Origin: Actinokineospora auranticolor
Lineage (GTDB): Bacteria > Actinomycetota > Actinomycetes > Mycobacteriales > Pseudonocardiaceae
Assembly: GCF_002934265.1 (NCBI RefSeq)
Contig: NZ_PTIX01000008.1
Location: 248,001-312,000 of the forward strand
Length of the DNA stretch: 64,000 nt
Direction: 5' to 3'
The number at the start of each line of letters is the position of its first letter. The stretch's first letter is position 1. The notes beneath the pieces are model-generated. The model made no database searches. It worked only from the letters and a program-made list of their open reading frames with translations, and had not been told where the DNA came from. The position numbers were made by a program, and so were the translations under genes. Below are positions 1-64,000 of the stretch, one piece after another.

Positions 1-150
1 GGTTGGTTCATGCTGGCGGCCGCGGGGATTCCCGTCGGCGACATGCTGATCGTGTTGCGCAGCAAAGGACCGCGTTCGGCCGCGTTCGGCGTGCACGGCG
101 CCACCGCCGCGGTGATGCTGGTGATCAGCGTGCTCTTGCTTGTCGCGTAA
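1..150 (+). CDS. DUF4267-like small membrane protein, C-terminal fragment
   Basis: The reading frame is open from the first base and stops at TAA 148-150, so only the last 49 residues are present. They contain a glycine/alanine-rich turn (AAGIPVGDMLIV), then SKGPRSAAFGVHGATAA and a final hydrophobic helix. This spacing is typical of DUF4267 proteins, short four-helix membrane proteins often found beside TetR regulators. The start lies outside the window. The family call rests on the tail alone; function is unknown. Confidence 0.55.
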   Translation, partial: GWFMLAAAGIPVGDMLIVLRSKGPRSAAFGVHGATAAVMLVISVLLLVA

Positions 151-165
151 CGACCTCCCCGAAAC

Positions 166-209
166 GACCGCGGGGTGGACGCTTCCGGAGAAGCGTCCAC
201 CCCGCGGTC
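166..209. terminator. Bidirectional terminator hairpin
   Basis: A perfect 20-bp inverted repeat (166-185 with 190-209) closes on a CGGA tetraloop. It lies between the ends of two convergent genes (stop 150 on plus, stop 242 on minus), so it can terminate both. No T-run follows, as is usual in actinomycetes. Confidence 0.8.
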
Positions 210-241
210 GGTCGTGTTGTCTACGGTTGTCCAACCCTGTC

Positions 242-1837
242 TCAGTAGTGGAACCTGGTGATCAGGTCCTGGAGCTTGCCGCTGAGTCGGGCGAGTTCCA
301 CGGTGGTCTGCTCGGCCTCGCTGACGCCGCGGGAGGTGTCGCCCGCCGCGGTCGCCACCTCGGTGATGGCCGAGGCGATCGAGTTGCTGCCGCTGGCCGC
401 CTCGGCGACGCTGCGGCTGACCTCGTCGGAGGTGGCGGACTGCTCCTCCACCGACGCCGCGATGGCGGACTGGAACTGGTTGACGCGCTCGATGACCTGG
501 ACGATCTGGCCGATGGCGGAGACCGCGGCCTCGGTGTCGGTCTGGATCGCGGCCACGCGGCGGCCGATGTCCTCGGTGGCGTTGGCGGTCTCCTGGGCGA
601 GGTCCTTGACCTCACCGGCGACGACGGCGAAGCCCTTGCCCGCGTCACCGGCCCGAGCGGCCTCGATGGTCGCGTTCAGCGCCAGCAGGTTGGTCTGCTC
701 GGCGATCGAGCGGATGGTCTTGAGCACGTCGCCGATCTCGGCGGAGGACGAGCCGAGGCGGGTGATGATGTCGTTGGTGTGCTGCGCGGTCGCGGTGGCC
801 TCGGCGCCGACCTTGGCCGCCTCGGAGGTGTTCTGCGCGATCTCGCGGATCGACGCGCCGAGCTGGTCGGCGGCGGCGGAGACGGTGCCGACGCTGTCGG
901 AGACCCGGGCGGCGGCGCTGGAGACCTCGCCCGCCTGGCGGGAGGTGGAGCCCGCCGCGCCGGACACGCGGTCGTTGGTGGCGGTCAGCTTGTCCGCCGA
1001 CCCGGCCAGGCCGGAGGCCGACTCGGCCACGCCCGACACCACGGTGCGGATCTGGTCCACGGCGTTCTGCAGCGCCTCGCCCATCTGACCGATCTCGTCG
1101 CCGGTCTGGATGTCGACCTTCTGGGTGAGGTCGCCCGCGGCCACGCGGTCGGCGAAGTCCTGCAGCTTGCGCACCGGGCGGCGGATGCTGCGGGTCAGCG
1201 CCCAGCCCAGGCCCAGGGCCAGCAGCACGGCGATGGCGATGACGACGACGGTCAGCCAGATCGAGGTGGTGGTCGCGTCGGCGATGGCCTGGCGCTGGGT
1301 GGCGCCGTAGTCGACCAGGCTCGTGGTCAGCTTGGCGAAGCCCTCGTTGACCTTCGGCAGGTTCGCCTGCGCGGCGGCGTTGTACTTCTGCTCGTTGACG
1401 GTGTCACCGGCGGCGGTGGCCGCGCGGCGGGCCTTGTGCGAGGTCCAGAAGGTGTCGCGGTCGGCCATCAGCTGGGTCAGCGCGGGCTGCAGGCTGTCCG
1501 GGATCGAGGTCTTCAGCTTGGCGAAGCCCGCGTCGGCGGCGGCGATGTAGGAGTCGCGGCCCTTGGTCAGGCTGGCCTGGGCCTGCGGGTCCTTCACGGT
1601 CTCGAGCACGATGTCGGTCAGCAGCGCGGTCAGGTTCGCGGTCTCGGCTGCCTTCACGTCCACCAGCGGCGTGACGGTGTCCTCGGCGATCGACGTCGCG
1701 CGGTCCCGCTGGTCGACCTGCTGGACGAGGCTGAACACCCCGAGGCCGATCACCACGACGGCCAACGCGAGGAACGCGCTGAACACCCGGGTACGCAGAC
1801 TGCGGGTCAGCGGATTGCGTGACAGAGAACTGGCCAT
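242..1837 (-). CDS. Methyl-accepting chemotaxis protein
   Basis: 531-residue membrane chemoreceptor. Residues 18-38 form the first membrane helix and about 40-190 an extracytoplasmic helical bundle of the 4HB_MCP kind. Residues 193-214 are the second helix, 215-267 a HAMP linker and the rest a cytoplasmic signalling coiled coil. The conserved hairpin tip is visible as [18 protein letters not shown] followed by [15 protein letters not shown], where CheA and CheW bind. No C-terminal CheR/CheB-tethering pentapeptide is present. The ATG at 1837 is chosen over an upstream in-frame GTG because CAGGAG lies 9 bp before it and the preceding residues lack a membrane-protein character. No che genes are nearby, so it is an orphan receptor. 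The ligand cannot be read from sequence. Confidence 0.93.
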
Positions 1838-2117
1838 GCGAAGCACTCCTGTCCGTTGCGCGGGGGTCACCACGCCCTATCGGCCCGCATCGCCACACGA
1901 TGGAGCCACCGCGCCTGTCATCGGCACGGGCGCGGGAGCCTGAAGGAGTTCTGCCAGATCAGTGGTAATCGGGGTCACAAGGGTGATGGCGTACGTGCGT
2001 GAGGTATCGGAACGCTCCCACGCCCCGATGTTTATCTGTTCAGGCCCGGGACTGCTTGTGCTGGTCAGACGGCAGTTCGATGCTGGCTCGGGGCGTTCAC
2101 GTGAGGGGAGATCGCAG

Positions 2118-3134
2118 ATGCGCAGAACGATTCAGGCCTTGACCACGCTGACCCTGCTGGGGACGTTGTTGACCCCGGCCTCGGCGGCGACCGCCGTCGT
2201 CGGGACCGGGACGGGCCACTGGAACGACAACCCGCTGCCGCTGGACACCTACGAGAACCAGGGCACCTACTACCTGCGTGACCTCGGCAACCCGGGCCTG
2301 TCCTGCTCGGACGCGACCAACCGGACCCAGTTCAGCGGGCCGGACAACGACTGGGGCAACGGCGTCGCCCGGGACCGCGAGACGGGGTGCGTCGACGCGC
2401 TGTACGCGGCCCAGAACTTCTTCCGGATGACCAGGAACTGGCTGCGCCGCTCGCCGTCCGGCCGTCCGGTGCTGGCCCTGACCGTCGGCCGGGACGTCCT
2501 GGGCGTCGGGGTCGGCACGGGTACCGACATCACCGTCGGCCACAACTCCCGGGGTGAGTGGGCGGGCACCCTGGACCTGGTCGCCAGGCCGTACGCCAGG
2601 GCCCTCGACGAGCAGACCCCGGGCGGCGTCTCCCAGAACGGCACCGCCGAGTTCATCGCCGACGCCTTCGCCACCGCCGCCGAGTGGTACGCCAACGAGT
2701 CCCCGGCGGGCGACGCCCCGGACTTCCTGATCGGCGAACGCACCGACCTGATGGGCACCGGCCCCCTGCGCGACATGGCCAACCCCGCCGCCACCTGGGG
2801 CAAGAACTGCTACGACAACACCGTCCCCCGAGGCGAGCCGTTCGCGTCCGCGGGCGTCGGCGACCACTGGTTCACCCTCGTCGCCGCGGGCTCCGCGGCC
2901 AGTTCCACCTGCAACGGCACGACGATCACGGGCGTCGGCGTCCAGAAGGCGATCACCGTCCTCTACACGGCGATGCTGTTCAAGACCTCGGGGAGCTCGT
3001 ACCCCAAGTACCGCCAGTGGACCCTGATGGCCGCCAAGAACCTGACCCCCGGCGACTGCGCCACGTTCACCACCGTCAAAGCCGCCTGGGACGCCGTCAC
3101 CGTTCCCGCCAATCCAGGCGACCCGACCTGCTGA
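2118..3134 (+). CDS. Secreted M4 (thermolysin)-like protein, catalytically dead
   Basis: 338 residues with a Sec signal peptide (1-23, ending TPASA). The body follows the thermolysin fold order: GTGTGHWN strand, GTYYLRD, DNDWGNGVARDR and DALYAAQNFF all have M4 counterparts, as does the later helix AEWYANESPAGD...FLIGE. The zinc and catalytic residues are gone: VARPYA (155-160) stands where HExxH should be, AEFIAD (177-182) replaces NExxSD, and the VHxxSG histidine is missing. The usual 150-200-residue FTP/PepSY propeptide is also absent. Start ATG follows GAGGGGAG. It is likely a secreted pseudoenzyme with a binding or inhibitory role; this is inference. Confidence 0.75.
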   Translation: MRRTIQALTTLTLLGTLLTPASAATAVVGTGTGHWNDNPLPLDTYENQGTYYLRDLGNPGLSCSDATNRTQFSGPDNDWGNGVARDRETGCVDALYAAQNFFRMTRNWLRRSPSGRPVLALTVGRDVLGVGVGTGTDITVGHNSRGEWAGTLDLVARPYARALDEQTPGGVSQNGTAEFIADAFATAAEWYANESPAGDAPDFLIGERTDLMGTGPLRDMANPAATWGKNCYDNTVPRGEPFASAGVGDHWFTLVAAGSAASSTCNGTTITGVGVQKAITVLYTAMLFKTSGSSYPKYRQWTLMAAKNLTPGDCATFTTVKAAWDAVTVPANPGDPTC

Positions 3135-3152
3135 ACCGCTGCCCGGGCCGTT

Positions 3153-3181
3153 TCGGTCCACTACGGCGGTCGGCGGACCGA
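3153..3181 (+). terminator. Possible terminator hairpin after the M4-like gene
   Basis: TCGGTCC (3153-3159) pairs with GGACCGA (3175-3181) around a 15-nt loop, 18 bp after the stop codon. The stem is short and there is no T-tract, so support is modest. The remainder of the 321-bp gap (3135-3455) holds the promoter of the phosphonate operon and nothing else recognisable. Confidence 0.35.
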
Positions 3182-3340
3182 TCCACCTCGATTATTCATC
3201 GGAAATTCGGGGAAACTGTGTCTGGACTGCCGTTTTTGGGCGGTTGTCGAATGTTGGGACGTTCCACTGACTATCCAATGATCCTTTTCCAGTTTGGGTG
3301 CGCTCATTGGGTGAACCGGGTTCGTCCGATGTTCAGATCC

Positions 3341-3370
3341 TTGACCGTCGAGGACGGGTGTCGCTAGCGT
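3341..3370 (+). promoter_or_regulatory. Promoter of the phosphonate operon
   Basis: TTGACC (3341-3346) and TAGCGT (3365-3370) are separated by 18 bp, matching the actinomycete housekeeping sigma pattern. A start near 3377 would give an approximately 80-nt leader before the first gene. Confidence 0.55.
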
Positions 3371-3437
3371 GAACGCCACGCTGCTGCGACCTTAAGAGGC
3401 ATCGACTTGCGCGTTGTCAGCGGAGCCGATTCTTCTT

Positions 3438-3455
3438 ACGTTCTTGGGGGAACGT
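3438..3455 (+). promoter_or_regulatory. Inverted repeat covering the ribosome-binding site
   Basis: ACGTTC (3438-3443) and GAACGT (3450-3455) form a 6-bp dyad. Its arms enclose the GGGGGA ribosome-binding site immediately before ATG 3456. It could mask translation in the mRNA or serve as an operator. No direct evidence separates these. Confidence 0.35.
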
Positions 3456-4355
3456 ATGACCGAAAAGACAGATGTTGACGGCGCGCTCGACGCGGCACAC
3501 GTCGACGGTTTCGACGTGTGCCGCGTCGAGGTGCCCGACGTGGTCGGCGCGGCGCTGACGGACGACCGCGAACCGGACCAGGGGCTCGCGGAAGCAGCGC
3601 GGGAGTCATTGTCCCGCCTGGTTCGCGAGCACGTCGACGACGGCACGGGACTGCTCGTGCTCACCGGTCTCCCCGCCGAGCCGGAGCCCGCCGAGCGGGC
3701 GTTGAACCGGCTTTCCGCGCTGCTCGGCGAATCCCTGCCGCAGAACCTGGAAGGGCTGATCGTCAAACACGTGCGCGACCGCGGCACCGCGATCGGGGAA
3801 GGTGCGCGGGCCCGGTATTCGGATTCCCGATTCGGCGGGAACCTGCACACCGACGGTGTCGAGCGACCGCTGCCCGCGCCCGAATTGTTCACCCTCTACT
3901 GCGTCCGGCAATCCGTGCGCGGTGGCGCCTTGCAGTTGGTGCACGTGCGGGAGATCGTTCGGGAGTTGTCCGCCAGGCCCGATGTCCTGCGCGTTTTGCG
4001 TGAGCCGTTCCATTTCGACCGGCGCGGCGACCAGCAGCCCGGGGAACCGCCGACGGTCGCCAAACCGATCCTGTTCGAACAGCGCGGCAGGCAGGGCATC
4101 GCCTACCTGCGCAGCTACATCGAACTCGGCCACGCGCACTCCGGCTCGCCCGCGCTCTCGGCCGAGCAGGCGGCGGCGCTCGACGCGCTGGACGAGGTCG
4201 TCGGCGGCCTGGCGAGCTCGATGGTCGGCAAGCTGCGCGAGGGTGAACTCGCCATCTTCGACAACCTCTCCCTGCTGCACGGCCGGACCGAGTTCCAGGA
4301 CGACCCGACCCGCGCGCGGCTGCTGCTGCGGACCTGGATCAGGGTGTCCGCCTGA
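3456..4355 (+). CDS. TauD/clavaminate-synthase-like Fe(II)/2-oxoglutarate dioxygenase
   Basis: 299-residue soluble non-haem iron oxygenase. The facial triad is visible: H131 and D133 in LHTDG and H275 in LLHGRTEF, with arginines at 288/292 placed to bind 2-oxoglutarate. It opens a nine-gene phosphonate operon and ends one base before the next gene starts. In known phosphonate pathways, TauD-type enzymes hydroxylate the 2-hydroxyethylphosphonate carbon (DhpA in dehydrophos) or act later (FrbJ). Here the substrate is probably a C2 phosphonate or the final peptide; that is inference. ATG 3456 is preferred over upstream GTG 3414 because of the adjacent GGGGGA. Confidence 0.88.
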   Translation: MTEKTDVDGALDAAHVDGFDVCRVEVPDVVGAALTDDREPDQGLAEAARESLSRLVREHVDDGTGLLVLTGLPAEPEPAERALNRLSALLGESLPQNLEGLIVKHVRDRGTAIGEGARARYSDSRFGGNLHTDGVERPLPAPELFTLYCVRQSVRGGALQLVHVREIVRELSARPDVLRVLREPFHFDRRGDQQPGEPPTVAKPILFEQRGRQGIAYLRSYIELGHAHSGSPALSAEQAAALDALDEVVGGLASSMVGKLREGELAIFDNLSLLHGRTEFQDDPTRARLLLRTWIRVSA

Positions 4356-4356
4356 T

Positions 4357-5469
4357 ATGCCGGACACGATCGACCTCTCCTCGGGGCAGGTTGTGGAGCC
4401 GTGGCCGGACGCGGTCGTCACCGCCGTCACCGACGCCGCCGCCGCCCCCGACGCGAGCCGCTACGCCCCGGTCGCGGGCGACCCCGCCCTCCGCGCCGCC
4501 GTCGCGCAGCACTACGCCCGCCGCCTGCGCCGCTCCGCCGACCCCGACCGGGTCACCGTCGCGGCGGGCGCCCGGCACGGTCTGTTCTGCGCGGTCGCGG
4601 CGACAGCGGCGGGTGGCGCGGTCCTCGTGCCGCGACCGCACTGGAGCCACTACCCCGAGCTGATCCGGCTGGCGGGTGCCCGCTCGGTGGCCGTGCCCGG
4701 CGCACCCGCGCGGGGCTGGTCGGTGGACCCGGACCTGCTGGACGCCGCGCTCACCCCCGACACCCGGGCCGTGCTCCTCAACAGCCCGGTCAACCCGACC
4801 GGTGCCGTCTACGACGCGGCCGCGATCACCGGGATCCGCGACTGGGCGGCCGACCGCGGTGTCCACTTGGTCCTCGACGACGTGTACTGGGCGTACGGGG
4901 CGGCGGCAGCCGGTGTCCCCGCGGATGACGGTGCGACGGTCGTCGGCGGGATCGCCAAGGTGCACGCCATGGCGGGTGCGCGGATCGGCTGGGTCTGGGC
5001 GGGTGCCGCGGTCACCGAGGCCGTGCGCCGGATCGCGGAGCACACGACCGGACCCGTGAGCGTGCTCGCCCAGGCGGCGGGGCGCGCTGTGCTCGCCGGG
5101 GGCGGCGGGCTCGACGACCCGGCGGTGGCGCGGCGGCTGGCGTGGATGGCCGGGTGCCGCGCGCACGCGGTCCGGGCGCTGTCGGGGGTCCCGTCGCTGC
5201 GCGTCGTCCCGCCCTCGGGCGGGATCTACCTGTGCCTGGACGCGCGGGACCTCGCCGCTCTCCATCCCGAATGGACGGACGACCGGCGGCTGTGCGCGGA
5301 CTTGGCCGAGCACACCGGGGTGCGGCTGCGGGCGGGCTCGACCTTCGGGCTGCCGGGGCACCTGCGCCTGTGCGTGGCCGTCGAGCCCGGGGTCATCGAC
5401 CGCGCGGCGGCGGCGCTCACCCGCTTCCTGGCCGCCGAGGCGCTCGGGAACGCGACCGCCGCGCGGTGA
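4357..5469 (+). CDS. PLP aminotransferase, class I/II, of the phosphonate pathway
   Basis: 370 residues of fold-type I aminotransferase. SSGQVVEPWPDA opens the small domain, NSPVNPTGAVYD is the substrate/PLP segment and LVLDDVYWAYG holds the aspartate that pairs with the pyridine nitrogen. GIAKVHAMAGARIGW carries the Schiff-base lysine and LRLCVAVE the C-terminal arginine. The start ATG lies 1 nt after the previous stop. In a phosphonate operon such an enzyme can aminate phosphonopyruvate to phosphonoalanine, or an acylphosphonate as DhpD does in dehydrophos. The presence of a decarboxylase downstream leaves both open. Confidence 0.88.
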   Translation: MPDTIDLSSGQVVEPWPDAVVTAVTDAAAAPDASRYAPVAGDPALRAAVAQHYARRLRRSADPDRVTVAAGARHGLFCAVAATAAGGAVLVPRPHWSHYPELIRLAGARSVAVPGAPARGWSVDPDLLDAALTPDTRAVLLNSPVNPTGAVYDAAAITGIRDWAADRGVHLVLDDVYWAYGAAAAGVPADDGATVVGGIAKVHAMAGARIGWVWAGAAVTEAVRRIAEHTTGPVSVLAQAAGRAVLAGGGGLDDPAVARRLAWMAGCRAHAVRALSGVPSLRVVPPSGGIYLCLDARDLAALHPEWTDDRRLCADLAEHTGVRLRAGSTFGLPGHLRLCVAVEPGVIDRAAAALTRFLAAEALGNATAAR

Positions 5470-5508
5470 ACCGGCGGCGACTGGAACACGACCTACCTAG
5501 GGGGAACA

Positions 5509-6396
5509 GTGACTGAGGACACGCGCGGCCAGGTGCGGCAGGTCGAGACCCGGGCGGCGGCGCTGCGCGAGGCGTTCGCCGAGGGCAGGCTGCTGCGGGT
5601 GGCGGGCGCGCACGACGGGCTCAGCGCGCGCCTGGTCGCCGAGGCGGGCTTCGACGCGGTGTGGGCCTCCGGCCTGGAGATCTCCGCCGCGCACGGGCTA
5701 CCGGACATCAGCCTGCTCGGCATGGCGGAGTTCCTGGCCGCCGCCGCGACGATGCAGAGCGCGACCGCGGTGCCCGTGGTCGCCGACTGCGACACCGGGT
5801 TCGGCGGCGACCGCAACGCCGCGTTCACGATGATGCGCTACGAGAACGTCGGCATCGCCGCGGTGTGCATCGAGGACAAGGTCTTCCCCAAGCTCAACAG
5901 CTTCCTCGGCGCCGGGCAGGAACTGCTCGCGACCGAGGACTTCGGCGCCAAGCTGCGCGCGGCCAAACAGGCGCAGCACGACCCGGACACGGTCCTGATC
6001 GCCCGCACCGAGGCGTTCATCTGCGGGTACGGCGTCGAGGAGGCGCTCGCCCGCTGCCACCACTACGTCGACGTGGGCGCCGACGCGGTGCTGGTGCACT
6101 CCAAGGCCGCCGATTCGTCCGAGGTCGTCTCGTTCACCCGCCGTTGGCAGCGGCGCGCGCCGGTGGTGGTCGTACCGACCACCTACACCGCGTTCTCCGT
6201 CGCGGAGGCGCAGGAGGCCGGGGTCGCCATGGTGATCTACGCGAACCAGGGGATGCGCGCCACCGTGCGCGCCGTGCGCGACGCGTGGGCCGCGGTGCTG
6301 GCCGACGGCTCGACGGTGGGCATCGAGTCCACGATCGCGTCGGTGAAGGACATCTTCGAGCTGTCCGGGATGAGCCAGTGGCTGGGGCGCGGTTGA
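5509..6396 (+). CDS. pepM: Phosphoenolpyruvate phosphomutase
   Basis: 295-residue enzyme that isomerises phosphoenolpyruvate to phosphonopyruvate, the C-P bond-forming step of nearly all phosphonates. The diagnostic PepM signature EDKVFPKLNS lies at 122-131, distinguishing it from isocitrate lyase relatives. DCDTGFGG (93-100) supplies the Mg2+-binding aspartates. The GTG start follows AGGGGGAA at 5499-5506. It overlaps the decarboxylase gene by one base, which supplies the thermodynamic pull that the mutase needs. Confidence 0.97.
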   Translation: MTEDTRGQVRQVETRAAALREAFAEGRLLRVAGAHDGLSARLVAEAGFDAVWASGLEISAAHGLPDISLLGMAEFLAAAATMQSATAVPVVADCDTGFGGDRNAAFTMMRYENVGIAAVCIEDKVFPKLNSFLGAGQELLATEDFGAKLRAAKQAQHDPDTVLIARTEAFICGYGVEEALARCHHYVDVGADAVLVHSKAADSSEVVSFTRRWQRRAPVVVVPTTYTAFSVAEAQEAGVAMVIYANQGMRATVRAVRDAWAAVLADGSTVGIESTIASVKDIFELSGMSQWLGRG

Positions 6397-7508
6397 TGGC
6401 CGGGGTCGTGTCGGCCGCGGAGTTCACCGCGGCGCTGAGGTCCTGGGGCGTTCGCCGGGTCACGGGTGTCCCGTGTGGACACCTGGCCGGGCCGTGGGCG
6501 CTGTTCGACCGCGCGGGCGAGCTGGTGCCCGCGGTGTCGGAGGGCGCGGCGGTGGCCATCGCGGCGGGCTGGGAACTGGGCGGGACGCGGGCCGCGGTGC
6601 TGTGCCAGAACTCCGGGTTCGGCAACCTGGTCAACCCGCTCACCTCGCTGCTGGTGCCCTACCACGTCCCGGTGCTGGTGGTGATGACCCTGCGGGGATG
6701 GCCCGACCCCGCGCGGGACGAACCCCAGCACGCGGTCATGGGGGCGAGCACCGAGGCGCTGCTCGGCGAACTCGGGGTGCCCCACGCCGTGCTGGGCGAC
6801 GGGAACCTCGCCGACTGCCTCGCCCGCGCGGGCGAGGCGCGGGAGCGGGGCACGCCGTTCTTCCTGCTGGTCCCGCGCGGCGCGATCGGCGGCCCCGACC
6901 CCGTGGTGGTGCCACCGGTGGCGGACGCGTGCACCAGGGCGGACGTCGTCTCCGCGCTGCTCGACCGGCTCACCGACCACCTGCTGGTCACCACCACCGG
7001 CTACCTCTCCCGCCAGGCCCACCACGAGCGCGACCGCCCGGAGACCCTGTACATGCAGGGATCGATGGGCCACGCCGCGGCGATCGGGCTGGGCCTGGCG
7101 AGCGCCCTGCCGTCCCGGCGCGTCGTCGTGCTCGACGGCGACGGGGCGTTCCTCATGCACCTGGGCACCGGTGCCACCGCGGCCGCGGTGGGCGGCGAGA
7201 ACCTCGTGCACGTCGTGGTGGACAACGGGTGCTACGAGTCGACCGGGTGCCAGCCCAGCGCCGCGCCCGGGGTCGACTGGGCGGCGATCGGCGCCGGTCT
7301 CGGCTACCGCCGGGTGCTGCACTGCGCCGACCGGACCCGCTTGCCCGCCGCGCTCGACGCCGCGCTGACCGGGCCCGGGCCGGTCCTGTGCGCACTCCAG
7401 GTCACCGCGACCCCCGACGAGGTGCACCCGCGGGCGTCCGCGGACACCGGCCTCGACACCATCGCCGAGCGGTTCCGCCGCGCGGCGGCGGGGAGGGTCA
7501 CGACATGA
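6396..7508 (+). CDS. ppd: Phosphonopyruvate decarboxylase (ThDP-dependent)
   Basis: 370-residue thiamine-diphosphate enzyme converting phosphonopyruvate to phosphonoacetaldehyde and CO2. The catalytic glutamate lies in VSEGAAV (E50) of the PYR domain. LDGDGAF (GDG 248-250) with VVDNGCYES (N277) is the ThDP/Mg2+ motif of the PP domain. The length fits single-gene Ppd proteins. It is coupled to pepM by a TGATG overlap and to the next gene by ATGA, so the three core enzymes are translated together. Confidence 0.96.
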   Translation: MAGVVSAAEFTAALRSWGVRRVTGVPCGHLAGPWALFDRAGELVPAVSEGAAVAIAAGWELGGTRAAVLCQNSGFGNLVNPLTSLLVPYHVPVLVVMTLRGWPDPARDEPQHAVMGASTEALLGELGVPHAVLGDGNLADCLARAGEARERGTPFFLLVPRGAIGGPDPVVVPPVADACTRADVVSALLDRLTDHLLVTTTGYLSRQAHHERDRPETLYMQGSMGHAAAIGLGLASALPSRRVVVLDGDGAFLMHLGTGATAAAVGGENLVHVVVDNGCYESTGCQPSAAPGVDWAAIGAGLGYRRVLHCADRTRLPAALDAALTGPGPVLCALQVTATPDEVHPRASADTGLDTIAERFRRAAAGRVTT

Positions 7509-8680
7509 CGGTCATCTCCGGCAGGGGCGCGTTCGAGCGGCTCGACGAGATCACCGGCTGGGCCGCGGACACCCTGGTCGTGGCCAGCGCGGGCACCGTG
7601 GACCGGCTCGGGTTGCGCGGCGTGCTCCCCGCGGGCGCCGCGCTGTTCACCGACTTCCACCCGAACCCGACCGCGGACCAGGCGCTGGCGGCGGCGCGGG
7701 CCCGGCACGAGCACCGCGCCACCCTGGTGGTCGGTGTCGGCGGCGGCTCCGCCCTGGACGTGGCCAAGGCGGCGCGGGCGCTGCCCGCCGACCGCGCGGC
7801 GGCCGAGCGGGTCCTGCGCGGCACCGACGGCCCGCGCACCGACGCCCGCCTGGTCCTGGTGCCCACCACCGCGGGCCCGGGCAGCGAGGTGACCAGGTTC
7901 GCCACCCTCTACCGCGACGGGCACAAGCTGTCCCTCGACGCCGCGGGCGTCCAGGCCGACGCGGCGCTCGTCGACCCGGCGCTGACCGACAGCTGCCCAC
8001 CCGAGCAGACCTGGTGCTGCGCCTTCGACGCCTTCGCCCACGCCGTGGAGTCGCTGTGGTCCAGCCGCGCCACCGACGAGTCGCGGGCGTGGGCGGTGGC
8101 CGCGCTCGACCTGCTCGTGCCGATCCTGGAGGGGGCCGCGCCGACCCCCGCGGCCGACGAGCGCGACCGGCTCAGCGCGGCGGCGCTGCTCGCGGGCCGG
8201 GCGATCGACCGCACCCGCACCACGGCGGCGCACGCCCTCGCCTACCCGCTCACCACCCACCTCGGCGTGCGGCACGGCCACGCGTGCGCGCTGAACCTCA
8301 CCTGGCTCGCGCCCATGGTCGAGACCGCGGCACCGGACGAGCGCACCCTGCCCGACCCGGTGCTCGACACCCTGCGCCGCCTCCTGCGGGCGGACGGGCG
8401 CGACCTCGGCCGGGTCGTCACCGACCTGCTGGCGGCCCGCGGCCTGCCGACGCGCTGCGGGTCGGCGAACGGCACCCACCTGGTCGACGTCGTGGTCGCC
8501 GAGGGCCTCGCGTCGAACCGGGTCAGCGGCACCCCGATCCGACTCGACCCGACCGCCGTGCGCGCCGCGGTGCGGCGGCTGCTCGTCGACCCGGCGACCG
8601 GCGCCGCGGGGGAGCCCCACCACCGGTCCACGCGCGCCGCGGCGGGCGGACCGGGTTCGCCATCCCGGAGCCGGGACTGA
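7505..8680 (+). CDS. Iron-type alcohol dehydrogenase, probable phosphonoacetaldehyde reductase
   Basis: 391-residue group III Fe-ADH. VGVGGGSALDVAK (76-88) is the NAD(P) glycine-rich loop and PTTAGPGSEVT the conserved turn. The metal-binding residues appear as AFDAFAHAVESLWS and the downstream HLGVRHGHACAL histidines. By position after pepM and ppd it should reduce phosphonoacetaldehyde to 2-hydroxyethylphosphonate, as PhpC, FomC and DhpG do. The C-terminus runs on with a 23-residue Ser/Pro/Arg tail unlike the family, possibly a late-acquired extension. The start ATG overlaps the ppd stop by 4 bp. Confidence 0.92.
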   Translation: MTVISGRGAFERLDEITGWAADTLVVASAGTVDRLGLRGVLPAGAALFTDFHPNPTADQALAAARARHEHRATLVVGVGGGSALDVAKAARALPADRAAAERVLRGTDGPRTDARLVLVPTTAGPGSEVTRFATLYRDGHKLSLDAAGVQADAALVDPALTDSCPPEQTWCCAFDAFAHAVESLWSSRATDESRAWAVAALDLLVPILEGAAPTPAADERDRLSAAALLAGRAIDRTRTTAAHALAYPLTTHLGVRHGHACALNLTWLAPMVETAAPDERTLPDPVLDTLRRLLRADGRDLGRVVTDLLAARGLPTRCGSANGTHLVDVVVAEGLASNRVSGTPIRLDPTAVRAAVRRLLVDPATGAAGEPHHRSTRAAAGGPGSPSRSRD

Positions 8681-8747
8681 GCCGACAACGCCCGCGCGGC
8701 GCCCGGTCGTCGACCCGGCGCCGACGCACCCACCGGAGGAGCCACCG

Positions 8748-9776
8748 ATGACCGAGAACCCGACCACCTCGTCGCCCGGCGTACGGCTGCGGACCCACGT
8801 CCGCTTCTCCGCCGACGACCTCCCGCCGGACTGGGACGAGCTGGCCGCGGACCTCGACGCCCCGGTCTTCCACACCATCGGGTTCATGCGCGCCTACGAG
8901 CACAACCCGGTGCAGAGCATCGCGCGCCCACGCTACGTCGAGGTGCGCGACCGCGAGGGCGCGCTGCTGGCCGCCGCCCCCGCCTACATCCAGGGCGACC
9001 CGCTGAGCGTGCTCGGGCTGGCGGAGGGCGAGTCGGCGTTCCTGTCGCCGATGTGGCACTGCCCCGGGGCGCGGGTGCTCGCCCGGGACGAGTGGTCGCT
9101 GCGCGCGCTGTGCGCGGAGCTGGGGAAGCAGGCGGCGGAGGTCGGGTGCGCGCGGTGGGCGTTCATCAACGTCGAGGAGCGGTCGCCCGCCGCGGCGGCG
9201 CTCGTGCGCGCGGGCTCGCGGTCGACCGTCCTGGTACCGCGGTGGGTGCTGCACCGGGACCAGGCCCCGGACCTGCCGACCTACCTGGCCTCCCTGCGGA
9301 GTTCGATGCGCCGCGAGTTCGCCCGGCACCTGCGGCGCGCGGCCGACCACGGCGCGCGCAGCCTCGTGCACCGCGCGGACTACCCCGGCCTGCCCGCGCT
9401 CATGGAGTTCGTCGCGGCCACCGCGACCAAGGCGGGGTCCCCGAAGTACTACAACCCGCCTAAGCTGGCGGCGTTCCTGCGCGAACTGGGGGAACCGGTC
9501 CGGGTGCTGGAGGTCCAGGACCGCGACGGCGCGACGCTGTCGGTGGGGGTGTCGTTCCTGGAGCGCAAGCGGCTGCAGTACTGGGCCGCGGGCTACCTGC
9601 GCGACCGGCCGGAGCTCGGGTTCAGCCCGTACTACCGGATGTGGGGCGACATGCTCGAACTCATGTGGTCGACCGACGTCGAGGTCGCCGAGTGCGGCAG
9701 GCTCAACGAGCCGTTCAAGGTCCGGATGGGACTGTCCCCCAGGCACCAGGTCGCCTTGCTGGGGCCAGGCTCGTGA
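8748..9776 (+). CDS. FemAB-like / GNAT-fold aminoacyl or acyl transferase 1
   Basis: 342 residues of the Acetyltransf_6/FemAB-like superfamily, two tandem GNAT folds. FHTIGFMRAYE near residue 45 and the C-terminal GFSPYYRMWGDMLELM helix are typical. Relatives use aminoacyl-tRNA to add amino acids, in cell-wall crossbridges and in phosphonopeptides (DhpH C-domain and DhpK of dehydrophos). A GGAGGAGCC site precedes the ATG and 67 bp separate it from the dehydrogenase. The pairing with a second member suggests two sequential peptide-bond or acyl additions to an amino phosphonate. The donor is not predictable. Confidence 0.8.
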   Translation: MTENPTTSSPGVRLRTHVRFSADDLPPDWDELAADLDAPVFHTIGFMRAYEHNPVQSIARPRYVEVRDREGALLAAAPAYIQGDPLSVLGLAEGESAFLSPMWHCPGARVLARDEWSLRALCAELGKQAAEVGCARWAFINVEERSPAAAALVRAGSRSTVLVPRWVLHRDQAPDLPTYLASLRSSMRREFARHLRRAADHGARSLVHRADYPGLPALMEFVAATATKAGSPKYYNPPKLAAFLRELGEPVRVLEVQDRDGATLSVGVSFLERKRLQYWAAGYLRDRPELGFSPYYRMWGDMLELMWSTDVEVAECGRLNEPFKVRMGLSPRHQVALLGPGS

Positions 9777-10957
9777 CAGCGGCCGCGCCGCGCGGTGACA
9801 CCCGGTTCGACATCACCGAGTGCGACCCGCGCGAGACCCCCGCGCAGTGGGACGCCATGGTGCCCGACACCGGTATCGGCTTCTACTCGTCCCGGTCCTG
9901 GAACCTCGCCATGCGCGGGCAGAACGGGGCGCGGGAGAGCGCGGTGGTGGTCCGCGCCTGCGGCGAGCTGCGCGCGGTCGTGCCCGTGTACCGCTACACC
10001 AGCGGCCCGGCCAACGCGCACCTGCACCCGGGGGCGCTGTTCGGCGGCGTGGGCGTGGACGACCCCGCCGCCCGCCGGTGGGAGCCGGTCACCGTCGTCG
10101 GCAGCGCCTCCGGCTACGGCACCGCCCCGGCGGGCACCGGGGACCTCGCGGGCTGGGCCGCCGCGGTGGCGCGGGTCGCCGACGCGGCGCGCGGGACGGT
10201 CGTCGTGCCGCACCTCACCGAGGCGGACGTGGCCAGGGTGCGCCACCACCTGCCGGACCTGCCGGTGCTGCTGACCGCGGTGCGCGTGCACGTGCCGCTG
10301 CCGCGCGCCACCGAGGCGGAGTACGAGGCGCTGCTGCGCCCCCGCACCAGGGAACTGGTCCGCCGGGAACGGCGGCTGCTGGCCCGGGGTGGGCGGGTGG
10401 TGCGGGTCGAGCCCATCACCGAGGACAACGTCGTCGAACTCGCCCGCCTGCAGACCAACACCCAGCGCAGGCACGGCAGCTACGGCGACGTCGCGCTGTT
10501 CGTCGACCGGTACCGGCGGATCCGCTCGGTGTTCGGCGACGCGCTGCTCGCCTTCGTGTGCAGGCACGAGGACCAGGCCGTGGGGTTCATGTCCTGCGTG
10601 GCGCGCGGTACCGCGCTCATCGGCCGCTCCGTCGGGCTCGACTACGCGCGGGTCGGCCGCCACGCCGAGTACTTCAACCTGATGGTCCACGAACCCGTGC
10701 GGTACGGCCTGCGGCACGGCGCGCGCCACCTCGACCTCGGCGTGGCCGGGTACGAGCAGAAGCTGCGGCGCGGCGGTGTGCCGGTTCCCGTGTGGTCGGT
10801 GCTGCTCCGCCCGCCGCCGGGGTGGTCCGCGGCGAGGGAGGTCGCGCACAACCGGGCCACCGCGCGGTCGCTGCTCGGTGAACTCGGCGAGCAGTGCCCA
10901 CCGGAGGTCGCCGCGGACCTGGCCCGGGTCGTCGATCGGGGGACGGTCGGTCGATGA
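9773..10957 (+). CDS. FemAB-like / GNAT-fold aminoacyl or acyl transferase 2
   Basis: 394 residues, same superfamily as the preceding gene but diverged. IGFYSSRSWNLAM near residue 35 is the equivalent of the substrate-entry helix. GFMSCVARGTALIGRSVGLD and the terminal HLDLGVAGYEQKLRRG form the second GNAT half. The GTG start overlaps the previous stop (GTGA) and its own stop overlaps the transporter start (ATGA), so production is stoichiometric with transferase 1. It probably carries out the second aminoacylation of the phosphonate product. Confidence 0.8.
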   Translation: MTAAAPRGDTRFDITECDPRETPAQWDAMVPDTGIGFYSSRSWNLAMRGQNGARESAVVVRACGELRAVVPVYRYTSGPANAHLHPGALFGGVGVDDPAARRWEPVTVVGSASGYGTAPAGTGDLAGWAAAVARVADAARGTVVVPHLTEADVARVRHHLPDLPVLLTAVRVHVPLPRATEAEYEALLRPRTRELVRRERRLLARGGRVVRVEPITEDNVVELARLQTNTQRRHGSYGDVALFVDRYRRIRSVFGDALLAFVCRHEDQAVGFMSCVARGTALIGRSVGLDYARVGRHAEYFNLMVHEPVRYGLRHGARHLDLGVAGYEQKLRRGGVPVPVWSVLLRPPPGWSAAREVAHNRATARSLLGELGEQCPPEVAADLARVVDRGTVGR

Positions 10958-12180
10958 ACCGCGACCGCGCGTTCGCGCTGCTGCTCGGCACCCGCGTGCT
11001 GTCCACGCTGTGCACCGGGCTCGACCTGGTCGTGTTCGGCTGGTTGGTGATCGTGGTCGGCGGCACGCCGGTGGCGCTGGCCGCGATGGCCGCGCTCAAC
11101 GCGGCGGCGGGCATCCCGGCGGCGTTCTTCGGCGGGCCGCTCATCGACCGCTACTCGCGGCGCGCGGTGACCGCGGTGACCGAGGCGGCGCGGATCCCGG
11201 CGGTCGCGGTGATCCCGGTGCTGGCCGCGTCCGGTCAGCTGCAGACCTGGCACCTGCTCGTGGCCTCCGCCTGGGTCAACGGGCTGTACTCGCTCTCGTC
11301 GGCCAGCTACGGCGCGCTGCTCCCGCAGCTGTTCGACCGGGCGGCGCTGTTGCGCGCCAACGGTTTGTGGCAGGCCGCGTCGCAGGTGGGGGTGTTCATC
11401 GGGGCGGCGGTCGCGGGCGCGGCCGTGTCCCTGCTCGGCGAGGCCGACCCGCTGCTGCTCGGCGCCGGGGGCCGGGTGCTGACCACCGCGGGGCTGCTCG
11501 TGGTCAGCCTGCCCGCGGTGGCCGGGGTGGCGCGGCGGCGCACCGCGGGGCTGCTGTTCCGGGACATGGCCGAGGCGTGGGGTGTGCTGCGGGGACGGCC
11601 CGCCCTGCTGTGGACGACGCTGTTCGTCGCGGTGCCGGGCAGCCTCATCTCCGGCATCAACGCGGTGCTGCCCGCTTTCGTCAAGGACGACAACCACATG
11701 GACGCCGCGGCCTACGGGTTGATCGAGGCGGCCTGGGGGGTCGGCGCGTTCGTCGTCGGACTGGTGCTGGCGCGGATGGCACCACCGCGCGAGGGCACCC
11801 GTCTGCTGGCGGGGTCGCTGGCGGTCACCGGCGCGACCGTCGCCCTGCTGGCGGCGGCGCGCGACCTGCCGTGGTCGATGGCCCTCGCGGCGGTCGTCGG
11901 CGCGGCCGCCCTCGGGTCGCTGGTGCTGTTCCGCGCGCACGCGCAGGCCGAGGCGCCCCCGGAGCACACCGGCCGGATCCTGGCCGTGTCCCAGTTGGTG
12001 CTGTCGGCCGTGCTGCTGGTGCTGGCGCTCGGGCTGGGCGCGCTGATGGCGGTGGTGGCCGTGCGGGTGGTGATCGTGGTGTGGGGGGTGGCGATCGCGG
12101 GCTGCGCGCTGCTGCTGCGGCGCCTGCTGCGCCCCGCGCCGGGTAGGGATCAAGTCGGACAACCAGGGGAGAAAAGGTGA
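10954..12180 (+). CDS. MFS transporter, probable phosphonate exporter
   Basis: 408-residue major-facilitator protein with about twelve hydrophobic segments. The loop 2-3 motif appears as GGPLIDRYSRRAV. It resembles enterobactin-exporter/MFS_3-type drug efflux proteins. Its location inside the operon, with 4-bp overlaps on both sides, argues for export of the finished phosphonate and self-protection. The ATG at 10954 is preferred over an upstream GTG because it gives the tight overlap and places the first helix at the N-terminus. Confidence 0.88.
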   Translation: MNRDRAFALLLGTRVLSTLCTGLDLVVFGWLVIVVGGTPVALAAMAALNAAAGIPAAFFGGPLIDRYSRRAVTAVTEAARIPAVAVIPVLAASGQLQTWHLLVASAWVNGLYSLSSASYGALLPQLFDRAALLRANGLWQAASQVGVFIGAAVAGAAVSLLGEADPLLLGAGGRVLTTAGLLVVSLPAVAGVARRRTAGLLFRDMAEAWGVLRGRPALLWTTLFVAVPGSLISGINAVLPAFVKDDNHMDAAAYGLIEAAWGVGAFVVGLVLARMAPPREGTRLLAGSLAVTGATVALLAAARDLPWSMALAAVVGAAALGSLVLFRAHAQAEAPPEHTGRILAVSQLVLSAVLLVLALGLGALMAVVAVRVVIVVWGVAIAGCALLLRRLLRPAPGRDQVGQPGEKR

Positions 12181-12869
12181 AGGGTTCGCTCAGTGTCAAC
12201 CAGCCGGTGGTGCGGCAGGCGCTCAACTCGTACTTCTTGCGCGCCAGTGGAAAGCAGAACCGGTTCCGGATAATGTCGCCGTACGAGCTGTTCCCCCAGG
12301 CCCGGGCCCTGGAGGCGCGCTACGACCAGGTGAAGGCGGAGGTCGAGGCGCTGGTCCGCGCCCGCGGGTTGGCCCGCTACGCCGACATAGACCCGATCCG
12401 CGCCGCCGAGGTGTCCACCGACTGGCGGCTGTACTACGCGTACATGCTCGGCGTGCCGAACCCGATGGCGTACCGGGACTGCCCCACCGTCGTCTCCTTC
12501 GCCGAGAACACCCCGAGCGTCGTGAACGCCTTCATCTCGGTACTGGAACCGGGCGTCGGCCTCAAGGCGCACTGCGGCCCCTATGCGGGCATCCTGCGCT
12601 ACCACCTGGCCCTCTCGGTCCCCACCGAGAACCCCCCGAGCCTGCGCGTGGGCTCCGAGTACCACACCTGGCGCGAACGCGAGAGCATCCTGATCGATGA
12701 CACCTTCGAGCACGAGGTGCACAACACCAGCGACGAACCGCGGGTGGTGCTGATCGTCGACATCCGGCGCCCCATGGGTTTTGTCCGGGACAGGGTGAAC
12801 ATCGCCAGCCTCCGCCTCAAGCGGAAGTGGTCCGACCAGTACCTGCAGGGGTCCACCGGCGACATCTGA
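12177..12869 (+). CDS. Aspartyl/asparaginyl beta-hydroxylase-type dioxygenase
   Basis: 230-residue cupin-fold Fe(II)/2OG enzyme of the Asp_Arg_Hydrox family. LKAHCGPYAGILRYHLAL (129-146) contains the first iron histidine H132 and R141. IDDTFEHEVHN (173-183) contains H179, and R189 is placed for 2-oxoglutarate. Bacterial members hydroxylate free or carrier-bound Asp, Asn, His or Pro-type residues. As the last gene of the phosphonate operon (GTGA overlap with the transporter) it may hydroxylate an amino acid building block or the peptide part of the product. Confidence 0.87.
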   Translation: MKGSLSVNQPVVRQALNSYFLRASGKQNRFRIMSPYELFPQARALEARYDQVKAEVEALVRARGLARYADIDPIRAAEVSTDWRLYYAYMLGVPNPMAYRDCPTVVSFAENTPSVVNAFISVLEPGVGLKAHCGPYAGILRYHLALSVPTENPPSLRVGSEYHTWRERESILIDDTFEHEVHNTSDEPRVVLIVDIRRPMGFVRDRVNIASLRLKRKWSDQYLQGSTGDI

Positions 12870-12966
12870 GCCGGCCAGGGGCGTACCAACCCCCGGCGGT
12901 GTGCTGCTCGGGGCATCCGGCAAAGCTCGCTGCGGCCGGCTTGGCCACCGCGCGCTGGTGGCTGAC

Positions 12967-13008
12967 GCCGTGCTCGGCGGAGGAGGCAACTCCGCCGCCG
13001 AGCACGGC
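12967..13008. terminator. Bidirectional terminator at the end of the phosphonate operon
   Basis: A perfect 14-bp stem (12967-12980 with 12995-13008) with a 14-nt loop lies between convergent stop codons at 12869 and 13016. Confidence 0.75.
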
Positions 13009-13015
13009 ACGGTGG

Positions 13016-13738
13016 TCAGTACGCGAACGCCTGGATCTCGTTGACGCGGGCGATGGAGGGCACGTTGGTGGAACCCACCTTGACGAGCACGCGGACGCCC
13101 CTGGTGTTGCGGGCGCCGAACCAGGACTTCACGACCGTGTTCGTGTTGTTGTTGTAGGTGGCCACGGTGTCCCACGACCGGCCGTTCTCGCTGAGCAGCT
13201 GGATGTCGAAGTCGCGGGTTTCCAGCCCCAGGGAGTTGTAGACGGCCACGTGGCTGACGCTGCGCAGGTCGTTCCAGGTGACGGCGACCCACTCGGGGTT
13301 GTCCATGGAGCGGTTGGCGCTCATCCAGGCGTACTGGCAGTTGCTCGCGGTGCCGGTGTTGCCGTCGTTCACCTTCGCGGGCGTGTAGTACTGCGTGTAG
13401 TTCGACGACGACCGGGCCACCCCGGACAGGGCGAAGTTCTCACCCGGGTACGGCGGGCGCGGCGGCATGGTGCTGCTGGGCTGCGTCGAGGTCTCGGCGG
13501 GGGCGAGGTAGGTCGTGCCGGACGGCGGGCTCGACGGCGGCCCCTGGTAGCAGGGGTCCCACGTGCCGGTGGTCGACGGCGGTGAGCTGGGCGGGGTCGT
13601 GGTGACGGTGGTGCTCGAACCGGTGGTCGCCGCCTGGCCCGCGGCGGCCGCCGGGACGAGCACGACGGCGGTGAAGATTCCCGCGCTCGCCAGCGCCAGG
13701 GCGGCGGGCAGCGCGTGTCTGCGGTTGAAGAAGCGCAC
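13016..13738 (-). CDS. Secreted protein with F5/8 type C (discoidin/CBM32-like) domain
   Basis: 240 residues. Residues 1-33 are a Sec signal peptide ending in AAA/AAG. Residues 35-95 are a Ser/Thr/Pro linker with two Cys-free PPSSPP stretches. Residues 100-240 form a discoidin jelly roll, with NFALSGVARSSS, AKVNDGNTGT, WVAVTWNDLRSVSHVAVYN and the closing SIARVNEIQAF strand. Such domains bind cell-surface or plant polysaccharides. No catalytic domain is attached, so it is a free binding module. The GTG start has AGGAACC upstream, and a TAGCTT -10 box on the minus strand lies near 13770. Confidence 0.82.
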   Translation of the reverse strand: MRFFNRRHALPAALALASAGIFTAVVLVPAAAAGQAATTGSSTTVTTTPPSSPPSTTGTWDPCYQGPPSSPPSGTTYLAPAETSTQPSSTMPPRPPYPGENFALSGVARSSSNYTQYYTPAKVNDGNTGTASNCQYAWMSANRSMDNPEWVAVTWNDLRSVSHVAVYNSLGLETRDFDIQLLSENGRSWDTVATYNNNTNTVVKSWFGARNTRGVRVLVKVGSTNVPSIARVNEIQAFAY

Positions 13739-13926
13739 CGGGGGTTCCTCTCGATCAGGGACGACGGGTGAAAGCTACCGAAAACGGCCACATTCGAGAA
13801 TCCTTTGTATTTTCGGCCAGTAATCCACAAACGCGATTGTCGAAATGTGCGAAGCCGGTGGCACGGCGGGCCGAATCAGCCATTCGGGGGAGTAGTCCGG
13901 GATGTGGGAACGACGACCGACCGCCC

Positions 13927-13932
13927 TAGGCT
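13927..13932 (+). promoter_or_regulatory. -10 box of a probable leaderless promoter
   Basis: TAGGCT ends 6 nt before the GTG at 13939 and no ribosome-binding site precedes that GTG, so transcription should begin at or very near the start codon. The -35 is not clear. Confidence 0.45.
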
Positions 13933-13938
13933 GCTGAC

Positions 13939-14952
13939 GTGACCCCCGCGCTCCCGGTCCTGGACCTCTCCCGCTTCCGCGCCGCCCCCGAGGACCGCGC
14001 GGCGTTCCTCGACGAACTCCGGCACGCGGCGCACCACGTCGGGTTCTTCTACGTCACCGGGCACGGGATGCCCGATGAGGTGGTGGACGGGGTCTTCGCC
14101 GTCGCGCGGGCGTTCTTCGCGTTGCCGGTCGAGGACCGGTTGGCCATCGAGAACGTCAACTCGCCGCAGTTCCGGGGGTACACGCGGACCGGGCAGGAGT
14201 TGACGAACGGGGTGGCGGACTGGCGGGAGCAGCTCGACATCGGGCCCGAGCGGGCGGCGCTCGAACTCGGGCCGTCCGACCCGGTGTGGCAGCGGCTGGT
14301 CGGGCCCAACCAGTGGCCCGCCGCGCTGCCCGAGCTGCGGGAGACCGTGCTCCGCTGGCAGGCGGAGGCGCTGCGGATCAGCCGGGAGCTGCTGCGGGCG
14401 CTGGCCCTGGTGCTGGGGCAGGACGAGGCGTACTTCGACCGGTGGTTCGACGAGGAGGCCGCCTCGCACACCAAGGTCGTGCGGTACCCGGGGCGGGCGG
14501 CGCCGGAGGTCGACCAGGGGGTCGGCGCGCACAAGGACTACGGGTACCTGGCGCTGCTCCAGCAGGACGACATAGGTGGACTCCAGGTCCAGGACTCCGA
14601 CGGCGGCTGGATCGACGCCACCCCCGTCCCCGGCACGTTCGTGGTCAACATCGGCGAGATGCTGGAGATCGCGACCCGGGGCTACCTGGTGGCGACCCGG
14701 CACCGGGTGGTGAGCCCGGCCGTCGGCGTGGACCGGTACTCGATCCCGTACTTCCTCAGCCCCCGGCTGGACGCGGTCGTCGAGGCCATCGAGCTCCCGG
14801 CGGACCTCGCCGGGCAGGCGCGCGGGGTCAGCCAGGACGCCGACAACCCGCTGCTGGCGGCGTTCGGGGAGAACGCGCTGGTCGGCTGGCTGCGGTCGCA
14901 CCCGAAGGTGGCCCAGCGCTGGTGGGCCGACGTGCAGGCGGAGCGCGCGTGA
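13939..14952 (+). CDS. Isopenicillin-N-synthase-like Fe(II) oxygenase
   Basis: 337 residues of the 2OG-Fe(II)/IPNS-like family. The N-terminal DIOX_N domain is seen as PVLDLSRFR and VGFFYVTGHGM. HKDYGYLALLQQDDIGGLQV contains the HxD pair, ATRHRVVSP the second histidine, and RYSIPYFLSP the R-x-S that binds 2-oxoglutarate. It overlaps the next gene by 4 bp. Bacterial homologues act on small molecules in secondary or one-carbon/sulfur metabolism. The substrate is unknown; coupling to a sulfhydrylase hints at a sulfur-containing amino acid. Confidence 0.88.
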   Translation: MTPALPVLDLSRFRAAPEDRAAFLDELRHAAHHVGFFYVTGHGMPDEVVDGVFAVARAFFALPVEDRLAIENVNSPQFRGYTRTGQELTNGVADWREQLDIGPERAALELGPSDPVWQRLVGPNQWPAALPELRETVLRWQAEALRISRELLRALALVLGQDEAYFDRWFDEEAASHTKVVRYPGRAAPEVDQGVGAHKDYGYLALLQQDDIGGLQVQDSDGGWIDATPVPGTFVVNIGEMLEIATRGYLVATRHRVVSPAVGVDRYSIPYFLSPRLDAVVEAIELPADLAGQARGVSQDADNPLLAAFGENALVGWLRSHPKVAQRWWADVQAERA

Positions 14953-16235
14953 GCGAGTGGGGTTTCACCACCAGGCAGGTGCACGCCGGGGCGCGGCCCG
15001 ACCCGACGACCGGGGCGCGCGCCACGCCCATCCACCAGACCACGTCCTTCACCTTCACCGACGCGCGCCACGCGGCCGAGGTGTTCGCGTTGCGGGACCT
15101 GGAGTCCTACGCCTACACCCGCCTCGCCAACCCCACCACGGCCGTGGTGGAGGAGCGCGTCGCCGACCTCGAGGGCGGGGTCGCGGCGGTCGCCGTGGCC
15201 AGCGGGCAGGCCGCGACGGCGTTGGCGCTGTTCAACCTCGCGCGCGCGGGCGACCACGTCGTGTCCGCCGCGTCCCTCTACGGCGGCAGCCATGGCCTGT
15301 TGGAGCACACCTTCGCCGACTTCGGCGTCGCCGTGACCTTCGTCCGCGACCCCGATGACCTCGACGAGTGGCGCGCCGCCCTCCGCCCCGAGACCAAGGC
15401 GCTCTACGCGGAAACCGTCGGCAACCCGCGCGGCAACGTCCTCGACATCGCCGCCGTCGCGGAGGTCGCGCACGGGGCCGGGGTGCCGCTGGTGGTCGAC
15501 AACACCGTGCCCACGCCGTACCTGTGCCGCCCGCTCGAACACGGCGCGGACGTCGTCGTGCACTCCACCACCAAGTTCCTCTCCGGACACGGCACCGCCA
15601 TCGGCGGCGTCGTGGTCGACGGCGGCCGTTTCGACTTCACCGCCGAACCCGCCCGCTGGCCCGGTCTCACCGGTCCGGATCCCGCCTACCACGGCGTCGT
15701 CTTCGCCGAGGAGTTCCCGGACTTCGCCTACGCCATGCGGTTGCGCACCAGGCTGCTGCGCGACCTCGGACCCGCGGTCTCACCCATGGGCAGTTTCCTG
15801 CTCCTCAACGGGATCGAGACCCTGTCCCTGCGCCTCGACCGCCACACCGCCAACGCGGTGACCGCCGCCCGGTGGCTCGCCGAGCACCCGGCGGTGTCGG
15901 AGGTCCACTACGCCGCTCTGGCAACGAGTCCCTGGCACGGCAACGCCGAACGCTATCTCCCGCAAGGGGTCGGCGCGATCGTGGCGTTCGACCTCAAGGG
16001 CGGCTTGGACGCCGGGCTCCGCTTCGTCGACCGGCTCGACTTGTTCAGCCACTTGGCCAACATCGGCGACGTCCGCAGCCTCGTCATCCACCCCGCCTCC
16101 ACCACCCACGCCCTGCTCGCCCCGGAGCAACAGGTGATCAGCGGCGTGACACCGGGACTGGTCCGCCTCTCCATCGGCCTGGAGGGAATCGACGACATCA
16201 TCGGGGACCTGGCAACGGGGCTCGCGGCGAGTTAG
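14949..16235 (+). CDS. O-acetylhomoserine sulfhydrylase family PLP enzyme
   Basis: 428 residues of the Cys/Met metabolism PLP-dependent family. GFTTRQVHAGARPDP is the typical N-terminus, SYAYTRLANPT holds the phosphate-contacting Tyr/Arg, and HSTTKFLSGHGTAIGG holds the PLP lysine. The length and the VFAEEFPDFAYAMRLRT segment fit MetY (O-acetylhomoserine + sulfide to homocysteine) better than MetB. No metX or other methionine genes are adjacent, and the gene is translationally coupled to an oxygenase, so a specialised role is possible. Confidence 0.85.
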   Translation: MSEWGFTTRQVHAGARPDPTTGARATPIHQTTSFTFTDARHAAEVFALRDLESYAYTRLANPTTAVVEERVADLEGGVAAVAVASGQAATALALFNLARAGDHVVSAASLYGGSHGLLEHTFADFGVAVTFVRDPDDLDEWRAALRPETKALYAETVGNPRGNVLDIAAVAEVAHGAGVPLVVDNTVPTPYLCRPLEHGADVVVHSTTKFLSGHGTAIGGVVVDGGRFDFTAEPARWPGLTGPDPAYHGVVFAEEFPDFAYAMRLRTRLLRDLGPAVSPMGSFLLLNGIETLSLRLDRHTANAVTAARWLAEHPAVSEVHYAALATSPWHGNAERYLPQGVGAIVAFDLKGGLDAGLRFVDRLDLFSHLANIGDVRSLVIHPASTTHALLAPEQQVISGVTPGLVRLSIGLEGIDDIIGDLATGLAAS

Positions 16236-16259
16236 TCCACAGAGGACAATCGGGGTCGA

Positions 16260-16287
16260 CTGCCGGACCCGCGCGCGGGTCCGGCAG
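16260..16287 (+). terminator. Terminator-like hairpin reaching the next ribosome-binding site
   Basis: A perfect 12-bp stem (16260-16271 with 16276-16287) on a CGCG loop lies 25 bp after the sulfhydrylase stop. Its right arm ends in the AGGA that serves the ATG at 16297, so it can also hide that site. Confidence 0.65.
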
Positions 16288-16296
16288 GATGACCAC

Positions 16297-18012
16297 ATGG
16301 GGGATGTAGACGAACTCGCCGCCGCGGTGGCCGACGCCCTGCCCGCGCTCATAGCCGTGATACCGACCAAGCCCGCCGCCGAACTCGGCCGAGCGGGAAC
16401 CGCGGAGCGCCCTTCCTGGCGCTCGGACTCGAACCAGCACGCCGTCACGGCACAACTGCACGAGTTGCCCGCCACCGTTGTCGATCGGCTGCACGGCGCG
16501 CTGGAGCTGGCAGTCGACCACCTGGCTCTCAACGCCCCCGCCAGTGTGGCGGAGCTCTTGGTGCCACCCGCGTACACCAGTTTCCTGACCCTGTCGATGG
16601 GCGGCGAGTCCGAGGCGCGCCGGGCGATCCAGATGGTGGGCGGCCGGTGGCCGGGCGCGCTGGACCTGATCGAGTCGACCGCGGCCGCCGTGGCGGCGCA
16701 CGGGCGCGTGGCACCCTTGCTGGTGGTCGGTGACGTAGGTGACGAGACCGCGGTCGCCGCCGCGCACGGCGCAGCCCACCTCGCGGCCGCCGTGGCCGTG
16801 TCGAGCGCGGTGCTGCGCGGACTCGGGGGTGGCACACCGGAGATCGTCGCGGTCGCGCTGGGCGTGGCCGTCGGGCTGCTGCGCGCCCGCCCGATGCCCG
16901 CGACCTACGAGCGGGCCGTGCTGGAACGCACCCGGGCGGACTACCTGCTGCCCGGCTCGGCGCACGGCCGCGCTCCCGTCCGGGACCACGTCATCGCCTT
17001 GACCGAGGGGTCGGACCTGGTGGCGGGTGACTTCGCGGAGAACGGGCTGGTCGAGTCCGTCGACGGCGGTGTGGTGATCCGCACGGGCCAGGCGGAGGGC
17101 GCCGTCACCACCATGTTCCACGTCTTCGCCGAGGCCCCGGAGGTGAGCACCGAGTTCTGGGACGAGGTCGTGGACGTGAGCTGGAGCGCCCGGGCAGGCG
17201 GCGCCACGATCCTCGCCGACGACCATTACGGCAGGCACGTGGACGTGTGGTCGGGTCGTCCGCACCGGCCGTCCACGACACCGCCCTGGCCCGGTGACTA
17301 CCGCGTGCGCGTGTGCGCCGCCGGCCGTGACCCCGATCCGGACGGTCAGCACCGCAACGAGCACTACGAGGTGTCGGTGTGGGCGGAACCGTTCAGCGCG
17401 CCGGTCGTGCACGCCCGCGCGGACCGTCTCGGTCACCGCCTGCGCGGCGAACCCGAGCCCGCGCCCGAGGCGCGACCCGAGCAGGGGTACCTTTGGGTGT
17501 CCGAGTCGCGGATCTCGGTCGGCGCGACCGTGACCGTGGTCGACGGGCTCTCGCGGGACGAGGTCATCCGCGCGTTCGGCGCCGACCCGGCCGACCCGGT
17601 CACGGTCGACCGGATGTATGAGACCTACACGGACCAGTGGCTCGCCTTGGTCGAGCGCGACGACCGGGTTGTCGTCGTGGAGGACAACGGGTTCCAGGGC
17701 AGCAGGCCCGAGGTGATCCGGGAGCTCTCCCGGGCCGGGCGAGCGGCGAGCATGTTCTGGAACGTGAACGCGCTGACCAGGGTCAGTCTCGCGCGCGGCG
17801 GCGAACTGCTGCTCCAAGGCGAGGTCATGGAGCTGCGCCAAGGCGGGGAACCCGAGGTCGCGGCGGCGCTGGCGGGCTTGGACTTCGGCGGCCCGCGGGC
17901 GTGGACCGCCAAGGGCCTGCTGATCGTCGACCGGTTCCTGGGGACCTCGCTGGTGCCCGAGGACCTGGAACGGATCGTGGACGCCGATGTGGCGTACCTG
18001 ATTGGGGGGTAG
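16297..18012 (+). CDS. Uncharacterised protein with DUF6461-like C-terminal domain
   Basis: 571 residues, soluble, no signal peptide. Residues about 1-215 are alanine-rich and helical with no recognised motif. About 215-390 form a beta-rich middle domain (SVDGGVVIRTGQAEGAV, DYRVRVCAAGRDPD). About 395-571 resemble actinobacterial DUF6461 proteins, with WVSESRISVGATVTVVDG and VVEDNGFQGSRPEV. The C-terminal family call is from pattern memory and moderate. No catalytic motif is visible. It is followed 2 bp later by a phosphatase-like gene, probably in the same transcript. Confidence 0.6.
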   Translation: MGDVDELAAAVADALPALIAVIPTKPAAELGRAGTAERPSWRSDSNQHAVTAQLHELPATVVDRLHGALELAVDHLALNAPASVAELLVPPAYTSFLTLSMGGESEARRAIQMVGGRWPGALDLIESTAAAVAAHGRVAPLLVVGDVGDETAVAAAHGAAHLAAAVAVSSAVLRGLGGGTPEIVAVALGVAVGLLRARPMPATYERAVLERTRADYLLPGSAHGRAPVRDHVIALTEGSDLVAGDFAENGLVESVDGGVVIRTGQAEGAVTTMFHVFAEAPEVSTEFWDEVVDVSWSARAGGATILADDHYGRHVDVWSGRPHRPSTTPPWPGDYRVRVCAAGRDPDPDGQHRNEHYEVSVWAEPFSAPVVHARADRLGHRLRGEPEPAPEARPEQGYLWVSESRISVGATVTVVDGLSRDEVIRAFGADPADPVTVDRMYETYTDQWLALVERDDRVVVVEDNGFQGSRPEVIRELSRAGRAASMFWNVNALTRVSLARGGELLLQGEVMELRQGGEPEVAAALAGLDFGGPRAWTAKGLLIVDRFLGTSLVPEDLERIVDADVAYLIGG

Positions 18013-18014
18013 GA

Positions 18015-18446
18015 ATGGTGGAAACGTGGTCGCCCGCGGGCACGGGGGTGCTGCGGTTGCCGTCGGGCAGGCTGGTCCGCGGTCGCGGGTTGCGGAACCC
18101 GCTCCCCGAGGGGCGGCACCCCGAATTCGGGCTCTACCTGTTGGGCCGCGCGCCGGACGGGATCGAATGGGAGCACCGGTGGGTTCGGTGGCCGGACTTC
18201 TGGTTGCCCACCGATCGCGCCGGATTTCCCGAGGTGCTGCGCGAGTTGTTGACCCGGGCCGAATCGCAGCGCGTGGAAATCGCGTGCGGCGGCGGATTCG
18301 GGCGGACCGGGACCGCGCTCGCCTGTTTGGCCGTGGTCGACGGCGTGCCCGCCGACCGGGCCGTGGCCTACGTGCGGGCGCACTACACGCGCCGGGCGGT
18401 GGAAACCCCGTGGCAGCGCCGGTTCGTTGGCCGGTTCATCCCCTGA
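18015..18446 (+). CDS. Protein-tyrosine/dual-specificity phosphatase-like protein
   Basis: 143 residues. ACGGGFGRTGT contains the CX5R phosphate-binding loop (C91, R97). VRWPDFWLP contains a WPD-like loop whose D61 could be the general acid. Both are hallmarks of cysteine phosphatases, here in a compact fold. The first 60 residues form a beta-rich leader with no clear match. The ATG lies 2 bp after the upstream gene. It may dephosphorylate a protein or act on a small phosphoester; no partner kinase is nearby. Confidence 0.75.
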   Translation: MVETWSPAGTGVLRLPSGRLVRGRGLRNPLPEGRHPEFGLYLLGRAPDGIEWEHRWVRWPDFWLPTDRAGFPEVLRELLTRAESQRVEIACGGGFGRTGTALACLAVVDGVPADRAVAYVRAHYTRRAVETPWQRRFVGRFIP

Positions 18447-18759
18447 CCACGTGATCGTGTGGATCTTGAAAGCGTTACGGTATCGCGCTCCCACGATCCG
18501 GTGTACTATCGTTGCTTCCGGGAGGCTTCGATTACGAAGAACCTTCGGCTTCTCGTGACGTTCTCGTGATTCTTTCGTCACCGTTTCGAGCTCAACCGGG
18601 GTAGTGCCCGTGCCGAAGGGGCAGACGATTCCCGGTTTTATGCCACTCTTCCGGGTGGCGAACCGTTCTTGCCCGCGCCTTTCGCGGGGTATCCGCCCTA
18701 GCCTCTGAATCCACCATTCCGAAAACTGGAGTGGACCTGACCAGGTGGCGAGGTGTGGA
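18447..18759. promoter_or_regulatory. Intergenic region upstream of the large surface protein
   Basis: This 313-bp stretch is less GC-rich than the surroundings and has no coding frame. It contains an extended -10-like TGTACTAT (ending 18509), an imperfect hairpin near 18535-18560, and a -10-like TAGCCT (18699-18704) about 55 bp before the gene. No -35 at correct spacing was found for either box. It is probably the promoter and 5' leader. Confidence 0.4.
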
Positions 18760-21700
18760 ATGCGATTGTGGAAGAGCCCCACCAACGGTGACGGCAGACG
18801 ATCACGACCACCCCATCGCAGACCCGGTGCCCGGATCGGCGTGGCGGTCGCGGTCGTCGCGGCCCTGCTGACCACGGGCGGCCCTGTCCTGGCGGACCCC
18901 GGCATCGAGGAGCCCACCTCGACCCCCGCCGCCGAGCAGACCGGCCAAACCCCGGACTCGCCACCCGCCCAGGTCGACCCGGCCCAGTCCGACCCGGCGG
19001 GCACGCCGTCGGAGCCTGCGCCCCCGGCGGAGTCCACCGCACCCACCGGATCCACCGCACCCACCGGATCCACCGGATCCACTTCGGAGCAGCCCGCCGA
19101 GTCGACCCCCGGGTCCACCGAGCCCGGCGCGCCCGCCGAGCAGGCGCCCGAGGCCGTGCCGCAGGTCGAGGCCGGGGCGCGCGCCGCGGCCGCCGCGGTC
19201 GACCTCGCGCTGAGCGTCTACGCGCCCGAGGCCGCCGACCCGGGCAGCGCCGTCACGTGGACCGCGACCGTGACCAACAACGGCCCCGGCACCGCCGCGG
19301 GCTTCGTCCTCACCGCCGCCGTCCCGGTGGGCGTCACCGGCCTCGGCGGCGCGGGCTGCTCGGCCGCGGGCAACACCGTGACCTGCGCGGGCGGCGCACT
19401 GGCCGCGGGCGCCTCGGCCACGGTGACCATCAACGGCACCACCCCGGTGCCGTTCGACTTCCCGCTGGTCACCGCGTTGACCGTGGCACCGGCCGCGGGC
19501 GACACCGACGGCAACCCGGCCAACGACTCCGTGACGTCGGTGACCACCACCGCCACCCCGGCCCCCGGGCTGGGCCTCCAGGCGAACTCGCACCTCGTGG
19601 ACACCAACGGCAACAACGTCGGCGACGCGGGCGAGCGCATCACCTACGACGTGGTGGCCCGCAACTCCGGCAACGTCACCCTGTTCTCCCTGGTCGCGAC
19701 GCACAACGGCGCCCCGATCAGCTGCGGTGCGACCACGGTGCCGCTCAACGGCAACACCACCTGCACCGTGCCCGACCACGTCATCACCGCCGCGGACGTC
19801 ACCGCGGGCCAGGTCGTCACCACGACCTCCGCCCGCGCCGCCGCGCCGAGCGGCGCCGCGGTCGACTCCGGGGTGTCCACGACGAACGTGCCGACCTTCG
19901 CGGCGGCGCCCGGCATCCAGCTGGTGCGGGTGGCGCGGCTGGTCGACACCAACGGCAACGGCCTCGGCGACGTCGGCGAGCAGATCCACTTCACCTTCGA
20001 GGTGAGCAACGACGGCAACGTCGCGCTGACCAACATCACCGTCCTCGACCCGGACTTCCCGGGCAACGCGTGCGCGGGCGTGGTCACCGCGCTGCAGCCC
20101 AACGACACCGTGGTGTGCACGCAGGTCCCGGACTACGTCATCACCCAGCAGGACGCGGTGAACGGGTCCGTCGGCCGCACCGCGACCGTGACCGGCACCG
20201 CCCCCGGCGGCACCGTGGTCACCTCGCCGGTGTCGACCAGCACGACCCCGACCTTCCAGCCGCGCCCGGCGCTGGTGCTCGTGCAGACCGTGACCCCGGG
20301 CGACGCCAACGGCGACGGCCTGGTGCAGGTGGGGGAGACGCTGCGGTACAGCTCCGCCATCACCAACACCGGGAACGTCGCGCTGACCGGTGTGGACGTC
20401 GAGGTCGTCACCGGCGCCTCGACCCCCGCGGGCTGCCCGGCGAACCTGAGCCTGGCGCCCGGTGAGTCCCACGAGTGCGTGCAGGCGTTCCCGTACGTCG
20501 TCACCGCCCAGGACGGCGCGGCGGGCGCGGTCAGCCGCACCGCCCGCGCGCGGGGCACCGGCGCCGGTGGCGTGGTCGTGCTCTCCCCGCCGGTCGTGAC
20601 CAGCACCCCGGTGTTCGTCGCGGCGCCGTCGATCCGGCTGGCCTACACCGCCCAGCTGATCGACACCAACGGCAACGGCCTCGGCGACCTCGGCGAGTCC
20701 GTGCGGTTCCGGGCCACGACCACCAACACCGGCAACGTGGCGCTGACCGACGTCATCATCCGCGGCTCGATCACCGGGATCCCGGAGACCGGCTGCCCGG
20801 TGCCGCTGCTGGCGGGCGGCGCGAGTTCGGACTGCGAGCGCGCGCTCTACGTCATCACCCAGGCCGACGTGGACGCGGGCGCGGTCATCACCGCGGCCAC
20901 CGCGCTCGGCACGGCCCCCGACGGCACCCGCGTGGAGTCCGCGCCGGTGACGGCGAACGTGCCGACCTTCGACCCGAACCCGGTGCTGACCCTGGTCAAG
21001 GAGGACGCGCTCGAGGACACCAACGGCAACGGGCTGGCCGACGAGGGTGAGGAGATCGACTACACCTTCGCGGTGACCAACACCGGCAACGTCGTGGTGA
21101 CCGGCCTGGCCATCCAGGACGGGCTGCTCGCGGGCACCAACTGCCCGCGCACGACGCTGGCCCCGCAGGAGAACGTCACCTGCGTGTCCACCGCGCCGTA
21201 CGTGACGACCGCGGCCGACGTGGCCGCCGCCGAGGTGGTCAACCGGGCCACCGCGACCGGCACCGCGCCGGGCGGCGCTCCGGTGACCTCGCCGGAGTCG
21301 CGCACCAACACCCCGACCTACGTGGCGATCCCGGCGCTGGCGCTGGACAAGATCGCCGGGCTGGTGGACACCAACGGCAACGGCCTCGGTGACCTCGGGG
21401 AGCAGATCCGGTGGACGTTCCTGGTGGTCAACAACGGCAACCAGGTGCTGACCAACGTGCGCATCCAGGACCCGACCGCGGGCTCCGTGGCGTGCGAGGA
21501 CGAGACGCTCGCGGTGCTCGCCGTGACGACCTGCGCGGCGGTCACCCCCCACGTGATCACCGAGGCGGACATCCTGGCCGGGTCGGTGGACAACACCGCG
21601 GTGGCCATCGGTCAGCTGGGCGACGACCCGAACGCGCCGGAGGTGCAGTCGCCGCCGGACTCGACGGAGACCCCGACCGCCGCGCCCGCGCCGGGCCTGA

Positions 21701-22947
21701 CCCTGACCAAGGTCGCCGACCTGCAGGACCAGGACGCCAACGACCTGGGCAACCTGGGTGAGCTGATCAACTACTCGTTCACCCTGACCAACACCGGCAA
21801 CCTGACGCTCAGCGCCATCGGCGTCGACGACCCGAAGGCGGGGGCGGTGACCTGCCCGGTCGCCACCCTGGCCCCGGGCGCGTCGACGATCTGCACGGCC
21901 GACGACCCGTACGCGATCACCCAGGCCGACGTGCTGGCCGAGATCGTGCGCAACATCGCCACCGGCTTCGGCACCCCGCCGAACCGGCCGCCGCTGCGCA
22001 CGCCCCCGGCGACCGCCGAGGTGCCGGTGGCCAACCCGGGCCTGGCGATCGACAAGAAGGCCGCGCTGAACGACGAGGACGGCGACGAGCTCGCGGGCAT
22101 CGGCGAGACGATCACCTACTCGTTCACGCTGACCAACACGGGCAACGTGACGCTGACCGACCTGCGGATCGACGACCCGAAGGCCGGGGCCGTGACCTGC
22201 CCGAGCGGTCCGCTGGAGCCGGGTGAGACGATCACCTGCGCGGCCGACGAGCCGTACGTGGTCAACGACGACGACATCGCGTTCGGCGTCGTCCGCAACA
22301 TCGCGACCGGGTCCGGGCAGCCCCCGGGCACCGGCGGCCGGGTCACCACCCCGCCGGTCACCCGCGACGTGCCGACCACCGAGTTCGTCACCGGCGGCGA
22401 GGACCCGAACCAGGCCGGTGACGAACCGCAGTTGGCCCTGGTGAAGACCGCCGCGCTGCAGGACGAGGACGGCGACGGCCTGGCCGACGAGGGCGAGGTC
22501 ATCAACTACACGTTCCTGGTGACCAACGTGGGCACGGTCGACCTGGAGAACATCCAGGTGAGCGACGTCCTGGTCGACGGGGTGGTCTGCCCGACCACCA
22601 CGCTGGCCGCCACCGAGTCGGTCACCTGCGCGGCGCCGCCGTACGTGGTGACCGCGGCGGACGTCGACGCGGGCAACGTGCACAACGTGGCGACCGCCAC
22701 CGGGGTCACCGGTGACGGCGACGCGGTCCAGTCGCCGCCGTCCGAGGCGGACGTCCCGGCCGACCAGCCGGACGTCCAGGGTGGCGACACCCCGGACGCC
22801 GTCATGGCGGCGGACACCAGCGGTGGCGCGGGCCTGGCCAACACCGGCGCGGGCGACCCCGTGACCACGCTGGGCTGGAGCATCATGCTGGTCCTCGTCG
22901 GCGGCCTGATGGCCTTCGGCGCCCGCAGCAGGCGCCGGGAGTCCTGA
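18760..22947 (+). CDS. Large sortase-anchored repeat protein (DUF11/CARDB-like)
   Basis: 1,395-residue surface protein. A basic leader and hydrophobic segment ending VLADPG form the signal peptide. Then comes a Pro/Thr/Ser-rich stalk with three copies of a TAPTGS-type unit. One DUF11-like domain follows (19200-19560), then nine Ig-like repeats of 115-120 residues beginning near 19570, 19910, 20270, 20625, 20980, 21335, 21695, 22035 and 22425. Each repeat opens with an EF-hand-like loop (DTNGNGLGDVGE) and contains a conserved Cys pair. The tail LANTGAGDP, membrane helix and RSRRRES is a class E sortase (LAxTG) anchor. ATG 18760 is preferred to GTG 18745 because GGCGAGG precedes it. It is probably an adhesin or cell-surface spacer. 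Confidence 0.9.
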   Translation: MRLWKSPTNGDGRRSRPPHRRPGARIGVAVAVVAALLTTGGPVLADPGIEEPTSTPAAEQTGQTPDSPPAQVDPAQSDPAGTPSEPAPPAESTAPTGSTAPTGSTGSTSEQPAESTPGSTEPGAPAEQAPEAVPQVEAGARAAAAAVDLALSVYAPEAADPGSAVTWTATVTNNGPGTAAGFVLTAAVPVGVTGLGGAGCSAAGNTVTCAGGALAAGASATVTINGTTPVPFDFPLVTALTVAPAAGDTDGNPANDSVTSVTTTATPAPGLGLQANSHLVDTNGNNVGDAGERITYDVVARNSGNVTLFSLVATHNGAPISCGATTVPLNGNTTCTVPDHVITAADVTAGQVVTTTSARAAAPSGAAVDSGVSTTNVPTFAAAPGIQLVRVARLVDTNGNGLGDVGEQIHFTFEVSNDGNVALTNITVLDPDFPGNACAGVVTALQPNDTVVCTQVPDYVITQQDAVNGSVGRTATVTGTAPGGTVVTSPVSTSTTPTFQPRPALVLVQTVTPGDANGDGLVQVGETLRYSSAITNTGNVALTGVDVEVVTGASTPAGCPANLSLAPGESHECVQAFPYVVTAQDGAAGAVSRTARARGTGAGGVVVLSPPVVTSTPVFVAAPSIRLAYTAQLIDTNGNGLGDLGESVRFRATTTNTGNVALTDVIIRGSITGIPETGCPVPLLAGGASSDCERALYVITQADVDAGAVITAATALGTAPDGTRVESAPVTANVPTFDPNPVLTLVKEDALEDTNGNGLADEGEEIDYTFAVTNTGNVVVTGLAIQDGLLAGTNCPRTTLAPQENVTCVSTAPYVTTAADVAAAEVVNRATATGTAPGGAPVTSPESRTNTPTYVAIPALALDKIAGLVDTNGNGLGDLGEQIRWTFLVVNNGNQVLTNVRIQDPTAGSVACEDETLAVLAVTTCAAVTPHVITEADILAGSVDNTAVAIGQLGDDPNAPEVQSPPDSTETPTAAPAPGLTLTKVADLQDQDANDLGNLGELINYSFTLTNTGNLTLSAIGVDDPKAGAVTCPVATLAPGASTICTADDPYAITQADVLAEIVRNIATGFGTPPNRPPLRTPPATAEVPVANPGLAIDKKAALNDEDGDELAGIGETITYSFTLTNTGNVTLTDLRIDDPKAGAVTCPSGPLEPGETITCAADEPYVVNDDDIAFGVVRNIATGSGQPPGTGGRVTTPPVTRDVPTTEFVTGGEDPNQAGDEPQLALVKTAALQDEDGDGLADEGEVINYTFLVTNVGTVDLENIQVSDVLVDGVVCPTTTLAATESVTCAAPPYVVTAADVDAGNVHNVATATGVTGDGDAVQSPPSEADVPADQPDVQGGDTPDAVMAADTSGGAGLANTGAGDPVTTLGWSIMLVLVGGLMAFGARSRRRES

Positions 22948-22973
22948 CGTGACCTGATGTCCTGACCGGACGA

Positions 22974-23013
22974 CGAGTGGGCCTTGCGGAATCCGTTCCG
23001 CAAGGCCCACTCG
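22974..23013 (+). terminator. Terminator of the large surface protein gene
   Basis: A perfect 18-bp stem (22974-22991 with 22996-23013) closes on TCCG, 26 bp after the stop. It overlaps the apparent 5' end of the next small gene. Confidence 0.85.
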
Positions 23014-23016
23014 CGT

Positions 23017-23286
23017 GTGGGCATCCTGCTGCGGATCAGGGTGGCGCCGGAGCTGTCGGCGCATGTCCGCTTCTTCCGCACCGACGAGATCGAGGTCGAC
23101 GTCTCGCCCGAGGAGCCGCGGGGGCAGAGCGCGCTGGACGCCGTCTGCCGCTTCCTCCGCGCGGTCGGCCGCCGGCTGGGCAAGCCCGTGGTGCTCACCC
23201 TGGAGAACGCACGCGACCGCCCCCTGATCGGATACGACGTCGCGACCGATCGCCTGGTGCGAATCGCGGGCCATTCCGGTCAATGA
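23017..23286 (+). CDS. Small hypothetical protein
   Basis: 89 residues if GTG 23017 is the start; an in-frame TTG at 22984 lies inside the terminator stem and is less likely. The codon third positions are almost all G/C until the end, which supports real coding. The chain starts VGILLRIRVAPELSAHVRFF, alternates strands and helices (SALDAVCRFLRAVGRRLGK), and ends in DVATDRLVRIAG. No family is recognised and no ribosome-binding site is clear. Confidence 0.5.
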   Translation: MGILLRIRVAPELSAHVRFFRTDEIEVDVSPEEPRGQSALDAVCRFLRAVGRRLGKPVVLTLENARDRPLIGYDVATDRLVRIAGHSGQ

Positions 23287-23454
23287 ACCAGATCCCAAAC
23301 TCGTCCATTGGTGGGAACCACTTCGCTTCACTCGAATTTCGGCGAGGGTATTCCGTTGTGTTCGCGATGCCTGGCATGGTGGAGCGTCCGCATCCGATTC
23401 CGGCCGTCGGATGTGTCGGCGGAAATGGGACATCCCTACCGAGGAGACAAGTTG

Positions 23455-24360
23455 ATGCGACGGTTATCCCTGTCGTTGTTCGCCCTGTTCGCGGTCGTGG
23501 TCGGTGGGTTGCCGCCGGTCGCGGTCGCTGCGCCCCGAGTGGCGGAGCCTGCGAACCCGCTCGGACTCGCCTACGACAACGCCTCCGGTGTGGCGCCCTA
23601 CGGGAAGCCGACCGGCATGGTGGTCACCGGGCGGTGCAACCGATACGACCCGGCATTCGCCGCGGCTCGGGCGGGTGGCGCCGAGGTGTTGGCCTACCTG
23701 GCGCCGACCGAGCGGCCGGATGCCCCGGTTTGCGCTGCTGACACCGCCTTCTACGGCGGCGACCTGTCGAAGACGGCGCTGTGGCCCTATCCCTCCTACG
23801 GGCAACGGGTGAACTGGCCGAAGACGCACATGACCGACATCCGGGCCGGGTTGGCGTGGAGCAACCACGTCGTGGCCTACATCGAGAACCTGATGCGCGA
23901 GGACAAGGTCGACGGCGTCTACCTCGACGTCGTGGGCGCGCGGACGTGGTCGAAGCTCGCCGACTGGGATTCCTGGTCCAAGTCCGAGCAGCAGCTCTGG
24001 ACGGCGGGGAACGTCGACCTGGTCCGCAGGCTCGACGCGAGCCGCCGGGCGATCAACCCGCGGTTCATCATCGTCAACAACAACATCTGGGACTACGCCG
24101 CGGGTACGGCCGCCGAGCGCTACGTCGACGGCATCAGCCTCGAGCACCACAAGCCGACCAGCGAGTACCACAGGGCACTCGCGGCCAGGCCGTACGGGAA
24201 CGCCGGGCACCGGCGGGTCATCGCGATCGCCATGAACGCCGCCGAGGCCCGGCAGTGGGCGGCCGTCCCGGGGGTCACCCACGTGTCCTCCCAGGCGACC
24301 TACGGGACGCCGCCCGCGCCGCCGGTGCCGTTCCACCGGCTCACCGATCGGAACCGATAG
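23455..24360 (+). CDS. Secreted putative glycoside-hydrolase-like TIM-barrel protein
   Basis: 301 residues with a signal peptide (1-24, ending AVAAP). The barrel-like body contains EVLAYLAPTER, DKVDGVYLDVVGA with candidate acidic residues, a strand NPRFIIVNNNIWDYAAG, and VDGISLEHH with a glutamate at strand end. The pattern recalls putative glycosidases of the GH-TIM/DUF4015 or GH114 kind, but the assignment is not certain. Only two cysteines are visible in the mature chain. The ATG has GAGGAG 9 bp upstream; the longer in-frame extension lacks one. Confidence 0.6.
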   Translation: MRRLSLSLFALFAVVVGGLPPVAVAAPRVAEPANPLGLAYDNASGVAPYGKPTGMVVTGRCNRYDPAFAAARAGGAEVLAYLAPTERPDAPVCAADTAFYGGDLSKTALWPYPSYGQRVNWPKTHMTDIRAGLAWSNHVVAYIENLMREDKVDGVYLDVVGARTWSKLADWDSWSKSEQQLWTAGNVDLVRRLDASRRAINPRFIIVNNNIWDYAAGTAAERYVDGISLEHHKPTSEYHRALAARPYGNAGHRRVIAIAMNAAEARQWAAVPGVTHVSSQATYGTPPAPPVPFHRLTDRNR

Positions 24361-24382
24361 GTCGCGGGCGCCGGTCGGGCGT

Positions 24383-24424
24383 GATTGTTTGTCGGCGACA
24401 GAATTCCTTCTCCGACGAACAATC
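24383..24424. terminator. Bidirectional terminator hairpin
   Basis: A 13-bp stem with one G.T pair (24383-24395 with 24412-24424) and a 16-nt loop sits between convergent genes. Its right arm overlaps the minus-strand stop codon at 24423. Confidence 0.7.
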
Positions 24425-25133
24425 AGTTCGGTAGCGCGTTGTCCCGGCGCAGGTCCTCGACCGCGGTCAAGGTGGTGGCCAGCCGGTCCCGTAGCTCCGG
24501 TGTCAACGGGATCCGGTCGATTTCGGCGACCACCGTGGCCGCTTTCGCCGGGTCGCCCAGGGAGATGGCCACTTCGGCGCGGTAGGCGAGGGCCTCGACC
24601 CGGTCGGTCACGGGGGCGTCCGGGTCGCGGGCCAGGGCGCCGTCGAGGATCTTGGCGGCTTGGGGTAGGTCGCCGCGGCTGTCGGCTTGGACGACGGCGT
24701 TCTCCAGTGCCTGTGCGAGTTTGCCTTGGGCGGCGGTGGTCGCGGTGGTGGGCCCGGTCGGGAAGATCCGGATCCAGTTGCCGCCCGGGTCGATCACGGT
24801 GAAGCCCGCGCCGCCACCACCGTTCTCGCGGGGTCGGGGTCGGGTCATGCGCGGGATGCCCGCCAGCGGCACCTTTCCGTAGGTGGCGCGCAGACCCGCG
24901 GCGAAGCGCTCGTGCAGCGCGGCGGTGTCGGGGACGGCGACGATGCAGCTGCCGTAGGAGTCGGCCGGGTGGAAACCGGGGATGGCCGCGAACTGTATGT
25001 CGATGTCGTCGAGGCGCACCCCGAGGCACGGGTTCGGCCGCAGTTGGCGGTAGGTCAGCTCGAAGCCGAGCGCGGTGTAGAACGCCTGCACGTCATCGAT
25101 CGACGCGCACGGCAGGATGGGGACGACGGGCAC
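24423..25133 (-). CDS. VOC (glyoxalase/bleomycin-resistance) domain protein with TPR-like tail
   Basis: 236 residues. The first 125 form a bleomycin-resistance-type VOC domain: VPILPCASIDDVQAFYTALG, DIDIQFAA and GFTVIDPGGNWIRIF are in canonical order. Such proteins usually bind drugs or metals without catalysis. Residues 130-236 are helical and TPR-like (ALENAVVQADSRGDLPQAAKIL), an unusual addition to this fold. The GTG start follows GGGAGAGC. The gene is monocistronic. Confidence 0.8.
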   Translation of the reverse strand: MPVVPILPCASIDDVQAFYTALGFELTYRQLRPNPCLGVRLDDIDIQFAAIPGFHPADSYGSCIVAVPDTAALHERFAAGLRATYGKVPLAGIPRMTRPRPRENGGGGAGFTVIDPGGNWIRIFPTGPTTATTAAQGKLAQALENAVVQADSRGDLPQAAKILDGALARDPDAPVTDRVEALAYRAEVAISLGDPAKAATVVAEIDRIPLTPELRDRLATTLTAVEDLRRDNALPN

Positions 25134-25227
25134 TTCGGCTCTCCCAGTGGTTGTCCGAGAATCCGCCGGTGAGCGGCGGACCGGGTTCGGACACTAGGTG
25201 CGCCCCGCGCGAAACGACACGGCGGAA

Positions 25228-26211
25228 TTAGCGAACGCGAACGGTTTGCCCGGTGTCGGGCACCAGTTCACCGATGACCACGGCGCCGGGGATCTCGCCC
25301 GCGATGAGCAGGCCGCCGGAGGTCTGCGCGTCGGCCAGGAGCAGTGCCTCGTCGGGGCTGATCGCGTCGAGGTCGACCGACGTCCTTACCCAGTCGAGGT
25401 TCCGCCTCGCGCCGCCGCTGATGAAGCCGTCCCGCAGCGCCGCCCGCGCACCGTCCACATAGGGCACCGCGGCCGCGTCGACCACGGCGGTCACGCCGCT
25501 GGCGCGGGCCAGCTTGTGCAGGTGGCCCAACAGCCCGAAACCGGTGACGTCGGTCGCGCACGTGACCCCGGCGGCGACGGCGGCCCGCGCGGCGTCGCGG
25601 TTCAGCGTCGTCATCACCGCGACGGCCTCCGGGAACACCTCGCCCGTCGCCTTGTGCCGGTTGTTCAGCACGCCCAGCCCCAACGGTTTCGTCAGCGACA
25701 GCGGCACCCCGGCGGTGCCCCCGCTGTTGCGCATGATCCGCGCGGGATCGATCGTGCCGGTGACCGCGAGCCCGTACTTGGGTTCCGGGTCGTCCACGCT
25801 GTGCCCGCCCGCCAGGTGGCAGCCCGCCTCGGCGGTGACGTCGAGACCGCCGCGCAACACTTCCTCGACCAGTTCCAACGGCAGCACGTCACGCGGCCAG
25901 CCGAGCAGGTTCAGCGCCACCACGGGTGTGCCGCCCATGGCGTAGACGTCCGAGAGCGCGTTGGCGGCGGCGATGCGGCCCCAGTCGTACGGGTCGTCGA
26001 CGACCGGGGTGAAGAAGTCCGTTGTGGCCACCAGGGCGAGGTCCGGCGCGATGCGCACCACCGCCGCGTCGTCGCCGGTGTCGAGTCCGACGAGCAGGTC
26101 GGCGTCGCGCGGGGTCCGGGCGAGGCCGGACACGACCCGCTCCAACTCGCCGGGCGGGAGTTTGCAGGCGCAGCCGCCGCCGTGGGCGTACTGGGTCAGC
26201 CGCTGGGTCAC
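25228..26211 (-). CDS. selD: Selenide, water dikinase
   Basis: 327-residue enzyme making selenophosphate from selenide and ATP, the selenium donor for SelA. HGGGCACKL (10-18) has the redox-active Cys and the essential Lys; the Sec/Cys position is an ordinary cysteine codon. TGDDAAVV, DVYAMGGTPVVALN and GFGLLGHLHKL are the ATP-binding AIRS-fold motifs. It is transcribed divergently from the tRNA-Sec gene, which begins 35 bp away. Together with selC, selA and selB it completes the Sec pathway, indicating that selenoproteins are made. Confidence 0.95.
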   Translation of the reverse strand: MTQRLTQYAHGGGCACKLPPGELERVVSGLARTPRDADLLVGLDTGDDAAVVRIAPDLALVATTDFFTPVVDDPYDWGRIAAANALSDVYAMGGTPVVALNLLGWPRDVLPLELVEEVLRGGLDVTAEAGCHLAGGHSVDDPEPKYGLAVTGTIDPARIMRNSGGTAGVPLSLTKPLGLGVLNNRHKATGEVFPEAVAVMTTLNRDAARAAVAAGVTCATDVTGFGLLGHLHKLARASGVTAVVDAAAVPYVDGARAALRDGFISGGARRNLDWVRTSVDLDAISPDEALLLADAQTSGGLLIAGEIPGAVVIGELVPDTGQTVRVR

Positions 26212-26245
26212 CGGCGCAGTGTGCCATGATCACCGCGTGTTCCGG

Positions 26246-26340
26246 GGAGGCGTACCCGGCCTGGTGGCCGGCGCGGTCTTCAACACCGTTGAGCGGCGGG
26301 TCCCGCCGCTGGCGGGTTCGATTCCCGTCCGCCTCCGCCA
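26246..26340 (+). tRNA. selC: tRNA-Sec (anticodon TCA)
   Basis: 95-nt sequence folding as a bacterial selenocysteine tRNA. The acceptor pairs GGAGGCG (26246-26252) with CGCCTCC (26330-26336), with a mismatch at the eighth pair. The D-stem is 6 bp (CCGGCC/GGCCGG), and the anticodon loop CTTCAAC carries TCA at 26280-26282. The variable arm is long (GCGGCGG/CCGCCGC), followed by a T-arm, discriminator G and encoded CCA. The long D-stem, long variable arm and UGA-reading anticodon are diagnostic. It lies 15 bp before selA and is probably co-transcribed with it. Confidence 0.95.
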
Positions 26341-26355
26341 CGAGAGGCGTGCCGC

Positions 26356-27654
26356 GTGACCGACCCCAGGCGCACCATCCCCCGCACGGACACCGTCCTC
26401 GCCGACCCGCGTCTGGTCGACCCGCTGCGCAGGCTCGGCCGCGCCACGGTGAAGGCCGCGGTCGCCGCCGCGCAGCAGCGGATCCGCGAGGCGGCCGACC
26501 CGGCCTGGTGGAGCGACCCCGACCTCGTGGTGCAGCTGGCCTTGGCGCACCTGCCGCGCGGACCGGTCGAGGTGCTCAACGCGACCGGTGTCGTGGTCCA
26601 CACCAACCTGGGTCGGGCTCCGCTGTCGAGCGCCGCGATCCTCGCCGTGGGCCAGGCGGCCGGGTACACCGACGTCGAGTTCGACCTCGCGAGCGGCAAA
26701 CGGCACCCCCGCGGGGAATCGGCGCTGCACGCGCTGCGCCGGGCCGTGCCGGACGCGGGCGACGTCCACGTGGTCAACAACAACGCCGCCGCGCTGCTGC
26801 TGTGCGCGCTGGTGCTGGCCCAGGGCCGGGAGATCGTCATCAGCCGGGGCGAGCTCGTCGAGATCGGCGACGGGTTCCGCATCCCCGACCTGCTGGAGTC
26901 CACGGGCGCGCGGCTGCGCGAGGTCGGCACGACCAATCGGACCACCGCGCGGGACTTCGCCGACGCGGTGGGCGACCGGACCGGGTTCATCCTGCGCGTG
27001 CACCCCTCCAACTACCGCGTCACCGGCTTCACCTCCGCCCCCGACCTCGCGGAGCTGACCGACCTGGGCGTGCCGCTGGTGGTCGACATCGGCTCGGGCC
27101 TGCTCACCCCGCACCCGCTGCTCCCCGACGAACCGGACGCCGCCTCCGCGCTGCGGGCGGGCGCCGCGCTGGTCACCGCCAGCGCCGACAAGCTCCTCGG
27201 CGGGCCGCAGGCCGGGCTGCTGCTCGGGGACGCCGGTCTGGTCACCCGGCTGCGCAGGCACCCGTCGGCGCGGGCGCTGCGGGTGGACAAGCTGACCCTG
27301 GCCGCGCTGGAGGCGACCCTGCTGGACCCGCGCACACCCGTCGCGGAGGCCGTGGCGGCTCGCGAACCGGACCTGCGGGCCAGAGCCGAAGAGATGTCAC
27401 GACAGCTGGTGGCGCGCGGGGTCGACGCGCGGGCCGTGCCGTCGGTGTCGGTCATCGGCGGCGGGGGAGCGCCCGGGGTGGAGTTCCCCAGCGCGGCGGT
27501 GAGCCTGCCGCACCGCTACGCCGAGGCGCTGCGCCTGGACCGGACACCGGTCGTCGGGCGGGTCGAGGGCGGGCGGTGCCTGCTCGACCTGCGCGCGGTG
27601 CCCGCGCACCCGGGCGACGAGGCGCTGGTGGAGGCCGTGCTCCGGTGCACGTGA
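26356..27654 (+). CDS. selA: L-seryl-tRNA(Sec) selenium transferase
   Basis: 432-residue PLP enzyme converting Ser-tRNA(Sec) to Sec-tRNA(Sec) with selenophosphate. NATGVVVHTNLGRAPLS (75-91) is the conserved SelA opening. VVDIGSGLL holds the PLP aspartate and SADKLLGGPQAG the Schiff-base lysine K279. The N-terminal tRNA-binding helices are present, so the protein is full length. The GTG start has GAGAGG directly behind the tRNA-Sec CCA end. It overlaps selB by 10 bp. Confidence 0.97.
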   Translation: MTDPRRTIPRTDTVLADPRLVDPLRRLGRATVKAAVAAAQQRIREAADPAWWSDPDLVVQLALAHLPRGPVEVLNATGVVVHTNLGRAPLSSAAILAVGQAAGYTDVEFDLASGKRHPRGESALHALRRAVPDAGDVHVVNNNAAALLLCALVLAQGREIVISRGELVEIGDGFRIPDLLESTGARLREVGTTNRTTARDFADAVGDRTGFILRVHPSNYRVTGFTSAPDLAELTDLGVPLVVDIGSGLLTPHPLLPDEPDAASALRAGAALVTASADKLLGGPQAGLLLGDAGLVTRLRRHPSARALRVDKLTLAALEATLLDPRTPVAEAVAAREPDLRARAEEMSRQLVARGVDARAVPSVSVIGGGGAPGVEFPSAAVSLPHRYAEALRLDRTPVVGRVEGGRCLLDLRAVPAHPGDEALVEAVLRCT

Positions 27655-29225
27655 TCGCCACCGCGGGCCACGTCGACCACGGCAAGTCCACGCTGGTGCG
27701 GCGGCTGACCGGCGTGGAACCCGACCGCTGGGCCGAGGAGCGCCGCCGGGGCCTGACCATCGACCTGGGCTTCGCGTGGACCACGCTGCCGCGCGCGGGG
27801 GAGGTCGCGTTCGTCGACGTGCCGGGCCACGAGCGGTTCGTGTCGAACACGCTGGCGGGCGTGGGCCCCGCGCCCGCGGTGCTGTTCGTCGTCGCGGCCG
27901 ACGCGCCGTGGATGCCGCAGGCGGAGGAGCACCTGCTGGCGCTGGACGCCCTCGGCGTGCGGCACGGGCTGCTCGTGGTTACGAGGGCCGACCTCGCCGA
28001 CCCGGACGCGATCCGCCGCACGGCGCTGGACCGGATCGCGCGGACCTCGCTCGGCGCCGTGCCGTCGGTGGTGACGGGCGCGGGCAGCGGCCTGGACGAG
28101 GTGCGGGCCGCGGTGGACGCGCTCGCGGCGGGACTCCCGGTGCCCGCTGTGGACGGGGATATCCGGTTGTGGGTGGACCGGTCGTTCACCGTGGCGGGCG
28201 CGGGAACCGTGGTGACCGGCACCCTCCAGGCGGGGACGCTGCGGGTGGGCGACGAACTCGTGCTGCGCGACGACACCGTCCGGATCAAGGGCCTGCGCGC
28301 CCTCGGCGCACCTCGGGACGAGGTGGCGGCCGCGGCGCGGGTGGCGGTCAACCTGCGTGGTCTGGACCTCGCGGCCGTGCGCCGCGGCGACGCGCTGCAC
28401 ACCCGCGACGCCTGGTGGCCGACCCGGGTGGTCGACCTGGACGTGGCCGGACTGCCCCGCCAGGTCGTCGCGCACCTCGGCACGGCCGCCGTCCCGGCCC
28501 GCGTCCATCCACTCCGGACCGGTGTGAGCAGGCTCGTACTGGCCCGCCCGCTGCCGCTGCGCCTGGGTGACCGGGTGCTGGTCCGCGACCCGGGGAACCG
28601 TCGGATCGTCGGCGCGACCGCGGTCGACCTCGATCGCCTCGCCCGCCTGCCCTTCCACCGCACGGCCCAGCTGAAGGCGTTGGGCCGCGCGGGTGATCCG
28701 GTGGCGGCCGATTGGCACACCGACCCCGACACCTGGCGTGCGCTCGTCGACCGGGTCGGTGTCGAACTGGCCGGGTGGCGCGCGGACCACCCGCTGGACC
28801 CGCGTCCACCGCTGGAGACGTTGCGCCGCGCGCTGCGGCTGCCGGATGTCCGGCTCGTCGCGCCGCTGCTCGCCGCCGCCGGGAGACCCGAGGTCGAATT
28901 GCCCGAATCGGTGCGGAAAGCGCTCGATCTCGCAGCCGTCACACCGTTCCAACCGGTCACCGGGCTCGGTCGGGACGAGGTCGCGGCGGCCGTCCGGGCG
29001 GGCCGGTTGCTGCGATTGGCCGATGGCGTCGTGCTGTCGAGCGCGGCGGCGGGAGCGGCCGCCGTGGAGTTGGCGGGCTTGGCGCAGCCCTTCACCACGA
29101 GCCAGGCCCGACAGGCGCTCGGCACCAATCGACGGATCGCGTTGGCGCTGTTGGACTTCCTCGATGCCGCGGGCGTGACGACCCGGCTGTCGGACAACAC
29201 CCGGCGGCTCCGCGCGCGGACGTGA
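27645..29225 (+). CDS. selB: Selenocysteine-specific elongation factor
   Basis: 526-residue EF-Tu-like GTPase that carries Sec-tRNA to UGA codons marked by a SECIS hairpin. TAGHVDHGKST is the P-loop, DVPGHERFV the switch II motif and VVTRAD the base-specificity motif. Domains II/III follow (DRSFTVAGAGTVVTGTL), and the C-terminal 200 residues contain winged-helix segments that bind the mRNA hairpin. The C-terminal part is shorter than in E. coli SelB (614 residues), as in other actinobacteria. GTG 27645 is chosen for the VHVIATAGHV N-terminus; GTG 27651 is an alternative. Confidence 0.96.
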   Translation: MHVIATAGHVDHGKSTLVRRLTGVEPDRWAEERRRGLTIDLGFAWTTLPRAGEVAFVDVPGHERFVSNTLAGVGPAPAVLFVVAADAPWMPQAEEHLLALDALGVRHGLLVVTRADLADPDAIRRTALDRIARTSLGAVPSVVTGAGSGLDEVRAAVDALAAGLPVPAVDGDIRLWVDRSFTVAGAGTVVTGTLQAGTLRVGDELVLRDDTVRIKGLRALGAPRDEVAAAARVAVNLRGLDLAAVRRGDALHTRDAWWPTRVVDLDVAGLPRQVVAHLGTAAVPARVHPLRTGVSRLVLARPLPLRLGDRVLVRDPGNRRIVGATAVDLDRLARLPFHRTAQLKALGRAGDPVAADWHTDPDTWRALVDRVGVELAGWRADHPLDPRPPLETLRRALRLPDVRLVAPLLAAAGRPEVELPESVRKALDLAAVTPFQPVTGLGRDEVAAAVRAGRLLRLADGVVLSSAAAGAAAVELAGLAQPFTTSQARQALGTNRRIALALLDFLDAAGVTTRLSDNTRRLRART

Positions 29226-29291
29226 ATGTGAACCGCAGTCGGGTCCGTCGGCGGAAAACCGTTGTGTGAAGCGGAATCCCGGCCGAACCGG

Positions 29292-29320
29292 TTGATCACG
29301 GCTGGTCGTTGCTCTAGCGT
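29292..29320 (+). promoter_or_regulatory. Promoter of the selenoprotein-containing operon
   Basis: TTGATC (29292-29297) and TAGCGT (29315-29320) are spaced by exactly 17 bp. The GTG at 29329 begins 9 nt after the -10 box and lacks a ribosome-binding site, so the transcript is probably leaderless. Confidence 0.65.
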
Positions 29321-29328
29321 CACTTCGC

Positions 29329-30036
29329 GTGAGCACGCCGTTGCGCCTGGACCTCGTCGCCCCCAGTGGTTCGCGCCTGTCCCTGGTGATGCCGGACGTG
29401 GGACCCGTGTCGAGCGTGGCCGCGTCCGTCCGGTTCGCGGGCGGTTCCTACGGCACGGGCTTCCAGATAGGGTCGCGCGGCTACCACGAGTTCGCCGCCA
29501 CCCACGTCGCGCCCGCCACCACGACCGACCGGTTCCTGGTGCACGGCCGGGAGGTCGTGGTCGCCGAAGCGCGCGACGGGCAGTCGTCGATGGCCACGCT
29601 GCTCGGCGACTACCACGAGCTGATGACCGTCTTCGCCGGGCCCGCGCCGCGCCGCGACCGGGTGTTCTCCCTGTTCAACTCGTTGCGCGTCACCGACGAC
29701 CCCGCGGGCATGCGGGTCGCGGCGCGGTCGATGACCCTGCTCGACGCCATGAGCGAGTCCGTGGTCGTGGCCGTCAAGGACTTCGGTTCGGTGGCCGTGC
29801 CCGGCCCGCGCCAGACCCGCGACCACGTCCCGAACCACGCGGGCGCGCCGACGCGCCACGGCGAGGTCTGGAAGGTGCAGCTGCCCGTTGGCCGATCCGG
29901 CAAGCCGGGCCAGGGGTTCCTGCTGGGGTGCGCGGCCGGTGTCGCCGAGGTCCAGTTCGCCGACTCGACCGCCCGCGCCGAGCGGGAGCGGCTCGACTGG
30001 CTCGACGGCATCGATGTGGCCTGGCGGAAGGCATGA
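29329..30036 (+). CDS. Hypothetical protein, first gene of the selenoprotein operon
   Basis: 235 residues, no signal peptide or membrane helix. Two similar beta-rich halves can be seen: LRLDLVAPSGSRLSLVMPDV...GSYGTGFQIGSRGYHEFA and, later, VVAVKDFGSVAVPGPRQTRD...GFLLGCAAGVAEVQFAD. The single cysteine is in LLGCAAG. No family is recognised. It is coupled to the thioredoxin-like gene by a 4-bp ATGA overlap, which places it in the same redox-type operon. Its role could be a cytoplasmic partner or maturation factor; that is only inferred from context. Confidence 0.72.
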   Translation: MSTPLRLDLVAPSGSRLSLVMPDVGPVSSVAASVRFAGGSYGTGFQIGSRGYHEFAATHVAPATTTDRFLVHGREVVVAEARDGQSSMATLLGDYHELMTVFAGPAPRRDRVFSLFNSLRVTDDPAGMRVAARSMTLLDAMSESVVVAVKDFGSVAVPGPRQTRDHVPNHAGAPTRHGEVWKVQLPVGRSGKPGQGFLLGCAAGVAEVQFADSTARAERERLDWLDGIDVAWRKA

Positions 30037-30503
30037 GCCCGATCACCGCCTTCCACGTGATCACGTGGGCGGCCATCGTCCTGCTGTTCCTCGGGCTCGG
30101 CGCGGTGCTGCGCGAGGTGCGCCTGCTGCGCGCCGCCGTCGCCCGCGATCCCGCCGGCTACACCGCGACCCGCCCGGACCTGGTGCTGGGGCCCAGGTTC
30201 GCGGGTCGGGTCGTGCTGGCCGCGGACTCGGGGTGCCCGCTGTGCGTCGCGGTCGCCCGCGAACTGCGCGACGGCGTGCTGCTGACCCACGAGTCGCCCG
30301 AGGCCTGGGACACGGCTTTGCAGGTCGTCCGCGACCGGGAGGCCTGGCGCGGTGTCGCGCACCTGTCGCCCCCGGTGCTGATGCTGGTCGACGGCACCGG
30401 CCGGGTGAGCCGGATGGCGCTGCCCGTCCGGGAGACCCAGGTTGCCGAAATCCTTGCGGAATGGGGGGTACGCGATGGCGTTGACGCTCGATCGGATTCC
30501 TGA
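30033..30503 (+). CDS. Membrane-anchored thioredoxin-like protein (MauD-like)
   Basis: 156 residues. Residues 5-27 are a single N-terminal membrane helix. The rest is a small thioredoxin-like domain placed outside the membrane, with a CxxC motif (C68, C71 in AADSGCPLC) at the expected strand-helix junction. LSPPVLMLVDG follows, where thioredoxins carry the cis-proline. This is the layout of MauD/TlpA-type thiol-disulfide proteins. It is flanked by a six-cysteine exported protein and a membrane protein with a predicted selenocysteine, a set reminiscent of methylamine-utilisation (mauD/mauE/mauA) clusters. Confidence 0.7.
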   Translation: MSPITAFHVITWAAIVLLFLGLGAVLREVRLLRAAVARDPAGYTATRPDLVLGPRFAGRVVLAADSGCPLCVAVARELRDGVLLTHESPEAWDTALQVVRDREAWRGVAHLSPPVLMLVDGTGRVSRMALPVRETQVAEILAEWGVRDGVDARSDS

Positions 30504-31017
30504 CCACGAGTCCGGGACCGGCCGGACCGGGGTGCTCAAGGACTTCAAGGGGCCGCGCAGGCGCCGGACCGTCCTCCGCGCGATCGCGCTGGGCGCGGCC
30601 ACCATCGGCTCGGCCACCCTCGCGCTGCCCCGCCGCGCGCGGGCCGAGACCGGGCCGAACGCGTTGCAGGGCTGGGACCGCACGGACTGCCGCGACGGCT
30701 ACCCCAGCGGCTACGACCAAGACCCCGACACCGGCGGCGAGTTCGTCAACGCCTACGCCGCGTGCGTCGGCGGTGCGTGGCGCAGCAGCGACTTCTGCGA
30801 GGCCGGGTGGCACAAGTACGGCACCGAACTCGTCGGTGACGTGCAGGTCGACCACATGCCGGTGTCGACGACCTGCGGCACCACGTCGATGAAGAACGCC
30901 TGGCGCTGGACCACCCCGGACGGCAAGGTCTACCGCTGCTCCGACGGGTTCAGCACCTACTGGGGCGCCGACCAGTCCGGCTTCACCTACCTCACGATCT
31001 GCCGGTCCCGCGTCTGA
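30475..31017 (+). CDS. Tat-exported cysteine-rich protein
   Basis: 180 residues. RRRRTVLRA (28-36) followed by a hydrophobic stretch and ALPRRARA is a twin-arginine signal. The mature part has six cysteines (72, 97, 108, 134, 155, 176), enough for three disulfides, and many Trp (68, 102, 112, 143, 145, 163). Tat export of a Cys- and Trp-rich domain recalls the methylamine dehydrogenase light chain by layout, but no sequence match is recognised. The ATG (GGGGGTA upstream) lies inside the previous gene (29-bp overlap). The stop overlaps the next ATG by one base. Confidence 0.72.
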   Translation: MALTLDRIPDHESGTGRTGVLKDFKGPRRRRTVLRAIALGAATIGSATLALPRRARAETGPNALQGWDRTDCRDGYPSGYDQDPDTGGEFVNAYAACVGGAWRSSDFCEAGWHKYGTELVGDVQVDHMPVSTTCGTTSMKNAWRWTTPDGKVYRCSDGFSTYWGADQSGFTYLTICRSRV

Positions 31018-31730
31018 TGCCCTGGCACCCGCTGGCGCTCGCGAGCGCGTTGCTCGCCGCCACCCTGGGTGGCGCGTCGTCGGCGGTGCTGGGCGTCGGG
31101 TTCCTGTCGTGGCTGTTCCTCGGCGCCACCGCCGGGTTCGCCACGTCCGGCTCCACTTGAAGCCGCAACTCGGCCTTCGTGCTGGCCTCGCCGGTCTGGC
31201 GAGGTGTTCCCGCGCTGGCGTTCCGCGCCGGTCTGCTCGTCGGCGGCGCGTTGAGCGCCGTGGTTCTGCTGGTGGTCGGGTCGCTGCTGCGCGCGCCGGT
31301 CCCGCAGCCGGTCAGGTGGGTGCTGATCGGGGTCGCGCTGCTCGCGGTGGTGCTGCGGGACGTGCGCGTGCTGCGGTTCACGCTGCCCGAGAACCGGCGG
31401 CTGGTACCGGAGAGCGTGTTCCGGCTCGGCCGCCTGCTCGGTCCGCTCCAGTTCGGGATCGAGATGGGCACCGGCGCGCGGACCTACCTGCCCAGCGGCC
31501 TGCCGTACGTGGCCGGGCTGGCGGTTCTGCTGACCGCGCCGCTGTCGGGCGCGCTGTGGGTCGGTGTGGGCTTCGGGCTGGGCCGCGCGTTGATGACGAC
31601 GGCGAACCTGAACTACCCGGGTGACTGGGACGAGCAGTGGACCCGCTACGCCAACCGGTTGGCCGCCCTGCTGGGGACCGGGTTCGTGGTGGCGTTGCTG
31701 GGAGCCGCCTGGGTGACAGCTCCCAGCTAG
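31017..31730 (+). CDS. Predicted selenoprotein: polytopic membrane protein with in-frame UGA (Sec48)
   Basis: Read through the TGA at 31158-31160, this is one 237-residue protein in one frame. The upstream part (47 residues, two hydrophobic helices, ending FATSGST) continues without shift into SRNSAFVLASPVW and about three to four more helices. A perfect 7-bp hairpin with GGTCT loop follows the TGA, and selC/A/B/D lie upstream, so UGA should be read as selenocysteine. The chain has no cysteine, so Sec48 would be its only thiol-like residue. GPLQFGIEMGTGARTY and GFGLGRALMTT suggest an internally duplicated redox membrane protein of CcdA/MauE style. Otherwise it would be a split pseudogene. Confidence 0.8.
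31158..31204 (+). promoter_or_regulatory. UGA codon with bacterial SECIS-like hairpin
   Basis: TGA 31158-31160 is followed after 25 nt by a perfect stem CCTCGCC (31186-31192) / GGCGAGG (31198-31204) with loop GGTCT (31193-31197). The loop starts 32 nt after the TGA. The GGTC loop core is the same as in the E. coli fdhF SECIS recognised by SelB. The bulged U of the E. coli element is not seen. Confidence 0.78.
31698..31726. terminator. Hairpin at the end of the selenoprotein gene
   Basis: CTGGGAGC (31698-31705) pairs perfectly with GCTCCCAG (31719-31726). It overlaps the last codons and lies 10 bp from the stop of the convergent protease gene, so it can act on transcripts from both sides. Confidence 0.45.
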
Positions 31731-31735
31731 CCGTC

Positions 31736-34700
31736 CTACACCGTCTGGTACGCGCGGATCACCGTCTGGGTCACGGAGTTGCCGTCCGCGTCCTTCGCGG
31801 TGATGCGCAGCGACACGAACCCGGGGGTGTTCGGGTTGCGCAGGAGCGCCGCGCCGACGCCGTCTCCACTGTGGATGGTGAGCGCGGGTTGCCAGGTCTT
31901 GCCGTCGTCACCGGAGAACTCGGTGCGCAGACCCGTCAGCTTCGACACCGGGGAACCGGGCTGGTGCTGCGCGTCGAGCCGGAACCCGTACAGGCGGCCC
32001 GCCGGTGCGCGCCCCTGGTCGTCGACCTCCGCGCTGACCCGCACCACCAGCAGCGGTGCGGGCGTGGGCGTGGCGGCACCCGCCTCGTGGAAGGTCCACG
32101 TGTAGTCGGCTGCGGTACCGATCACCGACCACGGCACGGACCGCTTGGCGGTGGTGTGCAGGGTGTAGGTGCCGGGTGAGTCCGGGATCGGGAACGCGCC
32201 GAAGCCGGGCAGGTCGCTGGTGCCGAGCACGGTTCCGTCGCGGCTGAGTTCGGTGGTGCCGGTGACCGCGGCGGCCGGGATGGTGAACTGGTCCGGGTCG
32301 CCGCTGGAGAGCGGGGCGAGGGCGACCGAGAGCGCGCCGTCGCCGCGCACCACGCCGAACCCGAGGTCGGCGGCGCCGAACGCCGGGCCGAGCGGCGCCC
32401 GGTGCCAGTGCGAGGTGTAGCGGCCCGGGGTGTACACCCGGTAGGACACCGTGTTCTCGGCGTCGGAGACGTCCGGCGGGAACAGCACACCCACGTGCAG
32501 CCACCGGACCGACGGCGACGCGGTGAAGTACTCCACGCGCGTGCCGGGCAGCGCGACCGGGTGGGGGTCGTAGATGGCGGAGTTCGCGCTGGGCGCGTCG
32601 ATGTTGGCGTAGTCGGCGCGTTGGCCCTGGGTCGCCGTCCCCTGGAGGTAGTAGCGGGCGTCGACGCGGGCGAGGTCGCGCTTGCGCACGGTGAACTTGC
32701 CGTCGGGGATGGCTCCGTTGACCAGGAACGCGAGGTTGTAGATGGCCTCGTCGGTCGTGACGGTCGTGCGGTACGTCGTGAGGTAGGTGTGGTCGGTGAC
32801 CTTCTTCGTCGGCACGGTGTAGAGCCGTTGCCCGGCCCTGGAGTACCAGCTGAGGGCGCTGGTGCGGTCCGGGGTGCCGGAGACCAGCGTGAGTTCACCG
32901 GTGACGAAGGTCGGCTGGGCGCCGTCGACCGTGGTGGAGACGGGTTGGCCCTTGGTGGCGTCGAGGGAGACCGAGGTGTTGCGGTCGACCACGACACCGC
33001 TCTGCGACAGCAGGGTGACGTCGTTCTGGTCCGAGAGCTCCAGGGCGTTGACGTCGTAGCGGCCCTTGGGCAGGCGGGCGATGCCGACGCCGTTGGTGAG
33101 CCGGACCGGCAGCGCGGCCCCGGTGTCGACGTTCACCGCCTTGACCACAGTGGACGCGCTCGTGCCGGTCCGGCCGCGCAGCCGGACCTCCAAGGCGTAG
33201 TTCTCGGTGTCGAGCACCGCGGTCACGGCGGTCTGGACCACGACGCCGTCGGCGGTCGCGGTGATCCGGCCGCCGCGCCTGCCCGACAGGCCCGCCGTGT
33301 TGGCCTCCACCGTGACCTGCGCGGTGCCGTGCGCGGGCACGACGACCTGGCGCGCGGAGGTGGTGAAGACCGGCGAGTCCGAGGCGAGGTTCAGCGTCAC
33401 CGGGCGGTCGCCGTCGTTGCGGTAGGTCAGGGGTTTGCCGAGGCGCGTGTTGTGCGGCCACGGCAGGAACCCGAACGCCAGCCCGTTGTCCAGCGCGGTC
33501 ACGTCCTGGGCGACGGCGCGGGCCGCGTCGACCCGACCCGCGCCCTGCTCGAACACGTCCGCCGTGGGCTTCGCGGTGCCGACGATGGTGGCCTTGGCCA
33601 GGTCCGGCGCCAGGCCGGGGCGGCGCTGGGCGAGCAGGGCGGCCGTGCCGGAGACGTGCGGTGCGGCCATCGACGTGCCGGACAGCGCCGCGTAGTGGTC
33701 GTCGACCGGCGCCTTGTCGCCCGCCGGGGTGCCCGTGACGCGCGCGGAGACGATGTCGCTGCCGGGCGCGGCGACGTCCGGTTTCACCGCGTAGTCCCGG
33801 AGCCGGGGCTGGCGCGGCGAGAACGGGCTGGTGGTGTCCTGTTTGGTCACGCTGCCCACGGCCAGCGCCCGGTCCGCGGCGGCGGGGGAGGTCACGGACG
33901 CCAGCGGGTCCGGGAGGTCGAGCGCCCGGTCGTTGCCCGCGGCGACGACGAACAGGGTGCCGTAGCGCGCGGAGAGGTCGTTGAGGGCGCGCGACACCGG
34001 GTCGGTGCCGTCGCTGTACCCGCTGCCGAGGCTCATGTTGACGATCCGGGCCTTGGGCGCGATCCACTCCATACCGGCGATGACCGCCGACTCGGGGCAG
34101 CCCTGCTCGGCGCACACCTTGCCGCTGAACAGTTTCGCGTCCGGCGCGACACCCTTGTACTTGCCCTGGGACGCGGCGCCCGTGCCGGCGATGATGCCCG
34201 CCACGTGCGTGCCGTGGCCGAGCTGGTCCGCCAACCCGGTTCCGGTGAAGTCGGCCTGCTCGACGACCTTGCCCGCCAGGTCCGGGTGGGCGCCGTCGAC
34301 ACCGCTGTCGAGGATGCCGACGGTGACGCCCGCGCCGGTGAACCCGGCCCGCCACGCGGTCGGCGCGCCGATCTGCGGGACGCTCACGTCGAGGGTCGGG
34401 CGGGCGGTGCCGTCCAGCCACACGGACGCCCGGGACGCGGTGAACCAGCGCCAGAAGCCGGTTTCCGGCCGCAGCGCGGCACCGTCGACGCTGGGCAGCG
34501 CCCGGACCGCGGTGGCGGGAACCGGTGCGCGCTCGGTGTTGTCGGTGACGATCAGCGGGGGCGGGGAGTCGTGGGGCAACCGGCGTAGATCGAACAGCCG
34601 GGGGTCCAACCGGCCCGCGTCGATCAGCGGCTGCGCGTCGGCCGGGATGAGCAGGTCGCCGTCCCGCAGGAACCCCATGTGTTCCCGTCCCACGACGGGT

Positions 34701-34900
34701 TCGACCTCCACCGCCGTCCGCCCACCCGGGCCGGTCACCAGCCGCACGCGGTCACCGGTGACCAGCGTGACCACCCCGGCGACCGCCTTCGTCCCGTTGG
34801 TCGCCGGGGTTGCGGCGTTCGCCGTAGCCGCGCCCACCGGGCACACTCCCGCTATGGACACCACGGCCACCGCCGCCGTGATCCGCCTTCGCCAAGCCAT
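31736..34900 (-). CDS. Secreted subtilisin-family (S8) serine protease, large
   Basis: 1,054-residue exported protease. There is a signal peptide (1-29), then a propeptide-like region (40-170). The catalytic domain has D198 in ILDSGVD, H229 in GHGTHVAG, N323 in VVAAGND and S410 in LSGTSMAAPHVSG. After residue 450 come several beta-sandwich domains (DGDRPVTLNLASDSPVF and later repeats). These resemble the C-terminal half of other large actinomycete subtilases. No sorting signal or extra membrane helix is present, so it should be released. ATG with GGGAG upstream is the start. Confidence 0.95.
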   Translation of the reverse strand: MAWRRRITAAVAVVSIAGVCPVGAATANAATPATNGTKAVAGVVTLVTGDRVRLVTGPGGRTAVEVEPVVGREHMGFLRDGDLLIPADAQPLIDAGRLDPRLFDLRRLPHDSPPPLIVTDNTERAPVPATAVRALPSVDGAALRPETGFWRWFTASRASVWLDGTARPTLDVSVPQIGAPTAWRAGFTGAGVTVGILDSGVDGAHPDLAGKVVEQADFTGTGLADQLGHGTHVAGIIAGTGAASQGKYKGVAPDAKLFSGKVCAEQGCPESAVIAGMEWIAPKARIVNMSLGSGYSDGTDPVSRALNDLSARYGTLFVVAAGNDRALDLPDPLASVTSPAAADRALAVGSVTKQDTTSPFSPRQPRLRDYAVKPDVAAPGSDIVSARVTGTPAGDKAPVDDHYAALSGTSMAAPHVSGTAALLAQRRPGLAPDLAKATIVGTAKPTADVFEQGAGRVDAARAVAQDVTALDNGLAFGFLPWPHNTRLGKPLTYRNDGDRPVTLNLASDSPVFTTSARQVVVPAHGTAQVTVEANTAGLSGRRGGRITATADGVVVQTAVTAVLDTENYALEVRLRGRTGTSASTVVKAVNVDTGAALPVRLTNGVGIARLPKGRYDVNALELSDQNDVTLLSQSGVVVDRNTSVSLDATKGQPVSTTVDGAQPTFVTGELTLVSGTPDRTSALSWYSRAGQRLYTVPTKKVTDHTYLTTYRTTVTTDEAIYNLAFLVNGAIPDGKFTVRKRDLARVDARYYLQGTATQGQRADYANIDAPSANSAIYDPHPVALPGTRVEYFTASPSVRWLHVGVLFPPDVSDAENTVSYRVYTPGRYTSHWHRAPLGPAFGAADLGFGVVRGDGALSVALAPLSSGDPDQFTIPAAAVTGTTELSRDGTVLGTSDLPGFGAFPIPDSPGTYTLHTTAKRSVPWSVIGTAADYTWTFHEAGAATPTPAPLLVVRVSAEVDDQGRAPAGRLYGFRLDAQHQPGSPVSKLTGLRTEFSGDDGKTWQPALTIHSGDGVGAALLRNPNTPGFVSLRITAKDADGNSVTQTVIRAYQTV

Positions 34901-35073
34901 GTGAGATCTCCCATCCCCCGTCGTCCGAGATGTTCAGCAGTACCAGCGGCCCGCGCCGCCCGTAACCCGGATGGCGGGGAGGCGCGAGACCGGCTTCGCC
35001 GTTCTGCCAACGAGAGCGGCCGGTGATCGTTACTGTTCCCGCTACGGCTGGGTGGAACAGGGGGAGCGGCGTC

Positions 35074-35931
35074 GTGTTGTGGGCCTGGGTTGTCGTCTTC
35101 GTCCTGTTCTGCGCGCCACCCGCGTGGCTGATCCGGAGGGACCGGGTGCGGGCGCGAGCGCGGGGCCGGGACGTGGTGGACGAGCTCCGGTTGGGCCTGT
35201 TCGAGACCGCGCTGCTCACCGGCGGACCGGCGCGCGCCGTGGACGCGGTGGTCGTCGACCTGGTGGAGCGGGGCGCGCTGGAAGTCAACGACACCAACCG
35301 GATCTCCGTGACGGCCATACCGGAGGGCGCGACCGCCGTGCAGCGGTCGATCCTGGCGGTGGCCATGGACACCGCCGCCCGGCTGCCCGCCGTGCGCGCC
35401 TTCGTCACCTCCGAACACGAAACCGTTTTCGAGCGCGGCTGCGACCTGCTGCGGGACAACGGACTCCTGCACACCCAGTCCGGCGGCAACGGGAAAGTCC
35501 TGTACGGCTACCCGACCGCGGCCTCCGCGGTGGGGACCGCGCTGGTCATGGGGGTCGTCCAGCTGACGGGTGAGGACTGGCTCATCGACGCCAAAGGTCT
35601 GTGGTTCGCCCTGGCTTGCACGCTGCTCTTCGTCACCACCTGGACCCTGTTGTTCATCCGCTACGGCGCCCTGTCGTCGGACCCCCGAGGCCCACTCGGT
35701 CGCGCCTGCTCGAAGGTGCTCGCCGACCGGGCAGCCGACAACCCGGACCTGGCCCCCTGGACCGCCGTCCACGGACTGCCCACGAGCCCCACGACGGACT
35801 TCCGCGCCCGCTTGCGCGGCCACGCCACACCCGGGGCGTGGAAGATGCGCAAACCCCCCTCCACCGTGACCGACGTCGACGAGGACGTCCGGAAGCTGGC
35901 CGAGCGGCTCGCCCTGCGCGACCGGGGATGA
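35074..35931 (+). CDS. TIGR04222-like membrane protein 1
   Basis: 285 residues starting at GTG 35074 behind GGGGAGC. An N-terminal membrane helix (VLWAWVVVFVLFCAPPAWL) is followed by a cytoplasmic domain with the family signature LLTGGPARAVDAVVVDLVERGAL. Two adjacent helices occupy about residues 165-210, and a charged tail follows. The family (TIGR04222 in my recall) is actinobacterial and of unknown function. A paralogue lies 28 bp downstream, probably in the same transcript. Confidence 0.72.
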   Translation: MLWAWVVVFVLFCAPPAWLIRRDRVRARARGRDVVDELRLGLFETALLTGGPARAVDAVVVDLVERGALEVNDTNRISVTAIPEGATAVQRSILAVAMDTAARLPAVRAFVTSEHETVFERGCDLLRDNGLLHTQSGGNGKVLYGYPTAASAVGTALVMGVVQLTGEDWLIDAKGLWFALACTLLFVTTWTLLFIRYGALSSDPRGPLGRACSKVLADRAADNPDLAPWTAVHGLPTSPTTDFRARLRGHATPGAWKMRKPPSTVTDVDEDVRKLAERLALRDRG

Positions 35932-35959
35932 CCGATCCGACGAGTGACAGGGGTGTCCG

Positions 35960-36841
35960 GTGGCCTGGGCCTGGTCGATCGCGTTCGTAGTGGTGTGCGG
36001 ATACCCCGCCGCACTCTTGTTCCTCGATCGGCGGTACTCCGTGGGACGCCCGCCCGAGGCGGTGGCCCGGCTGAACCTGCGCGTCGCCGACAGGGGATTG
36101 CTGTGCGGCGGTCCGGGCCGGGCCGTGGAGGCGGTGGTGGCCGATCTGCTGGATCGCGACGTCCTCGTCCTCGACGACGGCCACCTGCGGCCGACCGGGA
36201 CCCCGGGAGAGCGGACGGGGTTGGCGCGGATGATCACCGAGACCCTCGCGGTGACCCCGATGCCGCTGGCGGAGTTGCGCGACCACGTGGTGGGCGAGCG
36301 CGCGAAGCACCTCACCGGCAGGTTCCGGCAGTTGGGCGTAGACGGTCTCGTCCACGCCAAACGCGAGCGGTTGGCGCAGGTGGGCTGGGGCGGGCTCGCC
36401 TTCCTGCAACTCGGCGCGGTCATCGTCTTGAGCTCGACGGGCAGCAGATTGCGCGATGACGACGACGTGTCGATCTTCCAGCAGGGCGGCGCGGCCCTGC
36501 TGGCCGCGCTCGTGCTGCTCGTCGTGCCGTGGGCGCTCCTGGGTGTGCGCACCGCGCGCCGCCTGCGCGACCCGCGCACCGCCCTCGGCCACGCCTGCTC
36601 CCGGGAGGTGGCCCGGCGCGCGGGGGAGACGCTGGACCTGGGCTCCCGGGTCGCCGCGTACGGTCTCGCCCAGCCCGATGCCGCCAGCCGGGCGCTGCTC
36701 GGGGACGCCGTGCCCGCCGCGTGGCGCGTGCCCCGGCCCCGCGACCGTCCCGACCGCGACGGCCACGTCGGCGCCCTGACCCGGCAACTGCTGCTCCTGC
36801 GCTTCCGCCCGGGCGTCGACGACGCCCTGCGCGACGGCTGA
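35960..36841 (+). CDS. TIGR04222-like membrane protein 2
   Basis: 293 residues with the same plan as its neighbour: a first helix, the signature LLCGGPGRAVEAVVADLLDRDVL at about residue 46, then a central helix pair and a basic C-terminal domain. The two share spacing but little direct identity, an old tandem duplication. The GTG start follows GGGGTGTCC. A third relative occurs at 45926-46891. Function unknown. Confidence 0.72.
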   Translation: MAWAWSIAFVVVCGYPAALLFLDRRYSVGRPPEAVARLNLRVADRGLLCGGPGRAVEAVVADLLDRDVLVLDDGHLRPTGTPGERTGLARMITETLAVTPMPLAELRDHVVGERAKHLTGRFRQLGVDGLVHAKRERLAQVGWGGLAFLQLGAVIVLSSTGSRLRDDDDVSIFQQGGAALLAALVLLVVPWALLGVRTARRLRDPRTALGHACSREVARRAGETLDLGSRVAAYGLAQPDAASRALLGDAVPAAWRVPRPRDRPDRDGHVGALTRQLLLLRFRPGVDDALRDG

Positions 36842-36847
36842 CCGCCT

Positions 36848-36892
36848 GCTCAAGATCCGCTCAAGGACCGCTCTGGGGCGGGCCGCCATCCT
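36848..36892 (+). promoter_or_regulatory. SARP-type operator and promoter of the pqq operon
   Basis: GCTCAAG (36848-36854), GCTCAAG (36859-36865) and GCTCTGG (36870-36876) recur with exact 11-bp period. A weak -10 (CATCCT, 36887-36892) lies 10 bp beyond. Direct heptamers at 11-bp spacing just upstream of a -10 box are the known SARP (OmpR-like) binding pattern. A SARP gene follows the operon at 40366. Confidence 0.65.
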
Positions 36893-36975
36893 GTGAGGCG
36901 CACCGCTCACCGCGGTGTCGCAGGATTGTCCGGCTCGGCGTGCGACGAAGGGGCGCTGGGGAGCCGGCGTGGTCA

Positions 36976-37003
36976 CCGCCCCGCGACGCCGGTCGCGGGG
37001 CGG
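36976..37003 (+). promoter_or_regulatory. Hairpin in the pqqA leader
   Basis: A perfect 12-bp stem (36976-36987 with 36992-37003) on a GCCG loop lies 42 bp before the pqqA start. It may stabilise the transcript or act as an attenuator. Confidence 0.5.
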
Positions 37004-37045
37004 CACGCGCGCGGGCCGGGCGGCCGTCGGGAGAAAGGGAGGCAC

Positions 37046-37141
37046 GTGGAGCACACCGAACCGCAGCCGTGGGTGGCGCCGGAGATCACCGAGTACGAGA
37101 CGCCCATGGAGATCACCGCGTACGTCGCGCGACAGGACTGA
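37046..37141 (+). CDS. pqqA: PQQ precursor peptide PqqA
   Basis: 31-residue peptide from GTG 37046 with AAAGGGAGG upstream. The C-terminal half reads PMEITAYVARQD, containing the Glu-x3-Tyr motif whose side chains PqqE crosslinks to build pyrroloquinoline quinone. A second E-x3-Y (EITEY) lies eight residues before. WVAPEITEYE is the leader portion that binds PqqD. It is followed by a hairpin and pqqC, the standard arrangement that lets the peptide be made in excess. Confidence 0.9.
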   Translation: MEHTEPQPWVAPEITEYETPMEITAYVARQD

Positions 37142-37149
37142 TCACCCGC

Positions 37150-37181
37150 GTGCGGCGGCGGTCGGCGTACCGCCGCCGCAC
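37150..37181 (+). terminator. Leaky terminator/attenuator between pqqA and pqqC
   Basis: A perfect 13-bp stem (37150-37162 with 37169-37181) with a 6-nt loop starts 9 bp after the pqqA stop. It would raise pqqA mRNA relative to the biosynthetic genes. Confidence 0.7.
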
Positions 37182-37210
37182 CGGTCGGAGCCGCCGGAGG
37201 GGCCGAGCCC

Positions 37211-37912
37211 GTGCCGCACACCCCGGACAGCCGCGCGCTGTCCCGCGAGGAGTTCCTGGAGAGGCTGCGGGCGCTGTCCGCGCGCTACTGGAGCTCGCAC
37301 CCGTTCCACCAGCGCATGCACGCCGGTGACCTGTCCCGCGCCGAGCTGCGCGCCTGGGCGGCCAACCGCTGGTGCTACCAGGACGCGCTGCCCCGCAAGG
37401 ACGCCGCGATCATCGCCAACTGCCCGGTGCCCGAGGTGCGCAGGCTGTGGCTGGAACGGGTCGTCTACCACGACGGCGCCGTCTCCGGGGAAGGCGGACG
37501 GGAGGACTGGCTGCGGCTGTGCGCCGCGCTCGGCCTGTCCCGCGCGGAGGTCGTGGACGAGCGGCACGTCGTGCCCGGCGTCCGGTTCGCCGTGGACGCC
37601 TACGTGACCTTCGCCAGGACGCGCCCGTGGGAGATCGGGGTGGCCTCGGGTCTGACGGAGATGTTCGCGGGCCACCTGATGCGCCGCCGGGTCACCGACG
37701 TGCTGGCGCACTACCCGTGGATCGACCGCGCGGCCCTGGCCTACTTCACCACCCGCGTCGAGGCCGTGCGCGACGAGGGCAAGGTGGCCGTCGACATCGT
37801 GCTCACCCACTGCCGCACCCGCGAGCAGCAGGACGAGGCCATCGCGGCGCTGTCGTTCAAGTGCGACGTGCTCTGGTCGATGCTCGACGCGATCTCGGCA
37901 TGCCCGCGGTGA
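37211..37912 (+). CDS. pqqC: Pyrroloquinoline-quinone synthase PqqC
   Basis: 233-residue cofactorless oxidase performing the final ring closure and eight-electron oxidation to PQQ. The all-helical haem-oxygenase-like fold shows the family motifs YWSSHPFHQRMHAG, ANRWCYQDALPRKDAAI and VVYHDG. The active-site segment PWEIGVASGLTEMFAGHLM and the C-terminal LSFKCDVLWSMLDA also match. Start GTG follows GGAGGGGCC. The stop lies 10 nt inside pqqD. Confidence 0.95.
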   Translation: MPHTPDSRALSREEFLERLRALSARYWSSHPFHQRMHAGDLSRAELRAWAANRWCYQDALPRKDAAIIANCPVPEVRRLWLERVVYHDGAVSGEGGREDWLRLCAALGLSRAEVVDERHVVPGVRFAVDAYVTFARTRPWEIGVASGLTEMFAGHLMRRRVTDVLAHYPWIDRAALAYFTTRVEAVRDEGKVAVDIVLTHCRTREQQDEAIAALSFKCDVLWSMLDAISACPR

Positions 37913-38172
37913 CCGCGGTACCGAGGCTGCGCCGCGGGGTGCGGCTCGGCTACGACCCCGTCCGGCAGTCGCCCGTCGTGCTGTTCCCGGAAGGCGTGCT
38001 GCTGCTCAACACCACCGCCGAGGCCGTGCTGAAGCTCTGCGACGGGCTGTCGTCGCTCGACGAGATCGTCACCGGGCTGCGCGAGCAGTTCACCGGGGTG
38101 CGGGAGGACCAGGTCGGCGCGGTGCTGGAGTTCCTCGCCGACCGGCATGTCGTGTCGTGGGAGGACGTGTGA
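37900..38172 (+). CDS. pqqD: PqqA-binding peptide chaperone PqqD
   Basis: 90-residue RRE (RiPP recognition element) protein that presents PqqA to PqqE. PRLRRGVRLGYDPVRQSPVV, EGVLLLNTTAEAVLKLCDG and LEFLADRHVV match the winged-helix PqqD pattern. ATG 37900 overlaps the end of pqqC by 13 bp and the stop overlaps the pqqE start by 4 bp. Confidence 0.94.
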   Translation: MPAVTAVPRLRRGVRLGYDPVRQSPVVLFPEGVLLLNTTAEAVLKLCDGLSSLDEIVTGLREQFTGVREDQVGAVLEFLADRHVVSWEDV

Positions 38173-39269
38173 GCGCCGATCCGCCGCTGGGCCTGCTGGC
38201 CGAGCTGACCCACCGCTGCCCGCTGCACTGCCCGTACTGCTCCAACCCGGTCGAGTTGGTCCGCCGTGAGCGCGAGCTGACCACCGACCAGTGGCGGTCG
38301 GTGTTCACCCAGGCCCGCGCGCTGGGCGTCTTGCAGGTCCACCTGTCCGGCGGTGAACCGCTGGCCCGCCGCGACCTGCCGGAACTGGCCGCGCACGCCG
38401 CCGGATTGGGTTGCTACGTCAACCTGGTCACCAGCGGCCTCGGGCTCACCAAGGAGCGGATGACCGAGCTGGCCGCGCGCGGGATCGACCACGTGCAGCT
38501 GTCCGTGCAGGCCGCCGACCGGCAGCGCGCCGACGCCATCGCCGGGACCCGGGCCGCCGCGCACAAGCGCTCCGCCGCCGAGGCGGTGCGGGCCGTGGGG
38601 TTGCCGTTGACGGTCAACGTGGTGCTGCACCGGGGAAACCTCGACGAGGTCGGCGCGATCATCGAGCTGGCCGAGGAACTGGGGGCCGACCGGCTGGAGC
38701 TGGCCAACGCCCAGTACTACGGGTGGGCGCTGCGCAACCGGGACTCGCTGATGCCGACCCGCGGGCAACTCGACGCCGCCGACACCGTGGTGCGCGCGGC
38801 GAAGGCCCGGTTGGCGGGGCGCATGGAGGTCATCCACGTCATCGCCGACTACCACGACAGCTACCCGAAGCCGTGCATGCACGGCTGGGGCGCGCGGCAG
38901 TTGACGGTGGCGCCGGACGGGACCGTGCTGCCCTGCCCGTCCGCGCACGTCATCTCCACCCTGACCTTCGACAACGCGACCACCCGGCCGCTGGCGGAGA
39001 TCTGGTACGAGTCCGAGTCGTTCACCGCCTACCGCGGCGAGGACTGGATGCGCGACCCGTGCCGGACCTGCGACCGCCGCGGCGTCGACTTCGGCGGCTG
39101 CCGCTGCCAGGCGTTCCTGCTGACCGGCGCTGCGGAGAACACCGACCCGGTGTGCCCGAAGTCGCCGCACCACGGCGTGGTGACCGGTATCCTGGCCGAT
39201 TCCGCGTCGCGCCAGGTGCTGGTCGGCGTGGCGGAGCTGGGATTCCGGATGCGGTCGGAGGAACGGTGA
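38169..39269 (+). CDS. pqqE: Radical SAM PqqA peptide cyclase PqqE
   Basis: 366-residue radical SAM enzyme forming the Glu-Tyr C-C bond in PqqA. THRCPLHCPYCSNP contains the CxxxCxxC cluster motif and HLSGGEPL the SAM-binding GGE motif. The SPASM region has CMHGWGARQLTVAPDG, CPSAHV, CRTCDRRG...CRCQAF and DPVCPKSPHH, which ligate auxiliary clusters. The GTG start (38169) overlaps the pqqD stop. Confidence 0.96.
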   Translation: MSADPPLGLLAELTHRCPLHCPYCSNPVELVRRERELTTDQWRSVFTQARALGVLQVHLSGGEPLARRDLPELAAHAAGLGCYVNLVTSGLGLTKERMTELAARGIDHVQLSVQAADRQRADAIAGTRAAAHKRSAAEAVRAVGLPLTVNVVLHRGNLDEVGAIIELAEELGADRLELANAQYYGWALRNRDSLMPTRGQLDAADTVVRAAKARLAGRMEVIHVIADYHDSYPKPCMHGWGARQLTVAPDGTVLPCPSAHVISTLTFDNATTRPLAEIWYESESFTAYRGEDWMRDPCRTCDRRGVDFGGCRCQAFLLTGAAENTDPVCPKSPHHGVVTGILADSASRQVLVGVAELGFRMRSEER

Positions 39270-40147
39270 GGGTCGTCGTGCTGGGCACGGCCGCCGGTGG
39301 CGGTCTGCCGCAGTGGAACTGCGCGTGCGAACTCTGCGCGCGCTGCCGGGCCGGGGACGCGGACGTGCCGCCCCGGACGCAGGACTGCGTGGCGATCAGC
39401 GCCACGGGCCGCGAGTGGTACCTGCTCAACGCCTCCCCGGACCTGCGGGCGCAGATCGTCGAGACGGCGGAACTGGCGCCGGGGCCGGGAAGGCGGGAGA
39501 CACCGGTGCGGGGCGTGCTGCTCACCGACGCCGAACTCGACCACGCCCTGGGCCTCGCCCTGCTGCGCGAGGGCCCGGACATCGCGGTGTGGGCGCCGAA
39601 ACCGGTCGCGGGCGCGCTGGCGGACGGGTTCCCGGTGCGCGACATCGTGTCCCGCTACCACTCGTGGGACTGGCGGGAGGCGACCGGCGAGTTCACCGTC
39701 GACGACGGGCGGCTGGAGTGCGCGGCGTTCCCGTTGTCCGGCAAGCGACCCCGCTACGCCGCCGACGCGGCCGACGCGCCGGACTGGGTCGTGGCCTACC
39801 GCGTGCGCGACGCCGCGACCGGCGGGACCCTGGTCTACGCGCCGTGCCTGGCCGACTGGCCGCCCGGGTTCGACGAGTTCGTCGACGGCGCCGACCTGCT
39901 GCTGGTCGACGGCACGTTCTTCACCTCCGGCGAGATGTCGCGCGCCACCGGGAAGGACGCGGGCCAGGGCCGCATGGGGCACCTGCCGATCACCGAGTCG
40001 CTGCACCGGTTGAGCGGCGTGGGGTTCCGCGCTTATACGCACCTCAACAACACCAACCCGGTTGCCGACGCCGCGTCCCCCGAACGCGCCGAGGTGGCCG
40101 CCCGGGGCGCGCACATCCTCGACGACGGCGCCCGTTTTGACCTCTGA
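39266..40147 (+). CDS. pqqB: PqqB, metallo-beta-lactamase-fold PQQ biosynthesis hydroxylase
   Basis: 293 residues. VVVLGTAAGGGLPQWNC opens the family. CACELCARC resembles the structural zinc site. LLTDAELDHALGL and LLLVDGTFFTSGEM...GHLPITESL are the modified metal-binding motifs. YTHLNNTNPV is the signature near the C-terminus. It hydroxylates the tyrosine-derived part of the crosslinked intermediate. No pqqF protease is in the window, so leader removal must be done elsewhere. Confidence 0.94.
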   Translation: MRVVVLGTAAGGGLPQWNCACELCARCRAGDADVPPRTQDCVAISATGREWYLLNASPDLRAQIVETAELAPGPGRRETPVRGVLLTDAELDHALGLALLREGPDIAVWAPKPVAGALADGFPVRDIVSRYHSWDWREATGEFTVDDGRLECAAFPLSGKRPRYAADAADAPDWVVAYRVRDAATGGTLVYAPCLADWPPGFDEFVDGADLLLVDGTFFTSGEMSRATGKDAGQGRMGHLPITESLHRLSGVGFRAYTHLNNTNPVADAASPERAEVAARGAHILDDGARFDL

Positions 40148-40365
40148 ACGCACCGATCGCCCGATGTCGTGGGCCGTTCGGGGGCGGCAGCCTACGCCAT
40201 CGCGGTGGTGATTTTCAGAGCCGGACGACGGGTTGTTCACCGGTCGTCACGGCGGCTTCACTTGGCCGGGTCGGGAAGGATTGGCCCGGTGGTCCCCTCG
40301 CGGTCGCCCGGCGTCCTGCTGCTCGGTCCTCCCGCGTCGCGTCCCGACGACAGCAGGGGTGACCT

Positions 40366-41208
40366 GTGCGGATCAGCGTCCTTGGCCCACTCACCGTGGG
40401 CTCCGAACTGGGCTCTTCGACACCGAAGGCGGCCAAGCAGAAGCGCGTCCTCGCGCTGCTGGTGGTGCGCGCCAACACGGTCGTGTCGACCGGGCAGCTC
40501 ATGGAGGAGCTGTGGGGGAGCGAGCCGCCGGACAGCGCGACCGCCACCCTCCAGACGTACGTGGCGAACCTGCGCAAGTTCCTCGCGATGGTGTTGGGGC
40601 GGCCGCACTCGGTGCGCGACATCCTGTCGACCAGCCCCGGCGGCTACCAGTTCCGCGCGCAGCCGGGCGAACTGGACGCGGAGGAGTTCACCCTGCGGGC
40701 CAACCAGGGCATCCGCGCCCTGGCCGCGGGCCAGGACCAGCACGCGGCCGAGACGCTCCGCGCCGCCCTCGGCCTCTGGCGCGGCCCGGCGCTGGCCGAC
40801 GTGCCCCCGGGGCGCCTGCTGGAAACCCACGTCAACCGCCTCGAACAGGCCCGCCTGGCGGTGACCGAGCAGCGGGTCGAGGCCGACCTGCGCCTGGGCA
40901 GGCACCACGGACTCCTGGGTGAGCTGACGGAACTGACCACAACGCTGCCCCTGAACGAGAACCTGCACGCGAAGTTCATGCTCGCGCTGTACCGCTCGGG
41001 CCGCCGGTACGAGGCCCTGTCGGTGTTCCAGCGGTTGCGGGAGACCCTGTCCGACGAACTCGGCCTGGTGCCGACGGCGTCACTGGAACGCCTGCACCGG
41101 GCCATCCTCCTGTCGGACCCGGTCCTCGACCTCCCCGCGGACCCCCGCCCCCGCACGGCCCTCGACAACCTCATCGGTTCCCTGTCCCACAACGGCACCA
41201 CGGACTGA
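40366..41208 (+). CDS. SARP family transcriptional regulator (probable pqq activator)
   Basis: 280 residues. Residues 1-95 form an OmpR-like DNA-binding domain (ISVLGPLTVGSE, KQKRVLALLVVRAN, TLQTYVANLRK). About 100-245 form a bacterial transcriptional activator domain (ELDAEEFTLRANQGIRAL to LSDELGLVPTASLERLH). No NTPase domain follows, so it is a small SARP like ActII-4. It lies 218 bp after pqqB, and the heptamer array before pqqA is its obvious target. Three TCAC steps 10-11 bp apart at 40237-40261 upstream may be an autoregulatory site, but the spacing is imperfect. Confidence 0.9.
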   Translation: MRISVLGPLTVGSELGSSTPKAAKQKRVLALLVVRANTVVSTGQLMEELWGSEPPDSATATLQTYVANLRKFLAMVLGRPHSVRDILSTSPGGYQFRAQPGELDAEEFTLRANQGIRALAAGQDQHAAETLRAALGLWRGPALADVPPGRLLETHVNRLEQARLAVTEQRVEADLRLGRHHGLLGELTELTTTLPLNENLHAKFMLALYRSGRRYEALSVFQRLRETLSDELGLVPTASLERLHRAILLSDPVLDLPADPRPRTALDNLIGSLSHNGTTD

Positions 41209-41290
41209 GTCGGCGGAAAACCGCTTCCTGGAACCGAGGACCGGGGTGCGCCGTCAACCACCTGTGACCGACGACGACAGAGGTGGGGCC

Positions 41291-41776
41291 ATGGCCGATG
41301 GCGCGCTGACCCAGGCGGACCTGACCGCACAACGGGCAACGGACCGTTTGGAGGTCGGCCAGCGGCTGCTCGCCACGGCCGCGGCGGTCACGCTGGTGCT
41401 GGTGACGGTGATCCACTGGTGCCGCACCCCCAACACCTACCGGGTTGCCCGCACCTACGACCTGTGGGAGTTGGCCGAACGGGTCGACGGGTCGGTTTAC
41501 GTGACCGTGGGCCTGCAACTCGTCTTGGCCCTGGCGACGTTCGTGGTCACGGTCCGCCAGGACGTCGGGTCGGTCGCCGTCAGGGTGGTCCCGATCGTGG
41601 CGACCCTGGCGGTGGCGACGGTGTTCTTGCCGCGCCTCACCGTCCCCGACAAGTACGAGCACTGGCAGTGGGGCATGGCGACCTGGGTGGCCGTGGTGGC
41701 GGCGATCACCGCGTCGTGGTCGACCCTGCGCAGGCGGGACATCCTGCGCGGCCGGTTCCAGACCGCTTGGTGGTGA
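41291..41776 (+). CDS. Small four-helix membrane protein
   Basis: 161 residues from ATG 41291, which has AGGTGGGG before it; an upstream in-frame GTG lacks one. Four hydrophobic segments are visible (LLATAAAVTLVLVTVI, VGLQLVLALATFVVTV, VVPIVATLAVATVFL, WVAVVAAITASWSTL). A short loop between them contains HWCRTPNTYRVARTYD. No family is recognised. Possibly related to the neighbouring PQQ or RiPP systems, but only by position. Confidence 0.6.
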   Translation: MADGALTQADLTAQRATDRLEVGQRLLATAAAVTLVLVTVIHWCRTPNTYRVARTYDLWELAERVDGSVYVTVGLQLVLALATFVVTVRQDVGSVAVRVVPIVATLAVATVFLPRLTVPDKYEHWQWGMATWVAVVAAITASWSTLRRRDILRGRFQTAWW

Positions 41777-42507
41777 TGGCCTCGCTCGGGTCGATCCGAG
41801 TACTTCACCCCCGACAAGGCAGGCGGTCGTCCGGCACCGCCGCGCACCGGCCCGTGAAAGCCACCTGAACCACCGAGCGCGGTGGTCGGCAGGTCGCCGT
41901 AGGCGTCCACAGTGGTCCTGGTCGACGTTGCTGGTGCCCCGGTGTGAACCGTGCCCGTCGCCGCGGCTCGGGTGGTCGCGACCTGAGCGGCGCGTCCTCG
42001 TCGAGCCCGCCACCTGCCGAGTCGCTCGGCTCGCACCCTCCGCTCTCGTCGTCACCCGTAGGGGCACAACTGGCGAACGAGCCGCCGTACCGGGTGCTGG
42101 CGCTCCCCGATCGGCGCAACGCCGGTCGCGCTGCGTCATCGGCGGACCGAGGCCCGGTCAAGGGGGAGGACACCCACCCGTGTGAGGCCCTGGAACACGG
42201 TTGGCGCAATCGTCTGCCCTGCGTGTCCGTCATCCACCGGGCCCGGCAACCACGCAGCGTCCACCTTGTTTAGTCCTCGACCGACTCCCGGTTGGTCCAC
42301 AGCGGACCTTTCGGCCCACTGACCGCGTGCGGTCGCCGCGCGCTCAGGCGTTCATCCGGCGGACACCTGACCGGCCCCTTGACCGTTCCGCACTCTGGGA
42401 TCGACAGTTGTCCAATCCGCCCGAGCATCGGCGGAACCCTTCTCCAGCAACGGTTCCGCCTCCTGTCAAGAGTCGGGGCGCTGCTGCGACAGGAACAGGA
42501 GGCACGG
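41777..42507. other. Long intergenic region without a convincing gene
   Basis: 731 bp before the candidate RiPP precursor. Short frames on both strands have mixed third-position bases and no family features. A small dyad (CCACCG/CGGTGG near 41870-41885) and a lone TTGACC (42379-42384) are visible, the latter without a proper -10 at 16-18 bp. It probably includes decayed sequence plus the promoter of the peptide gene. Confidence 0.5.
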
Positions 42508-42603
42508 ATGAAGAAGATCAAGGTGCGCAAGGCGGGCTCGGTCCGCCTGACGACCGCCGCGACCCTCTACTCGGGCGGCTGCGGCGGGACCGTCATCCCC
42601 TGA
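42508..42603 (+). CDS. Candidate RiPP precursor peptide
   Basis: 31-residue peptide from ATG 42508 with ACAGGAGG 6 bp upstream, an excellent ribosome-binding site. The first half is basic (MKKIKVRKAGSVRL). A TTAA turn follows, then a Gly/Cys-rich tail with one cysteine (LYSGGCGGTVIP). A stable hairpin begins 8 bp after its stop, and the next gene encodes an RRE/M50 fusion. These are the marks of a modified peptide with leader (about 1-19) and core (about 20-31). No known class is recognised. Confidence 0.7.
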   Translation: MKKIKVRKAGSVRLTTAATLYSGGCGGTVIP

Positions 42604-42611
42604 TCACACCA

Positions 42612-42637
42612 GGGCGCCCCGGTTCGCCGGGGCGCCC
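42612..42637 (+). terminator. Attenuator hairpin between precursor and processing genes
   Basis: A perfect 11-bp GC stem (42612-42622 with 42627-42637) with TTCG loop separates the peptide gene from the protease gene, as expected when a precursor must outnumber its enzymes. Confidence 0.75.
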
Positions 42638-42661
42638 CCCGACCACACCGCTGAGGCGCCC

Positions 42662-43828
42662 GTGACCGCACCCGCGCTCGACCCCGACCGACCGCTCGCC
42701 CTGCACCCGCTGACCTTCCACGCCGACGGCGACGAGGTGACCGTCGGGCGCGCCGACATCGGGCTGTTCGGGGTGTTTCCCCCGGACGGCGCCGAGTTGT
42801 TGCGCAAGCTGGCGGAGGGGCTGACGCCCAACGCGGCGGCGGCCTGGTACGCCGACGAGTACGGCGAGACCGTCGACATCGGCGAGTTCCTCGAGATCCT
42901 CGTCGAGTTCGAGATGCTCGTCGGCGACGGGGAGGTCGTCGCGGCGGCCGTGCCCGTGCGGTGGCGCGGGTTGGGCAGGGCGCTGTTCTCCCCGGTGGCG
43001 CTGGCGGTCTACGCGGTCGTCATCCTCGGCGGTCTCGCGGTGATGATCGCCGTGCCCGGGGCGGCGCCGCACGCGCGGAACATGTTCTTCACCGAGTCGC
43101 TCGTGGTGGTGCAGCTCGCGCTGTTCTTCGGGCAGGTGCCGATGCTGCTCGCGCACGAGTCGTTCCACGCGCTCGCCGGGCGCAGGCTCGGCATCAACTC
43201 GTCGCTGTCGGTGGGTCGCCGCTTCTACTTCTTGGTCTTCGAGACGAAGATGGACGGACTGGTCGCCGTGCCGCGCAAGCAGCGGTACCTGCCGATCCTC
43301 GCGGGCCTGTTGGCCGACGGCGTCGTGCTCGGCCTGTGCGCGCTGCTGGCCGCGGCCGTCGGCGTGGGGCACCCGATCGGCCGGGTCGCGCTGGCCTTCG
43401 CGTTCGTCACGCTGCTGAGGGTGGTGTGGCAGTTCTACTTCTTCTTGCGCACCGACCTGTACTACCTGGTCTGCACCGTCCTGGGCTGCAACGACCTGCA
43501 GACCGTCGCCGGGCAGCTGCTGCGGCTCAAGGTCGACCGGCTGCTGCGGCGCGCGGGCACCCCGGTCGACGAGTCGTCGTGGCACCCGCGCGACCGCGAG
43601 GTGGCGCGCTGGTACGTGTGGCTGCTGGTCGCGGGCTACGCGTTCCTCACGCTCAGCGCGCTGTTCGCCCTCGTGCCCGCCGTCGCCTACGCCGTGGGGA
43701 TCATCGCGGGCAGGCTCGGCGGCGACGCGACCGTCCTCGGCGTGCTCGACGCCGTGGTGTTCCTCGTCCTGACGATCGGCCCGGTCATCGCCGCCGCGGT
43801 GCTGGCCCGCCGGTCGCGCCGCGCCTGA
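42662..43828 (+). CDS. PqqD-like RRE domain fused to M50 (site-2-type) membrane metalloprotease
   Basis: 388 residues. About 15-90 have the PqqD/RRE winged-helix pattern (LTFHADGDEVTVG, LLRKLAEGLTPNAAAAWYA, FLEILVEFEMLV). The rest is polytopic. LLAHESFHALAGRRLG carries HExxH (165-169) in a membrane helix, and FLRTDLYYLV supplies the distant aspartate ligand (D265) typical of M50 proteases in peptide-export systems. About six membrane segments are visible. It probably recognises the leader of the 31-residue peptide and cleaves it at the membrane. The GTG has GAGG 5 bp upstream. Confidence 0.8.
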   Translation: MTAPALDPDRPLALHPLTFHADGDEVTVGRADIGLFGVFPPDGAELLRKLAEGLTPNAAAAWYADEYGETVDIGEFLEILVEFEMLVGDGEVVAAAVPVRWRGLGRALFSPVALAVYAVVILGGLAVMIAVPGAAPHARNMFFTESLVVVQLALFFGQVPMLLAHESFHALAGRRLGINSSLSVGRRFYFLVFETKMDGLVAVPRKQRYLPILAGLLADGVVLGLCALLAAAVGVGHPIGRVALAFAFVTLLRVVWQFYFFLRTDLYYLVCTVLGCNDLQTVAGQLLRLKVDRLLRRAGTPVDESSWHPRDREVARWYVWLLVAGYAFLTLSALFALVPAVAYAVGIIAGRLGGDATVLGVLDAVVFLVLTIGPVIAAAVLARRSRRA

Positions 43829-43843
43829 CCCCTGGAGGCACCG

Positions 43844-45910
43844 ATGCCCGCTCCCGGCCACCACTGGGTCCGGCTCACCCGCCGGGTCGAGCCCGCCGAC
43901 CTGCCCGCCCTGCTCGCCGAGCACCTGCCGGCGTTGGCGCCCGCGCTGACCGCGCCCGTGGACGCGCACCGCCGCCTGCGCGGCCCCTACACGGCGACGG
44001 GGACCCTGCTGCGGACCGTCGTCCCCGACGCCGCCCCGGACCTGGTGCGCAGGCACGAGATCGAGCTGTTCTCGGCCGCGCCCGAGCTGCGCGAAACCGT
44101 CGCCGACGCCCGCGAGACGTTGACCTCGCTCGCGGTTCCCAAGGAGCGCACCAGGTTCTACTCGCGGGTCCGCACGCAGCGGATGGCGCACGGGATCGTC
44201 GAGTTCCTGCACGCGCACCTGGCGGGCACCGGGCCCCGGTCGTTGGTCGTGCTCGCCGCGGCGGCCGACCGGACGGACCTGGAGTTCCTGTCCGCGTTGG
44301 TGCGCCGCACGGACCCCGCGGTGCTGACCGTGGTCGTGTGCGACACGGGGGAGACCCCTGGCGAGCCGCTGGCCGCGGATCTGGCCGAGTACGCCACGTT
44401 CCACGAGGTGACCGCGCGGCCCGTGGAGTCCACTGTGGACGCTCGGCTGTTCGTCGCGGCCGACTGCGTCTCCGACGACCCCGGGGTATTGGCCGCCTAC
44501 GAGCGGCTCTCACCCGCCGAACGAGCCGACCTGCACGACCGGCGCGCGGAGGAGCTGGAGGCGCGCGGGGAGTTCTCGCTGACCCTCGGTGCGATCGCGT
44601 ACCACCGCGAGCACGGGTCGGACCCGTCCGAGACGGGGGCGGACGCGCTCGCGCACGCGTTGAACCGCTGCCTGGACATGGGCTACTACCACGCGACCAT
44701 CGAGTTCGGACGGCGTGGCCGCGCGGTCGTCGACATCTCCGACATGGCTCGTTGGTGGGTCTTCACCACCAAGATGACCACGTCCTTCGCCGCGCTCGGC
44801 CGCCCGCGCGAGGCGGAGGCGCTCTACGCCGAGGTCCTCGCCGCTTCCCAGGACCCGGGCGTGCACCTGCAGGCCTGCTACGCGCTCGGCATGCTCTACA
44901 CGCGCCACCACGAGGAAGCGGACCGCGACCACCTGCGCGCCAAGGGGTTGATGAACCAGGCCGTCGCCCTGGCCCGCCTCTGCTACAAAGGCGCCGACCG
45001 CGTGTTCCACACCGTCTTCCAGCGCAACGGCCTCGCCTTGGTCGAGGCGCACCTGGGCAACCCGCAGGAGGCGCTGAAGCTGGTGAGCGAGGGCATCGAG
45101 GAGATGGACGCGGAACTCGGCGCCGACGAGCACGCCCTGCACCGCTCGGTGCTGGTCCACAACCGCGCGCAGGTGCTCACCGGACTCGGACGCCTGGACG
45201 AGGCCTTGGCGTGCTACGACGAGGTCATCTCCCGCGACCCCAACTACCCCGACTACCACTTCGACCGCGGCAACCTCAACCAGCGCCTGGGACGCGAGGC
45301 CGAGGCGTTGGCCGACTACGAGACCGCGATCCGCCTCGGGCCGCCGTTCCCCGAGGCCCAGTACAACCGCGCCGAACTGCTGTTGCGCCGGGGTGACGAC
45401 GAGGCGGCCCTGGCGGGTCTCACCTACACGCTCACCCTCGAACCCGACCTGGTCGACGCCTTGGTCAACCGCGCTGGTCTGTACCTCGACCTCGACGACC
45501 TCGACGCCGCCCGCGCGGACGCCGAGCAGGGGCTGCGCCACGACCCGGACAACGCGCACCTGCACGCCGTACTCGGCCAGGTCCACAGCGCCCTCGACGA
45601 GCACGCCGAGGCCAGAGCCGCCTTCGACCGCGCGCTGGCCACCGACCCCACCCTCGTGACGGCGCTGGCGGGCCGCGCCACCGCCGCCCACGCGTTGGGC
45701 GACCCGGACCAGGCCCTGTCCGACCTCGACACCGCCGTGGCCCTCACCCCCGACGACCCGGCGCTGCGCTTCAACCGAGCGTTCCTCCACGAGTCCGCCA
45801 ACCGCCCCGCCCTGGCGGTCGCCGACCTCCTCGCGGCCCAGGAAGCCGACCCCGACGACGAGGACATCGCCGAAGCCCTGACCCGCTGCCAGGCGCTCGT
45901 CCCGGCGTAG
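43844..45910 (+). CDS. TPR protein of the candidate RiPP locus
   Basis: 688 residues, soluble. About 1-240 form an unrecognised domain with YTATGTLLRTVVPDAAPDLV and SLVVLAAAADRTDLEFLSAL. About 245-330 resemble the helical region preceding TPRs in STAND regulators, but no P-loop is present. About 330-680 hold eight or more TPR units (HNRAQVLTGLGRLDEALACY, HFDRGNLNQRLGREAEALAD and others). The ATG has GGAGG and lies 15 bp after the protease gene. It may be an adaptor for a modifying enzyme or an immunity/regulatory factor. Confidence 0.75.
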   Translation: MPAPGHHWVRLTRRVEPADLPALLAEHLPALAPALTAPVDAHRRLRGPYTATGTLLRTVVPDAAPDLVRRHEIELFSAAPELRETVADARETLTSLAVPKERTRFYSRVRTQRMAHGIVEFLHAHLAGTGPRSLVVLAAAADRTDLEFLSALVRRTDPAVLTVVVCDTGETPGEPLAADLAEYATFHEVTARPVESTVDARLFVAADCVSDDPGVLAAYERLSPAERADLHDRRAEELEARGEFSLTLGAIAYHREHGSDPSETGADALAHALNRCLDMGYYHATIEFGRRGRAVVDISDMARWWVFTTKMTTSFAALGRPREAEALYAEVLAASQDPGVHLQACYALGMLYTRHHEEADRDHLRAKGLMNQAVALARLCYKGADRVFHTVFQRNGLALVEAHLGNPQEALKLVSEGIEEMDAELGADEHALHRSVLVHNRAQVLTGLGRLDEALACYDEVISRDPNYPDYHFDRGNLNQRLGREAEALADYETAIRLGPPFPEAQYNRAELLLRRGDDEAALAGLTYTLTLEPDLVDALVNRAGLYLDLDDLDAARADAEQGLRHDPDNAHLHAVLGQVHSALDEHAEARAAFDRALATDPTLVTALAGRATAAHALGDPDQALSDLDTAVALTPDDPALRFNRAFLHESANRPALAVADLLAAQEADPDDEDIAEALTRCQALVPA

Positions 45911-45925
45911 CCGCCCGGTGTCGGG

Positions 45926-46891
45926 TCAGATGCCGCCGCCGCACCCACCGCACCCACCGCCGCAGGCGCCGCCCAACCCCGGGGGATCCGACCGGGAACG
46001 CGCCGCGGCGGCGCGCTCTCGTTCGCGTTCGCGCCTGCGCTCTCGCTCGCGCTTTCGTTCGCGCTCAAGTGCGCGAGCGCGCTTGAGCTGACGTTCACGC
46101 GCGCGCTGCTGGGCCGCCTGCGCCTCCTTCACCCGGACGACGGCGGCCCAGATCTCCGCGGCCTCGGTCCGCCGCCTCTTGTCGGTCCACGCCTCCAGGC
46201 CGTAAACGGCCACGGACAACAGGTCGTTGTGGCGGAGCGGATAGCCTTTCGTCCTCATCGGGGTGAAATGCCGAATCCGGTCCATGACGTACTCGGGTAT
46301 GCGAGTCCTGGTCGCGGGCAGGTCCCGGTACCACAGCCACACGGCCCCCCAACTCACCGAACCGACGCCGAGCAGCCAGTAGGCGCCGAGGTGGTGCGTG
46401 CCGGTGACGAACGTGTCGACGATGGCGACCAGTGCGGCCAAGATGGCCACCGGGATGGGCCAGTGCGCTCTGCCCGCACGGGCGAGCTGCTCCTCGGTGC
46501 GCCAGATCCCCCTACGCACCAGGGACTCCTCGACCGCGCGCGTGGTTTTCGGCGAGACCGAGTAGTCACCGTCCGGTTTGTCGCCGAGGACGACGCCCGG
46601 CACGGTGCCCCCAAGCGGGTTCGGGCGGTCTGAAGTGGTCTGGGTGGCCTTGCCGCGCTTGGAGACCTTGTTGTCGACCTGCCAGACGACGTTCATCAAC
46701 TCCATCCGGTCGCGACCCCCGACGAGCCGGGCCACCTCGTAGCCGCTGAGGTCGTCGAGGTCCACCTTGCCGCGCCCCACCGCTCGGGGCCACCACCAGC
46801 GGAGCAGGGCCGCGGACCCCGCGGTGACGAGCAACCAGCCCCACGCGACGCCGAGGTACCACCCGCTCGGCACACCCACGATCGTCCCCAC
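45926..46891 (-). CDS. TIGR04222-like membrane protein 3 with Gly/Cys tail
   Basis: 321 residues from GTG 46891, chosen because GAGGGG lies 6-7 nt upstream; longer frames exist. The first helix is LGVAWGWLLVTAGSAALLRW. A domain with DLSGYEVARLVGGRD follows, then a helix pair near 165-205. A very charged Arg/Glu coiled coil follows (RARERQLKRARALERERKR). The end is a Gly/Cys cluster (GGACGGGCGGCGGGI), typical of this family. The basic coil resembles a spacer; function unknown. Confidence 0.72.
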   Translation of the reverse strand: MGTIVGVPSGWYLGVAWGWLLVTAGSAALLRWWWPRAVGRGKVDLDDLSGYEVARLVGGRDRMELMNVVWQVDNKVSKRGKATQTTSDRPNPLGGTVPGVVLGDKPDGDYSVSPKTTRAVEESLVRRGIWRTEEQLARAGRAHWPIPVAILAALVAIVDTFVTGTHHLGAYWLLGVGSVSWGAVWLWYRDLPATRTRIPEYVMDRIRHFTPMRTKGYPLRHNDLLSVAVYGLEAWTDKRRRTEAAEIWAAVVRVKEAQAAQQRARERQLKRARALERERKRERERRRERERERAAAARSRSDPPGLGGACGGGCGGCGGGI

Positions 46892-47015
46892 CGACACCCC
46901 CTCGTGGCACGGCCGCGATCGCGGCCGTGCGGGAAGTGTCCGTCCAGCCCGGTCCGCCCGGGGCCGATCCACGCGGGTTCACCTGGTTGGCCCGCACGCG
47001 AACGGATCCGACGAC

Positions 47016-47192
47016 TCAGTCGGTGATGTCGAGGAGTTCGGCCACGTCGTCGTCGGCCCGTCGCCGATGTCGAGGTGGGACACCCTGGCTGAAGGTCAGC
47101 ACGTGCAGCGCGAGGTCGTCGGCGTCGGGTTGCCCGAGCGCCTCGAACTGGTGGCGCAGCCAGTCCCGGAAGACGCCGAACACGGCGACGGC
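47016..47192 (-). pseudogene. Possible remnant of a TetR-family C-terminus
   Basis: The 58 codons directly after the methyltransferase stop stay open and translate to VFGVFRDWLRHQFEALGQPD, DDLALHVLTFSQGV and a terminal VAELLDITD. This resembles the C-terminal helices of TetR regulators. There is no start codon context or DNA-binding half. It could be a decayed regulator or chance coding in high-GC DNA. Confidence 0.3.
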
Positions 47193-47969
47193 CTACACCG
47201 GGCGAGTTCCCGAGACCGAGACGAGCGGGTGGGACCAAGCGGTGAACTCGGGGTTGTCGAGCAGGGCGTAGAAGTCGGTCAGTTGCCGGGTCGATACGCC
47301 GTCGGCCAGCAGGTGTTCGGCCGCCTGCTCGACGTTCACGCGGTAGAGCCGGATCTCGTCCGCACCACCGCGCCACAGGACGGTGCGGGTGCGGACGTCC
47401 ACATCGCGCAGGCCACGGTCGACGAACTCCTCCGCCAGCGACCGGGCCCAGTCGAGACCGACTCCCCGGGCGCGCAGGAAGCGAAGAAACGGCAGGTGCA
47501 CGGCATCGAACGCCGCCCGATGGGTCGTCGAGCGCGTCGTCAGGGGGTGCTCGAGGTCGAACTCCTCCAGGACGAGCTTGCCGCCCGGTCTGAGGCTGGA
47601 GACCAACCGGTCGACGACGGCGTGCCGTTGGGGCAGGTGGATCAGCACCAGGCGGGCGTGGATGAGATCGAAGTCCGTCGCGGGTGGCTCGTCGCGCACC
47701 ACGTCGTGCTCGCGCACGGTGAGGACGGGGCCGTCGCCGCTCAGCCACCGGGTGTCGATGTCGGTGGCCAACACGGACCCGCCAGGACCGACCCGGTCGG
47801 CCAACCAGCGCCCGATACCCCCGTCGCCGCACCCGATCTCCCAACACTTCCACCCCGGCCCCACACCGGCCGCCGCGAGCGCGGCGTGGCTGTCCGGGTC
47901 GAACACCGCCAGCGAGTCGAACCGGGTCCGGTTGCGGGGATCGGCGTTGTCGAACACGTACTGGTTCAC
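47193..47969 (-). CDS. Class I SAM-dependent methyltransferase
   Basis: 258 residues. WEIGCGDGGIGRWLADRVG is motif I, VLATDIDTRWL the acidic loop binding SAM ribose, and FDLIHARLVLIHLPQR motif post-II/III. LRPGGKLVLEEFDLEHP follows. It matches Methyltransf_25/11 small-molecule methyltransferases. No clear partner genes are adjacent, so the substrate is unknown. The GTG start has AGACCAGG upstream. Confidence 0.87.
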   Translation of the reverse strand: MNQYVFDNADPRNRTRFDSLAVFDPDSHAALAAAGVGPGWKCWEIGCGDGGIGRWLADRVGPGGSVLATDIDTRWLSGDGPVLTVREHDVVRDEPPATDFDLIHARLVLIHLPQRHAVVDRLVSSLRPGGKLVLEEFDLEHPLTTRSTTHRAAFDAVHLPFLRFLRARGVGLDWARSLAEEFVDRGLRDVDVRTRTVLWRGGADEIRLYRVNVEQAAEHLLADGVSTRQLTDFYALLDNPEFTAWSHPLVSVSGTRPV

Positions 47970-48155
47970 CTGGTCTCCGATCGGTCTGGTCGGTGGTCGA
48001 ACCCCACTACCAGGATCTCGGGCGGCGCAAGCGGGTCCGCCGCTCGACCTGCCGGAGTACGCCGGACCTGGTAGGAAGCTGAGAAATCCGGCGTTCGGAC
48101 ACTTTTCGGGCCGCCGACACGTTGACCAGGCACAACGACCGCGGGAGGAGCGGGC

Positions 48156-48431
48156 ATGGGACTCATCGGCACACTGGTCGGCTATGCGCTCACGGCGTTC
48201 ATCCTGCTGCTCGTGGCCAGGATGATCCTGGACTGGGCGGCGCTGGCGGGCCGGGGACCGGCCTGGGTCGGCCGGGCCCGGGCGTTCACCCGCGCGACGA
48301 CGGAACCGGCCATCGCGCCGGTGCGGCGGGTGGTGCCGCCGGTGCGGGCCGGGGGGATCGGCTTCGACCTGGCCTTCACGATCGTCTTCTTCGTCGCGCT
48401 GGTCCTGCGGTCGATCGCCTTCGCGCTCTGA
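48156..48431 (+). CDS. YggT family membrane protein
   Basis: 91 residues with two membrane helices (residues 5-27 and 68-90) joined by a basic loop. The loop contains TRATTEPAIAPVRRVVPPVR, the family signature of a Pro-rich turn after the first helix. YggT proteins are linked to envelope/osmotic functions and in actinobacteria to the cell-division region. Here the gene is isolated. ATG follows GGGAGGAGCGGGC. Its stop lies 8 bp from the stop of the convergent CHAT gene. Confidence 0.87.
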   Translation: MGLIGTLVGYALTAFILLLVARMILDWAALAGRGPAWVGRARAFTRATTEPAIAPVRRVVPPVRAGGIGFDLAFTIVFFVALVLRSIAFAL

Positions 48432-48438
48432 CGGCCGG

Positions 48439-49620
48439 TCAGGCGCGCGGGGCGGGCGCCCACGAAGTGCTGAAGGCGGCCCACAGGACAGGGGAGTGGA
48501 CCGGGTCGCCGGTGGCCTCCCAGCGCGTGGCCTGGTCGCGTTGCCACGCGTTCAGGGCGGTGACGGGATCGGGGGTGGCGGTGGCGGCGTCCACCGCGAC
48601 GACGACGTCCGGCAGCGCGGGCGTCCCCGGGTGACCGGGGACCAGGTGGGCCATGCCCGAGTCGGTGGGGAGCGTCCACCGGGTCGAGACGACGTACTCG
48701 GCGCCGCCGCGGACCAGCGCGGCGACGAGGCCCGCGGGTTCGGCGAAGCGGGTGTCGCCGCCGCTCTCGCAGGCGATGAGAGCGACCCGGTTGGGGAAGC
48801 GCCAAGGGGCCAGGGCCAGGTCGGCGGCCGTAAGCGGGCGGTGGGCGCCGATGGGGCGGGCTTGGCCGGGCGTGTCCGCGGTGCAGCACAGGTGCAGGCG
48901 GGCGTCGAGGGCGTGGTCGCCGGTGGTGACGTGGCCGACGTAGAGGAAGCGGGCGGCGTCGACCAGGGCGGATTGGAGGGTGGCGCGGTCGAGGTCGTCG
49001 CGGCGCAGGCCGTGGGCGGCGGCGAGGGCGTCGAGCGGAGAACCGGGAGCGACGGGGCCGAGGACCGAGCCGAGCGCGGAGGCGTCGGCGAAGCCGGGGA
49101 CCCGCGGGTCGAGGACGCCCACGACCGTCCCCTGCGGATCGAAGGCGGACACCAGGCGCCCGGGTGCGTTGCGGACGGTCGCCGGGGGCAGCACCGAGAC
49201 GTCCGCGCAGTGCACGGTTCGCTGGCCGACGTCGACGCGCAGCGCCTCCCAGGGGACGCGCGCGGTCGACGGGGAGGGCCGGATCCGCAGGTGCGGGCGG
49301 GCGCCTTGGGTGATCACCGCGTTGAGTTCGGTCGCCAGCCCGTGCGGCAGCAGGGTCCGGGACAGCAGTTCCGCCAAGGCGATCTCACGGTCCCGGTCGA
49401 CCAGCGGACCCTGGGTGAGCGCCCGCGTCAACGCCTGCTCGGCGGTCTCGCCCGGGAGCGGCGACGGGGTGGCGGCGGCCAACTCCGCCAGCGCGCCCTG
49501 GATCAGCTCACGCGGCAGCACGAGCGCCCGGGGCTCGTCGAGCGCGTGCTCCCAACGCCACGAGAGGTACAGGTCGCCCGCGTCGACCATGGTCAACTGC
49601 ACGGTCGGCGCCGTCACCAC
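48439..49620 (-). CDS. CHAT domain (caspase-like) protease
   Basis: 393 residues. The C-terminal half is a CHAT domain: RFLYVGHVTTGDH supplies the catalytic histidine and RVALIACESGGD the cysteine of the caspase-type dyad. PEGLVAALV-like and GGAEYVVSTRW-type segments complete the fold. The N-terminal half (about 1-150) contains a conserved beta-rich domain with HLRIRPSPSTARVPWEAL. It is the last gene of a four-gene operon and overlaps the TPR gene by 7 bp. CHAT proteases are executioners in several bacterial conflict systems, acting once a sensor is triggered. Confidence 0.87.
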   Translation of the reverse strand: MVTAPTVQLTMVDAGDLYLSWRWEHALDEPRALVLPRELIQGALAELAAATPSPLPGETAEQALTRALTQGPLVDRDREIALAELLSRTLLPHGLATELNAVITQGARPHLRIRPSPSTARVPWEALRVDVGQRTVHCADVSVLPPATVRNAPGRLVSAFDPQGTVVGVLDPRVPGFADASALGSVLGPVAPGSPLDALAAAHGLRRDDLDRATLQSALVDAARFLYVGHVTTGDHALDARLHLCCTADTPGQARPIGAHRPLTAADLALAPWRFPNRVALIACESGGDTRFAEPAGLVAALVRGGAEYVVSTRWTLPTDSGMAHLVPGHPGTPALPDVVVAVDAATATPDPVTALNAWQRDQATRWEATGDPVHSPVLWAAFSTSWAPAPRA

Positions 49621-50765
49621 GACGCCACCACGGCGGTCGAGCGCACCGGGAACCCGTAGCGGCGTTCCGCCTCATCGATCCAAGCGTCCAACGGAGACGG
49701 CGTCGCCGGGTCGATCCGCACCCGGGGCGGAAGAGTGAAAGCCGTCGTCGTCTCGGGGACGGGAAGGGTGAGCAGCTCGTCGCGGGGCAGATCGGCGTGC
49801 GCGGGCTCCAGCGAGACCGTCGCGGCGAGGTGGTCGATGTAGGCCGCGACCAACACGACGTCACCGAGGCCGCGCAGCGCGGTGAACGCCGCGCGGGTGG
49901 CGGGCTCGGACGCGAGCGCGACCCAACGCTCCCGCAGCGGACCGTGCGGGAACCGGCCGCGCGCCGCCTCCGCCGCCAGCGCCGCGGGCAAGGCCAGGTC
50001 CAAGGCGCGCAGGCACAGCTCGCGCCGCCGCGCGCCCTCGACGGTCGACGCCCACCGCACCAGGCCGTCGGCCCGCCACCACGCCACGCCCAGCGCGACG
50101 TGCCACAGCCCGGCTCGGGTCGCGACCTCGGTGGCGGCGGCGTAGCGCTCGTCGGCGCGGTCGAACACGCCCAGGGCCGCCCAGGCCCCGCCCTGCACCT
50201 GGTAGGTCGCCACGAGGTCCACGGGTCCCGCGTCGGCGCCGAGCGCGGCGAGCACCCGGTCCAGCGCCTCGAGGGCGTCGTGCGGGCGGCCCCGGCTGAT
50301 CGCGACGGCCGCCCGGCCGTGCAGGCTCACGGAGAGGCCGCGCGTGTCACCGGTGACCAGGAGCAGGCGTTCGGCCTCCTCGTAGCGCGCCTCCGCGAGG
50401 TCGTTGTCGGCGGCGAGGTACGCGAGGCGGGCCTGGCTGAGCAGCGCGGTGATCTCGGACTCCCGGTCGCCGGTGGCGGCCGCGAGGTCACGGGCGAGGT
50501 CCAGGTGCGCCGCGCTGCCCGCCGGGTCGCCGGTCGTGCCCGCGATCTCGGCGAGGACCAGGTGGACGGACGCGGCCAGCTCGGGCGCGGTGGCGTAGGC
50601 CGCTTCGAGCGCGGTCTCCGCCGCTGCCGCCGCCTCGGCGAACTGCCCGGTCGACGTCAGGAACGCCGCCCGGATGGCGTGCGCGGCGGCGATGTCCTCC
50701 GGATTTTCGGGGATCACCGTGATCTCGGTGTCGGCCGCCCACCGGGGCGGCGTCGGTTGGATCAC
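49614..50765 (-). CDS. TPR protein of the CHAT operon
   Basis: 383 residues from GTG 50765, chosen because it overlaps the upstream stop by 4 bp; the longer open frame is out of context. Helical TPR-like repeats cover about 25-250 (AEAAAAAETALEAAYATA, AHLDLARDLAAATGDRESEI, EARYEEAERLLLVTGD). A helical C-terminal portion ends DAWIDEAERRYGFPV. It is probably the sensor or scaffold that regulates the CHAT protease. Confidence 0.8.
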   Translation of the reverse strand: MIQPTPPRWAADTEITVIPENPEDIAAAHAIRAAFLTSTGQFAEAAAAAETALEAAYATAPELAASVHLVLAEIAGTTGDPAGSAAHLDLARDLAAATGDRESEITALLSQARLAYLAADNDLAEARYEEAERLLLVTGDTRGLSVSLHGRAAVAISRGRPHDALEALDRVLAALGADAGPVDLVATYQVQGGAWAALGVFDRADERYAAATEVATRAGLWHVALGVAWWRADGLVRWASTVEGARRRELCLRALDLALPAALAAEAARGRFPHGPLRERWVALASEPATRAAFTALRGLGDVVLVAAYIDHLAATVSLEPAHADLPRDELLTLPVPETTTAFTLPPRVRIDPATPSPLDAWIDEAERRYGFPVRSTAVVASW

Positions 50766-51793
50766 CGTCGACCCGCGCGGCGTTCGGTGATGGTCGCGGT
50801 CGGCGTGTCGACCCTCGACCGGGCGTAGGCGATGATCGCGGCCCGGCGCTCGCTCGCGTCGGGATCGGGCTGGGTTTCCGCGAAACCCGCCGCGTAGACG
50901 GTGAGTACGCGTCGCGCGGGAGGGGTGAGCAGCACGGTCGGCGGGACGGCCACTCGTCCGGTGATCCGACCGAGGTCGTCCACGCCGTCCAGGGGTAGTT
51001 CGACGTCGCCGAAGCGGGCCGACAACCGGGGGCGAGGCGCCAGGCCCGGCGCGGGAAGCACGGTGACCTCCAAGACCGTGCCACCCGGCTCCCGTACGAC
51101 CGCCCATTCGGCTCCCGCCGCCGCGTCGACCACGCCCGCGGGCACCGCCGCCCAGTCGACCGGCGACACTCCACTAAGGACGGAAATGGTGCCCGTCCGG
51201 TCGGAACCGCCCGCCGCCAAGGCGAACTCGGACCGACTCGGCGCGGCCACGGGTTCCGGCAAGGCGACGCCGTGGTCGTCGGCCAGCTCGGCGAGACGAG
51301 CGGCGAGCGCGGCGACCTCCGGGTCCACGGCGATGTCCGGCAGGGTGGCGACCGCGAGGGCACGCGCGGTGGCGTCCTCGTCGTCGAGCAGGTGCTCCAC
51401 GGCGGCGGTCGCGACCGCGAGTTCCGCGTTGAGCAGGACCGGGTCGACCGCAGGCACGCCCGCGACCGATGACGCGGGCCACCACGCCTCGACCCACCCC
51501 AGGTGCGCGAGCAGGGCGCAGGCGTCGCGAACCGGCGACTCGTCTTCCCGCGCCGTCACGGATTCCGCGCCGCCCAACAGTTCCGCCGCGACCTCGGGTC
51601 CGTAGACCTCCCACAGCCAGTCGGCCGCGCGCACCGGGTCGTACACCCGAGCCGCCGGGAACACAGCGCCGGAAAGGACGTCCCAGGCGAGCAACGCGCC
51701 CCGGCCCTCCACCAGCGCCGTCCGCTCGGGGTGCGGCCACTCGCCGACGTCCACACCGGACTCGACTCGACGCGCGCGCAGTGTCTCAGCCAT
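50762..51793 (-). CDS. Hypothetical protein of the CHAT operon
   Basis: 343 residues, soluble. About 1-185 are alanine-rich helices (VRAADWLWEVYGPEVAAELLGG, ELAVATAAVEHLLDDEDATA). About 190-315 form a beta-rich domain (GTISVLSGVSPVDWA, VELPLDGVDDLGRITGRV). No family is recognised. Its ATG lies 8 bp inside the end of the upstream gene, so all four operon products are translationally coupled. Confidence 0.75.
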   Translation of the reverse strand: MAETLRARRVESGVDVGEWPHPERTALVEGRGALLAWDVLSGAVFPAARVYDPVRAADWLWEVYGPEVAAELLGGAESVTAREDESPVRDACALLAHLGWVEAWWPASSVAGVPAVDPVLLNAELAVATAAVEHLLDDEDATARALAVATLPDIAVDPEVAALAARLAELADDHGVALPEPVAAPSRSEFALAAGGSDRTGTISVLSGVSPVDWAAVPAGVVDAAAGAEWAVVREPGGTVLEVTVLPAPGLAPRPRLSARFGDVELPLDGVDDLGRITGRVAVPPTVLLTPPARRVLTVYAAGFAETQPDPDASERRAAIIAYARSRVDTPTATITERRAGRR

Positions 51794-53051
51794 GTCCGTC
51801 CCGCTCGTCGAGCCGCTCCAGGGCGGTGCGCAGCCGGTCGCGCTGGTCGAGGATCACCGACCGCAGGACCCCGTCGAGCAGGTCCCACACCTCGGTCGCC
51901 ACGACCGTGCTGTCGACCAGTTCCCGGCCGTGCAACCGGACCCACAGCCGCCGCAGGTACGCCTCCCGCACACCGTGCACGTCCGCGTGCACACCGTCAC
52001 CGGGCATCCGGCGCGCCCGGTGGACGTACGCCTCCCGCTCCCAGCGCGTCCGCAGCTGCGCCGCGGCCCCGGCGGCGGGTGGCCCGACGAGCCCGGCCGC
52101 CGCCGCGCGACCCAGCAGCATGGCGACCCGGCCCGGCTCGGCGCCGAGCTGCCACGGCGCGGCCGAGCGGGCGATCTCGCGGCGCACCAGGTCGGGCACG
52201 TCGGCCAGCGCGTCGCGGCGGGCGGCGTCGGTGAGCGGGGCGAACAGCCGCTGCACGATGGACCGGTCGAACGGCTTGGGCAGCGCGTTCTTCGACGCCG
52301 CCGCGCCCAGCTCCGGCCGGGTCGGCAGCTCCCGGTCGGTCAGCCCGTCGGCGGCGGCCACCCCCGGCCGGTGCAGGTCGGCGGCGCCCCGCGACCCCGC
52401 GAGGTCGGTGACCAGCTCGGCGAAGACCGCGGCGTCCGGCCTGGTCACGCAGGTGGCGAGGAACCGGTCGGGCAGCACGGAGCCGCCGTCGGGCCCGGCG
52501 GCGGGCAGCGCGGCCCACGCCGCGTCGAGCATGCGCAGCAGCGCACCGACGTTGACCGGGTCCGTCACGTAGTCGCGCAGGCCCGCCACCGTCGGCCCGG
52601 CCCGGTCGTGCACGTCGGCGAGCAGCTCGTCCGCCTCGGCCACGGCCCCCGCGCCCGGGTCGCCGAGCGTGGTCGCCAGCTCGAAGCAGCGCTGGAAGTA
52701 GAGGTCCTGCGGGTTGCCCTCGGTGATGCCCGCCTTGCGCCGCCGCTTCTTGACCAGCAGGAACCACGCCGCCGTCGCGGCGAGCACCGGACCGGCCGCG
52801 GCGATCCGGTCGCGCAGCTCCTCGGCGTGCGCGACGTCCACGGCACCGGCCGCGAACCGCGGGTTGAGCACCGGGCGCAGCACCAGCGGGTCCAGGATCA
52901 GCTTCACCGTCCTGGCCAGCGGTCGCCCGGACGCGTTGCCCAGCGGCGCCACCGCCGGACCCAGCCGCGACCACGCCTCCGCGATCAGCAGCCCCCGCGG
53001 CAGGGTGACCCCGGCCTGCTCGGGGGCGACGCTCGCGCGCGGGCTGCTCAC
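51786..53051 (-). CDS. Hypothetical protein, first gene of the CHAT operon
   Basis: 421 residues from GTG 53051; a much longer open frame continues upstream only because of antisense high-GC coding. A possible membrane-associated helix at about 90-107 (VLATAAWFLLVKKRRRK-like) is followed by a mainly helical body with CFELATTLGD, VGALLRMLDAAWAALP and DVWDLLDGVLRSVI-type segments. No family is recognised. A TAGGCT -10 box lies 7 nt before the GTG on the minus strand, suggesting a leaderless transcript. Confidence 0.72.
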   Translation of the reverse strand: MSSPRASVAPEQAGVTLPRGLLIAEAWSRLGPAVAPLGNASGRPLARTVKLILDPLVLRPVLNPRFAAGAVDVAHAEELRDRIAAAGPVLAATAAWFLLVKKRRRKAGITEGNPQDLYFQRCFELATTLGDPGAGAVAEADELLADVHDRAGPTVAGLRDYVTDPVNVGALLRMLDAAWAALPAAGPDGGSVLPDRFLATCVTRPDAAVFAELVTDLAGSRGAADLHRPGVAAADGLTDRELPTRPELGAAASKNALPKPFDRSIVQRLFAPLTDAARRDALADVPDLVRREIARSAAPWQLGAEPGRVAMLLGRAAAAGLVGPPAAGAAAQLRTRWEREAYVHRARRMPGDGVHADVHGVREAYLRRLWVRLHGRELVDSTVVATEVWDLLDGVLRSVILDQRDRLRTALERLDERDGHG

Positions 53052-53174
53052 CCGCCCGAGCCTAGTCGGTCGCAACCTCTGAGCTGCCCGGACGCCCTTT
53101 TCTGTGATCGGTAGGGACGGGCGTCGCGACAGTCTTGTGCCACACCGACAACGGACCGCCACAGGGAGCACCCG

Positions 53175-54272
53175 ATGTACCACACACCGCAGCCGTCGAC
53201 CTTCGCGAGGGCGCGCCGCCGACTGCGGCTGCCCCTGGTGCTCGGGACGCCGATCGTCGCGTTCGGCGCCCTGTTCTTCGGGGTCTCCTACGCGGCCAGC
53301 CCCGAACCCGACGTCGACATCGAGCCGGGCATCGCCCTGGCCACGGTGGACGGTCGCGAGGTCGTGCTGGTGCCCTACGGCCGCCACGGCGCCCGGGGCA
53401 TGTTCCAGCTGATGACCAAGGACATGTTCCAGGCCCGGGTCGCCGCCACCGACGCCGCGACCGGCGAGGTGCTGTGGGACAAGCAGGTGTCCGACGCGCT
53501 GATCTGGGACGCGACCGTGCTGGCCACCGGCGACAAGTACGCCTACCTGACCACCGACACCGGCCTGCTGGTCTTCGACGTCCACACCGGCGACATCGTG
53601 GCCAAGGGCGACGGCGTCGAGGGCCTCGGGTCGGCGTTCATCGCCGCGCCGTCGGCCTACGGCTACGACGCCGAGAACCGCAGGGTGATGGCGATGACCG
53701 CGGCGGGCGCGGTGGTCGCGATCCCGCTCGACAACCCGGTCGCCGCCCCGGTCGACCCCGCCACCGCCGACGCCTGGACGACCCGCCTCGCGGCGAACGG
53801 CCGCGGCCGGTCGACGCCGCGGATCAGCGCGTCCGAGGCCGCGCTCGGCGGGGGAGTGACGGTCGAGGCGCGCGAGCGGCCCAACGGCGCACCGGGCAAG
53901 GTCCTCGTCCGGGTCGGCGAGGACGGCACCGAGACGCCGGTCGGCAACACGGTGTTCTTCGACGGCTCGCTGGTGGTCGGCCCCGCGCCGTCCGACGGGA
54001 CCGCGCCCGCGGTGGGGGCGGGCTCCGGGTACGTGCTCGTCCGCCACGACCGCTCGGTCAACGACGGCGGCACCGCGCTCAGCGCCGTCTCGCTCGACAG
54101 CGGCGCGGTCACGAGCACCCTCCCGCTCGGCTCGAACCCGACGGCGGTCGACACCGGCGCCGACGGCACGGTCGTGGTGTCCACCGGCGACTCCCTCGCC
54201 GTGCTCACCACCGGCGGCAAGCTCACCGAGCTCACCGTCGGCGCCACCGACTTCTTCGGCTCCCCTTCCTAG
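53175..54272 (+). CDS. Membrane-anchored beta-propeller protein (PA2928-like)
   Basis: 365 residues. One membrane helix at about 20-40 (LVLGTPIVAFGALFFGVSYAA) with basic residues before it anchors an exported domain. The domain carries repeated PQQ-like/WD-like blades (AATDAATGEVLWDKQVSD, TDTGLLVFDVHTGDIVAKG, AVSLDSGAVTSTLPLG). The overall plan fits the PA2928 family as I recall it; this is a moderate call. No ligand residues are evident. ATG follows AGGGAGC. The next membrane-protein gene starts 34 bp later behind AAGGAG, probably in the same transcript. Confidence 0.72.
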   Translation: MYHTPQPSTFARARRRLRLPLVLGTPIVAFGALFFGVSYAASPEPDVDIEPGIALATVDGREVVLVPYGRHGARGMFQLMTKDMFQARVAATDAATGEVLWDKQVSDALIWDATVLATGDKYAYLTTDTGLLVFDVHTGDIVAKGDGVEGLGSAFIAAPSAYGYDAENRRVMAMTAAGAVVAIPLDNPVAAPVDPATADAWTTRLAANGRGRSTPRISASEAALGGGVTVEARERPNGAPGKVLVRVGEDGTETPVGNTVFFDGSLVVGPAPSDGTAPAVGAGSGYVLVRHDRSVNDGGTALSAVSLDSGAVTSTLPLGSNPTAVDTGADGTVVVSTGDSLAVLTTGGKLTELTVGATDFFGSPS

Positions 54273-54306
54273 TCCCCCGATCCCTTTCCGCACCAAGGAG
54301 TTCACC

Positions 54307-55080
54307 ATGAAGACCATCGCCTGGATCGTGCTGCTCATCGGCGCCGCCTGCACCGCCATGTACGTCGCCACCGGACTCGGGGGCGGCCCGGTCGCCTGGG
54401 CCAACGGCTGGCTCGCGGGCCCGATCCTGCTGGTGTTCGTCGCCCCCACGCTGTTCTCGCTGGCGGGCAAGCTCGGCGGCGGGTTCGCGGCCCTGCGCGG
54501 CGGGGTGCCCAAGCAGTTCCGCGGCGCGCCGATCGGCATGGGCACCGTGATCTCGGTGGGGCGCACCGGTCTGAGCGTCAACGACCAGCCGCAGCTCGCC
54601 ATCCAGCTGCGGGTCGACGCCGCGGACGGCCGGTCCTTCGTGGGCACCGCGCGGCAGATCGTCGACCTGACCGAGCTGGGCGCGGTCCAGCCCGGCGCGG
54701 TGCTGCCCGTGCGGTACCTGCCGGACGGCAGCGTCGCCCTGGCCACCGACGCCTCCCAGCCCGAGCTGCAGGCCGCGCTCAACCGCGTCCAGCTCGCCAA
54801 GGGCCACATCACCCCGCAGCAGCTGCGCATCGCCGAGCACGGCATCGACGCCTCGGCCGTGGTCCTCGCGATGGCCCCCACCGGCGAGATCCGCGACGGC
54901 CGGACCGTGGCCAAGGTGACCTTGCGGATCACCCGGCCGGACCACACCATGTTCGACCTGACCCAGGAGAAGGCGCTGCCGCAGAGCGCGATCCCCCGCG
55001 TGCAGCCCGGCTCGGCCGTGCAGGTCAAGTACCTGCCCCACGACGAGAGCGAGGTCGCCATCGTCACCTCGCTGGCCTGA
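54307..55080 (+). CDS. Membrane protein with duplicated cytoplasmic beta-domain
   Basis: 257 residues. Two N-terminal membrane helices (4-26 and 36-56) precede two similar domains. One runs from GMGTVISVGRTGLSVND to PGAVLPVRYLPDGS, the other from GIDASAVVLAMAPTGEI to GSAVQVKYLPHDES. Each ends in the same V-x-Y-L-P motif, evidence of an internal duplication. A helical linker (QAALNRVQLAKGHITPQQL) lies between. The family is common in actinobacteria but uncharacterised. AAGGAG precedes the ATG. Confidence 0.72.
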   Translation: MKTIAWIVLLIGAACTAMYVATGLGGGPVAWANGWLAGPILLVFVAPTLFSLAGKLGGGFAALRGGVPKQFRGAPIGMGTVISVGRTGLSVNDQPQLAIQLRVDAADGRSFVGTARQIVDLTELGAVQPGAVLPVRYLPDGSVALATDASQPELQAALNRVQLAKGHITPQQLRIAEHGIDASAVVLAMAPTGEIRDGRTVAKVTLRITRPDHTMFDLTQEKALPQSAIPRVQPGSAVQVKYLPHDESEVAIVTSLA

Positions 55081-55099
55081 TTCCCCACTCCTGATCCCA

Positions 55100-55131
55100 C
55101 TGCGCGACCGCGGACGTTCGCGGTCGCGCAG
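55100..55131 (+). terminator. Terminator hairpin
   Basis: A perfect 13-bp stem (55100-55112 with 55119-55131) with a GACGTT loop lies 20 bp after the stop at 55080. Confidence 0.8.
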
Positions 55132-55208
55132 CGGCGTCGCAGTGGCGTCGCGGTGGAACGGGTAGTGTTCCCGGGCCGGATCAAGCCGCACCGCAGGGGG
55201 CTTCGGGA

Positions 55209-58200
55209 ATGGTGGACGCGCCGGGCTCGCACAACGAGATCAGTGGCGGGCACTTCACCGGGCCGGTCGTGCAGGCCGCTCGGATCGACCAGGTGGTGTT
55301 CGGCTCCGCTGAAGCCGCCGAGCACCCGCCACTGACCGAGTGGGCGGCGCTGCCCCGGGTCACGCCGGGGTTGGTGGACCTCTTGGAGGCCCAACGCGAG
55401 GCCGTGGACACGTTGCCCTACCGGCTGCTGGGCGTGCGGCGACCCGAGTTGGCCAAGGTGTACGTGCAGCAACGCATCCGCGCGCGTGAGGACCGGACGC
55501 CGGAGTCGGGCGAGCCCCGGCGGCCGAGCAGCCCGTTCAACGACGGAGGGGATCGGCCGCTGTCGGCCGGTGAAGCCCTCGACCGCGGTGGGCACATGGT
55601 CATCACGGGTGAGCCTGGAGCGGGCAAGTCCACCCTCGGCCACATGTACGTGCAGCAGATCTGCGATTGCTGGCTCGGTGTCGAGGGCGCGCAACCGCCG
55701 CTGCGGGAACCGGTGCTGCCGCTGCGGGTACCTGCCCGGGCCCTGGCCGACGACCGGGCGTGGAGCGAGTTGCTGGCGGCTGGCACGCGGGACGCCGTCG
55801 GACCGCTGCTGACCAGCGCCCCGGAACCCGCGCTGTTCGCCAAGCGCGCGTTCGGGGCCCGGTGGCTGGTGTTCATCGACGGCCTGGACGAGATCGCCGA
55901 CCGGAGCACGCGGGAGCGGGTCATCCGCGCGATCACCGCCCGCATGCGCCGCTCCGAGCTCTACCGGATCGTCGTCACCACCCGCCCGCTGCCGACCGCG
56001 GAGATGAAGCCGTTCGAGGAGGTCGGGGCCGACACCTTCGTCATCCAGCCGTTCGGGCCGATGGAACTGGAGGAGTTCGCGACCGCCTGGTTCCGCGCGC
56101 AGAACGCCCTGACCGGCCGGACGCGGGCCGCCGAGTTCGTGCGGCAGGTCAGCGACGGCAAACTGCGCGAACTGGTGCGCAACCCCCTGCTGGCCACGAT
56201 CGCCGCCATCGCGCACACCCTCGAACCCGACCGGGATCTGCCGCGCAGCACGGCGAGTCTCTACCAGCGCTTCATGGACTACCTGCTCACCGACGAGACC
56301 AGCGGCCGCCGCACCCGCGACGAGCTGCGCCGCGCGCTCAGCCACCTCCCCGCCCGGCTGGAGCTGGCCACCTGGATCGACGACCACCGCGTCGACCTCA
56401 TCGAGGCACTGGCCGTGGTCCGCCTCGACACCGACAAGCCGCTGTTCGACGCCGCGCGGGACTGGGTGCTCGCCAAGACGTCGATCACCGAACCGCCGCC
56501 GGGGTGGGAGGAGGACATGCGCGCGCTGCTCACCAGCAGCGGCGTCTTCACCCGCACCGAGGACGCGCTGCGCTTCTCCCACCAGTCGTTCGCCGAGTTC
56601 CTCGCCGCCCGCAGCCACGCCAGGGACATCGACCCCGACTTCACCGCCGTGGACGACTGGATCGAGCGCGGCGTCCTGCCTGCCACGCAGGACTACGCGC
56701 TGTTCACCTTTGTGCTGTGGGGCAGTCAGGGCAATGACATCACCGCCGTCTTGCGCAAGTTGCTGGGCATGGACACCGACCACGTCCTGCTGGCGGGACG
56801 ACTGCTGACCGGTGACTTGCCCGTCGGGCGCGCGTTGACCACCGAGATCATCGGCCGACTCATCGATCTGCTGTTGCTCGCCGGACTCTTCCCGGAACCC
56901 TTCGGGCCCGCTCGAGAAGTCCGTGCGGTGCTCACATCCATTGGTGTGCACCAAGACGTCGTGCTCGACCGCCTGCGCCGCACGCGGGACAACACCGACC
57001 TCCCGTTGCACGTCCGCGTCGAGGCGGCCATCGGTGTCGGGTTGATCGATGATCGGGCCGACGCGCTTGCCTGGCTCGGCAGGCAGGCATCGGTGAGCGA
57101 CCCGGATGTGTTGCAGCACATCACCTCCGGCTTCGCCGACCTCGAAGCCGACAGCGGGACCCGCGTCGAGCGGCTGCTGACCGGGCTGGCCCGCGGCGCC
57201 GGGGCGAACTACGTGCTGTCCCTGGCCTATGTCTCCGGTCTGCTGGATTCGCACCGGACGGCCGCGGCGGCCGAACTCGCCCAGGACACCATCGCGGCGA
57301 TGCGCGCTGATCCCCAGACCACGGCGGACCCCCTCGTCCCACCGGCCCACGGCAACCGGTCGCCCCAACGACTCCGGGACTCCTGGGTGATCGGGATCAT
57401 CTCGGATGGACGGTACAACTGGGCGGGTATCGCGGAACTCCTCGGCCGCGCCGGTCTGCGCGGCGACGCGGCCTGGGCGGCTCGACTGGCACTGGCCACC
57501 GACTGCGACATCACCGCGTTCACCGAGGCGGTGACGGCGTTGCTGTCGGCCGAAGGTGCCTCAGCGGTGGCCGAGGTCGTGGCAGCCGCGTCCACGAAGT
57601 CGGTCGCGTACCTGCTCGGTTGCGCGGAGGCGGTCCAGGAGTTCGACCGCCACACCGCGGGCGAGCTGGCCCGCTCCTGCCTCACAATGCACGGTCTTCG
57701 ACTCGACGGTGTGCGAAGGGCCGTGCAGTTGGCATTGGAGGCCAAGCACTCGCCCGACGACTTGGTCGCCGAAGTAGCGAACGCACCCCATCCCGCCATG
57801 GGACACCGAACCTACTTCGCCGCCACTTTGGCGATTCTCGACCACCAGTCGCAGGCCTGCTCCTACGCGCGTAGCCTGCTCGCGACCTCTGTGCTGCTGC
57901 CGAGCAACTACTGGAGCGTCATACGCACCTTGCTGGTTCACAGCGATGAACCGGAGCTGGCGCTGGTGCTGGCCGACGCCGCCGCGCGTCCTGTGGCCTA
58001 CATCGCCCAACTGGCGCCGGTCTTGTCCGAGGCGGGGCGGGAGTCCGAGGCGGCGGCGCTCCTGCGCCAAGTGGTCGACACCGCACCGCCCGCCGAAGTG
58101 CTGCTGGAGATCCACGACGACCTCGACGAGGACGGGCCACGCGAGCTGCGGGCGCTGCTCCTCGACACCGTGCTCGGCCAGGTCGGTTGTTGCTCGTGCG

Positions 58201-58676
58201 CGGACCTGCGGAGGCTGGCCGAGGCACTGCACCGCGACGGTCGCCGCGCCGAGGCTCACGACATCCTCCGTCGAGCCGTGGTCCTCGCCATGAACACCGA
58301 GGACGACGAACTCGCCACCATCGCGGGGACATGGCTGGACCAGCGGGGTATCCACGAATCCACCGAGCTCGTCCAGGCCGTTCTCGACCGAGACCTCCCG
58401 GCGCGGCTCCGCCTGCGGGTCGCCACCCGCCTGAGCACCTTCGGCGCGCTTTCCCAGGCCGTGTGCGTGTGGACTGATGTCGTGGTGCACCACGGAGGTG
58501 AGGTGGCTCTTGGCATCCTTGCCGCAGACCGGATGATCCAAACAGGACACCGCGCCGGGGTGGACGCCGCGCTCGCTCAAGCGCTCGGCCGGGACGACCT
58601 GCCGCACTCCACCCGGGCGCGGCTGACCGCGTTGCGCGCGTGGGTCGACAGCTCCGCGCCCAGCAGTGACAGGTAG
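55209..58676 (+). CDS. NACHT NTPase with N-terminal amyloid-type (PP/RHIM-like) motif
   Basis: 1,155 residues. Residues 9-31 read as an NxISGxxxG...GPVVQAARI...VVF motif, the pattern of bacterial amyloid signalling (PP/RHIM-like) segments. The NACHT core follows: GEPGAGKST (134-142) is Walker A, WLVFIDGLDEI Walker B, and VVTTRPLP a sensor-type strand. LRELVRNPLLATIAAI and FSHQSFAEFLAAR mark the helical subdomain end. From about 500 to the C-terminus are alpha-solenoid repeats, a ligand-sensing array. This is the plan of bacterial NLR-like defence ATPases. The partner effector with a matching amyloid motif is not in the window. Confidence 0.85.
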   Translation: MVDAPGSHNEISGGHFTGPVVQAARIDQVVFGSAEAAEHPPLTEWAALPRVTPGLVDLLEAQREAVDTLPYRLLGVRRPELAKVYVQQRIRAREDRTPESGEPRRPSSPFNDGGDRPLSAGEALDRGGHMVITGEPGAGKSTLGHMYVQQICDCWLGVEGAQPPLREPVLPLRVPARALADDRAWSELLAAGTRDAVGPLLTSAPEPALFAKRAFGARWLVFIDGLDEIADRSTRERVIRAITARMRRSELYRIVVTTRPLPTAEMKPFEEVGADTFVIQPFGPMELEEFATAWFRAQNALTGRTRAAEFVRQVSDGKLRELVRNPLLATIAAIAHTLEPDRDLPRSTASLYQRFMDYLLTDETSGRRTRDELRRALSHLPARLELATWIDDHRVDLIEALAVVRLDTDKPLFDAARDWVLAKTSITEPPPGWEEDMRALLTSSGVFTRTEDALRFSHQSFAEFLAARSHARDIDPDFTAVDDWIERGVLPATQDYALFTFVLWGSQGNDITAVLRKLLGMDTDHVLLAGRLLTGDLPVGRALTTEIIGRLIDLLLLAGLFPEPFGPAREVRAVLTSIGVHQDVVLDRLRRTRDNTDLPLHVRVEAAIGVGLIDDRADALAWLGRQASVSDPDVLQHITSGFADLEADSGTRVERLLTGLARGAGANYVLSLAYVSGLLDSHRTAAAAELAQDTIAAMRADPQTTADPLVPPAHGNRSPQRLRDSWVIGIISDGRYNWAGIAELLGRAGLRGDAAWAARLALATDCDITAFTEAVTALLSAEGASAVAEVVAAASTKSVAYLLGCAEAVQEFDRHTAGELARSCLTMHGLRLDGVRRAVQLALEAKHSPDDLVAEVANAPHPAMGHRTYFAATLAILDHQSQACSYARSLLATSVLLPSNYWSVIRTLLVHSDEPELALVLADAAARPVAYIAQLAPVLSEAGRESEAAALLRQVVDTAPPAEVLLEIHDDLDEDGPRELRALLLDTVLGQVGCCSCADLRRLAEALHRDGRRAEAHDILRRAVVLAMNTEDDELATIAGTWLDQRGIHESTELVQAVLDRDLPARLRLRVATRLSTFGALSQAVCVWTDVVVHHGGEVALGILAADRMIQTGHRAGVDAALAQALGRDDLPHSTRARLTALRAWVDSSAPSSDR

Positions 58677-59374
58677 GCCGACGCCAGTTCCGGGCCGGGG
58701 TCGAGGCCCAAGTCGTCGGCGAGCGCGCGGCTGATGGTGGCGTGCACGTCGAACGCGGCTGCCCGCTGTCCGGCCGCGCGCATCGCGTTGATCAGGGTGG
58801 CGTGGACGCGTTCGTCCAGGGGGTGTTGGGCGGCGGCTTCGCTCAGCGGTGCGACCACCTCGGCGGCCGCGCCACGGGCGATCATCCCCTCGCCGTAGCG
58901 GATCAGGGCCAGGCGGTGCTCGATGGTGAGCGCGATGACCTTGGGGTGGGCGGCCAGGGCGGGCAAGTCGGCGAGCGGGCGTCCGTGCCAGCACCGCAGC
59001 GCGGCCGCTAAGGCCGGGACGGTCTGCTCGCCGTCGGCTTGCCGGAGGTGTCGTCGGAAGGTGTCTACATCGGACTCTGCCGCCCTTAGCACGTAGCCGC
59101 CGTTGGTATGGCGCAGGATCTCGCTGCGCGCCCGTGCCAGGCGGCCGGGCTCCACCAGGCGCCGGAGGTGTTTGACGTGGGTTTGCAGCACGTTCGCGGC
59201 TGTGGCCGGTGGATCGTCGCCCCACAGCGCGTCGACCAGTTCCGACCGCGAGACGTACGCCCCACCCGCCAGCACGAGCAGGCCGAGGACGGCGCGTCGC
59301 GAAGGTGGACCCAGGTCCAGTTCTTCGTCGTCCCGCCACGCCCGCAACGGGCCCAGCACCGAGAACCGCAGCAT
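58577..59374 (-). CDS. SARP family transcriptional regulator 2
   Basis: 265 residues from ATG 59374 behind GGGGAGG. The OmpR-like domain is at 1-95 (LRFSVLGPLRAWRDD, SRRAVLGLLVLAG, VLQTHVKHLRRLVEP). The BTAD domain is at about 100-250 (SDVDTFRRHLRQADGEQ, ERVHATLINAMRAAGQRAAAF, LADDLGLDPGPELASAY). It has no NTPase domain. Its last 100 bp overlap the 3' end of the NACHT gene on the opposite strand. A SARP-type heptamer array lies before the secreted-protein gene immediately upstream on the same strand. Confidence 0.88.
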   Translation of the reverse strand: MLRFSVLGPLRAWRDDEELDLGPPSRRAVLGLLVLAGGAYVSRSELVDALWGDDPPATAANVLQTHVKHLRRLVEPGRLARARSEILRHTNGGYVLRAAESDVDTFRRHLRQADGEQTVPALAAALRCWHGRPLADLPALAAHPKVIALTIEHRLALIRYGEGMIARGAAAEVVAPLSEAAAQHPLDERVHATLINAMRAAGQRAAAFDVHATISRALADDLGLDPGPELASAYLSLLGAELSTHARNAVSRARVECGRSSRPSA

Positions 59375-59487
59375 CAGACCTCCCCATGTCCCTCTGGCCA
59401 CACACTCCCACCGCGCGCCGCCGGTTCGCCGTGTCCGGCGGACGATTCGTGACAATGAGCAAACGGGAGTCCCCGCCACGGCAAAGT

Positions 59488-59520
59488 GTCCGGGCCGCCC
59501 ACGGTGTGGACGGCCCGGAC
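59488..59520 (-). terminator. Terminator after the three-repeat secreted protein gene
   Basis: A 10-bp perfect stem (59488-59497 with 59511-59520) with a 13-nt loop lies 22 bp beyond the minus-strand stop at 59543, between this gene and the SARP gene. Confidence 0.65.
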
Positions 59521-59542
59521 CCGGGGGAGTGGCGGTTGGCTC

Positions 59543-60175
59543 CTACCTGACGTTGATCCCGTAGACGTAGCCGTCGGGGTCGAAGGCGTTCGAGTCGAAG
59601 GCGAACGGGCTGAACCCGCCGCCCTGGCTCAACCACGGCGTGACCTGGGTGGGACCGGACAGGCCGTTGTCGACGGCCCGGATGGACAACCTCAGGTCGT
59701 TGAGCTGCGTACCCGCGGGCAGCTGCCGCACCTGGAGGCCGACCAGGAAACCGTCCGGGTCGAACTGGTTGTCATCGGTGACGAACGGGGTCTCCCCGCC
59801 GCCCTGGCTGGCCCACGGCGAGCACACGAAGGCGCCGAACGTGGGCCTGCGCCGGGGGTTGTCGACGGCCTGGCCGCAGATGCGCACGTCCAGGTTGGTG
59901 GGGATGCCGGTGCTGCTGAGCAGGAGCTGGGCCCCGTCCGGGTCGAACTGGTTGGTGTCGAACGCGAAGGGCGACGCGCCGCCCCCGTCGACGGCGAACG
60001 GGGTGACCTGCAGCGGCCCGAGCTGCGAGCGACCGCCGTCGTCGACCACCCGGATGCCGAACCGCACGTTGGCCAGGTCCGCGCTGGCGGGCGCGGCCGT
60101 GGCCACGGCGGGTGCGATCGCTCCCGCCAGCGCCAGGACCAGCCCGACTACCCTTCGTCCTTTACCTTTGAACAC
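59543..60175 (-). CDS. Secreted protein with three Gly-Gly-Gly/Asp repeats
   Basis: 210 residues. A signal peptide (1-32, ending APASA) precedes three repeats of about 58 residues. Each repeat has a beta segment (VRFGIRVVDDGG, LDVRICGQAVDN, LRLSIRAVDNG) followed by a near-identical motif SQGGGxSPFAFDSNxFDPDG. The two-aspartate FDPDG end could bind calcium. Two cysteines lie in the second repeat. No family is recognised. The GTG start has AGGAGGAG upstream, and the promoter carries an 11-bp-spaced heptamer array. Confidence 0.78.
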   Translation of the reverse strand: MFKGKGRRVVGLVLALAGAIAPAVATAAPASADLANVRFGIRVVDDGGRSQLGPLQVTPFAVDGGGASPFAFDTNQFDPDGAQLLLSSTGIPTNLDVRICGQAVDNPRRRPTFGAFVCSPWASQGGGETPFVTDDNQFDPDGFLVGLQVRQLPAGTQLNDLRLSIRAVDNGLSGPTQVTPWLSQGGGFSPFAFDSNAFDPDGYVYGINVR

Positions 60176-60208
60176 TGTGGTGCTCCTCCTCGGTAGGTGG
60201 TGCGGAGG

Positions 60209-60252
60209 ACGCTAGGGACGGCGACTGGACACCCAAGGGACGCCGACTGGAC
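60209..60252 (-). promoter_or_regulatory. SARP-type operator with four 11-bp-spaced heptamers and -10 box
   Basis: On the minus strand four successive 11-bp units begin with GTCC: GTCCAGT, GTCCCTT, GTCCAGT, GTCCCTA (first at 60252). The -10 box TAGCGT (60214-60209) overlaps the last and lies 9 bp after the third heptamer. This is the standard SARP promoter layout. The regulated gene starts at 60175, and a SARP gene follows it. Confidence 0.65.
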
Positions 60253-60273
60253 GGTGGTGGTGGGCACACCGGC

Positions 60274-60303
60274 TTGGTCGGGTGCGCGGCCCTCGTCTAC
60301 GAT
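60274..60303 (+). promoter_or_regulatory. Promoter of the Mn2+ riboswitch transcript
   Basis: TTGGTC (60274-60279) and TACGAT (60298-60303) are 18 bp apart. Transcription should begin about 60310, right at the 5' side of the riboswitch P1 helix. Confidence 0.55.
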
Positions 60304-60312
60304 TCGCGGTGT

Positions 60313-60413
60313 AAGCGAAGGGGAGTAGCCCCCAACATCCCGGTCGACACACTGACCCGCTCGCGGGTCCGGTCGGATGGCCTCGTTTCGACGGGGCGGG
60401 CGAGACCTTCGAT
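60313..60413 (+). ncRNA. yybP-ykoY manganese riboswitch
   Basis: The element opens with AAGGGGAGTAGCC (60318-60330) and closes with GCGAGACCTTCG (60400-60411), the two conserved strands of the yybP-ykoY class. CGAAGG (60316-60321) pairs with CCTTCG (60406-60411) as P1. Two hairpin arms lie between. It precedes a UPF0016 manganese exporter, the expected target. Downstream, GATCC and GGATC (about 60411-60437) enclose GGCAC/GTGCC, a hairpin that shares bases with P1 and can be the expression platform. Confidence 0.85.
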
Positions 60414-60495
60414 CCAGGCACAGCACAGTGCCGGATCGAGGTCGCCCGCAGACGCGCCCACGGTCCGGCGCGCGAGGTAAGGACCGGAATCCGAG

Positions 60496-61083
60496 ATGGA
60501 CGCAGTGCTCGTCGGCACGCTGGTGTCGTTCTGGGTGATCTTCGTGGCGGAGCTGGGCGACAAGTCGCAGCTCATGGCCCTGACGTTCGCCACCCGCTTC
60601 AAGGTGTGGCCGGTGTTGGCAGGCATCACGCTGGCCACGGCGGTCGTGCACCTGGCCTCGGTGGCCATCGGCCACGGCCTCGGCGCGGCCCTGCCCACCG
60701 GGTGGATCAACCTGGCCGCCGCCGTCGCCTTCCTCGGCTTCGGCTTCTGGACCCTGCGCGGCGACACCCTCACCGACGACGAGAAGGCCAAGGCCCAGCG
60801 CGCGACCCGGTCGGTGGTGATCGCGGTGGGCACCGCGTTCTTCCTGGCCGAACTGGGCGACAAGACCATGCTGGCCACCATCACCCTGGCCACGGACCAC
60901 GGGTGGCTCGGGGTGTGGATCGGCTCCACCGTCGGCATGGTCGCCGCGGACGCCTTGGCGATCGTGATCGGCCGGGCCCTCGGCCGCAACCTGCCCGAGA
61001 AGACCATCCGCTACGGCGCCTCGGCCCTGTTCTTCCTGTTCGGCGCGTGGTTGGCGGTCGACGCCGTCCGGCTGCTCGGCTGA
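60496..61083 (+). CDS. UPF0016/GDT1 family manganese exporter
   Basis: 195-residue membrane protein with six helices in two homologous halves. Each half has the family motif: VAELGDKSQL at about residue 17-26 and LAELGDKTML in the second half. These E-x-G-D-K motifs form the cation path in MneA/GDT1-type Mn2+ (or Ca2+/Mn2+) exporters. The upstream yybP-ykoY riboswitch supports manganese as substrate: high Mn2+ would switch expression on. ATG start has a weak GGA-type site. Confidence 0.92.
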   Translation: MDAVLVGTLVSFWVIFVAELGDKSQLMALTFATRFKVWPVLAGITLATAVVHLASVAIGHGLGAALPTGWINLAAAVAFLGFGFWTLRGDTLTDDEKAKAQRATRSVVIAVGTAFFLAELGDKTMLATITLATDHGWLGVWIGSTVGMVAADALAIVIGRALGRNLPEKTIRYGASALFFLFGAWLAVDAVRLLG

Positions 61084-61093
61084 CCCGGCCCCA

Positions 61094-61150
61094 TGGGTTC
61101 CTTCAGGGAACTTAGCCTGCTACGGTAGGCGAGTCTTCTGAAGGAACCCA
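61094..61150 (+). promoter_or_regulatory. 13-bp inverted repeat flanking a promoter-like core
   Basis: TGGGTTCCTTCAG (61094-61106) and its exact reverse complement (61138-61150) enclose 31 bp containing TTAGCCTGCTACGGTAGGCG, itself a partial dyad with -10-like TACGGT. It lies 16 bp before the gene at 61167. It may be an operator for an unlinked repressor, or a long-loop terminator of the exporter gene. Confidence 0.5.
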
Positions 61151-61166
61151 CGAAGGGATCGAGCGC

Positions 61167-61760
61167 ATGAGCAAGGTCATCGCCGCGCACGCGGTGTCGG
61201 TGGACGGCTACATCACCGGCCGCGAACCCGGCCCCGGCCGCGGCCTCGGCGACGGGTCCACCCTGTTCGACTGGTACTTCGGCGGCGACACCCCGAGCCG
61301 GGTCTTCGACGGCTTCCGGCTCAGCGAACCCAGCACGCGCGTCTTCGACGCCCTGGCCGCCCGGGTGGGCGCCGTCGTGGCGGGCCGCAACACCTACGAG
61401 GACTCCGACCGCTTCGGCGGCGGCAGCCCGCACCCGGCGGCCCGGCTGGTCCTGCTCACCCACCGACCCGCGCCGGAGATCACCGAGCGGCAGACGCTGG
61501 TCACCACCGGCATCGAGGACGCGCTCGCCGCCGCCCATGGGGTTGCCGACGGCAAGGACGTCGGCCTCATGGGCGGCGGTGTCGTCACCGCGGCACTCAA
61601 GGCGGGACTCGTGGACGAGCTGGTCCTGCACCAGGTGCCGGTGCTGCTCGGCGCGGGCAGGCCGTTCTTCCAGGCACTCCCCGAGCACGTCCACCTCGAC
61701 CTCGTCGAGGCGGTCCCCGCCCCCGGCGTCACCCACCTGCACTACCGCGTCAACCGCTGA
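61167..61760 (+). CDS. Dihydrofolate reductase/RibD C-terminal domain family protein
   Basis: 197 residues. The opening VIAAHAVSVDGYITGREPG, the central VVAGRNTYEDSDRFGG and GKDVGLMGGGVVTAALKAGLVDELVLHQVPVLLG are in the order of RibD-C/DHFR-like NADPH reductases. Such orphan proteins are common in actinomycetes; the substrate is rarely known and is not folate in most cases. ATG follows GAAGGGATC. It lies 20 bp before a flavoprotein gene and is likely co-transcribed with it. Confidence 0.87.
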   Translation: MSKVIAAHAVSVDGYITGREPGPGRGLGDGSTLFDWYFGGDTPSRVFDGFRLSEPSTRVFDALAARVGAVVAGRNTYEDSDRFGGGSPHPAARLVLLTHRPAPEITERQTLVTTGIEDALAAAHGVADGKDVGLMGGGVVTAALKAGLVDELVLHQVPVLLGAGRPFFQALPEHVHLDLVEAVPAPGVTHLHYRVNR

Positions 61761-61780
61761 CCCGCCCGGAAGGAACCCCC

Positions 61781-62158
61781 GTGCTCAACCCCGACATCCG
61801 CCGCGTCCTCGACGGCACCCCGATCGCCCACCTGGCCACCCTGCTGCCCGACGGCGCCCCGCACGCCGTCCCCGTCTGGATCGGCGCCCACGGCGACCAC
61901 ATCGCGATCCTCACCGGCCCGGACAGCCGCAAGGCCCGCAACCTCCGCCGCGACCCCCGCGTGGCGATCTCCCTGACCCCGCCGGACAACCCGTTCCAAC
62001 CGGTCATGATCCGCGGCCGCGCCGTCGAGTGGCTCGACGGGGACCGGTCCTGGGAGGTCGTCGACAGCATCGCGCTCAAGTACATCGGCCGCCCCTACGA
62101 CCGCGCCGAGCCCCGGGTCGCCATCCTGATCGAGCCCGACCGGCAGACCATCGCCTGA
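61781..62158 (+). CDS. PPOX-class F420/FMN-dependent oxidoreductase
   Basis: 125-residue split-barrel flavoprotein. PIAHLATLLPDGAPHAVPVW is the first strand pair with the cofactor-binding turn. TGPDSRKARNLRRDPRVAISL is the phosphate-binding segment conserved in F420-dependent members. IALKYIGRPY is the C-terminal part. Actinobacterial proteins of this size generally use F420. The GTG start follows AGGAACC. Confidence 0.85.
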   Translation: MLNPDIRRVLDGTPIAHLATLLPDGAPHAVPVWIGAHGDHIAILTGPDSRKARNLRRDPRVAISLTPPDNPFQPVMIRGRAVEWLDGDRSWEVVDSIALKYIGRPYDRAEPRVAILIEPDRQTIA

Positions 62159-62374
62159 CCCCAGGTGCCCGCGGTGTGCTACCCGGCTGCGCCGACCGAG
62201 TGGTCGCCGCCGGCGTTCCGGTAACGCGCGGAAGATTACCGGTGGCGAAATCCCGCCGGTTCTGGCCTGCTGGGTGGCGGATCGGGAGGCGTCGTTGGAC
62301 GGGGGGTCACGCTTGTGGTCGTGGCGAGCGTCCAGCCGAGCCGGGTGCACCTCTGTCGCGTCATCCAGTCGGAC
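62159..62374. other. Gap between convergent genes
   Basis: 216 bp between the PPOX gene and the surface protein gene. No coding frame, RNA or strong hairpin is apparent. Confidence 0.5.
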
Positions 62375-64000
62375 TCAGCCAAGGCCCGTCCTCCGGGCGG
62401 CAAGACCTTTCGGTCGTCGTGTGGAGGCGTCTCGGCGCGCGGAGCGGCGGACGCGGTGGACCAGAAGGGCGCCGAACAGCACGGACAGCAGGCCGAGTCC
62501 GGTCTGCCATGCCATGTCCGCACCGGTGTGTGCCAGACCGTTGGCCCGTGCGGTCGGGTTGGACGGAGCCGGGTGTGTGCGGTGTGCTCGCTGGGGCGTG
62601 GTTGGCGGTGCGGAGGGTGTGGAGTCCGGGTCGGGTTGATCAGGACCTGGTACGACCCAGATCCGGATGCGCGTAGTTCCCACGGAGATGTTGTAGGGGC
62701 TGAAGACGTCAGGTTGTGTCATCCGCCATGGGCCCACCACCTTGATGCTGTACGGGCCTGGCATCACCGGGGGGAAGGCGAAGTCTCCCAGCCGGTCGGT
62801 CACCGCGCGCGCCGAGACCTTCCCGGCGGAGTCGGAGAGGTAGATCTTGATGTCGGGAACTCCTGGACCCGTGGGATAGCCGCAGCGCGCGGTCACGGAG
62901 CCGGGCGGCCAGCAGCGGAGCGAGACCCCGGAATCGGCCCGCATCACGCTGCCGGTCAGTGTCCCGAAACCGGGCAGGACGCGGGTCGTCGCGGAGGACC
63001 TGACGAAGTCGGACGAGGTGTAGCGGACGAAGAAGTCGCAGGTGACCGAGGCTTCGCTGCCTGGTGGGGCCCAAGCGAGGATCATCGTCCGCGCTCGCAG
63101 GGTTCTCGTCGTGCTCGGCGGGATCGTCACGCCCTCGTAGGAGTTGAGGTCGCCCCAATCGGAGCCGTCGTTGCTCGAGCTGTCGCACTTGGCGTTGACA
63201 CCGCGGACAGGCACCGACCCGCGGTTGGTGAGCTTCACCGTCAGCGGAGCGAGCTCGGCCGCGCGGTTCGCCTCCTCGTCAAAGCGCATCGACACGGTCA
63301 GGACGTCTGCCAGCGGGCGGAGTCCATCGATTTCCGCGGCCGGATCCTTGCCCTTGTCCACCAATGCGTGGTGGACACCGAATCTCCATCCGCTCGCCTC
63401 GACCCTGGTGGCGTACTCGCCCGCGGGGATGTCGGAGAACGCGAACCGCCCATCGGCTCCAGTGCTCGTGCTGTACGTGCCTTCGGGGCGTCCACCGGTC
63501 GTGGTCACGAGCGCGCCGGCGATCTCTTCACCCGGTTGCCGGATCCCGTCCCGGTTGGCGTCGCCGTAGATGACGCCGGTGAAGTCGGCGCGCACCTGCG
63601 TGACGATCGTGGTGAGGTTCACCGTGTTGTCCGACGGATTGGCGTCAGGTTCGTCCGACCGCAGGGTGATGGACACCGCGAGGGGCCCCGGGCCGGGGAG
63701 GACGAACAGGGCGACATCCCCCTTGACCTCCACGGTCGCGCCGGGCTCGATCCGCCACAGCGGGGGAAAGGACGGCCGGGACTGCCCGGTGCTCTCGATG
63801 GTGACAGCCGTGGCCGTCGCGGTGCCGACGTTGGTCACCGACAACCGGATGTAGGCGTAGTCCCGGATGTCGTAGGAGGGTTGGGTGAACTCGGCGGTGA
63901 CGCGGAGATCGGGCGACTCCGCCGCCGGTGTAGTGGACGAGACGGTAGTAGTGGTCTCCGGGGCCGTAGGCGTCGCCGAGGTCGTCGTCGCGGACGTCGC
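62375..64000 (-). CDS. LAxTG-anchored surface protein with SdrD-like B domains (N-terminus outside window)
   Basis: The frame is open to the window edge, so the 5' end is missing; 541 residues are visible. A Thr-rich linker is followed by a CARDB-like domain (LRVTAEFTQPSYDIRDYAYI, SVTNVGTATATAVTI). An SdrD B-type/carboxypeptidase-regulatory fold comes next (GVIYGDANRDGIRQPGEEIAGA, DGRFAFSDIPAGEY). A third Ig-like domain and a second SdrD-type fold (PDIKIYLSDSAGKV, GDFAFPPVMPGPYSIKVVG) follow. The tail is Pro/Thr linker, GLAHTGAD, a helix and RRSARR, a class E sortase anchor. It resembles the large surface protein at 18760. Confidence 0.87.
   Translation of the reverse strand, partial: ATSATTTSATPTAPETTTTVSSTTPAAESPDLRVTAEFTQPSYDIRDYAYIRLSVTNVGTATATAVTIESTGQSRPSFPPLWRIEPGATVEVKGDVALFVLPGPGPLAVSITLRSDEPDANPSDNTVNLTTIVTQVRADFTGVIYGDANRDGIRQPGEEIAGALVTTTGGRPEGTYSTSTGADGRFAFSDIPAGEYATRVEASGWRFGVHHALVDKGKDPAAEIDGLRPLADVLTVSMRFDEEANRAAELAPLTVKLTNRGSVPVRGVNAKCDSSSNDGSDWGDLNSYEGVTIPPSTTRTLRARTMILAWAPPGSEASVTCDFFVRYTSSDFVRSSATTRVLPGFGTLTGSVMRADSGVSLRCWPPGSVTARCGYPTGPGVPDIKIYLSDSAGKVSARAVTDRLGDFAFPPVMPGPYSIKVVGPWRMTQPDVFSPYNISVGTTRIRIWVVPGPDQPDPDSTPSAPPTTPQRAHRTHPAPSNPTARANGLAHTGADMAWQTGLGLLSVLFGALLVHRVRRSARRDASTRRPKGLAARRTGLG

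Follow-up and report, generated by a model that had tools for sequence, protein, structure and literature searches.

A predicted single-selenocysteine membrane protein encoded beside the sel genes of Actinokineospora auranticolor, and its relatives in Actinomycetota

The window analyzed here, i.e., a 64,000-nucleotide stretch of contig NZ_PTIX01000008.1 of Actinokineospora auranticolor, contains a group of sel genes: selC, encoding tRNA-Sec (26246-26340), selA (26356-27654) and selB (27645-29225, starting at 27645 or 27651) on the forward strand, and selD, by eye a Cys form, on the reverse strand (25228-26211). Their proximity to the gene described below had been proposed in the initial annotation and was confirmed with ARAGORN and Rfam (selC) and with NCBIfam matches over cut-off (selA, selB and selD). 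Directly behind selA-selB follow, all on the forward strand, a conserved partner protein of ca. 235 residues that matches no named family (29329-30036), a membrane-anchored thioredoxin-like protein with a CPLC motif (30033-30503), a secreted protein with six cysteines and a twin-arginine signal (Tat-type, by eye; "sixC", 30442-31017), and the predicted selenoprotein gene (31017-31730). The true start of sixC probably lies inside its frame, the RR motif being found near position 30556. As the ATG of the selenoprotein gene (31017-31019) overlaps the TGA stop of the preceding gene (31015-31017), it closes a tight run. A large S8-type protease gene on the reverse strand (31736-34900) adjoins it, and is near it in closer relatives too, while a PQQ-synthesis cluster with pqqC and pqqE (NCBIfam over cut-off, 37211-39269) is situated ca. 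6 kb downstream.

The selenoprotein gene ends with a TAG (31728-31730) and consists of 47 codons ahead of an in-frame TGA (31158-31160) and 189 codons (plus stop) beyond it, i.e., one and the same frame split solely by this TGA, exactly as first described. Read through, it would encode a multi-helix membrane protein of 237 residues with selenocysteine at position 48 (Sec48) and, as also claimed at the outset, no cysteine elsewhere. Its AlphaFold model (mean pLDDT 93.9) places one helix at residues 29-41 and the next at 47-57, starting beside Sec48. No structure in the PDB was retrieved with this model by Foldseek at E <= 0.001, the protein itself had no matches at all in Pfam and NCBIfam, and those of its relatives were not convincing.

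The read-through protein was searched against 297 genomes from the GTDB family of A. auranticolor, and matched at 56 places in 50 of them. An in-frame TGA was present at 53 of these places and in 48 of the 50 genomes, the remaining three places were free of stops, and neither TAA nor TAG occurred inside any match. At all 53 places (a set not selected by motif) the TGA is surrounded by the motif (A/S)GxxxSGSxU(S/T)xNSA. In an alignment of 58 non-redundant genes, chosen by this motif, the TGA occupies a single column with conserved flanks on both sides, and there is neither a conserved Cys column nor a second conserved Cys/Sec. At the level of the class, the TGA gene was found in 14 of 394 genomes (17 places; without the window's own, 16 places in 13 genomes), three of these genes having a motif that ends in NSN or NSE in place of NSA, and four further GTDB families are represented. 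Carriers include Allokutzneria, Streptomyces coffeae, Nonomuraea basaltis, Sphaerisporangium rufum and Nonomuraea gerenzanensis. The last of these (locus L041) holds two copies, at positions 10055 and 18603, ca. 8.5 kb apart, for which the (incomplete) PLSDB table has no gene entry. Genomes G192 and G169 harbor degenerate paralogues (L064 and L066) with a degraded motif and neither TGA nor Cys at its place, and another match (G031:C47) is partial. By E-value, a tRNA-Sec over cut-off is absent from G192 and present in G169, so in the former Sec may have been lost at this site together with the Sec trait. A Cys at position 48 of homologues had been proposed as the decisive test. Among the relatives searched, the close family yielded no such form; Sec/Cys exchange is seen in a sister family (see below).

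Downstream of the TGA, a SECIS-like hairpin (31186-31204) is formed by the stem halves CCTCGCC (31186-31192) and GGCGAGG (31198-31204) around the loop GGTCT (31193-31197). The 7-bp stem and the spacing given at the outset (25 nt between the TGA and the stem, 32 nt between the TGA and the loop) proved exact on rechecking. From 79 extracted stretches we retained 68 distinct ones of equal length, in which the stem sits at a constant distance and nearly every loop falls at +32 to +33. Covariation was evaluated on 54 of the 68: 99.7% of cells are paired and four of the six pairs changed on both sides, compared with 37-50% pairing for slid partners, and the covariation score was reached by no shuffle. 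Beneath the loop, 58 of 59 genes use GTC as the Val codon, versus 24 of 80 other Val codons within the same 22 codons. When synonymous codons were shuffled gene by gene, p was <= 0.05 for only 19 of the 78 genes, the window's gene reaching 0.053. Hairpins of this sort are not unusual in DNA so rich in GC, and one in any single gene is weak evidence; the weight lies in the family taken together. Exceptions are L065, where a GG-loop hairpin is missing, L051 and L060, with a GTC loop, and L099, with a weak hairpin. On the hairpin scale the window's gene scored 21 versus 12 and 10 in two Cys homologues.

A tRNA-Sec over the Rfam cut-off was detected in 202 of the 297 same-family genomes, namely in 47 of the 48 with a TGA gene versus 155 of the 249 without one (Fisher p = 4.6e-8, genomes being treated without correction for kinship). 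The lone TGA-bearing genome without it (G138) is 87% complete. Within the window's genus (16 sampled genomes) the separation is total, with tRNA-Sec in eight of eight genomes having the gene versus none of eight lacking it. Moreover, of 48 non-redundant loci, the window included, 20 have selA or selD in the surrounding sequence that was fetched. No match to PF00384 (molybdopterin-family) carried a TGA in the eight tRNA-Sec-bearing genomes of the genus, while three genomes of another genus have one such match each; the usual selenium-dependent formate dehydrogenase therefore does not explain the sel genes here, and was rejected as their user in this genus. The initial annotation had suggested that the gene may be the reason for keeping the sel genes. 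The TGA-free PF00384 matches in these eight genomes fit this idea; as for other selenoprotein families, coverage was not exhaustive.

The class-level search additionally returned nine weaker matches in which no stop was apparent, since each began only beyond the site. Read upstream, six of them have a TGA in the motif TWSPUG and two a Cys in TWSPCG; the ninth is truncated by the end of its contig. A profile of this sister family, TWSP(U/C)G, matched at 60 places in 58 of 346 genomes of the phylum, 49 of the places with a TGA and 11 stop-free in the matched part (the window's own gene is among the latter, of which five were read beyond the match). Of 30 loci that were read, 26 have U and two have Cys in the motif; one of the other two is a stretch of N and the last an incomplete match. 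The exchange of Sec for Cys is documented by 36 rows (32 U and 4 C, one gene counted twice), and the Cys forms of a 50-row tree appear in two places, one of which (L133) is a long branch of unsure position. Profile comparisons between the window's family and the sister family with hhalign gave probabilities of 98.8% and 99.2%. In the unmasked alignment Sec48 falls on the sister U/C, and the register shifts by three when this residue is masked, so the correspondence is not independent of the residue itself; exact equivalence of the two positions appears likely. One of five sister proteins passed the DsbD_2 cut-off, and the same protein matched DsbD_TM below cut-off. Around 20 sister loci, MauE-like genes are present in 15 and thioredoxin-like ones in 17 (L157 is from the genome of a query); MauE is over the Pfam cut-off beside two sister genes, and one sister-locus thioredoxin has a weak match to MauD (1.1e-4, below cut-off). 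A third subfamily, F(S/D/G)PUGLSM, is represented among the loci fetched by three TGA forms (L154-L156) and a distant Cys form (L153), all four with a distinct Tat-type Cys-rich neighbor whose sequence starts with YHxCGHTxTTxSCPHP.

In the window's family, a pattern search located an N-terminally anchored CxxC protein upstream in 44 of 45 loci, usually together with a Tat-type Cys-rich protein. Across 19 members of the CxxC protein the invariant residues include both cysteines, a proline and a glycine, and its profile retrieved MPT53 (E = 3.2e-5) and DsbF (1.6e-4) among solved structures, single members reaching thioredoxin models below cut-off only. By BLASTP, the window's thioredoxin-like protein has no similarity to the sister one. 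The six-Cys protein was recovered by pattern in 41 distinct forms; 20 entries were missed by the pattern, and some of these have other Tat-type Cys-rich proteins instead. At L062 and L058 the Cys-rich Tat-type protein upstream of the TGA gene has an added tail, which in L062 matches PG_binding_1 peptidoglycan-binding repeats. The model of the six-Cys protein is of only fair quality (pLDDT 68.7); it matched no known fold in Foldseek at E <= 0.001, and the protein matched no known family. Profile searches of solved structures with A2, A3 and A5 yielded nothing significant (best E 0.6, no hit and 0.51, respectively).

We propose that the UGA at 31158-31160 is read as Sec using the products of the adjacent selA, selB, selC and selD together with the hairpin 32 nt downstream, and that Sec48 would lie within the membrane at a helix break, at the beginning of a short helix. 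From the one sister protein over the DsbD cut-off we infer that the protein probably belongs, as a distant member, to the membrane redox carriers of the DsbD/CcdA type. Either through the membrane or on its outer side, it probably exchanges electrons with the upstream anchored CPLC thioredoxin-like protein, which in turn could set the disulfides of the Tat-type six-Cys protein of the same operon. To this explanation taken as a whole, i.e., a Sec48 membrane selenoprotein acting as a redox carrier with the CPLC and six-Cys partners, we assign a probability of about 0.8, and its parts differ in strength. Judged by comparative sequence analysis, Sec insertion at this UGA is near certain: conservation demonstrates a predicted frame running across the codon, beneath a SECIS-like element and in genomes with tRNA-Sec save one, so that the conserved TGA, the covarying hairpin and the co-occurrence all support the selenoprotein reading of the initial annotation. 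The accompanying suggestion of a redox membrane protein is an inference that the conserved thioredoxin-like and Cys-rich partners strengthen. The weakest step of the mechanism is a single-Sec carrier without a resolving Cys, which would imply either that a partner supplies one or that the chemistry differs.

Could the TGA instead be a true stop? Such a gene would give a 47-residue peptide and, via re-initiation at the next possible start after the TGA (GTG at 31179), a separate protein of 183 residues, and both frames are indeed open under the standard code. However, N51 and S52, which lie between the TGA and this GTG, are invariant in the family alignments, and Ser52, three codons before the GTG, is encoded by TCN in 51 and by AGC in 11 of 62 family rows, which indicates that the amino acid beyond the TGA is under selection. 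Of the 56 places, 53 also have TGA as this codon, no match contains a TAA or TAG, Cys forms occur at the TGA site of the sister family, and the gene co-occurs with tRNA-Sec. Homologues starting after the TGA, a worry voiced at the outset, were not what we found, as they run across it in one alignment column. With the TGA kept and its flanking residues conserved in relatives, we reject re-initiation, and consider it very improbable. The other early concern, a sequencing error at 31158-31160 or, likewise, a recent pseudogene, is one that a single genome alone would be unable to exclude; it is refuted by the relatives that share the TGA (48 of the 50 matching genomes plus four further GTDB families), and its probability is negligible.

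The two other alternatives accept Sec and question what it does. Sec48 might not be a thiol-redox carrier at all, and could bind a metal or selenium/sulfur species or handle reactive oxygen, with the thioredoxin-like protein merely keeping it reduced. One Sec with no conserved partner Cys, unlike the two-Cys DsbD/CcdA cycle, would suit such a protein, and the co-conserved thioredoxin-like and secreted Cys-rich proteins fit it too. Nevertheless, one sister protein matches DsbD_2 (and DsbD_TM below cut-off) and this match, along with the MauE and thioredoxin-like neighbors of sister genes, points to thiol chemistry, so we regard a non-carrier Sec as unlikely. Less likely again is a Mau-like role in maturing a protein that carries a quinone cofactor, as methylamine dehydrogenase does, with the six-Cys Tat-type protein as a MauA-like subunit. 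In its favor are the two sister genes next to a MauE over the Pfam cut-off (MauE-like in 15 of 20 loci), the sister thioredoxin weakly resembling MauD (1.1e-4, below cut-off) and the PQQ genes 6 kb downstream in the window. Against it, MauA models were matched by none of 28 members of the six-Cys protein, leaving its identity as MauA without support, nor by three sister Cys-rich proteins, and no MauE match exists on the window's contig.

Extending the redox-carrier reading beyond the window, we suspect, at somewhat better than even odds, that these genes constitute one superfamily of transmembrane selenoproteins that extends across the phylum Actinomycetota and comprises three or more subfamilies (SGSxU, TWSPU and F(S/D/G)PUGLSM), most members with an anchored thioredoxin-like protein (and MauE in the second) and often with a Tat-type Cys-rich client. 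Its members would be single-selenol electron carriers without a resolving Cys and could be the main reason why many aerobic actinomycetes lacking selenium-dependent formate dehydrogenase keep their sel genes. Should this be so, annotation has probably split such genes into a truncated peptide and a protein with a late start, and in many aerobic actinomycetes the Sec trait would acquire a concrete user, along with a secreted client that can be tested.

The initial annotation named the gene a new candidate selenoprotein, of a type not known to be described in actinomycetes, and the sources consulted agree. A 2026 inventory (PMC13188914) covers 119 prokaryotic selenoprotein families and subfamilies, and neither the window's nor the sister family, by domain or by Sec motif, is present in its Table 1. 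No model in NCBIfam (June 2026) or Pfam recognizes the window's family, the sister family having a single match, to DsbD_2 (Pfam). All nine deep-Sep families, as given in the accessible part of PMC12013277, differ from the one described here, and a literature search, which left subscription journals and preprints mostly outside, found no paper on the window's family. Given these absences we consider it a new family of selenoproteins. Both selenoproteins as such and DsbD-like carriers have been described before, and it is their combination and the gene set that do not occur in the sources searched. The accessible text of PMC12013277 cautions that its finder may misidentify selenoproteins without Cys homologues, and the close family, having none as far as searched, falls in that blind spot. 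A 2016 survey (PMC5029168, in its accessible part) was unable to rule out that genomes using Sec but lacking any known selenoprotein contain new ones. The closest points of comparison are four systems that each share some features with the genes described here.

DsbD/CcdA carriers operate by a two-Cys cycle, with a conserved redox Cys pair in two membrane helices. The present proteins resemble them (PF13386, DsbD_2; PF02683, DsbD_TM) in being small multi-helix membrane proteins with a thioredoxin-like partner nearby and, in the sister family, in the SPC/SPU motif of the first half and the one protein of five over the DsbD_2 cut-off. The window's family is unlike them in having one Sec and no second conserved Cys; none of its 49 members matches the Pfam DsbD models, and no solved fold matches (PDB, E <= 0.001). 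TsoB (NF045694) is, by its name in NCBIfam and in the accessible part of PMC13188914, a rhodanese/DsbD fusion-like selenoprotein, and according to that inventory has two Sec (UxxxxU); its model was touched by two of the 49 members without significance (best E 0.019). The Mau accessory system is similar in the pairing of MauE with a thioredoxin-like protein (once weakly MauD-like) beside most of the 20 sister genes, and dissimilar in that no MauA match was obtained and the window's contig has no MauE. Finally, the secreted thiol oxidoreductases MPT53 and DsbF are the structures found by the profile of the upstream CxxC protein, from which they differ in that here an N-terminal helix, as predicted from sequence, tethers the thioredoxin-like domain, and its gene lies together with that of a selenoprotein.
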